This document shows positions 1-28,011 of a stretch of DNA of 28,011 nucleotides, in pieces; position 1 is the first letter of the stretch, and each line of letters starts with the position of its first letter. The position numbers were made by a program, and so were the translations under genes. Under the pieces are notes generated by a model. That model searched no databases and had not been told where the DNA came from. It saw only the letters and a program-made list of their open reading frames with translations. This stretch comes from a virus. The DNA is taken from the IMG/VR virus record IMGVR_UViG_3300009504_000030, positions 1-28,011 of that record. One strand, given 5' to 3'.

Positions 1-330
1 ATCGCTCCCTTCCCAAACCCTCTTGATTGTGGCGGGTCTGACAGCAGAAGCATTAACCGCTGTCAGGACTGAGACATGAGTGGAGCGAGGGGGAGTTGGC
101 AGAACGGGAATCAGATCGAGGTCATCCATGTAGATAGGGATTTCGTTGCCTTCCTCATCGTATTCTCTTATGTCCTTGTCCTCGTAGTATCCCCAGCCCG
201 CTTTGGTCAAGTCATTCAGCAGGGGACACACTCCATTCTCGATGAGAAGCTGATTGTTCTCCTCCCAGACTTTCGGGAAGCCTTGTATTATCGAGACTAC
301 CTGTCCGCTATTCAAGTAAGTTACTATCAT
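1..330 (-). CDS. Hypothetical protein, C-terminus cut off by the window edge
   Basis: An open frame on the minus strand begins with ATG at 330 and runs 110 codons to base 1 without a stop. The start is well supported: AGGAGG lies a few bases upstream, directly after the TAA of the tail-fibre-like gene (340-342). The visible part starts MIVTYLNSGQ and contains an acidic stretch with paired tyrosines (YYEDKDIREYDEEGNE) and later a proline-rich segment (VLPTPP). No family is recognised. Its place after the fibre-like gene suggests a tail or fibre-associated protein, which is inference only. The frame has no terminator inside the window, so length and C-terminal domains are unknown. Confidence 0.75.
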   Translation of the reverse strand, partial: MIVTYLNSGQVVSIIQGFPKVWEENNQLLIENGVCPLLNDLTKAGWGYYEDKDIREYDEEGNEIPIYMDDLDLIPVLPTPPRSTHVSVLTAVNASAVRPATIKRVWEGSD

Positions 331-339
331 GTGTCCTCC

Positions 340-1797
340 TTATGTCCACCAGTTCGGCACAGTTGCCGAAACCGCGGGGTCAATGTCGGCGGTGCAGTTG
401 TTGAAAACCTGGGAATTGGCAAGTATTCCTGCACTGCCTTCTGCAATGCGTATACCTGTAGTGCAATCGCTAATGTAATTCTTCTGGGCAGCCGCTGAGT
501 GCATTTGGCCTAACGCCACCCTCTCAAGAGATATTCCGTATGCCCCGTTTATCAAAACATTGCGACGAGGCCAGACCGATGTTTGTACGCAGCGCATCCC
601 GTATCGTGTGCCAGCACCAGTAGCGTCACAGTAGTTGTAGTAAGCTACGGGGTCAGAAAACGCCTGTGCCCAAATGCCCACCACGCTGCCATGACAATAA
701 TTATAGTAGGCACTCCCGCCAGCATATCCGATATAGGCTATATCAGCAGTGGTCGCTCCAGTATGGCGAAGGCCATAAACTGATACAGACCTCCCTTCAA
801 TGTAAACGTGATGTGTGCCAGTCCCCGTCATTGTAGCTCCGCCACCTATGGCGTAGTACGAGGTAGCGTCAGGGTTGGTAGTCCAAGCAGCAGAGACCGT
901 AATCACCGTGGCAGTATTGCTCGCAATCGTCCTTATCTGCCCTACTCCTAGCCCTTCATAAATCCAGATATAAGCACCCGCAAACTGTCCGCTGCCTCCG
1001 CCGTTTGCGGGTGTCCAATCCTTACCTGCATCGGTCAGCGTGGTATTCGCCCCTGCTGTGGCTAGACCGTTATCGTACATATTCTCATTTGCAGCGTTGA
1101 CCGCCTTGATGGTGATATCAGCCAGTGTGCTGAATCGGGAGAACTCCAGAGCTACGTTGTTCTCGGCATAGTTCTGCTGGCCTCGGACGCTGATAGTGCA
1201 AGCATGAGCGATAATCGGAGGCAAAGCATCCAACGCACCTTTGATTGTCGCCTTCGGACTTCCACTTGTTCCTGCATCATCATCGTCACCATTAGCAGCG
1301 TCCACATAGAGAGTAATGGCTGCCTGGGTAGCATAGCCAAAGGTATTCCCCCCAGCCCCATGCACGCCTGTGGTTAAGTCTTTGTGGCTCGCCCATGCAG
1401 GGTCATTTGCTCCCATTTCTAAGAAATGTCCCGCTGTCCCTTTGGCTAATCTTGCTGCTTGGGTGGCATCACGATAGAGAATATCTCCCCTTGTGGTGAA
1501 GATGGAATCAGGTACAGCATCCTGCACTTCCTCTATCACACCAGCAGTTACCACAAGAGCCACAGATACACCAGCCAAGTGTGCTACAGCAGATGTGTCT
1601 TCCTGCGCCCTGACAATGGTAATCGCATCAGTAGACCTCGCTGTGGCCTTGACGATCTCCTTGTTGTCTATGGCAAGCATGAAGTCGCCCTCAGCAGGGA
1701 ATAGAGCACCATCGCCCGAATCTACAGACAACTCCGTGACGCTGTCGTTTATCCCCGCTGCAAGCGTACTCTCAGCGTAGTTCTCTAGCTTATACAT
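340..1797 (-). CDS. Tail fibre / appendage protein with predicted beta-helix
   Basis: A 485-residue protein with AGGAGG upstream of its ATG at 1797. Residues 1-95 are small and rich in Ala, Val and Thr, like phage fibre attachment domains. Residues ~100-135 hold a pattern common in fibre linkers (TRGDILYRD, then RLAKGTAGHFLEMG, then DPAWA). From ~165 the motif LYVDAANGDDDDAGTSGSPKAT looks like the entry of a right-handed beta-helix (YVD...GsPkaTI). The rest is Gly/Asn/Thr-rich and fits repeated beta-helix coils. These folds usually form receptor-binding or depolymerising spikes. No catalytic residues could be assigned. Host recognition is inferred from architecture and position at the distal end of the structural block. 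Codon use here has more GCC/ACC/CGN than the other genes, as is common for exchanged fibre genes. Confidence 0.65.
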   Translation of the reverse strand: MYKLENYAESTLAAGINDSVTELSVDSGDGALFPAEGDFMLAIDNKEIVKATARSTDAITIVRAQEDTSAVAHLAGVSVALVVTAGVIEEVQDAVPDSIFTTRGDILYRDATQAARLAKGTAGHFLEMGANDPAWASHKDLTTGVHGAGGNTFGYATQAAITLYVDAANGDDDDAGTSGSPKATIKGALDALPPIIAHACTISVRGQQNYAENNVALEFSRFSTLADITIKAVNAANENMYDNGLATAGANTTLTDAGKDWTPANGGGSGQFAGAYIWIYEGLGVGQIRTIASNTATVITVSAAWTTNPDATSYYAIGGGATMTGTGTHHVYIEGRSVSVYGLRHTGATTADIAYIGYAGGSAYYNYCHGSVVGIWAQAFSDPVAYYNYCDATGAGTRYGMRCVQTSVWPRRNVLINGAYGISLERVALGQMHSAAAQKNYISDCTTGIRIAEGSAGILANSQVFNNCTADIDPAVSATVPNWWT

Positions 1798-1812
1798 GAG
1801 TCCTCCTTACAA

Positions 1813-1841
1813 TCAGAGGCAGGATATTAGCCTGCCCCTGA
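1813..1841 (-). other. Intergenic hairpin
   Basis: Within the 62-nt gap between the 134-residue gene and the fibre-like gene. TCAG (1813-1816) plus GGCAGG (1818-1823) pair with CCTGCC (1831-1836) plus CTGA (1838-1841): ten pairs, one mismatch and a 7-nt loop. On the transcribed minus strand no U-tract follows; the next sequence is the AGGAGG site of the next gene. It is better read as an mRNA processing or stability element than an intrinsic terminator. Confidence 0.55.
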
Positions 1842-1859
1842 CCCGTTATCCCGTTGTGC

Positions 1860-2264
1860 TTACGTACCGTCAACGGACTGCACACTGAGGGTCTCCTTCA
1901 CCTTGTCACCAGCCTCAAATGTTACGCTTGCAGCCCACTCATGGAAGGCTTGCAGGTTATCATCTGTCTTGGTGATGGTAGTGAAGATTCCTGCCCCGTA
2001 CACAGTATTGGCTCCAGGCTCCCACGCATCCTTCTCCATCTTCACGGTGTCGTCAGTCTTGGTTGTTGTTGCACGGGCAGGGGATACGGCTTCCCTGTCA
2101 CCAACCTCTGTGAAGTTGGCTGTGTCCACGTCAAAGGCTGCCATATCTACTCCACACAAGGCAAGATGGGTGAACTCTGCCCCTGCATTTGAGGTTGCCC
2201 CTCCTGATAGGAACCTGCTCACATTCTGGTACAGTTTTGCTGTTACTAATGATCTCTCAGCCAT
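1860..2264 (-). CDS. Putative phage structural protein
   Basis: A 134-residue protein; the ATG at 2264 follows AGGAGGTAAAC, and that AGGAGG also forms the final Arg-Arg codons of the upstream gene. The sequence is mildly acidic and beta-rich, with Thr/Ala-rich strands (VSPARATTTKTDDTVKMEKD, then YGAGIFTTITKTDDNLQ) and no signal peptide or membrane segment. It resembles small tail or adaptor proteins only in style and no family is recognised. Its place among structural genes and the very close spacing suggest a virion component. Function is inference. Confidence 0.6.
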   Translation of the reverse strand: MAERSLVTAKLYQNVSRFLSGGATSNAGAEFTHLALCGVDMAAFDVDTANFTEVGDREAVSPARATTTKTDDTVKMEKDAWEPGANTVYGAGIFTTITKTDDNLQAFHEWAASVTFEAGDKVKETLSVQSVDGT

Positions 2265-2266
2265 GT

Positions 2267-2533
2267 TTACCTCCTTAATAGGTTCTTGATTAAGAGCTTG
2301 AGTGCCTCGACCCGCACTTGCTCTGGCTTCTCTCCAGTTCTCAGGTACATCGGTATCTGGTCTCTCCGATGCCTCATTGCATACTTAATTCTCTCTGCCT
2401 GGTACAAGTTCCCCCAGAAGTCTTTAGCATCCTCGGACGTGAAAGCTACCAGGAGGTTGCCCTCACTGTCTGTACACTCCGTAGTTCCCACGACCTTTCG
2501 AGAGAACCCTGCACTCCCCGTCCTGCTACCCAT
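2267..2533 (-). CDS. Hypothetical protein, 88 aa
   Basis: A basic 88-residue protein starting at ATG 2533, inside the last codons of the ParB-like gene (8-bp overlap), so translation is probably coupled. The N-terminal part (residues 10-40) looks like two beta strands with TTECTDSEGNLLVAF. The C-terminal half is helical and strongly basic (YAMRHRRDQ, then VEALKLLIKNLLRR). No motif is recognised. The basic helix could bind nucleic acid or protein. The stop TAA overlaps the Shine-Dalgarno site of the next gene. Confidence 0.55.
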   Translation of the reverse strand: MGSRTGSAGFSRKVVGTTECTDSEGNLLVAFTSEDAKDFWGNLYQAERIKYAMRHRRDQIPMYLRTGEKPEQVRVEALKLLIKNLLRR

Positions 2534-2795
2534 ACAACTTAACCTTCATCTCAACAGCCTTGTTTGCTTGGACTATTGCGGTCAACCTGTGGTATCCATT
2601 CTTGACCCCTTCCTTTCGGACTGCAATGAACTTATCCTCTTCCCCAGTCCTCCAGTTGCCGCCCTTTATGTCGGCAACAAACCTTGCCACCTTCTCTGGC
2701 TGGACGTCCTGAGCCTTACACCTGCTCATCCATTCCTTAGCCAGCTTAGGCGTGACAAGGATAATCTCTGACCCGTCAAGTGCCTTCTCGCCCAT
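2526..2795 (-). CDS. ParB-like-fold (DGQHRL-type) domain protein
   Basis: An 89-residue protein matching the layout of the ParB/sulfiredoxin-like domain often found in phages: an N-terminal strand with ITP-like start (IILVTPKLAKEWM, residues 11-23), a central helix with DIKGGNW (42-48), and the signature loop NGYHRLTAIV (66-75) where the family has DGQHRLxAi. Here Asp is replaced by Asn and Gln by Tyr, while His69, Arg70 and Leu71 are kept. In ParB relatives this loop binds nucleotide and phosphate (CTP/ATP) or gives nuclease activity; whether this variant is active is unclear. Its Shine-Dalgarno site is weak (GGGAG about 13 nt upstream). Its position next to the holin-like gene in a structural block is unusual for a partition function. 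Confidence 0.6.
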   Translation of the reverse strand: MGEKALDGSEIILVTPKLAKEWMSRCKAQDVQPEKVARFVADIKGGNWRTGEEDKFIAVRKEGVKNGYHRLTAIVQANKAVEMKVKLYG

Positions 2796-2798
2796 ATT

Positions 2799-3029
2799 CT
2801 ACACCGAGCTCCCGTTCCTTGCAACAACGAACAGGACAGTCAGGATAGCCATTAGGAGGGGAATCACTACCCACATCTTACCTTCAAGGTGAGCTAACTT
2901 CTTAGAAGTTTCTATCTGCTCCCCAATCAGAGCATCCTGCTTAATATCCATAGTGTTTATGTCCTCGGTTATCTCCACACACTTCTCAGCAAGCTCCTTA
3001 ACCTCTGGACACAGATCTCTTTCAGTCAT
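2799..3029 (-). CDS. Holin-like / XhlA-like coiled-coil membrane protein
   Basis: A 76-residue protein from ATG 3029, chosen over an in-frame start at 3062 because GGGGAGGAAGC immediately precedes it and it overlaps the stop of the 59-residue gene by 8 bp. Residues 5-50 are a charged amphipathic helix suited to a coiled coil (VKELAEKCVEITEDI, later TSKKLAHLEGK). Residues 52-72 form one hydrophobic membrane segment (WVVIPLLMAILTVLFVVA), followed by a short tail. A coiled coil ending in a single C-terminal membrane helix is the layout of XhlA-type holin-associated proteins. A lysis role is inferred from that layout; no endolysin is visible in the window to confirm it. Confidence 0.55.
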   Translation of the reverse strand: MTERDLCPEVKELAEKCVEITEDINTMDIKQDALIGEQIETSKKLAHLEGKMWVVIPLLMAILTVLFVVARNGSSV

Positions 3030-3201
3030 GCTTCCTCCCCAAATCCTTCTGGATAGCAGCATGGGTGTTCCTGTAAGCAGTCTCTGTGTCCCTACCTTCC
3101 CTTAGCTCTGTGGCTACCCCAGCAGCAAAGACTGCTTTGAGCATGTTGAGGGGGTTCACTTCCTCCATCTCCTTTAGTATCTCGTCCTCAGTCCTTTCCA
3201 T
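3022..3201 (-). CDS. Hypothetical small protein, 59 aa
   Basis: A short gene: ATG at 3201 overlaps the TAA of the 66-residue gene (TAATG), and its TGA (3022-3024) lies inside the start of the holin-like gene. The 59-residue product starts MERTEDEILKEMEEVNPLNM and is predicted helical: an acidic N-terminal helix, then FAAGVATELREG and a basic C-terminal end (QKDLGRKHD). The overlaps on both sides strongly support translation as part of a coupled cassette. No family recognised. Confidence 0.6.
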   Translation of the reverse strand: MERTEDEILKEMEEVNPLNMLKAVFAAGVATELREGRDTETAYRNTHAAIQKDLGRKHD

Positions 3202-3401
3202 TATACCCTCGGAGCCTCTGGAAGTCTAGCCTCACCACCCTTTAGCTGTTCATCTATCATAGCCTTGCACATCTCCCTGGCCTCCTCTGGAGTCCTCCCA
3301 GCACGGACTTGCTCAGCCACACAAGCAGACAAGGCTGCCTGCCTCTGGGGATCGGAGGCTCCTGCCCCCATCTTATCTATCTCTGGCATTCCTGTTGGCA
3401 T
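3201..3401 (-). CDS. Hypothetical small protein, 66 aa
   Basis: A 66-residue protein with GGAGGTAAT directly before its ATG (3401). It starts MPTGMPEIDKMGAG and contains a helical stretch with two cysteines (ALSACVAEQVRAGRTPEEAREMCKAM). The phrase RTPEEAREMC resembles small phage proteins with a conserved C-x-E-x-R segment, but no family can be named. It is coupled through TAATG to the next gene. It could be a small virion or assembly factor. Function unknown. Confidence 0.6.
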   Translation of the reverse strand: MPTGMPEIDKMGAGASDPQRQAALSACVAEQVRAGRTPEEAREMCKAMIDEQLKGGEARLPEAPRV

Positions 3402-3409
3402 ATTACCTC

Positions 3410-4105
3410 CTAGTAGTGGTTAATACCAAGGTAGAGGTCTAGGTAGTTAGTACCACCTATTCCCCATGTCCTGGCAGTTAGCATCGTAGTTCCTGGGATT
3501 GCCTTACACCCAACATTGTCAGGGATATCCTTGCCAGCAGCAGCAGAGTTCACTCTAGTACTCAACAAGGTCTCTTGGGTGATAGGCCATAGCTTGCCTG
3601 TGGTATCAGAGCCAAGAGTAATCGCACCCCCACCTTCTGTTAGGGACAGCTGGATTGTGTTAGGGTCAGTTCCTGCCCCAGCAGAATATCCCACAGTGTA
3701 GTACACAGTGTTGACGTTCACTTCACTGGGAAGGGTAGCACCCAACACTACCTTTGTGCCATCTGCTATGACATTCTTAGCTATCTGAACCAAGTTACCT
3801 GTGTTCTTGAAAGCCCCCGCAATCTCAGCCCCCTTGGTAGCACCAAATATCTCCAAGTGGGTCTTGCGATTAGCATTCTCAGAGGCCATGATGAAGAGCT
3901 TCTGGAGGTTGTAGTAGTTAGAGGTTATGGTAGCTCCGTCATAGAGCCACAGCTCCGTCCCCCATGCACCATTGCCACCAGTAACCCTCACGTATCCAGC
4001 AGCATTAGCAACGATCTTGTTGGAGGTCAGTCCATACCAAGCACTAGGCTCCTGAAATGCAAGAGCCAGTTTAGTCCCATCTGGGATCGGAAATCCTAAA
4101 GTCAT
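3410..4105 (-). CDS. Putative phage structural protein, 231 aa
   Basis: A 231-residue protein, ATG at 4105 after AGGAGGAAGAT. The sequence is rich in Gly, Asn, Thr and Ala with alternating beta-strand patterns (TVYYTVGYSAGAGTDPNT, then LSLTEGGGAITLGSDTTG), no membrane segment and no catalytic motif. The C-terminal region (TWGIGGTNYLDLYLG) is beta-rich. This composition fits a virion surface, tail or decoration protein. The segment around NVNTVYYTVGY...TIQLSLTEGG resembles the repeated beta modules found in fibre and tail tube proteins, but that is only similarity of pattern. It lies between two other probable structural genes. Confidence 0.6.
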   Translation of the reverse strand: MTLGFPIPDGTKLALAFQEPSAWYGLTSNKIVANAAGYVRVTGGNGAWGTELWLYDGATITSNYYNLQKLFIMASENANRKTHLEIFGATKGAEIAGAFKNTGNLVQIAKNVIADGTKVVLGATLPSEVNVNTVYYTVGYSAGAGTDPNTIQLSLTEGGGAITLGSDTTGKLWPITQETLLSTRVNSAAAGKDIPDNVGCKAIPGTTMLTARTWGIGGTNYLDLYLGINHY

Positions 4106-4119
4106 ATCTTCCTCCTTAT

Positions 4120-4159
4120 GGTAGGGGGAGGCAAGCCTTTCAGCACACCTCCCCCAACC
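4120..4159 (-). other. Intergenic hairpin
   Basis: In the 62-nt gap between the 212- and 231-residue structural genes. GGGGGAGG (4124-4131) pairs perfectly with CCTCCCCC (4148-4155), and GGT (4120-4122) with ACC (4157-4159) across one A-A mismatch; the loop is 16 nt. In the direction of transcription it is followed by the next ribosome binding site, not by a U-tract. It is likely an RNA stability or processing element. Confidence 0.6.
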
Positions 4160-4167
4160 TCAGTTGC

Positions 4168-4806
4168 TTAGACCTCCACTGAGCCTGTCACCAGGTCAAA
4201 GGTAACACCACAATAGAAAGCCGATGCCGTGTTCACGGAAGCAGCCACTTGGATACACAGTGAGCATCCAGGCGGGACAATGAGCTTACCATCAATAGGA
4301 GCACTCTGCCCAGCCCCAGGGGTAGCAGCACCCAGGTATGCCTGGGGAGCCCCGTAGGGAGCCCAGCCATTGGCAATGACCGTAGTGCCTACACCAGTAA
4401 CTACCTCGCTGGTTGCAGTCGGGACTTTGAATGCCTTGCCACACAGACTGTACATGGTCTGTGCCGTCAGGGAGGGGATCGCCTTCGCCGTGGTAACCAT
4501 AGCCCAAAGTGTCTCACCCACAGCTACTGCTGTTCCGATCAGCCTCCACATGTGAAGGTCGCTGACAACAAGGAGCCTGGAGCCGTTGTTATACACCTCC
4601 AGGCGAGCCGTGGTAGTGGGGACAGCAACCAAGGCTGCAAACTCAGTCGAAGTCATGATGTTCCAGCTATCCCCCCTGCGTCTGGTCTCAAAGTAGCCAG
4701 GATTACCAGCGGAAGTAAGGATGTTCTTCTGGGCATCTGCTACGGCGTTGACCTCTGATTCGAGGCCACCCGTAAAGTTGTTCTTCACCTTTATCAAAGA
4801 TTGCAT
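4168..4806 (-). CDS. Putative phage structural protein, 212 aa
   Basis: A 212-residue protein starting at ATG 4806 with AAGAAGGAGGAAGAAAC upstream. The N-terminus (MQSLIKVKNNFTGG) is followed by a helical region with RRRGD (42-46) and then a long Ala/Val/Thr/Gly-rich beta region. The C-terminal part (GKLIVPPGCSLCIQVAASVNTASAFYCGVTF) is typical of beta-sandwich decoration or receptor-contact domains, where 'vpPG..l.i......t' is common. No enzyme motif or membrane helix. A preceding 124-nt gap with two inverted repeats sets it apart from upstream genes. A virion role is inferred from composition and position. Confidence 0.6.
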   Translation of the reverse strand: MQSLIKVKNNFTGGLESEVNAVADAQKNILTSAGNPGYFETRRRGDSWNIMTSTEFAALVAVPTTTARLEVYNNGSRLLVVSDLHMWRLIGTAVAVGETLWAMVTTAKAIPSLTAQTMYSLCGKAFKVPTATSEVVTGVGTTVIANGWAPYGAPQAYLGAATPGAGQSAPIDGKLIVPPGCSLCIQVAASVNTASAFYCGVTFDLVTGSVEV

Positions 4807-4891
4807 GTTTCTTCCTCCTTCTTAATCGTTAGTACAAAGCCCCAGGACAGCCTACTCTCAAAATTAACTGCTAATAGCCACTGCCCAAGGA

Positions 4892-4919
4892 CAGGACTAT
4901 CCTGACCGACCAGGCTGGT
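4892..4919 (-). other. Two adjacent inverted repeats in a 124-nt intergenic gap
   Basis: The gap 4807-4930 holds two small dyads: CAGGA (4892-4896) with TCCTG (4900-4904) around a 3-nt centre, and ACCAG (4909-4913) with CTGGT (4915-4919) around one base. Both lie just after the stop of the 103-residue gene in the direction of transcription. No U-tract follows. They may be RNA hairpins or protein-binding dyads upstream of the 212-residue structural gene. I see no convincing promoter in the remainder of the gap. Confidence 0.4.
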
Positions 4920-4930
4920 TAATGTTCTGT

Positions 4931-5242
4931 TCACTCCTCCACCCCTATGTCTGGGTTGCCATAGTCAGTCCCAAGACCCTCAATGGACTCTATAATATCA
5001 CCTATGTCATAGCTTCCATCTTCGAGGAAAGACTCACCAAGAGTCTCATTATCTATCAAAGTGCGGACTAACACAGCCACCAAACTGGCAAGGGTTGTTA
5101 GCCCCTTTACCTGTGTCTGGTCTAACCCAGTGGGTATATCCAATACCCGCACAACATCGGCTATGGGATACCTGGTTTTCTGGCCTCCGTCTTGTACCAG
5201 AATCAAGTACCCAGATTCAAACTCTACTGTTCTTAATCCCAT
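4931..5242 (-). CDS. Hypothetical protein, 103 aa
   Basis: A 103-residue acidic protein with ATG at 5242 and AAGGAGAATTAGGGT upstream. Residues 5-40 form a short beta-rich segment (ESGYLILVQDGGQKTRYPIADVVRVLDIP). A helix follows (VKGLTTLASLVAVLVRTLID), then a very acidic C-terminus (GESFLEDGSYDIGDIIESIEGLGTDYG). No family is recognised. Position three genes after the capsid protein suggests a small head or head-tail joining protein, which is inference. Confidence 0.55.
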   Translation of the reverse strand: MGLRTVEFESGYLILVQDGGQKTRYPIADVVRVLDIPTGLDQTQVKGLTTLASLVAVLVRTLIDNETLGESFLEDGSYDIGDIIESIEGLGTDYGNPDIGVEE

Positions 5243-5262
5243 ACCCTAATTCTCCTTCTAAG

Positions 5263-5288
5263 GAGGAGAGGTGGCCAGCCCCTCCTCC
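5263..5288 (-). other. Intergenic hairpin
   Basis: GGAGGAG (5263-5269) pairs perfectly with CTCCTCC (5282-5288) across a 12-nt loop, in the 53-nt gap after the capsid cement gene. On the minus-strand RNA one arm carries the GGAGG-like sequence close to the ribosome binding site of the 103-residue gene, so pairing could limit its translation. Confidence 0.45.
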
Positions 5289-5295
5289 ACTATTG

Positions 5296-5682
5296 CTAGA
5301 CTGTGATGAAAGCCCAAGGTAGGATGAAGATTATGGGGTTGACGTTGCCTGTTCCTGCCCCAGTCACTATATGTACCCTAACGTACCTCTTGGTACTCTG
5401 GAAGCGGGTTGTGTAAACTCCCGCAGCAGCAGCTACAGGGAATGAAGACACAGTTGTATACCCACTGGCTTCAGCGTCAGAGTGCTGGACAAGGGCTGTT
5501 ATCTCATCGGCACTAACAGCCGCAGGCAAGACCATCACTACTCCTAGACCCTTGGAACCAGTCTTCTTCAGGTCAAGGACAGCGTAACCACTAGCCCTCG
5601 TAGTGGAGACAGGTGCTATGGTAGCTCCCTGGGCTATGGTTGTCCCATCGTGGAAAAGATTCAAGTCATCGTATGCTGGCAT
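5296..5682 (-). CDS. Capsid cement / decoration protein (Bbp16-like)
   Basis: A 128-residue protein directly downstream of the major capsid gene, ATG at 5682 after AGGAGGATTGAA. The layout matches the small beta-sandwich capsid cement proteins that follow HK97-fold capsid genes in Bbp16-type phages. It has an N-terminal segment with a Thr/Ala-rich repeat (GTTIAQGATIAPV), then GYAVLDLKKTGSKGLGVVMVLP, then the typical TRFQSTKRYVRVHIVTGAGTG (residues ~93-113), where family members have 'TkryvRl...ltG', ending in a hydrophobic strand. Such proteins bind the capsid surface and stabilise the head. Recognition is from motif and gene order, without an alignment. Confidence 0.65.
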   Translation of the reverse strand: MPAYDDLNLFHDGTTIAQGATIAPVSTTRASGYAVLDLKKTGSKGLGVVMVLPAAVSADEITALVQHSDAEASGYTTVSSFPVAAAAGVYTTRFQSTKRYVRVHIVTGAGTGNVNPIIFILPWAFITV

Positions 5683-5694
5683 TTCAATCCTCCT

Positions 5695-6669
5695 TTACGC
5701 AGCGGTCATCTGGAAGCCGTAAAGCCTCACCAGACTCCTGGGATCAACGGTGGCAAGACCAAGTGGCCAGTCCACCATAGTCCTGTACACTGGTTTGTCC
5801 GTCATCAAACCCAGGTCTTCGACCTCTATTGGATACTGTTGGATGCCCCAAGACATATCACCCATACCAAACTTCACGAAGTAGATGGAACTGCGGTTAC
5901 TACCAGTGGTAACCCCCGCATTTGTCTCCACATCCGTTATGATCTGGGTTGACTGGTCAGCCTTAACACCCATGTCAATCAGCCTTACTCCCTGGTAGAC
6001 ATCAACTACTCGATCAAACATGTCCTTGGTGGTATCGAGCAGCTTCAGCCTTCGCAGGAGAGACCTCAGACCAAGTAGAGTCCTCTGGCTCATCAGGGCG
6101 TAGTCAGGTTTGTGTCCCTTGATGGAGTAGATGCACTGATCTATTGCGTCCAGGAAGGCATACATCTTGGCATCCGTAGCAAGTACGGTTGTCACATCAT
6201 GCTGTACCTTCTGGGACGTGTAGCCGTCCGAATTGATGTCATCTACCCTACCAAGGAGCCCCTTGAACTCGAGTGAAGTCCCTGAACCCGAAGGGTTCCC
6301 GTTGATGAACTTGTCATTGAACTCATAGGTCATGGCCTTAATCATGAGCTGTTGCTGGATTGCTCTAGCATCAGCTATGGTATTCTTGGCTCTGGCCAGT
6401 GCCTTATCAGTGTCAATGTATCCACCAAGCAAGGAGATGTGCTCAATCTTGTGCTGAAAGTGTCCCGTGGATTCCTCATACCCAGCATTGATCTTACGAA
6501 AGCCAACGCTAGGGAGGTCTTGAATGGACACTACACCAGTAGAGAGCTGCCCTATGGTTTCCCAAGGACACATCTCAAGGATGTTGGACTCCATTATCAT
6601 GGTGTCAATAACTGACTTTCTCAAGACATCAGTTTCTATCTTTGAAAGTTCTGCTAATGTCCAAGCCAT
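5695..6669 (-). CDS. Major capsid protein (HK97 fold)
   Basis: A 324-residue protein starting at ATG 6669 with AGGAGGAACAGAAAT upstream. Its features are those of HK97-fold major capsid proteins of podovirus-like phages. The N-terminal helix is MAWTLAELSKI. A segment GFRKINAGYEESTGHFQHKIEHISLLGGYIDTDKAL (residues ~57-92) fits the E-loop and spine region. The middle carries DALDQCIYSIKG-type A-domain helices. The C-terminal part has SSIYFVKFGMGDMSWGIQQYPIEVEDLG, then VDWPLGLATVDPRSLVRLYGF, which is the usual 'veW..Gl.....s..RL.gf' ending. It follows a coiled-coil scaffold gene and precedes a cement protein, the expected order. It self-assembles with scaffold around the portal to form the procapsid. 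No prohead protease is visible. Confidence 0.88.
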   Translation of the reverse strand: MAWTLAELSKIETDVLRKSVIDTMIMESNILEMCPWETIGQLSTGVVSIQDLPSVGFRKINAGYEESTGHFQHKIEHISLLGGYIDTDKALARAKNTIADARAIQQQLMIKAMTYEFNDKFINGNPSGSGTSLEFKGLLGRVDDINSDGYTSQKVQHDVTTVLATDAKMYAFLDAIDQCIYSIKGHKPDYALMSQRTLLGLRSLLRRLKLLDTTKDMFDRVVDVYQGVRLIDMGVKADQSTQIITDVETNAGVTTGSNRSSIYFVKFGMGDMSWGIQQYPIEVEDLGLMTDKPVYRTMVDWPLGLATVDPRSLVRLYGFQMTAA

Positions 6670-6694
6670 ATTTCTGTTCCTCCTTTATCTGTGT

Positions 6695-7192
6695 TTACTG
6701 TTTGGAGTAGCCCTGTCTGGCTAACTCCATAGGTGAACCTTGCAGTGCACCTGTCCCTCCACCAGACCCAAAGTCTGGCTTTGGCTTGAAGGTATCAAGC
6801 ACTTTAATCATGGCATTCAGGGTTGTTTCATCAGCATCAGCATAGTCAGCTTCCACCATGCCTTTGCTCTTCAAGTAGTTTCTCTTGTCCTCAACGGACT
6901 TGTCCTTCACTCCTTTTAGCTCATCCTGCACCTTCTGGGCTGAGGTCTTAGCCTCATCCAGTTGCTGCTTGACAGCCTCGAAGTCTTCCTGCTTGATAGC
7001 CTTGGATATTTGCTCTTCAAGGTTCTTGACCTTCTCCCTTTCGGCCTCTAGTTTGCCACCAAGGCTTTCCTTGATGCCAACGTACTGGCTCCAAGAGACA
7101 GTTTCTGGGAACTTACCAGCTGCATCGGGCTGGACTTCTCCAGCTACCTTGCCCTGGGTCTTTCCCACATCGTCTGTACCTTCAACAGTCAT
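6695..7192 (-). CDS. Capsid scaffolding protein
   Basis: A 165-residue protein, ATG at 7192 after AAGGAGGAACA. The core (residues ~45-105) is a charged heptad-rich helix (KLEAEREKVKNLEEQISKAIKQ, continuing to VQDELKGVKDKSVEDKRNYLKS) predicted to form a long coiled coil. The C-terminus is Gly-rich then short and basic (GSGGGTG, ending ARQGYSKQ), typical of scaffold tails that contact coat protein. Immediate position upstream of the capsid gene fixes the role. It has its own upstream promoter, which would allow high expression with the coat protein. Confidence 0.82.
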   Translation of the reverse strand: MTVEGTDDVGKTQGKVAGEVQPDAAGKFPETVSWSQYVGIKESLGGKLEAEREKVKNLEEQISKAIKQEDFEAVKQQLDEAKTSAQKVQDELKGVKDKSVEDKRNYLKSKGMVEADYADADETTLNAMIKVLDTFKPKPDFGSGGGTGALQGSPMELARQGYSKQ

Positions 7193-7209
7193 TGTTCCTC
7201 CTTATAAAG

Positions 7210-7238
7210 ATACTAGCATAGTCAGTTTGGTCTGTCAA
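7210..7238 (-). promoter_or_regulatory. Sigma70-type promoter for scaffold and capsid genes
   Basis: Read on the minus strand: a perfect -35 TTGACA (7238-7233), a 17-nt spacer, then TAGTAT (7215-7210), preceded by TGC, an extended -10 TGn. Transcription would start near 7203, giving a leader of about 11 nt that contains the AGGAGG of the scaffold gene. It occupies almost the whole 48-nt gap after the giant gene, one of the few gaps in this arm. This would uncouple coat and scaffold expression from the long upstream message. Confidence 0.65.
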
Positions 7239-7240
7239 GT

Positions 7241-10200
7241 CTAGGGTATTATGGCATACCTCCAGTTGTTAAGTCTGCTCCTGGCTGCTTGAGCTGGGAT
7301 GCCAAAGGATCTGTCCAGGGCTCCCAAGGCTTCCTCAATCTGTCTCCCTGCTGGGGAACCATAGGAAACTTTGGATACAGTGTATCTCTCCCAGAAGATA
7401 AGGAGTAGCTCAAACTCTGGGTTGTCCTTTCTCCAGTCATTCCTTAGCTTGGCTGGGGATGTTGGTATCTCATAGAACTCATCAAGTAGGTAGAGGAAGT
7501 CTAGGGCAAACTCCACTAGGGGTTCAAAGCCAACATCTGCAGTCACCATGTCCCTTGGAATGTTCTGGTTGCGGATGTAGGAGTCCACATCAGAAAGGAA
7601 GTTTCCCATCTCATAGATTTGGCCTACCTTACCTGGCTTGTCTGTGTAGACTACTCCAAGCTCTCCCTTTCTCTCGTTGAGGTAATTCACTGCCTCCACC
7701 ACCCTATCTAGCTCTGGAGGTGGGGTAGCAAAGACACCCTTGAGGATAGCATCCATAAGCTCAATCTCCAACACTTCTATCTCGGATGGAGTGTACTTAT
7801 CATCAAAGGCTGATCGGATAGCTTGGTAGGCTCTAAGATCGTAGTCAACCACCCCTTCTGGCAGGTGGCCTCTCATTGCCCCTGCTTCTAAGGACTCAAG
7901 CAAGTTGGTAGCAAAGGGGATGAATAGCTTGGGGGCTTCACTGAGGAAGAACTTGGTTACTGCTCTCACAGCCCTCCATCTCTCATCCTCCTCAGTGGTT
8001 GGATCAAGAGCTGTTGCCATAGCTTGAAAACCTCCACCAAGCTGGTTCACTGCTCCTATGATAAGACCACCCATCTCCCAGTACATGATGTCCCCTATCC
8101 AGTAGGATCGGTATGGTCTGCCATAGAGTTCACGGAGGTAGGAGGAGATTATCCCACCCATAGCTATCATGGCAATACTATCCTTGAAAGCAGCTAACCT
8201 TTGCCTTGGGGTGTATGTCTCTGCCCAGTCCTTACCAGACCACTTGAGGAAGTTGTTGTAGTGCCTAGTCCAGTAGCTTCGGGTGAAGGTGAGGAGATTG
8301 AACCATGTCCTCCCAGCAGCACCTTGCTCGATTGGTGCTCGGAAGGCTCTCTCATAGTTGAAGTGTGTTAGGTCTGCTACCTCCTTGCCTCGGTATAGGG
8401 CAGCAGCCTCATAGCCTGTGACTTGCTGGAGACCTTCAATGCCCATGTTGACATAGTTCTCCCCAATGGCAACGTACTGAAGGAAGAGGTCTTGCTGGGG
8501 CTTCTTTAGCACATCCATCCCTGCATCTCTGAGGAGTCTATTCACATCCCCATGCTTTCTGTAGGCTTGGATAGCCTCATGAGCCCTGACCATACCTGTA
8601 TTAAAGCTCCAATGCCTCGGAACATCATCAGATCTCCCATAGGGGGCTACCCTGTTGAGGAGACGGGTAAGGTTGTAGAGTGGCTTACCTATCATAAACC
8701 AATCCGCATAGAGAGGCTTAGTACCGTGAAAGAAGATACTCCGCTGGATACCAGTCATCTGACTTACAGTAGCCTTGTAGTAGAGGAGGGACTTTTGGTA
8801 CAGACCCTGATCTACTATCTTCCTAGCTCTTATTCCCTTGGGGAGCCATGACCTCTCTGGATGGAAGGCAAGGAACTGGGTGAAGTTTCTTAGAAGTACC
8901 CTTGCATTGGTGTGGAACAAAGCAGGGGATACGGTAGCATAGACCCGCTGGATGAACTTGTTGCCTCCTGCTTGAGACTCTGGGGGTGGGAAGTGCTGGA
9001 GCTCTTGGATGAACCTGGACATCTCATCATACATCTGGCCAGAGTCGGACATCTTGTCGGACACTTCCCCAAGATAGGTCTCAAAGGTATCCAATAGACC
9101 CTTGAGCTGCCACTGGGACTCTATCTGCCTGACATACTGCTCTATCCTCTCTGTGAGGGAATTGGACATATCAGGTATCTCCACACCAAACCTATGCTTT
9201 AGTCTGCCCTCTCCCCTTCTCTTGGAGCTATACTCTTGAGAGCTACGATTAAGTCCCTGCACTACTACCATCCAGGGTGTGTAGCCCTCTATCACTCCCC
9301 AGTCAAGGTTCATAATGTAGGCATCTCTGGATGCTGTCTCACCTCTCCTGGTCATGGTAACAGCCTTCTCCACTGTGGGTCTGTGGGACTCATCCAACAG
9401 CATCATCTTCATTATGGCATCCACATTGCCAGGATTGGCTTCATAGGCTTTGGAGAATGCAAGGACATTGATCTTGGGTCGGTAGGATTGGAAGATTTCC
9501 TCTACAACCTTAGCAAAGTTCTGCTCCAAGTGAATTAGATTCTGTGGTACTGCTACCTTGAACTTGGGATTCCTGGAAGCTATTAGCTGCTCTACTCTGG
9601 CAAGCATCTCTGGATTGTTGATGACTTGCTGGAAATCAGGGACTTTGGAGATTTTCTCCAGGATCAGACGGCTGGAATGCTCAATCTGGCCATGTACCTG
9701 CCTCATGAGATCATAGAGGGTGTAGAAGGGCTTGCCTGTTCTGGCCTCTAGGTTCATGAGGATGTATTTGGTGTCTAGGTGACCCTTAAACCACTTACGG
9801 AAGCCTGGGATGGTGGACATGTGCTCATAGGAGAGGCTCTTGTCATCAAGGAGGTTCACATCTATGGGGATTGTTACCTTGGCAGCAAGGTCAGGGTTCC
9901 TCTTGAGGTGGAGGGTTCGCTGGGCAAGGATGGCTTCTAAGGATGGTAGCTTGGCAAGGCCAGTGCTGGGGTCAGTGGGGAACTGCTCAGGGGAAGTGAT
10001 GGAAGTGGGTGGAGCATCGGAAGGTGGGGGAGCATTGCCTTGGTCTAGCTGGGCTTGCTTGATCTCTAGAGCAGCTTTCTCTTCCTGAAATATATTTAAG
10101 AATCTCTTCTGGTCTGCTTCATCATACTTCAGCTGTGCAATGGCAAGCTCAGTGTCCCTGATAGATTCTGGTGTAAGGAGTCTCCCTTTCTTTATGCTTT

Positions 10201-13200
10201 GCTCATGTCCCTCAATTATAGCCTGAATGAGCTTTATGTTATTCTCTCTCTGAGTAATGCTCTCATTCACTTTTATGATATTTCTAGCTAGATTATCCTG
10301 CTGGAGCATTCTGCCAAGATTGAAGTACTGGGCAAAGACCTTCTCAAAGGCTACAAGATCTGCTGTTTCCCTTCCTTCTGTCTGAAATCGTGTCCTTTGC
10401 TCGAAGTAAGCTGCAAAGGCTCTGGCATAGGATTCTTCCAGATTTCTGTATGTCTGCCATTGGGAATAAAGAAGATCAGCCATCCCACCAAGAGGTGTGG
10501 TAATAGGTCTCCCCAGTCTTTGAAGTTCTCTTATCTTCCTCTGCATCTTTGCAGCAAAGTCAGGGCTATAGGCTTTCCAAAACTCAAACCTTCCCTCATT
10601 GACGTCCATAGTAGAGATAGCATGGGCTACTTCATGGTAGAATGTATTATCAGTAAAGTCAGGACGAAGATACATAGTTCTGGTATCTTCTGCCCAACGA
10701 CCAAGGAACATTTCCCTTTGACCAGTTACAGGATCAATAGCACCTGGGGTAGGTAAATCAGCATCAATCTGTATTTCCCTTATATCGAACCTTACTGTCT
10801 CTTGAACTGTCTGGAGGAGGTGTGTAACTCTGTTCTTATCAGCTAATGACATCTCCCCATCTTGAGCATGGGTAAGTTTGATTTCTTCCAGGGGAGTGAC
10901 TGGAAGCCTTTGGGCAATGTCCCTTACTTGCTGTTGAAGAGCAAAGATTTCTTTCTGAATGGGAGTCATCTGTGCTTTCAAACGAATCATCTCTCCTGCT
11001 AACCTATCTAATGCTGAATCTCTTTCTTTCACTGAAGAATACTTCACTCTCCAGTTCTTTGATTTCCATTCCCAATCCCTCTGTTTATCATAGAGCTCTT
11101 TAGCAAGAGGCTCATACAGCTCATTAAGCTCCCTTTGCTTCTGCTGGAGAGCTTCCACTTGTTGCACCTGATCCCCCGACAGGGTACTGGTGTCTAGGGT
11201 CTGGAGGAACTCAGCCATTGACTTAGACTCATGGCTTTCCAAGGCCATCCTTATCTCCAATGGCAGCTGTTCCCAGGCCATCTCCGCATACTCCGTACCT
11301 ACGCCCTCCTTGCCTACAATACCAAGCTCCTCCAGGTATATCTTCTTGGCATCGGGGGGTCTGGTATCCCAGACTCTCATAGTCATTTGCCCCGACATGA
11401 GGGCTAGGTTATCAAGGTAGGCAAGGTGCTTTACCAAGGTCTCCTTCTCAGCACTTAGACCTTCCCTATCAGCCCTTAGCTGAGCTTCCAAAGCCCTTGC
11501 CTGCTCAAGACTAGCTGTCCTTCTCTCAATCTTGGCTGGGTCAATAGTTCTAGCCAGTACACGTTCATGGTGACTGATGGCCTTCTCTTGGAGTGTTATC
11601 TGCTCACTGAGAGCTTGCTCCTTGGTGAAAAGTTGGCTAAACTGACTCTCTACCTCATGGATGGACTGGATAAGTTCCCCACTCTGTGCTGCCTGACGGA
11701 AGACAGGCTCTAGCTGTCGGTAGGTCTTGGTCTTAGCCTTAGCCCCTTCTGTGGTCTCTATGAGCTCTAGGGCTGACATGACATTTGCCATCTCATTAGT
11801 CATACCAACACTCTCCAGCTGGGCAACTCTAGCCATGTGGGTGTCATACAAACCAGCCTCTACGAAGTTCTGGTGGAGGTAGTGGGTATGGGAAAATCCA
11901 CCATAACCAGATGGGATAAGGAAACTAAAGAAGGTTCGGTAAGCTACCTCATCAAGTCCCTCAGTTACTGAATCTATAACACCCTCATGATGGAGGACTG
12001 CATTACCAGTAGCTTGTACTGCTACTTCCACAAGCACCTCTGTAAGTTGGGTAACTGTAAAGGACTGCATCCCTCTCCTGAGTAATTCCCTCCTAGTCCC
12101 CCTAACAAGCTCCTTGATAACACCACCCATGAGCTCCTTATACACTTTGGGGGCAATAGCTCTAAGCATGACACTAGCTCCAGCCACCTCAAGGGCTCCA
12201 AGTGCGGGGACAAGTACTGCTGTCCACTTAGCTATTTCTGTCTCATCTATCCCCTCTTCCCGAAGCATCTCGATTACACGGGAAGTTTCTGCTGATCCAA
12301 TTACATAGGCAGATACCAACTTACCCAAAGCTGGGTTCTTAGTTAAGGCTGATACACCAATCATAGTTCCCATTGTCAGAGCCATGCTGGACACTGACTC
12401 GGTAAGAAGATGAGCCATATAGTCTGTGTCCTTTAGTATGCCCTCTAACCCCACCTCAGCTTTCTTATCCATAAAAGCTACTTGCTCATACTCTGGCATG
12501 ACAGGGAGCTTGTTCTCTTCTCTCCAATCCTTAGTTGCATCATGGACTTTGATGGAGAGCCCAGTTCCCCATATTACAATCTCCTCAGTCCTATCATCCT
12601 GCCATCTGTGGAATCTAGCTTCTGGAGAGTTCTGGTAGACTTCCTCTATGTTCTCCACCTGCTTATCAAACTCTTCACGAGTAACACCCAACTTCTCCAC
12701 TAGGGGGTCAATGTAAGCACCATCAAGGTAAGAACTAGGCTTGCCTAGACTAGCTATACCTTCAGATATTACTGCAAACATACCAGAAAGGAACATTGGG
12801 GTAGTTACACCAATACCTAGAGCCATATCTACAGTACGATTGATGATGTTGTTGAATGTACTCCTTACCACATGTATGTCTTCTTGGTCTTCCACAGAAG
12901 AATAGGGCTGACCAGTAGCAAAGTTCCAAGGAACAAACTCTCCCCTTTCCTCATCATAGACACCAAGGAGTTCATCATCAAGCCATACTGTAGCAGGAGT
13001 ATCGCCCAAGCCAGGGTAAAGTCTAGCTTGTACTGGCTCCCCATTCTCATCAAGGAGTGGAGTCCCATCCTCACTTATGAGGGTCTTTGGTACACCATCA
13101 TTGTAGAGCTTGATAAGGGAGAACATCTCTAGGGAGGTCTCTGGATTCTCCCTATCAAAGTTCACATTGTAATTACGTAAGAGCTCCTCCAGGTTCTTGT

Positions 13201-13894
13201 ACCACTCTTCCCCCATCTGGTCTTCAGGGATAGCTAAATGCTCACTGGGGGGGAAAGCATACATAAGGGCTTGGCGTATCTCCTCCGTATTCTGGGAGAA
13301 GGCTATGGAAGATAGGACATGCTCTGGACTGAGCTCCTTATCCTTCCAATAGTCCCTATAACTTGCTTCCGTTCCTGGGGCTATAATGTTCCAAAAGTCC
13401 CCAGACTTTATATCCTCTGGATCAGACTTAGCCAGTATTACCCCAAAGTTCATGAGATAGTCCTTCATCTCATCGGGGAATCTCCTAGCATCGGGAAAGA
13501 GCTGGTAGAACTTGGTAGCATCCTCGATGAAGTTGCCCCCGATAGCCAAAGCCATCATCTCATCCATGATCTGGGGAGATCTCTCCTGTGCATAGCGGAG
13601 TTTGTCTAGAGCCTTGATCTCCTCCTCTATCCGATAACGCTCCTCCCTTGCTGTACTGGGAAGCATGTGGGGGATAAGCCTATCAAGACCAGGAAGATGC
13701 TGTCTGGGTGGATCAAGCATCTTTCTCCCCAGCTTCTCCAGCCAGGGCTTTGACTCCCATACTGGATCATGGAAGTGGGAGTAGTAGAGCTCCTTGAGCT
13801 TATCAGATTGATCCTGGAGGGAAGCTAGTCTCTCCGCATCAGTGGGAGTGTATAGCTCTGGGAACTCTGGTAAGGTCAATTTCTTCTCTTCCAT
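7241..13894 (-). CDS. Giant internal virion protein with zincin motif
   Basis: A 2217-residue protein, 24% of the window, between portal and scaffold; ATG 13894 shares its A with the portal stop. Visible parts in order: residues ~350-378 hydrophobic (VTTPMFLSGMFAVISEGIASLG); ~491-532 and ~553-598 further hydrophobic or amphipathic helices; ~741-835 and ~910-996 long coiled coils; HEVAH at 1087-1091 within TFYHEVAHAI, the HExxH signature of zinc metallopeptidases; ~1285-1310 a Pro/Ser/Thr-rich linker; ~1900-1955 two more hydrophobic helices. Very large multi-domain proteins at this position are usually packaged in the head and ejected with the DNA (internal core or polyvalent proteins). The zincin could process virion or host proteins after entry. 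Role is inferred; the motif and architecture are seen. Confidence 0.75.
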   Translation of the reverse strand: MEEKKLTLPEFPELYTPTDAERLASLQDQSDKLKELYYSHFHDPVWESKPWLEKLGRKMLDPPRQHLPGLDRLIPHMLPSTAREERYRIEEEIKALDKLRYAQERSPQIMDEMMALAIGGNFIEDATKFYQLFPDARRFPDEMKDYLMNFGVILAKSDPEDIKSGDFWNIIAPGTEASYRDYWKDKELSPEHVLSSIAFSQNTEEIRQALMYAFPPSEHLAIPEDQMGEEWYKNLEELLRNYNVNFDRENPETSLEMFSLIKLYNDGVPKTLISEDGTPLLDENGEPVQARLYPGLGDTPATVWLDDELLGVYDEERGEFVPWNFATGQPYSSVEDQEDIHVVRSTFNNIINRTVDMALGIGVTTPMFLSGMFAVISEGIASLGKPSSYLDGAYIDPLVEKLGVTREEFDKQVENIEEVYQNSPEARFHRWQDDRTEEIVIWGTGLSIKVHDATKDWREENKLPVMPEYEQVAFMDKKAEVGLEGILKDTDYMAHLLTESVSSMALTMGTMIGVSALTKNPALGKLVSAYVIGSAETSRVIEMLREEGIDETEIAKWTAVLVPALGALEVAGASVMLRAIAPKVYKELMGGVIKELVRGTRRELLRRGMQSFTVTQLTEVLVEVAVQATGNAVLHHEGVIDSVTEGLDEVAYRTFFSFLIPSGYGGFSHTHYLHQNFVEAGLYDTHMARVAQLESVGMTNEMANVMSALELIETTEGAKAKTKTYRQLEPVFRQAAQSGELIQSIHEVESQFSQLFTKEQALSEQITLQEKAISHHERVLARTIDPAKIERRTASLEQARALEAQLRADREGLSAEKETLVKHLAYLDNLALMSGQMTMRVWDTRPPDAKKIYLEELGIVGKEGVGTEYAEMAWEQLPLEIRMALESHESKSMAEFLQTLDTSTLSGDQVQQVEALQQKQRELNELYEPLAKELYDKQRDWEWKSKNWRVKYSSVKERDSALDRLAGEMIRLKAQMTPIQKEIFALQQQVRDIAQRLPVTPLEEIKLTHAQDGEMSLADKNRVTHLLQTVQETVRFDIREIQIDADLPTPGAIDPVTGQREMFLGRWAEDTRTMYLRPDFTDNTFYHEVAHAISTMDVNEGRFEFWKAYSPDFAAKMQRKIRELQRLGRPITTPLGGMADLLYSQWQTYRNLEESYARAFAAYFEQRTRFQTEGRETADLVAFEKVFAQYFNLGRMLQQDNLARNIIKVNESITQRENNIKLIQAIIEGHEQSIKKGRLLTPESIRDTELAIAQLKYDEADQKRFLNIFQEEKAALEIKQAQLDQGNAPPPSDAPPTSITSPEQFPTDPSTGLAKLPSLEAILAQRTLHLKRNPDLAAKVTIPIDVNLLDDKSLSYEHMSTIPGFRKWFKGHLDTKYILMNLEARTGKPFYTLYDLMRQVHGQIEHSSRLILEKISKVPDFQQVINNPEMLARVEQLIASRNPKFKVAVPQNLIHLEQNFAKVVEEIFQSYRPKINVLAFSKAYEANPGNVDAIMKMMLLDESHRPTVEKAVTMTRRGETASRDAYIMNLDWGVIEGYTPWMVVVQGLNRSSQEYSSKRRGEGRLKHRFGVEIPDMSNSLTERIEQYVRQIESQWQLKGLLDTFETYLGEVSDKMSDSGQMYDEMSRFIQELQHFPPPESQAGGNKFIQRVYATVSPALFHTNARVLLRNFTQFLAFHPERSWLPKGIRARKIVDQGLYQKSLLYYKATVSQMTGIQRSIFFHGTKPLYADWFMIGKPLYNLTRLLNRVAPYGRSDDVPRHWSFNTGMVRAHEAIQAYRKHGDVNRLLRDAGMDVLKKPQQDLFLQYVAIGENYVNMGIEGLQQVTGYEAAALYRGKEVADLTHFNYERAFRAPIEQGAAGRTWFNLLTFTRSYWTRHYNNFLKWSGKDWAETYTPRQRLAAFKDSIAMIAMGGIISSYLRELYGRPYRSYWIGDIMYWEMGGLIIGAVNQLGGGFQAMATALDPTTEEDERWRAVRAVTKFFLSEAPKLFIPFATNLLESLEAGAMRGHLPEGVVDYDLRAYQAIRSAFDDKYTPSEIEVLEIELMDAILKGVFATPPPELDRVVEAVNYLNERKGELGVVYTDKPGKVGQIYEMGNFLSDVDSYIRNQNIPRDMVTADVGFEPLVEFALDFLYLLDEFYEIPTSPAKLRNDWRKDNPEFELLLIFWERYTVSKVSYGSPAGRQIEEALGALDRSFGIPAQAARSRLNNWRYAIIP

Positions 13895-15621
13895 TATTTC
13901 ACTGCTCCTCTACCAATCATCTCACGGAGCTCAGCTGGGGCAAAGCCTCTACCTTCTGGGGGCAGCTGGTCTGATCTTATCCGTGGCTTTTCGGCTGGTG
14001 CTCCTGCTTTTCGCTGTGCTTGCACCTTACCCATCTCTGGAGCTGTGGCTTGACCTGGCTCTGGTGCTCCTAACTGTGCTTCCATAGCAGCAGCTGCCTT
14101 ACGGAAGGTAGCAGCCTGTCGGAGGTCTCCCCTGGACTCAAGGTAGTCTGCATGGGAGGAAGCTGCACTTATCATCTCCACCATCTGGAAGACTGGGTGC
14201 TCTAGCATCTTGTCCAGGCTCCTCCGCCTTCTGATTAGCTGGGGGTCATTCATCTGGAGGACTTCGGTGTTTATGGTATCCCTATCCAAGTGCTCCTTTA
14301 GCTGGTTAGCTATGGTAGCCTTCTCCAACCAGTCCTTGGGGGTGGCTACACGGGAACTTACCTTCACCATCACATCTTCGGGTATCTCAGTTGGCTTTAG
14401 CTTCTCAGCAAACTCTCCCCTAACCTCAAAGGTTCTCTTGGATGTCTTGAGGTGGGACAGCCAGAACTCATCCCCAACCTCATAGATGAGATGCTTGGCA
14501 TCCATGTAGGGATAGAGGATTTGGTTAGCCGATGCATCTGCCATCCTGTCTAGGGCATAGCCAGCCTGACCTTCAAGCATTCCCCATACGGCATCATTAA
14601 AGCTACCCTTCTGGATTTCCCTCCTCATCTCCATGAGGTGAGCCTGGAGCTCTATTGGCATGGCTGCTGGAGGTACACGGACAATGCCCTGGTCTCCAGG
14701 ACTGTAGTGGAAGAAGGCTCCTCGCTCCCTTAGCTCTTCTGGACTTGCTTGGGGAGTGGAACTGAACTCTTGGGTTATTGGCTGAGCAGTGTCCCTGATG
14801 ATCTGGCTTGCCATAGTCTTCACCTTGTTGAAGATCACATAGACTTCCTTGTTGGTTTCAAAGATGCTCCTGCCCATGAGCTTCTTCCAGTCTAGCTTGC
14901 CTGGGGAGAGGCTACCCTTGTCTGGGAACCCTGCTACTGCACCTACAGCCAAAGTTACTTCTGGCCTTTCCACCCAGCCTGTAACTGGCCTATCATCAAT
15001 GAGGATCACATTGTGGTAGACACCATTCTCCAGCTTCCAATAGTCATCGAGGTTGACTGTGCCAGACGGTGATCTTGGCTCATATATCCACCCATTAGCC
15101 TGGGCTTTGATCAGGGCTTCCTGCTCCTGTATCTTGTAACTGTGGAGGCAAGTCACCAGCTTCCCATTGGCATATTGGGGGTACACATTGTATGGGTTCC
15201 AGATGTGGGCATTGAGGAGTCCTGTGTCCTTGTCAAACAGGTAGGCTGTGGAGTACCACCCAAGGACAAGGAGGAAGAACCCCATCTCATCCTTGAAGGA
15301 CATACTCCCACCAAGCTGTCTCTCCTTGTCTATCTTGTCCCAGACATAATTGCAGGCTCTGCTTACCTTAGCCCTCCGATCAAACTCCAACGTGGACTCC
15401 CCATCAATGGGGATGGAATGGGATAGCTCCCCTCTGGTTAGGAGGAAGTGAGCCATATCATAGAAGGTCTGGGGTTCATTACTGGCATAGGACTCCAAGC
15501 CTCTAGAAGCTAACACATCAAGCAATATCAGTATCTCATACCAGTCCTTGAAGCGTTGGTTTCTTGACTGCCAGTAGGTCTTTAGCTGGGAAATGTCTTG
15601 CCTTATAGCTTGCTCATTCAT
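13894..15621 (-). CDS. Portal protein
   Basis: A 575-residue protein, ATG at 15621 after AAGGAGTAAGT, placed between TerL and the head genes. Length and style fit portal proteins: N-terminal helices (QLKTYWQSRNQRFKDWYEIL), a beta wing (FLLVLGWYSTAYLFDKDTGLLNAHIWNPYNVYPQY), the long stem and clip helices around residues 270-400 (SIFETNKEVYVIFNKVKTMASQIIRD, later FNDAVWGMLEGQAGYALDRMADASANQIL), and a Gln/Ala/Pro-rich basic C-terminus. Portals form the dodecameric ring through which TerL pumps DNA. Identification rests on order and overall pattern; no single diagnostic motif exists for the family. The stop overlaps the next start (TAATG). Confidence 0.85.
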   Translation of the reverse strand: MNEQAIRQDISQLKTYWQSRNQRFKDWYEILILLDVLASRGLESYASNEPQTFYDMAHFLLTRGELSHSIPIDGESTLEFDRRAKVSRACNYVWDKIDKERQLGGSMSFKDEMGFFLLVLGWYSTAYLFDKDTGLLNAHIWNPYNVYPQYANGKLVTCLHSYKIQEQEALIKAQANGWIYEPRSPSGTVNLDDYWKLENGVYHNVILIDDRPVTGWVERPEVTLAVGAVAGFPDKGSLSPGKLDWKKLMGRSIFETNKEVYVIFNKVKTMASQIIRDTAQPITQEFSSTPQASPEELRERGAFFHYSPGDQGIVRVPPAAMPIELQAHLMEMRREIQKGSFNDAVWGMLEGQAGYALDRMADASANQILYPYMDAKHLIYEVGDEFWLSHLKTSKRTFEVRGEFAEKLKPTEIPEDVMVKVSSRVATPKDWLEKATIANQLKEHLDRDTINTEVLQMNDPQLIRRRRSLDKMLEHPVFQMVEMISAASSHADYLESRGDLRQAATFRKAAAAMEAQLGAPEPGQATAPEMGKVQAQRKAGAPAEKPRIRSDQLPPEGRGFAPAELREMIGRGAVK

Positions 15622-15634
15622 ACTTACTCCTTCA

Positions 15635-17152
15635 CTACCAGTTCCAGGTATTGTAGCTTCCCATATAGCCCCTAGCTACACCTGAAGTTTTCCTCGTAGT
15701 TACCGCTATCATAAAGGCTATGGACAGGTCATCATATGTCTGTGCCTGCTCCCTGTACTTGGTCTTTAACCTTATGTACTGGTAGCTCCTTAGCTGCCTT
15801 ACCAAGTTAGCATCCCAGACCTTGATAGTACCCAAGTTCTCCCTGGTTACTGTCATCAGTAGGCTTCTGGTCTGGTCATTACTCCACCAACCTCTCTGGG
15901 TAGTGATCTTCCCCGTAGTAAAGTCCTGCTGATGGGTAATGTTACCATAATCCTTCAGCTGCTCTAGTACTGCATACCCAGTAAAGTTTCTCTCTATTGC
16001 TATCTCTGCTACACAGCCCTTACCATCATTATACCAGTTTCCCATCTTCTTTAATACCTCAGCAAACTGGTGGGGTTCTAGTCTGGCTTGGAATGTGGCA
16101 CATACCCGCCACTGGTCATCTAGCACTACTGCTGCACTGTAGCTGCCCTCGGGAGCTCCAGAGGATGAATCTGCCCCGATGATGTATCTGACTCCCTTCT
16201 GTGGTGCTATCCAGTAAGTCCACCCATCCTTATGCTTCGTGCCTTCACAGCACCCATTGGCTAGTTCAGAGAGAAGCTCTTGGTCAAATACCGAATCCCC
16301 AATCACCAGCCAACAGTCCACCTCATTCTCTGGGTACTGGGAGAAGAACAGGGCTCCCTTCTCCCCCATCTTCCATCTCCTCCACCTTATCTGGTCTTCG
16401 GTGAGGTGGTGGGTGGTCACAAGGAACTGTTCATCATCAGTGAAGACCAACTCACCCCTATCTGGTGGTAGGCTAAGTTCATTATGCCTTGGTATCTGAT
16501 AGCCCTCATCCCACCACCAAGGGAAGAAGAAGGCTTTGTAGGGACTCTTGCCCTCCCTTGCTTGTGTCCACTTCTTGTAGAAGATATTGTCCTCACCTTG
16601 AGCAGTACACTCTATGGTTAGCTCCCCATTCATGGGTACTGCATCTTCCACACCATTAAGGATTCTCTCAGCATCGGAGGCTTCATACAAGGCTAACTCG
16701 GACAGCAAAGCATTCTTGATAGTGTCCCCATGTCCGAAGGCTCTAGCTCCAGCTGTCCCTATGTAGATGCTACTATGCATCTCTGGGAAAGTCTTCTCTG
16801 TACGGCTGGTTGCATCTTGAGCTGGCTTAGGCTCCTCCATAGTATCATAGAAGAACTGAACCCTATCCAGTAGTCTCTGAGTTGATCTCCCCTCATGGGA
16901 CACCACCGCACACTGAGTATGGGGAATTAGGAGGCAATCAACCAGCTGGTTAGCTAGGATGCTGGAGGAACATCCCCCTTGGCGGTATTTAAGGATTATG
17001 TTCCTGCTCCCCTTGTGGGTATGGAAGTACCTCTGGAGCTTATTGAACCTGAAGGGAACCACTATGCCACGCTTGTTGTCTATCTTGAGGAGATTGCCTA
17101 TAAGGTCTACCTTGGCCTCCTTGGACAGGTATGGGGCTGTGGCTACTGCCAT
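15635..17152 (-). CDS. terL: Terminase large subunit
   Basis: A 505-residue packaging motor ATPase/nuclease. The ATPase part shows a Walker A-like loop at residues 57-64 (RQGGCSSS, where terminases have RQ-x-G-x-ST), and a Walker B-like strand ending in Ser151-Glu152 (NALLSELALY), with Glu152 as the likely catalytic carboxylate. The RNase H-like nuclease part shows Asp328 (YIIGADSSSG), Glu387 (AEIAIERNFTG) and Asp474-Asp475 (YDDLSIAF), the usual three acidic positions. ATG 17152 follows TGGAGGGAGTT and overlaps the stop of the 74-residue gene. It cuts concatemeric DNA and drives it through the portal. Confidence 0.93.
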   Translation of the reverse strand: MAVATAPYLSKEAKVDLIGNLLKIDNKRGIVVPFRFNKLQRYFHTHKGSRNIILKYRQGGCSSSILANQLVDCLLIPHTQCAVVSHEGRSTQRLLDRVQFFYDTMEEPKPAQDATSRTEKTFPEMHSSIYIGTAGARAFGHGDTIKNALLSELALYEASDAERILNGVEDAVPMNGELTIECTAQGEDNIFYKKWTQAREGKSPYKAFFFPWWWDEGYQIPRHNELSLPPDRGELVFTDDEQFLVTTHHLTEDQIRWRRWKMGEKGALFFSQYPENEVDCWLVIGDSVFDQELLSELANGCCEGTKHKDGWTYWIAPQKGVRYIIGADSSSGAPEGSYSAAVVLDDQWRVCATFQARLEPHQFAEVLKKMGNWYNDGKGCVAEIAIERNFTGYAVLEQLKDYGNITHQQDFTTGKITTQRGWWSNDQTRSLLMTVTRENLGTIKVWDANLVRQLRSYQYIRLKTKYREQAQTYDDLSIAFMIAVTTRKTSGVARGYMGSYNTWNW

Positions 17153-17367
17153 AACTCCCTCCAGGAAGTGATAGTAGACTTAGCTATGGTTATGGTACAA
17201 GCCTTCCCCTCTTCCCCAAGGGTGGAAGATAGTTCTACCTCCGTATCTGTCTCCCTAACCTTGAAACCTACCGTAATGCAAGAGCATAGGGGGTTGGGGG
17301 AATCCTTATGCTCCCATAGGGCGGAGATGTGGGAGTCCTTCCATTCTACCAGGATTACCTTCGCCAC
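17143..17367 (-). CDS. Conserved small phage protein between TerS and TerL
   Basis: A 74-residue protein starting at GTG 17367; an in-frame stop upstream prevents a longer start, and the Shine-Dalgarno site is weak (GGGG). The pattern VILVEWKDSHIS...W near the N-terminus, CITVGFKVRETDTEVELSST in the middle and ITIAKSTITSWRELWQ at the end matches a widespread type of uncharacterised phage protein ('v.WvDs......W.......c.SvG.lv..t...v.la.s......i.ip...I..i..L'). These are often small beta-rich proteins near terminase genes. Its last codons overlap the TerL start, so expression is coupled. Function unknown. Confidence 0.7.
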   Translation of the reverse strand: MAKVILVEWKDSHISALWEHKDSPNPLCSCITVGFKVRETDTEVELSSTLGEEGKACTITIAKSTITSWRELWQ

Positions 17368-17388
17368 TTTAGCCCCATCTTAGCCAAC

Positions 17389-17940
17389 TTACGCCTTATC
17401 CTCATGGTGTCCTTGTTCACCACTCGTGATAAGGTTGCCCTCCTGATATTGGTACGGCTCGCCACTAACTTCTTCAAACTCTGCGTCATGCACTACTCCT
17501 TGTGGGAGGGACTGTGGGGTGGTTAGCATTATCCCTACCCGCTGTTCCCATGTTAGGGATTTGATCTGGGGGCTAACATCCAGATCACTAATTAGCTTGG
17601 AGTACACTTCCCTAGCCAAGTTAGTCCTGATCAGTGCATACTCCCCAGTCTCCAGCTCTTCCTTCATCTTTTGGACTATCTTGCCCTCCAGGAGCACAGC
17701 TTCTAGCTGATTCTCCCTTCTAAGCATCTGGATAGCCTCATGCCTGTAGTCATGCTCAAGCTCTGGGATTTGCCTGAAGAGATCTCTGAAGGTCTCATTG
17801 TTAAGCCAGGAGTTATATGTCCCTGTGGGGACTCCCACCAGCTTCCTACAGACTGGTGTATCCAAGCCTGCAATACGCATGAGGAGGAATTGCTTCTTAG
17901 TTCCAGTTAGGGGCTTTAGGGTATCTTTGAGTGTACTCAT
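17389..17940 (-). CDS. terS: Terminase small subunit (putative)
   Basis: A 183-residue protein upstream of TerL. Residues ~10-50 look like a helix-turn-helix (KKQFLLMRIAGLDTPVCRKLVGVPTGTYNSWLNNETF), the DNA-recognition domain of small terminases. Residues ~60-130 are helical and charged (HEAIQMLRRENQLEAVLLEGKIVQKMKEELET), suited to oligomerisation. The C-terminus is acidic (FEEVSGEPYQYQEGN). TerS binds pac/cos DNA and feeds TerL. The start is odd: no Shine-Dalgarno lies before ATG 17940, and the best upstream promoter would begin transcription at about 17941, so the mRNA may be leaderless. Assigned by order and domain layout. Confidence 0.75.
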   Translation of the reverse strand: MSTLKDTLKPLTGTKKQFLLMRIAGLDTPVCRKLVGVPTGTYNSWLNNETFRDLFRQIPELEHDYRHEAIQMLRRENQLEAVLLEGKIVQKMKEELETGEYALIRTNLAREVYSKLISDLDVSPQIKSLTWEQRVGIMLTTPQSLPQGVVHDAEFEEVSGEPYQYQEGNLITSGEQGHHEDKA

Positions 17941-17947
17941 CCAATCT

Positions 17948-17977
17948 ACTCTATCATTATGGTCAGGTTCCTGTCAA
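17948..17977 (-). promoter_or_regulatory. Leftward promoter for the packaging/structural operon
   Basis: On the minus strand: perfect TTGACA (17977-17972), an 18-nt spacer and TAGAGT (17953-17948) as the best -10 box. The predicted start is at or next to the TerS ATG. It faces away from the rightward promoter at 18026. Both carry AATGATA 12-13 nt after TTGACA, so the two may be read by the same factor. The -10 is only 4/6 to consensus. Confidence 0.5.
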
Positions 17978-17978
17978 G

Positions 17979-18015
17979 TATGGGCAAGGATCACCCATAG
18001 TTGCCCCATAGTTCC
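17979..18015. promoter_or_regulatory. Candidate operator between divergent promoters
   Basis: Between the two TTGACA boxes lie tandem 11-bp direct repeats, CCCATAGTTGC (17994-18004) and CCCATAGTTCC (18005-18015), 10 of 11 identical. The first half of the left repeat also forms an inverted repeat with TATGGG (17979-17984) across 9 nt. Repeats and a dyad midway between divergent promoters are the expected site of a regulator controlling the early/late choice. No binding protein can be assigned. Confidence 0.5.
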
Positions 18016-18025
18016 CCCGAAGGAC

Positions 18026-18054
18026 TTGACACTTATCGCAAAGAATGATAAGAT
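18026..18054 (+). promoter_or_regulatory. Rightward early promoter
   Basis: TTGACA (18026-18031), a 17-nt spacer and TAAGAT (18049-18054), a strong sigma70-type match. Transcription from about 18061 gives a ~60-nt leader before the zinc-finger gene. The leader contains a small hairpin, AGTCT (18087-18091) with AGACT (18095-18099). Confidence 0.7.
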
Positions 18055-18123
18055 ATAGGAATGACTTGCAATAAAGATAGCTATACAGTCTAAAAGACTC
18101 TTGAGGGGGCTTTGGGGGTATTT

Positions 18124-18480
18124 ATGAAGTTTGGAATAAGTAAACATAATGATAAGATTGTTTGTGGATATTGTGGGAGTTATCTGCTCAGGGGGGAGTT
18201 CTATGTTCTCATTACCTTTCCCAAAAGGAGTGGTGGCTGGTTCAGGCTCTTCTTTCATGCTGATGATAACAACTGCTATCTGGAGTGGGTTAAGAAGAAT
18301 TATGAGGGGAAGATGGAGAACTGGCAAGGTGGGAAGCTCCCCAAGCTGGGAAGACCAAGGAAATACAAGGATGGGGGGACTGCACATAGAATTAAGGCTT
18401 TGATCCATTACCACAAAGGTAAAGGAAATGAGGATAGAGTTAAGGAACTTGAAAGTGAGTTAAAGCCCTTAATTAAGTAA
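18124..18480 (+). CDS. Small zinc-binding, AT-hook-like DNA-binding protein
   Basis: A 118-residue protein from ATG 18124; an in-frame TTG at 18112 with GAGGGGG upstream is an alternative start. Cys14 and Cys17 (CGYC), with His45 and Cys51 (HADDNNC), can form a zinc site. Residues 75-81 (LGRPRKY) contain the GRP core of an AT-hook, which binds the minor groove. The C-terminal helix is charged (GNEDRVKELESELKPLIK). It is the first gene from the rightward promoter and faces the late operon, a typical place for an early regulator. The regulator role is inference; zinc and AT-hook motifs are seen. It is followed at once by an inverted repeat that may end its transcript. Confidence 0.7.
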   Translation: MKFGISKHNDKIVCGYCGSYLLRGEFYVLITFPKRSGGWFRLFFHADDNNCYLEWVKKNYEGKMENWQGGKLPKLGRPRKYKDGGTAHRIKALIHYHKGKGNEDRVKELESELKPLIK

Positions 18481-18516
18481 TTTAGCCTAAAATCCGTAGC
18501 TGAAATATAGGCTAAA
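18481..18516 (+). terminator. Possible terminator or operator dyad
   Basis: TTTAGCCTA (18481-18489) and TAGGCTAAA (18508-18516) form a perfect 9-bp inverted repeat with an 18-nt loop, starting at the base after the TAA of the zinc/AT-hook gene. A T-rich stretch follows (TATATTTAATTTTATTT from ~18519). The stem is AT-rich and the loop long, so termination would be weak. A protein-binding dyad is an alternative. Confidence 0.45.
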
Positions 18517-18623
18517 AGTATATTTAATTTTATTTAAGTCAAAACCCTTAATGAACTGGAAAAAGTACATGGAGAACTGGAAATATCCCAGTAGGTTAAG
18601 GGGAGCATTATGGAGCTGACTCG

Positions 18624-18638
18624 GTGGGATTATCCCAC
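18624..18638. promoter_or_regulatory. Perfect 15-bp palindrome
   Basis: GTGGGAT (18624-18630) and ATCCCAC (18632-18638) around one central T. It lies in the 519-nt gene-free region 18481-18999. Size and symmetry fit a dimeric repressor site. No copy of the same sequence was seen elsewhere in the window. Confidence 0.4.
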
Positions 18639-18746
18639 TTCCCCGTGTACTGATCAGGTTAGGCAAACTAGCATCAGCACTGCTTGGCTCCAGTACTGGA
18701 ACTTTTAGGGTAAATTGATTTTCTATGTGAGGGGATATCTTCGGGG

Positions 18747-18849
18747 GGGCGGGCGTGTCAGGCCAGTGGGCTAGGGTGTACCCGCCCATGATCGGCCAGC
18801 GGACATAATACTCCTCCCCATGCCCATAGGGAGAGGCCGATGCCCGCCC
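18747..18849 (+). other. GC-rich multi-stem element (candidate structured RNA or origin)
   Basis: Nested complementary arms fold into a junction. P1: GGGCGGGC (18747-18754) with GCCCGCCC (18842-18849). P2: TGGGC (18767-18771) and GGG (18774-18776) with CCC (18781-18783) and GCCCA (18784-18788) over a TGTA loop. P3: ATCGGCC (18791-18797) with GGCCGAT (18835-18841), containing an inner hairpin CTCCC (18814-18818) with GGGAG (18829-18833). The 3' arms of P3 and P1 are directly adjacent, as in a real three-way junction. The element is much more GC-rich than the AT-rich sequence at ~18520-18560 and ends 31 bp before a strong promoter. No known RNA family is recognised. The strand of action is unclear. 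Confidence 0.45.
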
Positions 18850-18880
18850 AGAAGATTCTAGGATCATGTCTGGTAAGGTA

Positions 18881-18909
18881 TTGACATGCCTGCCTAGCTA
18901 TGGCATACT
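18881..18909 (+). promoter_or_regulatory. Strong sigma70-type promoter
   Basis: TTGACA (18881-18886), a 17-nt spacer and CATACT (18904-18909), with TGG just upstream of the -10 as an extended -10 element. Transcription from about 18916 gives an ~84-nt leader to the gene at 19000, carrying the boxA-like sequence and palindrome described next. Confidence 0.7.
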
Positions 18910-18943
18910 AAGATCATACGGCTGCGTGACCTAGCACCGTAGT

Positions 18944-18981
18944 TGTACTTTAACAAACAGGAGTTCTAGGGTTAACCCTAG
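18944..18981 (+). promoter_or_regulatory. nut-like leader: boxA-like sequence plus palindromic hairpin
   Basis: TGTACTTTAACAA (18944-18956) matches 11 of 13 bases of the rRNA-type boxA antitermination sequence (TGCTCTTTAACAA). Nine bases later comes a perfect 16-bp palindrome, CTAGGGTTAACCCTAG (18966-18981), able to form an RNA hairpin in the position of a boxB, or to bind a dimeric repressor as DNA. boxA is bound by NusB/S10 in bacteria and lets polymerase pass terminators. The second leader at 19930 has the same 13-mer with one change. Confidence 0.55.
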
Positions 18982-18999
18982 CTCCTCATAGGAGATGAG

Positions 19000-19611
19000 A
19001 TGGCAGAATTGACATTCGATTCTATCACTACGCTTGAGGCATGTGACGAGGCAATCAACGCATGTAAAGCCAATCCTGCACTTGCTAGCATGGTAGCACC
19101 ACTGACGGCTCACCGAGAACTTCTGGCCAACGCTATTGAAGAGGCCGAGAAGTGGCAACCATTCATAGCACTGGCCAACGAGGCCATCGGTGACCTGCCC
19201 AAGTATCAACCTGACTGGCGCAAGCTAGACTCCACGCAAACCATCGCCATCGTGACCAGAGAAGTCACCGACCACGAGGCCAAACCCGTGAAAGTCAAGC
19301 TGGCCGATGGTACAGAGGAGATGAGGCAACCGCCCAAGTTAGTCAGGGAGATCGTGCTAGGCGTCATGCCAACCACGCTGACCGCTGGCAAAGGCAAAGC
19401 TGACACTACCCGCAAACTGGCCGTGACCGTGCTACGAATGGATGATGTGACCAAACCACCAACCATCATAGGCCAGTTCAGGACGAGTGCAGAGGCATGC
19501 AAGTACCTCAACATCACCACGAACGGTGACTCGGCCAAGCGTAAGCTGGAGGGAGCAGGTTACATCGTGCAAAGCTACGATGGAACTGACTACACCGTGT
19601 CAGAGAGCTGA
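19000..19611 (+). CDS. Hypothetical early protein with possible C-terminal HTH-like module
   Basis: A 203-residue protein, ATG 19000 after GGAGATGAG, first gene behind a strong promoter and nut-like leader. Residues 1-75 are helical (LEACDEAINACKANPALASM, later LLANAIEEAEKWQPFIALANEA). Residues ~80-150 are beta-rich and basic. The C-terminal ~45 residues (GQFRTSAEACKYLNITTNG, then KRKLEGAGYIV) resemble the small NUMOD/HTH-type modules that start with 'F.S..EAa..L.I....i...L.g'. Codon use differs from neighbours, with more GCC, ACC and CGC/CGT, suggesting a different history. Promoter strength and position suggest an abundant early host-takeover or regulatory protein, which is inference. Confidence 0.7.
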   Translation: MAELTFDSITTLEACDEAINACKANPALASMVAPLTAHRELLANAIEEAEKWQPFIALANEAIGDLPKYQPDWRKLDSTQTIAIVTREVTDHEAKPVKVKLADGTEEMRQPPKLVREIVLGVMPTTLTAGKGKADTTRKLAVTVLRMDDVTKPPTIIGQFRTSAEACKYLNITTNGDSAKRKLEGAGYIVQSYDGTDYTVSES

Positions 19612-19617
19612 CACAGA

Positions 19618-19654
19618 GGCCAGATCAGTACGAGCTAGGCGTACTGGTTTGGCC
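19618..19654 (+). terminator. Hairpin downstream of the 203-residue gene
   Basis: Nested arms: GGCCA (19618-19622) with TGGCC (19650-19654) and CAGTAC (19626-19631) with GTACTG (19641-19646), separated by a GAT/GTT internal loop; 9-nt apical loop. It begins 7 nt after the TGA. Only a weak pyrimidine stretch follows (TTCACTCTTGCCC), so it may be a partial terminator or an RNA-end protector. The rest of the gene-free stretch to 19863 shows nothing I can assign. Confidence 0.5.
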
Positions 19655-19863
19655 TTCACTCTTGCCCTGCTCTAGCTATGCTCTCCTATGGATAAGGCTA
19701 TGAGGAGATACTGGATAGGCTATTCAGGGACTATGGGACAGCCACAGCACTGGGAGTACTACTGACCTGTGGATAGGTGGGGGAGTAGCATGGATGGGAG
19801 TCAGGCTGCTGGATGGGTGGTATTATGTCAAGCAGGGGAAAATGGGGATTTCACTCCAAACGC

Positions 19864-19892
19864 TTGTATTGCCTGTATGTGGGTGTTATGAT
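19864..19892 (+). promoter_or_regulatory. Extended -10 promoter
   Basis: TATGAT (19887-19892), 5 of 6 to consensus, is directly preceded by TGT, an extended -10 motif. TTGTAT (19864-19869) lies 17 nt upstream as a weak -35. Transcription from about 19899 would serve the operon beginning at 20010, including the ubiquitin-like genes. The distance from this -10 to the boxA-like sequence (about 38 nt) is nearly the same as in the 18881 unit. Confidence 0.5.
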
Positions 19893-19929
19893 GGCTTATG
19901 GGTGGCGGTGGACACACAGTCACCTGTAC

Positions 19930-19942
19930 TGTACCTTAACAA
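19930..19942 (+). promoter_or_regulatory. boxA-like antitermination element, second copy
   Basis: TGTACCTTAACAA differs from the copy at 18944 by one base. A short hairpin can form downstream, CTCC (19960-19963) with GGAG (19969-19972). If boxA is used, polymerase loaded here could read through the strong hairpins between the small genes and reach the distal end of the operon. Confidence 0.5.
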
Positions 19943-20009
19943 CTGAATACAGCTGGTTACTCCTGGGTGGAGGGTGAGATCCATAATACTACACTCAGGA
20001 GGTGACACT

Positions 20010-20408
20010 ATGGGTGAATGTGCCCTGATAGACCTGCTCCCGATGGAGTTGAGCATGGTAGAGGAGGAGCACCTGATAGAACCATATGAAGGACTCCAGC
20101 CTGGTGATGAGATAGTTGGTGACATGTCTGACTATGAGAAGAGGTTACTGACTATAGCAGAGAACCTCAAGGAGGAGTACACATCTCGTAAAGGTGAGCT
20201 GCTTGGCCTGCTACTTGGCATACCTGTGTCAAGGCAAGTGATGGCTGATCTCAGGAGAATGTGCATGAAGGAGGAGACTCTGAGGAATGTGCTCATGTAT
20301 GGGATCATGGAGAGGTTTGACCTGTTCGGTGTTAACATGGGAATCAGGAAGGGCTGGAAGGTAGTAGTCTACCCCAGTCCCCCAGAACTCGAGAAGCTCC
20401 TCACTTGA
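20010..20408 (+). CDS. Hypothetical early protein, 132 aa
   Basis: ATG 20010 is chosen because AGGAGGTGA (19997-20005) sits at ideal spacing; an upstream in-frame GTG lacks one. The product is acidic at the N-terminus (LIDLLPMELSMVEEEHLIEPYEGLQPGDEIVGD) and helical later (YEKRLLTIAENLKEEYTSRK, then SRQVMADLRRMCMKEETLRNVLMYGIMERF). No family is recognised. The end (GWKVVVYPSPPELEKLL) has a proline-containing tail. First gene of the second boxA-led transcript; followed by a hairpin. Function unknown. Confidence 0.65.
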   Translation: MGECALIDLLPMELSMVEEEHLIEPYEGLQPGDEIVGDMSDYEKRLLTIAENLKEEYTSRKGELLGLLLGIPVSRQVMADLRRMCMKEETLRNVLMYGIMERFDLFGVNMGIRKGWKVVVYPSPPELEKLLT

Positions 20409-20415
20409 GGGGCAA

Positions 20416-20437
20416 GGGTGAGTCTCACCACTCACCC
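20416..20437 (+). other. Intergenic hairpin
   Basis: GGGTGAG (20416-20422) pairs perfectly with CTCACCC (20431-20437) over an 8-nt loop, 7 nt after the stop of the 132-residue gene. No U-tract follows. Same style as the other gap hairpins in this window. Confidence 0.55.
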
Positions 20438-20488
20438 AGGAGTAATCAGCAATCTTCCTCTAATGAAAAGGAAAGGAGGTAAACAGTG

Positions 20489-20683
20489 ATGACTCTGAGG
20501 TTCATGTACAGTATCAAGGAGCCAAGGAGATCTCCCCGTGCCTTCAGGTGTTCAGCCTGCAAGGGCAAGGTAGAGATGGGCAGTGTCTACATCAAGACCA
20601 ACTGGGGTAGATACTGCAACTCCTGTGGCAAGAAGCTACCCAGTGCAGAGCAGATGTTACAAGCTCTGGGTACGGTTCAGTAA
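20489..20683 (+). CDS. Zinc-ribbon protein, 64 aa
   Basis: Starts at ATG 20489, 8 nt after AGGAGGT; an adjacent in-frame GTG at 20486 is less likely. The 64-residue product has a basic N-terminus (IKEPRRSPRAFR) and two CxxC pairs, CSACKGK and CNSCGKK, about 23 residues apart: a treble-clef or zinc-ribbon arrangement. Such small ribbons commonly bind nucleic acid or serve as protein adaptors. It is one of several zinc-ribbon proteins before the ubiquitin-like gene. Confidence 0.7.
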   Translation: MTLRFMYSIKEPRRSPRAFRCSACKGKVEMGSVYIKTNWGRYCNSCGKKLPSAEQMLQALGTVQ

Positions 20684-20690
20684 ACCTGAA

Positions 20691-20722
20691 GGGGGGCTGG
20701 GGTAGGTAAGCTCCAGTCCCCC
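20691..20722 (+). other. Intergenic hairpin
   Basis: GGGGGGCTGG (20691-20700) pairs with CCAGTCCCCC (20713-20722), ten pairs including one G-U, 12-nt loop. It starts 7 nt after the zinc-ribbon stop and is followed by the next Shine-Dalgarno site rather than a U-tract. Confidence 0.6.
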
Positions 20723-20739
20723 ACCTCAAGGAGGGAGAG

Positions 20740-20907
20740 ATGAGTAAGGCTACGATGGCTCTGCCTAGACAGGTCTGTGTCAAGGATGGCATCTACTGTA
20801 GACGCAGGCACAGGAATGGGTTCTGTAGGTTGGTGTCCTGTAGGTATAATGTGGATGTTACCAAGCTCACAGGCCTGGGGCTGGAGCTCCTGAAGAGTAG
20901 ACTATGA
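20740..20907 (+). CDS. Small Cys/Arg-rich protein, 55 aa
   Basis: ATG 20740 after AAGGAGGGAGAG; TGA overlaps the next frame (ATGA at 20904). The 55-residue product has four cysteines spaced as C-x6-C-x8-C-x4-C in an arginine-rich context (QVCVKDGIYCRRRHRNGFCRLVSCRYNVD) followed by a hydrophobic helix (TKLTGLGLELLKSRL). The pattern suggests a small zinc-stabilised nucleic-acid-binding protein. No family is recognised. Confidence 0.6.
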   Translation: MSKATMALPRQVCVKDGIYCRRRHRNGFCRLVSCRYNVDVTKLTGLGLELLKSRL

Positions 20908-20921
20908 AAGGAGGGAGACCA

Positions 20922-21089
20922 TTGGAGACTAAACTCGAGGGCAATGTCCTGACTATCAAAGTTCCTGTTGGGGCTGGTGTACCGAGTAGCTCAGGTAAGA
21001 GTCTGGTTGTGGCTAGTAGCAATGGGTTTGTTGCAGTGCCAGGGACAGACTTGAAGCTGAGTCTCAATGTCATCAAGCCGAGGAGCTAA
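20922..21089 (+). CDS. Conserved small phage protein (KLEG...SSSGKSLVVAS type)
   Basis: TTG 20922 is preferred as start because AAAGGAGGGAGA lies ~7 nt upstream and the family usually begins with M-x-x-KLEG; ATG 20904 would add six residues that are merely the translated ribosome binding site. The 55-residue product (METKLEGNVLTIKVP, then VPSSSGKSLVVASSNGF, ending LKLSLNVIKPRS) matches a small beta-rich protein seen in many phages and mobile elements with the core 'pSSSGKtLvvAst.G'. The function of that family is not established to my knowledge. Confidence 0.6.
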   Translation: METKLEGNVLTIKVPVGAGVPSSSGKSLVVASSNGFVAVPGTDLKLSLNVIKPRS

Positions 21090-21268
21090 AGTCGAGAGCC
21101 CAGTCACCCTGTGATTGTGAGACCAGGGCGAATAATACCGAGTCGTATTTATGAGGTGAAATGGGAGCCAATACAGGCAGGGACGACTGACTGGGTAGCA
21201 GTGGCAGGCGTTAAACAGGGGGATAAAAAGAGTGTGCCTGACCCCCTCACTGCTCTAAGGAGGGAAAG

Positions 21269-21358
21269 ATGGACAAGCCAGATTGCAGTGAGTGTCCTTG
21301 GAGACACCCAGATACCTGCAAGGACTGTGCAAAGGAGGCAAGTGAAAGGACAGACTGA
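21269..21358 (+). CDS. Very small zinc-knuckle-like protein, 29 aa
   Basis: ATG 21269 has AAGGAGGGAAAG directly upstream. The 29-residue product contains C-x2-C-x7-C-x2-C (CSECPWRHPDTCKDC), a complete four-cysteine site, in a charged context. Strong ribosome binding and cysteine spacing argue for a real gene. The preceding stretch 21090-21268 shows no supported gene; it contains a small dyad, AATAC...GTATT, near 21131-21150. Confidence 0.5.
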   Translation: MDKPDCSECPWRHPDTCKDCAKEASERTD

Positions 21359-21512
21359 GCTCAAGATACAGTGTGGGTGTGGGTTCAGCACCAACAATCC
21401 CCTTACTGCTCAAGAGCATGTGGAGAAGACAGGGCACACAATGGAGATAAGTGGGAGGGTGTATCCAGTCCATGAGCCCTGGATAAAGAGTACAGTGAGG
21501 GCGAAGGGGTAG
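21342..21512 (+). CDS. C2H2-like zinc-finger protein, 56 aa
   Basis: Start placed at GTG 21342, next to AGGAGG (21333-21338), though the 3-nt spacing is short; a much longer in-frame reading from 21111 has no ribosome binding site and would overlap the 29-residue gene. The 56-residue product carries CGCGFSTNNPLTAQEHVEKTGH, a C-x-C...H-x5-H arrangement like a C2H2 finger, then a basic tail (STVRAKG). Its TAG shares a base with the next start. Likely nucleic-acid or protein binding; no family named. Confidence 0.5.
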   Translation: MKGQTELKIQCGCGFSTNNPLTAQEHVEKTGHTMEISGRVYPVHEPWIKSTVRAKG

Positions 21513-21697
21513 TGGGAGGCTGTAGTAGGTGTAAGAGGAAGGTCAAGACCAGGAAGGTATTCTCTTTCATGCTCTGTGAGGAGTGTTGGAAGAGTAGCTC
21601 AGACTCAGTGAAGGAGCAGTACCCAACCTGGGGAGTCAAGAAGAAGTTACCTGATAGCCCAAAGCAAGATAGTATAAAGAAGGAGGAACGAGAATGA
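21512..21697 (+). CDS. Zinc-ribbon protein, 61 aa, upstream of the ubiquitin-like gene
   Basis: GTG 21512 overlaps the previous stop by one base and the TGA overlaps the ubiquitin-like gene's ATG (ATGA at 21694), so translation is coupled into the conjugation cassette. Two CxxC pairs, CSRCKRK (near residue 4) and CEECWKS (near 22), form a zinc ribbon; the C-terminal half is lysine-rich (WGVKKKLPDSPKQDSIKKEE). Tight coupling raises the possibility that it works with the ubiquitin-like system, for example as an adaptor. That is inference; it has no RING-type eight-ligand pattern. Confidence 0.65.
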   Translation: MGGCSRCKRKVKTRKVFSFMLCEECWKSSSDSVKEQYPTWGVKKKLPDSPKQDSIKKEERE

Positions 21698-21990
21698 CAG
21701 AAGAGACATTGGATGAGGGGATGGTGTTCGAGGAGTCACCAAGGTTCGGTGAGACTCAGAGGCCAGAGGATCATGTGATGGTGGATGTGGGCAGAGGAGG
21801 CACGGTAGTCAGGGTCAATGCAGGATCGGAGTTCGTGCCTACTCTGGAGAGACTGGCTGATGAGTACAACTACGGTGGGTTCTACAGGGTCTTCCTCAAT
21901 GGGAGTGAGGTGCTTGACCCAGGGGACTCCCCAGAGACTATCGAGGCTGGCATGAGGATTGCCATTACTCCCTATGACAAGGTAGGCTGA
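21694..21990 (+). CDS. Ubiquitin-like (beta-grasp) protein
   Basis: A 98-residue protein, ATG after AAGGAGGAACGAGA. Residues 1-27 are acidic and probably disordered. Residues 28-98 fit a ThiS/MoaD/ubiquitin beta-grasp order: strand VMVDVG (28-33), strand TVVRVN (37-42), helix VPTLERLADEY (48-58), strand YRVFLNGSEV (64-73), then the diagnostic end IEAGMRIAITPYDKVG (83-98), where relatives have 'l.dGD.i.i.p...GG'. It ends exactly at Val-Gly, with no extension to cleave. Followed by E2-like, E1-like and JAB genes, it is most likely the modifier that the pathway activates through its C-terminal Gly98. The fold is inferred from pattern; context strongly supports it. Confidence 0.75.
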   Translation: MTEETLDEGMVFEESPRFGETQRPEDHVMVDVGRGGTVVRVNAGSEFVPTLERLADEYNYGGFYRVFLNGSEVLDPGDSPETIEAGMRIAITPYDKVG

Positions 21991-21996
21991 GCCTAG

Positions 21997-22060
21997 TCTG
22001 CACTTCCAGCCCCCCAGCAATGCTTTGGGCTAGTTGAGCTGGGGGGTTGGGCTGTGCAGA
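21997..22060 (+). other. Very stable hairpin between ubiquitin-like and E2-like genes
   Basis: Outer arm TCTGCAC (21997-22003) with GTGCAGA (22054-22060); inner arm CCAGCCCCCCAGC (22006-22018) with GCTGGGGGGTTGG (22038-22050), 13 pairs with one G-U; a small TT/GCT internal loop joins them; apical loop 19 nt. It starts 7 nt after the ubiquitin-like stop and ends 23 nt before the E2-like ATG. No U-tract. Such a structure could protect or terminate part of the transcript, giving more modifier than enzyme. Confidence 0.7.
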
Positions 22061-22083
22061 GTAGCACAAGGAAGGAGAGGAAC

Positions 22084-23178
22084 ATGACAGAAAGAGTACC
22101 AGACACTATACCACTGTCAGAAGTGGTGTATGTCTTAGCTAACATGAAGAGTGAGAAGTTCCCAGAGGGTATACTCATACCCAATGACCTGGGAAACCAT
22201 GCCTTCTGCTCCATCACATCCAACTGTCCTGAAGCTGTTAAGCTCAACAGGGTGATGATGGAAGCTGGGCTGGAGTTCCAGGAGCTCTTGGTAGCATACA
22301 ATCAGGTGTATAGGCCAGTAAATCCTCTGGATAGCTTCACCATGCCTGAAGTGGATGGGAGGACAGCTATTGTCATTGGGACACAGAGGATAGAGATAGA
22401 CCTGACGGAGGTACTCAGGAATAGGGTAGGAACACAGCTCCAGGATATACTGTATAGGATGGAGAATCTGGAGAACACTGGGAGGGAGGCTATAAGGGGC
22501 TGTTACCTGTCCTATGTGAGGGCTGTTAGGGATGTGAGGCAGGCTAGGAGACTGGAGCAACTGACTATACCAACCAGGGAGTATGCCAAGTATCCTTGCT
22601 ATGTGAGCTCAGACCAGGGCAGGTATCTGTTCACCTTCTCATTCAACTATGAGCCACAGTGGATATACAGAGGTGGAGAAAGGTATGAGCTCAGTACACA
22701 GGACAAGGGAGATCTGCTCCAGTCTATCTTTCTCACCATACCTGTGTCTCCTGAGAGATCTATCTTCCAGCCATATCTGGTAGATGAGGCTGGGAGGACA
22801 TTCTCCCACTATCATGGCACTCATGGGGACTGCTGGGGGCATGTCAGGCTACCTACTAGGTGGGATGGTAGCTTGAAGCAGTTAGATGAGTTGAAGTGTG
22901 GACTGGAAGCTGCCTCAGCTACGATCAACATGGATAGTCTGATGAGTGATAATCCACCAGGGTTTCCAGATATTAGGGAACTGCTGGGTAGTTGTACTCA
23001 TCTGGGATCGGAAGGGGTAAGGAGGACAAGAGCACCAAGACCAGTGGAAGAGCATGAGGTGTACCTGGATGAGGACAGGGATGATGGGGATGATGATGAT
23101 GTTGATAATGAGCCTGATTTTATTGAACCAGTAAGACCACCAGCAAGAGGCTGGGGTGCAGCAAGGAGGGAAGGATGA
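22084..23178 (+). CDS. E2-like (UBC-fold) ubiquitin-conjugating candidate
   Basis: A 364-residue protein; ATG 22084 is chosen because AAGGAGAGGAAC precedes it, while an upstream in-frame GTG (22054) lies inside the hairpin. Residues ~95-160 are helical. Residues ~168-256 look like the UBC core: strands YLFTFSFNYEP, SIFLTIPVSPE and FQPYLVDEAGRTF, then SHYHGTHGDCWGHV (241-254). That carries H-x-H, a G-D-C-W-G turn and Cys250, matching the prokaryotic E2 pattern (HPH...G..C.G), with Cys250 as the candidate thioester residue. The C-terminus (328-347) is strongly acidic with a run of Asp. It sits between the modifier and the E1-like gene. The E2 call rests on motif and context; the protein is longer than typical E2 (about 150 residues). 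Confidence 0.6.
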   Translation: MTERVPDTIPLSEVVYVLANMKSEKFPEGILIPNDLGNHAFCSITSNCPEAVKLNRVMMEAGLEFQELLVAYNQVYRPVNPLDSFTMPEVDGRTAIVIGTQRIEIDLTEVLRNRVGTQLQDILYRMENLENTGREAIRGCYLSYVRAVRDVRQARRLEQLTIPTREYAKYPCYVSSDQGRYLFTFSFNYEPQWIYRGGERYELSTQDKGDLLQSIFLTIPVSPERSIFQPYLVDEAGRTFSHYHGTHGDCWGHVRLPTRWDGSLKQLDELKCGLEAASATINMDSLMSDNPPGFPDIRELLGSCTHLGSEGVRRTRAPRPVEEHEVYLDEDRDDGDDDDVDNEPDFIEPVRPPARGWGAARREG

Positions 23179-23438
23179 AATATCCAGATGGAGTAACACA
23201 CCATGATGTTATGCAAAGGAGAGAACAGTTAATAGAGCTTCGTAACTCCTCATGTAATGATGAGAACCTTAGCTTAGAAGAGGTTTCACTGGACTTATAT
23301 GAAGCTCTACTGAATGTGTATCAGGACATTGACTTGTCCCTATATGGATCAGATGAACTCAACATACAAGTTAAGCAAGCTATCTCTAAGAAAGAGGTTT
23401 GGATAGCAGAAGGGATTGCTCAGAGAAGGAGGACATAG
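23175..23438 (+). CDS. Hypothetical protein inside the ubiquitin-like operon, 87 aa
   Basis: ATG 23175 overlaps the E2-like stop (ATGA) and its TAG (23436-23438) abuts the E1-like ATG, so it is fully embedded in the cassette. The 87-residue product is helical and acidic (HHDVMQRREQLIELRNS, then LEEVSLDLYEALLNVYQDIDLSLYG), ending basic (IAQRRRT). Codon use is more AT-rich than its neighbours. No family recognised. Position suggests an adaptor, inhibitor or specificity factor for the E1/E2 pair, which is inference. Confidence 0.65.
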   Translation: MKYPDGVTHHDVMQRREQLIELRNSSCNDENLSLEEVSLDLYEALLNVYQDIDLSLYGSDELNIQVKQAISKKEVWIAEGIAQRRRT

Positions 23439-24101
23439 ATGCCAGATGAATTGTATGACAGGCAAACTACACTGTACCTGGATATACCAAGTGAGGTGAC
23501 GGTGGTGGGACTGGGTGGCATAGGCTTCTGGGTTGCTACCTTTGCAGCCCTATCGGGAGTGTCCACTCTCTACCTATTTGATGGGGATACACTGGAGGAG
23601 TCCAACCGTAATAGGCTGCCAGTCTGCCAGTCCTCCATCAACAGGCCAAAGGTGGAGGTAGCTGCTGACTACATAGGGAGTATGAGGCCTGATGCTACGG
23701 TAGTGCCTATCAAGGAGAGGCTGGAAGGGCAGTTGCTACAGATACAGATGAGCATATCCAATACCTTCATTGACTGCACTGATAGCCCCAAGTGTCAGAT
23801 AACTCTGTATAATGAGTGCAAGAAGTGGGGCAAGAGATTCATTCGTGCAGGGTACGATGGTACTAGGGTAATGGTAACGAGCCATGTCAGTGGCTGGATC
23901 AAGGGGGACTCGGAGGAAGAGAACTATCAGGTGAACCCTAGCTGGGTAGTTCCAGCTGCGACAGTAGCTGCACTGGCTGTGGGGAAGCTGCTGAAGTATC
24001 GAGACCAGGAAGTGGGACTGGATATGTCGGAGATTGGGATACCAGTGGTACAAAGGCAAGCTAGAACTACTGCTAGATGTAGACAGCAAGGAAGGAGGTA
24101 A
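23439..24101 (+). CDS. E1-like / ThiF-family adenylating enzyme
   Basis: A 220-residue protein with GGAGGACATAG before its ATG. ThiF/E1 features in order: YDRQ at 6-9; nucleotide-binding loop GLGGIG (24-29); FDGDTLEESNRNR (47-59), holding Asp48/Asp50, Asn56 and Arg59 of the ATP site; conserved Lys71 in NRPK; DCTD at 112-115, the Mg/adenylate strand-end motif; and a C-terminal VPAATVAALAVGKLLKY helix (171-187). It would adenylate the ubiquitin-like C-terminus. Zinc CxxC pairs of ThiF/MoeB are absent and no cysteine occupies the usual E1 thioester region between DCTD and the last helix except Cys119 and Cys127, so it may be an adenylation-only E1. It is slightly shorter than typical ThiF (~250). 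Confidence 0.88.
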   Translation: MPDELYDRQTTLYLDIPSEVTVVGLGGIGFWVATFAALSGVSTLYLFDGDTLEESNRNRLPVCQSSINRPKVEVAADYIGSMRPDATVVPIKERLEGQLLQIQMSISNTFIDCTDSPKCQITLYNECKKWGKRFIRAGYDGTRVMVTSHVSGWIKGDSEEENYQVNPSWVVPAATVAALAVGKLLKYRDQEVGLDMSEIGIPVVQRQARTTARCRQQGRR

Positions 24102-24104
24102 GCA

Positions 24105-24917
24105 ATGGCCTGGGGTAAGGATAGTGCTAACAATGGAGTAACATGCTCGGAGGTGGGTAAGCCTGACATCTACATAGAGGTCAAGGCTAGGCAGAAGATA
24201 CAGTACCTGATGGAGGAGTACACGAGTCAGGAATGGTTGGGATATCTGGTGGGTAGGGAGTCTGAGAAGAAGAACTTCTTTGTGGAAGACCTGGTAGTGC
24301 CACCTCATGCTGAGGCTTCGGGAGCCTGTGCTGAGGCTGAGCCTAACACAGTACCTGAAGGGTGTGTGGGGATTATACACTCCCATCACAGCATGGGAGC
24401 ATTCCATAGCCACACTGACAAGACCTATGCTGACAGGAACCACCCCATCTCCATCACGGTGGCAAGGAGGCAAGGGGAGCTGGAGTATGATGGGGTATCA
24501 CTGCAACGGACACCATGTGGTAAGCTGACCACGGTAGCCTGTGATGTCAGGTATGTGGCTCCACCACCAGCCTTTGACAAGGATGAGTGGCTGGAGGAGG
24601 CCAAGGAGAACATAGCGAAGGGTAAGAAGGTGGTGACAGTGGTATATCCACAGTCCCCTTTTGGCAGAACGGTCTACCGTGGGACACATCACTCCTCATG
24701 TACGGGGACTAAGGGGCTGACCAAGGCTGAGAAGAAGGCACTGAAGAAGGCTAGGAAGGAAGTGGAGAAGCCCAGGCCACTGGTGACACAGGAGGACATA
24801 GAGGAGCTCAATGAGCTGTATGTTAATCAGTTTGGACAGACGCTCACTAGGGCTGAGGTGGAGGACATGCTGGCTAATGGTGACCCAAGAGGAAGAGGGC
24901 TGGATTACTGGGATTAA
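24105..24917 (+). CDS. JAB/JAMM metallo-isopeptidase
   Basis: A 270-residue protein; ATG follows AAGGAGGTAAGCA, which also ends the E1-like frame. The JAMM zinc site is complete: Glu43 (QEWLGYLVG, the usual E-x-x-G-x-L-x-G), then His92-x-His94, Ser102 and Asp105 (H-x-H-x7-S-x2-D). In this family the site cleaves ubiquitin-like proteins from targets or trims their C-termini. Because the partner modifier already ends at Gly, removal from substrates is the more likely task. Residues ~205-225 are lysine-rich (KAEKKALKKARKE) and the last ~40 are acidic/helical, an extra C-terminal region beyond the catalytic core. The gene is the last catalytic member of the cassette. Confidence 0.88.
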   Translation: MAWGKDSANNGVTCSEVGKPDIYIEVKARQKIQYLMEEYTSQEWLGYLVGRESEKKNFFVEDLVVPPHAEASGACAEAEPNTVPEGCVGIIHSHHSMGAFHSHTDKTYADRNHPISITVARRQGELEYDGVSLQRTPCGKLTTVACDVRYVAPPPAFDKDEWLEEAKENIAKGKKVVTVVYPQSPFGRTVYRGTHHSSCTGTKGLTKAEKKALKKARKEVEKPRPLVTQEDIEELNELYVNQFGQTLTRAEVEDMLANGDPRGRGLDYWD

Positions 24918-24926
24918 GGAGGACAG

Positions 24927-25136
24927 ATGGTAGATAAGATATGCTCATTCTGTAGGGAGTCATATGTCTTTGCTGATGGGCATGACTATGACAGGTGTGT
25001 GAAGGAGTGCGAGGAGAAGTTGAGTGTTGCTGTGAGAATACTTAGTCGAAGATACTGGGCATTGAACTGTGCTAAGGAGATACAAGGTCAGGACTGGTGG
25101 AGAAGTAAGAAGGGCTGGAGTAAAAAGGAGGACTGA
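24927..25136 (+). CDS. Small Cys-rich (zinc-finger-like) protein, 69 aa
   Basis: ATG 24927 follows AAGGAGGACAG, 9 nt after the JAB stop. The 69-residue product has CSFC (6-9) and C-x3-C (RCVKEC, near 24-28), a possible zinc site, followed by a basic Trp-rich C-terminus (AKEIQGQDWWRSKKGWSKKED). Its TGA abuts the next ATG. It may be a further adaptor linked to the conjugation genes or an unrelated early protein; no family recognised. Confidence 0.6.
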   Translation: MVDKICSFCRESYVFADGHDYDRCVKECEEKLSVAVRILSRRYWALNCAKEIQGQDWWRSKKGWSKKED

Positions 25137-25394
25137 ATGGATCATGGAGAATGGATGGAAGCTCAGGATATGCTGCAAGAGATGAGGAAGGCTAGGAGGA
25201 GGGTGAGTAGGATATCCTACGACTGTATGAAGCTCAGGGTTAGAGGAGATAGGACTTACTGTGAGCTTGGGAAGAGGCTTACTACAGCCAAGGATGGGTC
25301 ACTGGCACTGGAGGCTGCCTTCAAGGGGTACACGCCGAAGATCTGCTTTACCTGTCCTGACTTTGATGGGGAGGAAGGAGGAGAGGAGCTATGA
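25137..25394 (+). CDS. Cys-rich hypothetical protein, 85 aa
   Basis: ATG 25137 directly follows the previous stop, with AGGAGG inside it; the TGA overlaps the next ATG (ATGA). Residues 1-25 are a basic helix (EAQDMLQEMRKARRRVSR). Four cysteines follow: Cys30, Cys42, and the pair in ICFTCPDF near the C-terminus, with YCELGKRL between. This spacing could bind zinc. Pattern seen in many small phage proteins; function unknown. Confidence 0.6.
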   Translation: MDHGEWMEAQDMLQEMRKARRRVSRISYDCMKLRVRGDRTYCELGKRLTTAKDGSLALEAAFKGYTPKICFTCPDFDGEEGGEEL

Positions 25395-25705
25395 ACAAAG
25401 CACCAATATTGACGGATGAGGAGATACGCAAATCCTATGTGTCTGCCCCTGCGCCCTATCGCAGTGAGCAAGACAGGGCTGTCGCCCAGAAGCAACTTGA
25501 CTCTGCCCACCTTCACTACATGGGGGTAGTGAGGGAGATATTCGAGGCGTACGATAGATACATCAGTCTTTTGGAAGAGGAGAATACCAGCTTAGTAGGA
25601 CTGGCCACTACGCATGGCTGGGGTTCTAAGGGAGTCGAGCAGGGCAAGGAATGTCGCCAACAAATCCTTGAGCTAAAGTCCCGATTCTTGGAGGGACATG
25701 ACTAA
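25391..25705 (+). CDS. Hypothetical phage protein (LTDEEIRK start), 104 aa
   Basis: Coupled by ATGA to the previous gene and overlapping the next by 8 bp. The product begins ILTDEEIRKSY, then has AQKQLDSAHLHYMGVVREIFEAYDRYISLLEEEN and a C-terminal helix. 'LTdeEIr......AqL.k...' is a common start of uncharacterised phage proteins. Codon use stands out: CGC and GCC appear often, while neighbours prefer AGG and GCT, hinting at separate origin. No enzymatic motif. Confidence 0.6.
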   Translation: MNKAPILTDEEIRKSYVSAPAPYRSEQDRAVAQKQLDSAHLHYMGVVREIFEAYDRYISLLEEENTSLVGLATTHGWGSKGVEQGKECRQQILELKSRFLEGHD

Positions 25706-25904
25706 GGAGCTGGATAAGATACAGGCTAGGCTGGCTATAGTGGTGGAGACACTGGAGGAGAGGATGGATAGGACAGTGGAGGAGGATCAAGTGCTCACTG
25801 AGGCCAGGATAAGGCTAGATGCTGCTAGGATAGGGCTAGTGAAGGCTGATGGGTGGATAGAGAAAGTCCTGAATAGTCTTGACAAGGGTAGGGAGAAGTG
25901 TTAG
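25698..25904 (+). CDS. Coiled-coil hypothetical protein, 68 aa
   Basis: ATG 25698 lies within the end of the previous gene. Almost the entire 68-residue product is predicted helix with heptad-like spacing (LDKIQARLAIVVETLEERMDRTVEEDQVLTEARIRLDAARIGLVKADGW). No catalytic motif or membrane segment. It may be a small structural or regulatory partner for a neighbouring protein such as the ATPase that follows. Unassigned. Confidence 0.55.
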   Translation: MTKELDKIQARLAIVVETLEERMDRTVEEDQVLTEARIRLDAARIGLVKADGWIEKVLNSLDKGREKC

Positions 25905-25934
25905 TATGTATAGACTACTCTTGAAGGAGGTGGA

Positions 25935-26675
25935 TTGAGTATCCACGATGTTCAGGAATACGTGCAGACTCCTGTATTCCATCCCCCATTCATTATTGAG
26001 CATGTGCTACCAAGAGGGGGCAAGCTGCTCCTCTATGGGAAGGCAGGGGTGATGAAGAGCTGGCTTGCCCAGTACAAGGGCTTCTGCATAGCTACGGGGA
26101 CAGAGTGGCTTGGGTTGGAGACCACCCAGGCTAGGGTGCTACTGGTTAACTTTGAGATAAGTAACTGGAGTTATCACCATAGGCTCTGTCTGATGGCTAA
26201 CCAATTCTCCCTTGAGCCCCAAGTATTGTATGAGTACTCCCCTTCTATTCTGTATCTTGATGACCCCAGTGTATTTAGGAGGTTCAAGGCAAGGGTGGAT
26301 GAGGTGGAGCCAGAGGTCATCATCTTGGACTGTATGTCTGGCTGCTTTGGTGGAGATGAGAACAATAGTAGGGAGATGTCAGGGTTCATTGGGAATCTGG
26401 AGGAGCTCAAGGGTGATGGGAGGAGTCTGGTGCTTATCCACCACTCCAACAAGAATATCCTGGCTGTTGATCAGATGGATAAGGCAAGGGGTCATAGTAA
26501 GCTGGTAGGGAGGGTGGATAGTATCCTGCACCTGGTTAACCAGCCATCTGGGAAGCAGTTGCAATTTGGGAAAACCAGACATGCCCCATTCCAGATGCAT
26601 AGTAAGAACCTGGTGTTTGAGGACTATGTATGGGGGATAAGGGGGCAGGTGCAAGGAGGGACAGAGATGGGTTAG
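25935..26675 (+). CDS. RepA/RecA-like ATPase (AAA_25 type)
   Basis: A 246-residue protein beginning at TTG 25935, right after AAGGAGGTGGA; no in-frame ATG fits. The P-loop is at residues 35-42 (GKAGVMKS), with Met40 where most have Gly before the Lys. FEIS (73-76) follows the second strand. Walker B is VIILD with Asp132, and IHHSNK (168-173) is the His-containing sensor strand typical of RepA-like hexameric helicases and replicative ATPases. VGRVDSILHL is also family-like. It is short and lacks a visible primase or zinc domain. It is likely a replication helicase-like or recombination mediator ATPase. Confidence 0.78.
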   Translation: MSIHDVQEYVQTPVFHPPFIIEHVLPRGGKLLLYGKAGVMKSWLAQYKGFCIATGTEWLGLETTQARVLLVNFEISNWSYHHRLCLMANQFSLEPQVLYEYSPSILYLDDPSVFRRFKARVDEVEPEVIILDCMSGCFGGDENNSREMSGFIGNLEELKGDGRSLVLIHHSNKNILAVDQMDKARGHSKLVGRVDSILHLVNQPSGKQLQFGKTRHAPFQMHSKNLVFEDYVWGIRGQVQGGTEMG

Positions 26676-26726
26676 TGTTTGATAAGGAGAGGAGATAGGA
26701 AACAAATGTTTGATAAGGAGGGGAGA
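26676..26726 (+). repeat. Direct repeat containing Shine-Dalgarno sequence
   Basis: TGTTTGATAAGGAGAGGAGA (26676-26695) and TGTTTGATAAGGAGGGGAGA (26707-26726) are 20-mers with one difference, 31 nt apart, in the gap after the ATPase gene. The second copy supplies the ribosome binding site of the 54-residue gene; the first could serve a short frame at 26706. Likely a recent local duplication. Confidence 0.7.
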
Positions 26727-26727
26727 C

Positions 26728-26892
26728 ATGCACATACATATTCATGGGATTGTGGAGAGTGATGATGGGAAGCAGATTGAGATAACTCTTAGTGGTGATA
26801 CTATTGGGTATGATGATGTTCCTGGGAGTACACCCGAAGAGGTAGCTCAAGCCTACAAGAAAACCAAGAAAGAACTGGAGAAGGAGGACTAA
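26728..26892 (+). CDS. Small His-rich-start hypothetical protein, 54 aa
   Basis: ATG 26728 is preferred over an in-frame TTG at 26710, since AAGGAGGGGAGAC directly precedes it. The 54-residue product begins with alternating histidines (MHIHIHG), then a strand IEITLSGDTIGYDDVPG and an acidic/basic helix (EEVAQAYKKTKKELEKED). The HIH start resembles a beta strand with surface histidines. No family is recognised. It is spaced 1 nt from the next gene. Confidence 0.55.
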   Translation: MHIHIHGIVESDDGKQIEITLSGDTIGYDDVPGSTPEEVAQAYKKTKKELEKED

Positions 26893-26893
26893 C

Positions 26894-27598
26894 ATGCCAT
26901 TAACAGATAGGAGTCAAGCCAAGGAAGGAGGCTGGGCACAGGTCAGGGAAGCACTGGTGTCCTTTGAGGGGGATGTCAAGGGTGCTGAGTTTGATCAGTG
27001 GGGTGGACAGCTGTTTGATGAGGAGGGAAAGAAACGACCACCCAAGGAGTTCCTGGAGATACAGTGTGACAATGTGGAAGTGCTGGAGGTGACTGAGGAA
27101 CTCACCATGAACATCACGGACATGAACTTCAGGGTCAACTGTAGTGATTTCAAGGGTAGCTTCTGGATAGATGAGTTCCTTGCATCGGCAGATGAGCACA
27201 AGATCATTGTCCCCCAAGGGCTGATAGGCAAGAGGCTGGTCTTCAAGAAGAAGACACTGGTGGCTAAGAACAAGGATGGGTCGGATAATCCCAAGTATAA
27301 CTCCACTAACTATGTGATAGTGGGAGTGAAGGGGAGTAAGTCAGCTGTACAGCCAACCACACAGCCTACCCCCGAAGTGCCATCGGAGCCAGCCACTCCA
27401 CCTGGAGACCCGATGGTGGTAGCAGCTAACATTGCTGTTGGTAAGACAGAGGCACAGTTCAAGACAGCCATAGCCCTGGAACCTTCCTTTGTTGGAAGCC
27501 CACTGCTATCCCTGGCCAAGACTGGTATGCTAACACAGGCACTGGTGAGTGAAGGCAGGCTGGTACTGGGTGAGGATGGCAAGTACCAGAAGGCTTAG
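26894..27598 (+). CDS. Putative OB-like DNA-binding / replication-associated protein
   Basis: A 234-residue protein, ATG after AAGGAGGACTAAC. Residues ~35-145 are beta-rich and alternate charged and hydrophobic residues (EFLEIQCDNVEVLEV, then NITDMNFRVNCSDFKGSFWIDEFLASADEH, then LIGKRLVFKKKTLVAKNKDGS), a pattern compatible with an OB fold. Residues ~150-175 are a Pro/Thr-rich linker (QPTTQPTPEVPSEPATPP). The last ~55 residues form a helical domain (GKTEAQFKTAIALEPSFVGSPLLSLAKTGMLTQALVSEGRLVLGEDGKYQ) that looks like a small winged-helix-like module. Position after the ATPase gene fits a single-strand-binding or loader partner. Fold and role are inference. Confidence 0.55.
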   Translation: MPLTDRSQAKEGGWAQVREALVSFEGDVKGAEFDQWGGQLFDEEGKKRPPKEFLEIQCDNVEVLEVTEELTMNITDMNFRVNCSDFKGSFWIDEFLASADEHKIIVPQGLIGKRLVFKKKTLVAKNKDGSDNPKYNSTNYVIVGVKGSKSAVQPTTQPTPEVPSEPATPPGDPMVVAANIAVGKTEAQFKTAIALEPSFVGSPLLSLAKTGMLTQALVSEGRLVLGEDGKYQKA

Positions 27599-27617
27599 GA
27601 GATACCTGGAGAAGATG

Positions 27618-27668
27618 GAAGGGAGGGACTCCAGGAGGGTTCTGTCACCCTAATCTCCCCCTCCCTTC
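27618..27668 (+). terminator. Large hairpin after the 234-residue gene
   Basis: GAAGGGAGGG (27618-27627) pairs perfectly with CCCTCCCTTC (27659-27668). Inside, AGGGT (27636-27640) pairs with ACCCT (27647-27651). It begins 20 nt after the stop and lacks a U-tract. An additional small dyad, GAGGGG (27721-27726) with CCCCTC (27743-27748), lies downstream, and a weak extended -10 (TGA-TATAGA, -10 at 27691-27696) may restart transcription for the last small gene. Confidence 0.5.
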
Positions 27669-27765
27669 AAGTATAGATTGGTGATACTGATATAGAAATT
27701 ATTAGAAATGAGGGCTTTCAGAGGGGCAGCCCAGATAGAAAACCCCTCGTGGATAAGGAGGTAAG

Positions 27766-27918
27766 ATGGAACAGATGGTAGATGTATGTCCTAAGTGTTG
27801 GGCAGATCCCTGCCTTTGTTCCCAGTTAGACCCAGCCACCAAGAAGGTGACAACTTGGCAGGTAGCAGTAGCTCTGCAATCTGGCTACTGGCTGGGTAGG
27901 GTTAACTGTGTCCAGTGA
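27766..27918 (+). CDS. Small zinc-binding protein, 50 aa
   Basis: ATG 27766 follows GGATAAGGAGGTAAG, a strong ribosome binding site. The 50-residue product has CPKCWADPCLC near the N-terminus (Cys8, Cys11, Cys16, Cys18), a compact four-cysteine site, and a C-terminal part WQVAVALQSGYWLGRVNCVQ. No family is recognised. It is another of the small Cys-rich proteins typical of this arm. Confidence 0.6.
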   Translation: MEQMVDVCPKCWADPCLCSQLDPATKKVTTWQVAVALQSGYWLGRVNCVQ

Positions 27919-27933
27919 GGCATAGACCCAAGG

Positions 27934-28008
27934 AGTGCTGGTGTCCCACAGTTTGGATCTCTTGGCTGATTGTGGTAAATGGTCGAGAACCTGTGGGATG
28001 CCAGTACT
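27934..28008. repeat. Long imperfect inverted repeat at the right edge
   Basis: AGTGCTGG (27934-27941) and TCCCACAG (27944-27951) face CTGTGGGA (27991-27998) and CCAGTACT (28001-28008): 16 pairs including a G-U, with a 2-nt mismatch in the middle and a 39-nt loop. It starts 16 nt after the last gene. It may be a terminator stem, a structured leader of the next gene or part of an origin. The window ends 3 nt later. Confidence 0.5.
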
Positions 28009-28011
28009 GAA

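Follow-up and report, generated by a model that had tools for sequence, protein, structure and literature searches.

Complete prokaryotic sets of an E1, an E2, a ubiquitin-like modifier (Ubl) and a JAMM protease are known as host defence operons. The window analysed here (the whole stretch of 28,011 nucleotides) is a linear virus contig of 28 kb that may be incomplete; it encodes a major head protein and carries a set of this kind on the strand opposite to its structural genes. This raises the question of whether the set is a captured defence operon or belongs to the replication of the phage itself. The features considered are collected in Table 1.

Table 1. Features of the Ubl gene set and its surroundings in the window
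Feature	Position	Strand	Remarks
Ubl modifier, 98 aa	21694..21990	+	ends in ...YDKVG; beta-grasp predicted for residues 27-94
RNA hairpin between Ubl and E2 genes	21997..22060	+	7 + 14 bp stem
E2-like protein, 364 aa	22084..23178	+	motif H242-Y-H244-x5-C250-x-G252
87-aa protein	23175..23438	+	not conserved in relatives
Minimal E1/ThiF adenylating enzyme, 220 aa	23439..24101	+	PF00899 ThiF, E 4.8e-23
JAMM/MPN+ protease, 270 aa	24105..24917	+	PF14464 Prok-JAB, E 4.9e-8, above curated cut-off
69-aa putative zinc-binding protein	24927..25136	+	CxxC...H...CxxxC; also near JAB gene in L002
85-aa Cys-rich protein	25137..25394	+	similar ones 3' of JAB in L003, L004 (by eye)
AAA_25/RepA-type replication-module ATPase	25935..26675	+	AAA_25 1e-24; primase/helicase PHROGs 7e-21
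234-aa protein	26894..27598	+	kept 3' of set in L002, L003, L083

Components of the set

The genes are ordered Ubl, E2-like, 87-aa gene, ThiF/E1 and JAMM protease. The sequence-only reading of this DNA had proposed a complete modifier, E1, E2 and JAMM set within a phage early-type gene cluster, which was borne out by the open reading frames, the family matches and the conserved residues. The residues it quoted for E1, E2 and JAB are all correct, and their conservation across relatives indicates that they are not due to chance. It had also listed an unknown 87-residue protein among the five packed genes, and membership of this protein in the pathway had to be given up because the gene is absent between E2 and E1 in L002, L003, L004 and L083. 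Judged from these relatives, the conserved set is one of four genes (Ubl, E2, E1 and JAB), and the 87-aa protein is probably not a core part of the pathway.

The beta-grasp fold expected for the 98-residue protein is predicted by its AlphaFold2 model, whose best PDB matches include ubiquitin, SUMO, MoaD and ThiS (E about 0.006 and probability 1.00 for the top structural matches). The C-terminal glycine, the other mark of a ubiquitin-like modifier, is found in at least 90% of 27 aligned sequences; some relatives carry 1-6 extra residues after it and a few end in alanine instead. Downstream of the Ubl gene, the hairpin has a folding energy of -49.2 kcal/mol (z -3.4), which none of 200 shuffles equalled or bettered, and no counterpart was seen in L002-L004. 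It is possibly a processing site or an attenuator that would set Ubl expression above that of the enzymes.

Regarding the E1, the residues GLGGIG, D48-x-D50, N56, R59, K71 and DCTD112-115 make up a ThiF/E1 catalytic set (GxGGxG, DxD...N..R, Lys, CTD) that is invariant in 23 aligned sequences. Profile matches in the PDB include ThiF, UBA5, UBA1, BubCD and Cap2, and the nearest NCBIfam models are ThiF/MoeB (2e-16). The place of the catalytic cysteine is occupied in the window by P167-S168-W169 (Pro-Ser-Trp versus Pro-Cys-Thr). All 23 aligned window-type E1s have [P/S]-S-[W/F] there, and the E1s of a second gene layout, described below, have an invariant Cys. By its residues, the window-type enzyme is thus an E1 without the canonical E1 catalytic cysteine.

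The E2-like gene starts with an ATG preceded by the Shine-Dalgarno sequence GGAGAGGA; with the alternative start, a GTG at 22054, the protein would be 374 aa long. Its candidate active-site cysteine and the preceding histidine motif (H242-Y-H244...C250-x-G252) are invariant in 29 aligned sequences. The core (about residues 160-310), mostly with pLDDT > 90 in the AlphaFold2 model, is preceded by a long helix and followed by an acidic disordered tail with a conserved Trp close to the C-terminus. In Foldseek searches against the PDB, about two thirds of the best 50 matches were UBC, UEV or UFC folds, the best of them with E 0.24, and no PDB match reached E <= 0.001. No sequence matches to known families were found, and the comparison with viral predicted structures gave only noise. 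Hence, the part of the sequence-only reading that concerned Cys250 stands, but the UBC fold proposed around it is only hinted at, by weak structural matches enriched in UBC folds. The HxH...C-x-G motif is also found in the E2 of the second layout. When the profiles of both E2 types were compared, the motifs aligned sensibly but with a low probability of 4.5%, which does not establish a common origin; for the Ubl of the two layouts the probability was 25%.

The JAMM protease presents the zinc site E43, H92-S-H94-x7-S102-x2-D105, with the signature HSHHSMGAFHS, and its catalytic residues are invariant in 21 of 21 aligned sequences.

Distribution and replication neighbourhood

The same gene order, which the earlier reading proposed to look for in phages, was found in many of them. 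About 20 further phage contigs share the layout of the window, Ubl-E2-E1-JAB, and all 23 loci in which the four genes were located, some of them on a common contig, have this order on one strand. Dozens more phages carry a second layout, Ubl-E2-JAB-E1. The Ubl of this layout has an invariant Ser-Gly, after which come 0-12 residues or an additional domain. A conserved JAB-motif scan of 84,980 prokaryote species genomes returned one relative, on a phage-like contig, whereas the JAB profile used there gave 45 loci in viruses, so the four-gene set is almost confined to viruses. When window-type sequences were searched against named phages at DNA and protein level, E2 and the clamp had no relative among them, and the relatives of ThiF were all distant. 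Carriers of the second layout include cultured phages, crAss-like phages of the gut among them: crAss001 (set at gp79-gp76), Flavobacterium FpV4 and Bacteroides phage DAC15 (set at DAC15_91-88; grown on Bacteroides thetaiotaomicron VPI-5484).

The genes of the set are under purifying selection, with dN/dS of 0.07-0.26 where dS was usable. In one pair the E1 was as constrained as the sliding clamp (0.08 versus 0.09).

In the larger phages with the window layout, the set lies just 3' of a T4-type clamp loader and sliding clamp. The clamp loader and a processivity-factor family were located directly upstream of Ubl, on the same strand and with a gap of 34-1165 nt, in 22 loci; with the clamp as the starting point of the search, the set was present at 26 of 32 loci. 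The loader neighbours match phrog_168 (1e-63), PF16790 (2e-12) and also PF21328. The upstream family matches the processivity-factor profiles phrog_223 (4.5e-7) and phrog_947 (1e-4), modestly and in at most 5 of 10 members, and PCNA in the PDB with E 0.3 only; this profile similarity and the clamp-loader neighbours together identify it as a sliding clamp in the relatives. The window contig itself, possibly incomplete as it is, yielded no clamp gene of this family. Since the set is missing at the same-family clamp in L109, L110 and L117-L120, it is accessory.

Other replication genes recur as well. The AAA_25/RepA-type ATPase also adjoins the set in L002, L004 and L083, and in the second layout Sak4 (7e-25), SSB-like and DnaB-type primase-helicase genes are located downstream. 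In crAss001 the surrounding genes encode the primase gp80, the ATP-binding protein gp84, the helicase gp85 and the UDG gp74. The 234-aa protein, which gave no match in family profile searches, is SSB-like by position only, and the 69-aa and 85-aa proteins are possible accessories of the set. These recurring neighbours point to the phage's own replication module, although adjacent phage genes may have nothing more than their timing in common.

A direct contact of E2 with the clamp was also considered. A QxxLF-type clamp-binding tail on the second-layout E2 was discarded because the frame of these codons overlaps the conserved JAB start (K-V/I-x-Y-F-L); such tails occur in 20 of 621 ORFs as background, and in L041, where E2 and JAB do not overlap, the motif is not clear in the E2 tail. 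The tail of the window-type E2 (DVWGS and similar) was rejected as a clamp peptide as well, given that these phages have DNA polymerases with another C-terminal motif, LxLFF.

Comparison with known systems

The PRTRC plasmid system, reportedly row 6d of Iyer et al. 2006, resembles the window set in that its Ubl, E2-like, JAB and ThiF proteins are not fused and are encoded by a mobile element. JAB similarity to PRTRC is faint (E 0.02-0.08), the NCBIfam PRTRC models were matched below cut-off only, which led us to reject membership, and no ParB-related gene was seen next to the set, unlike in PRTRC.

The likeness to Bil, Bub and CBASS pointed out by the sequence-only reading holds for the chemistry but does not extend to membership in those systems. 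Bil (BilABCD) is a host anti-phage system with a two-domain Ubl and the E2 motif CEHH (PMC11354881). Both sets have four parts: Ubl, E2, JAMM protease and E1. However, the window set has a one-domain Ubl, the E2 motif HxH-x(n)-C-x-G and a minimal E1 without catalytic Cys, its carrier is the phage, in which it adjoins replication genes, and neither CEHH nor the Bil spacing of Glu/His/His is present after C250 of its E2. On the other hand, CBASS type II Cap2/Cap3 and other 6a-6e operons (PMC1779556) share the E1, E2 and JAB chemistry but differ from the window set, where E1 and E2 are separate proteins and there is a dedicated Ubl. No CD-NTase was found in the set and the neighbouring genes scanned, nor was a metallo-beta-lactamase partner recognised. 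Finally, the lambda tail proteins I and K are also a phage-borne Ubl/JAB pair, but they serve tail assembly, and no E1 or E2 is described with them (PMC1779556).

Proposed pathway and alternatives

Taken together, the four genes very probably encode a dedicated pathway of Ubl conjugation and removal. The JAMM protease would trim the short Ubl tails where present, as suggested by the conserved glycine and the variable tails; the window Ubl already ends in Gly. The ThiF-type E1 would then adenylate the Ubl C-terminus, given the conservation of its ATP-site and catalytic residues. Because this E1 lacks the E1-type cysteine, Cys250 of E2, helped by H242 and H244, probably attacks the acyl-adenylate directly. 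E2, with its long helix and tail, could hand Ubl to a target lysine in the absence of an obvious E3, and the JAMM protease would take the tag off.

Because related sets usually adjoin DNA-replication genes, a possible role of the tag is to regulate the replication machinery of the virus itself. The replisome as its target has somewhat less than an even chance, the likeliest candidates being the phage sliding clamp, the SSB and the helicase-type ATPase. If so, eukaryotic PCNA ubiquitylation by Rad6/Rad18 would be a functional parallel, with no claim of homology. The main reading, to which we give a probability of roughly 0.55, is thus a phage-owned, reversible Ubl conjugation pathway of the replication module, and on the best reading the set is not a captured defence operon.

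The sequence-only reading had suggested that host defence proteins could be tagged or a host Ubl defence countered, and this received no specific support. Such counter-defence, by tagging immune proteins or by JAMM stripping of host Bil/CBASS-type conjugates, would fit an accessory set, and compatible host chemistry exists since the E1 matches PADLOC defence E1-E2 models and the Cap2 and BubCD structures. However, stripping needs no full conjugation chain, strong purifying selection with an E1 about as slow as the clamp is atypical of arms-race genes, and the set adjoins replication genes in two separate layouts, so this explanation seems unlikely. A sulfur relay, in which Ubl would be a ThiS/MoaD-like thiocarboxylate carrier for nucleotide or tRNA modification and the "E2" its acceptor enzyme, is about equally unlikely. 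The ThiF/MoeB affinity of the E1 and the ThiS and MoaD matches of the Ubl agree with it, and JAMM proteases also process some sulfur-carrier proteins, but the loci read showed no recognisable rhodanese, cysteine desulfurase or thio-modification enzyme next to the set, and every complete set includes an E2-like protein whose invariant HxH...C-x-G resembles the E2 HPN...C site.

A defence against competing phages, tagging their structural proteins as the host Bil system does, would use the same four components (PMC11354881), but the single-domain Ubl, the missing CEHH motif and the location in a replication cluster rather than a moron or lysogeny locus make it quite improbable. A role in virion assembly or protein maturation, as proposed for the Ubl and JAB genes of lambdoid tail clusters (PMC1779556), is the most improbable of these, considering that the set is with replication genes on the other strand from the structural genes and that the TAPI/TAPK tail loci are described without E1 and E2.

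Unlike the known host operons, the whole Ubl sets described here are owned by phages, in two lineages, and adjoin replication genes. In the texts on crAss-like phages covered by a limited literature search, ubiquitin and ThiF were unmentioned apart from one citation of the Bil paper. A broader proposal, tentative and rather doubtful, is that phages including Crassvirales covalently modify the viral replisome, the sliding clamp first, and that in one lineage the E1 has lost its cysteine and E2 is charged from the acyl-adenylate. If the set works, ubiquitin-like signalling would be normal in some of the most common viruses of the human gut, and its connection with the clamp would give prokaryotes a parallel to PCNA modification.

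Conservation of the set in phage contigs

The sequence-only reading had proposed that a complete Ubl conjugation and removal pathway is encoded by the phage itself, and the lengths and residues that it gave for the five ORFs were correct when the window was read again. The 28,011-base viral contig carries a major head protein (phrog_212, 3e-55), its tail genes lie on the minus strand, and the set is located within a run of closely packed plus-strand genes. Pfam identified the E1 as ThiF (4.8e-23) and the JAB as Prok-JAB (4.9e-8), and the Ubl and E2 gave nothing above noise in Pfam, PHROGs, NCBIfam and PADLOC.

Close relatives with the order Ubl-E2-E1-JAB were found on three contigs by JAB search (L002-L004), together with a further relative by E1 search (L083), one through the E2 motif (L079) and a distant one (L005). 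Moreover, the DNA pattern HYHx4[DN]CWG added some twenty contigs, nearly all of which present Ubl, E2, E1 and JAB where the sequence is long enough. The search for the same gene order in phage contigs, which had been suggested as a check, showed identical order and strand in 23 of 23 loci with all four genes (some from one contig). H242, Y243, H244, C250 and G252 of the E2 are invariant (29 sequences), as are the JAMM residues and two more cysteines, C14 and C138, of the JAB (21 sequences). The C-terminal Gly of the Ubl is retained in at least 90%, some relatives having short tails; a few end in Ala, and an Ala-ended cGAS can still form a thioester with Cap2 (PMC10097602). The dN/dS values were 0.07-0.26 (Nei-Gojobori, pairs with usable dS). 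Since it is conserved in this way, the set is real, and such a pathway in the phage is highly probable. The 87-aa gene between E2 and E1, also taken as a member, is absent from L002, L003, L004 and L083 and was excluded from the core.

In one phage group (L060, L071, L114, L115) the E2 genes are in tandem, with HYHxxxxDCWG intact in both. Another phage contig (L053/L099) carries clamp, Ubl and E2, and E1 and JAB were not found in the next 4.6 kb.

Features of the window, related loci and cultured phages
Record	Position or genes	Strand	Feature
Window	7241-13894	-	2217-aa protein, no PHROG match
Window	21694-24917	+	Five ORFs including the set
Window	21997-22060		Very stable hairpin separating Ubl and E2 genes, unmatched in three close relatives
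L070	3289-5034		JAB protein lengthened (531-643 aa in this and the next two rows, some with a Cys-rich, zinc-ribbon-like C-terminal part)
L071	2365-4296		Lengthened JAB protein
L124/L125			Lengthened JAB protein
L071	5809-9439		Series of different genes downstream of JAB, common N-terminal MRLxxYLxE
L073	431-6039		As L071 5809-9439
L089, L092, L084, L090	G015:C1:120979-123444 (L092)		DNA polymerase B gene in two pieces; endonuclease-like ORF inserted in one case
L074	9656-10513		Intein-like sequence (VVSNC)
L022	1377-5976		Different E1/JAB locus on another phage contig; two small Ubl-like and two E1-like genes
crAss001	gp79		Ubl domain, then KSG and C-terminal part
crAss001	gp78		E2 motif
crAss001	gp77		JAMM, annotated metalloprotease
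crAss001	gp76		Annotated ThiF
FpV4	gp53-gp50		Set as in crAss001
DAC15	DAC15_91-88		Set as in crAss001, annotated only as hypothetical proteins

Second layout, distribution and known systems

A JAB profile (pattern H[ST]HHSMG) yielded 45 viral loci, many with the order Ubl-E2-JAB-E1. In this second layout the E2 presents the motif HxH...C-x-G and the Ubl an invariant Ser-Gly at or near its end. Among named phages, tblastn detected the JAB in 52 records, which belong mainly to crAss-like phages of Bacteroides and to phages of Flavobacterium. The two layouts are likely of one origin as to E1 and JAB, a statement that excepts E2 and Ubl. Among 84,980 prokaryote species genomes, the JAB profile found one relative, in a scan resting on a narrow motif that divergent bacterial relatives could escape. 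This Thermodesulfobacterium MAG contig carries the full set beside a lysozyme-type gene, and is therefore phage-like. By these searches, the set appears to occur almost only in viruses.

Regarding known systems, the likeness to Bil, Bub and CBASS Cap2/Cap3 that had been pointed out holds for the chemistry but not for membership: the set has neither the two-domain Ubl and CEHH of Bil nor the CD-NTase and fused Cap2 of CBASS, and it does not reach the PRTRC model cut-offs. In the searched literature, the only phage Ubl/JAB pair was that of lambda tail proteins I and K, with which neither an E1 nor an E2 is described (PMC1779556). The same literature, which does not cover many subscription papers, the 2024 Bil work included, contained no description of a full set in a phage; priority is uncertain because of this partial coverage. 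The crAss-like phage papers searched mention neither ubiquitin nor ThiF.

Predicted folds and E1 chemistry

The AlphaFold2 model of the window Ubl (27 sequences, mean pLDDT 79) is ordered beta-beta-alpha-beta-beta-beta, and its best PDB matches were ubiquitin, SUMO, MoaD and ThiS (E about 0.006-0.04, probability near 1), in agreement with the beta-grasp that had been predicted. For the E2-like protein, the candidate Cys250 stood and the UBC fold is likely but not proven. In its model, a 45-residue helix precedes a well-predicted core (residues 165-310, mostly pLDDT 85-97 by blocks) and the tail is disordered; the PDB search gave zero matches at E <= 0.001, the best UBC match reached E 0.24, among the 50 top-ranked structures roughly two in three have a UBC, UEV or UFC1 fold, and BFVD returned only noise.

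The E1 profile matches ThiF, UBA5, UBA1, BubCD and Cap2. In canonical E1 enzymes a catalytic Cys receives the modifier as a thioester. When the two E1 types are aligned, the position that reads Pro-Ser-Trp in the window type is occupied in the second layout by a Cys that does not vary (for example P-C-T-x-K), so the window-type E1 lacks this thioester-accepting residue. The simplest working path would be direct attack on the acyl-adenylate by Cys250 of the E2; alternatively, an oxyester could form on Ser168 of the E1.

Replication neighbourhood

On the window contig and those of its close relatives, the genes near the set encode an AAA_25/RepA-type ATPase and a protein of 234 aa that is conserved. 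Larger window-type phages carry, directly upstream of the Ubl or up to about 1.2 kb away, the gene of a conserved 249-aa protein. Profiles of DNA polymerase processivity factors recognise the family of this protein (phrog_223, 4.5e-7; phrog_947, 1e-4), and the genes upstream of it encode clamp loader subunits of the T4 type (phrog_168 up to 1e-63, PF21328, phrog_225, PF16790). In 22 loci this clamp gene lies on the same strand as the Ubl, 34-1165 nt away; it was not found on the shorter contigs of the window and its close relatives. With the clamp as bait and the Ubl genes unused, the set or its Ubl-E2 part was present at 26 of 32 clamp loci, and it is considered accessory because the other six lack it. 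In the second layout, the genes downstream of the set encode a Sak4-type ATPase (phrog_124, 7e-25), a protein that is probably SSB-like, judged by position and acidic-aromatic tail, and a primase-helicase; in crAss001 the set adjoins primase gp80, with helicase gp85 close by.

The second-layout E2 ends in QxxLF, which resembles bacterial clamp-binding peptides. This reading was rejected, since these codons overlap the conserved JAB start in another frame and the motif is hence no evidence for clamp binding. The window-type E2 tail, with a conserved Trp, is unlike the LxLFF tail of the same phages' DNA polymerases. Concerning the genes downstream of JAB in L071 and L073, their shared N-terminal motif may be a targeting signal, by analogy with the T4 capsid-targeting sequence.

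The set thus lies in replication neighbourhoods of three kinds, for which a single ancestral gene order does not readily account, though shared early timing could contribute. A target linked to replication is a tentative proposal, with chances slightly below even. Taken together, that the phage owns a Ubl conjugation and removal pathway and that this pathway belongs to its replication module is given a probability of about 0.55.
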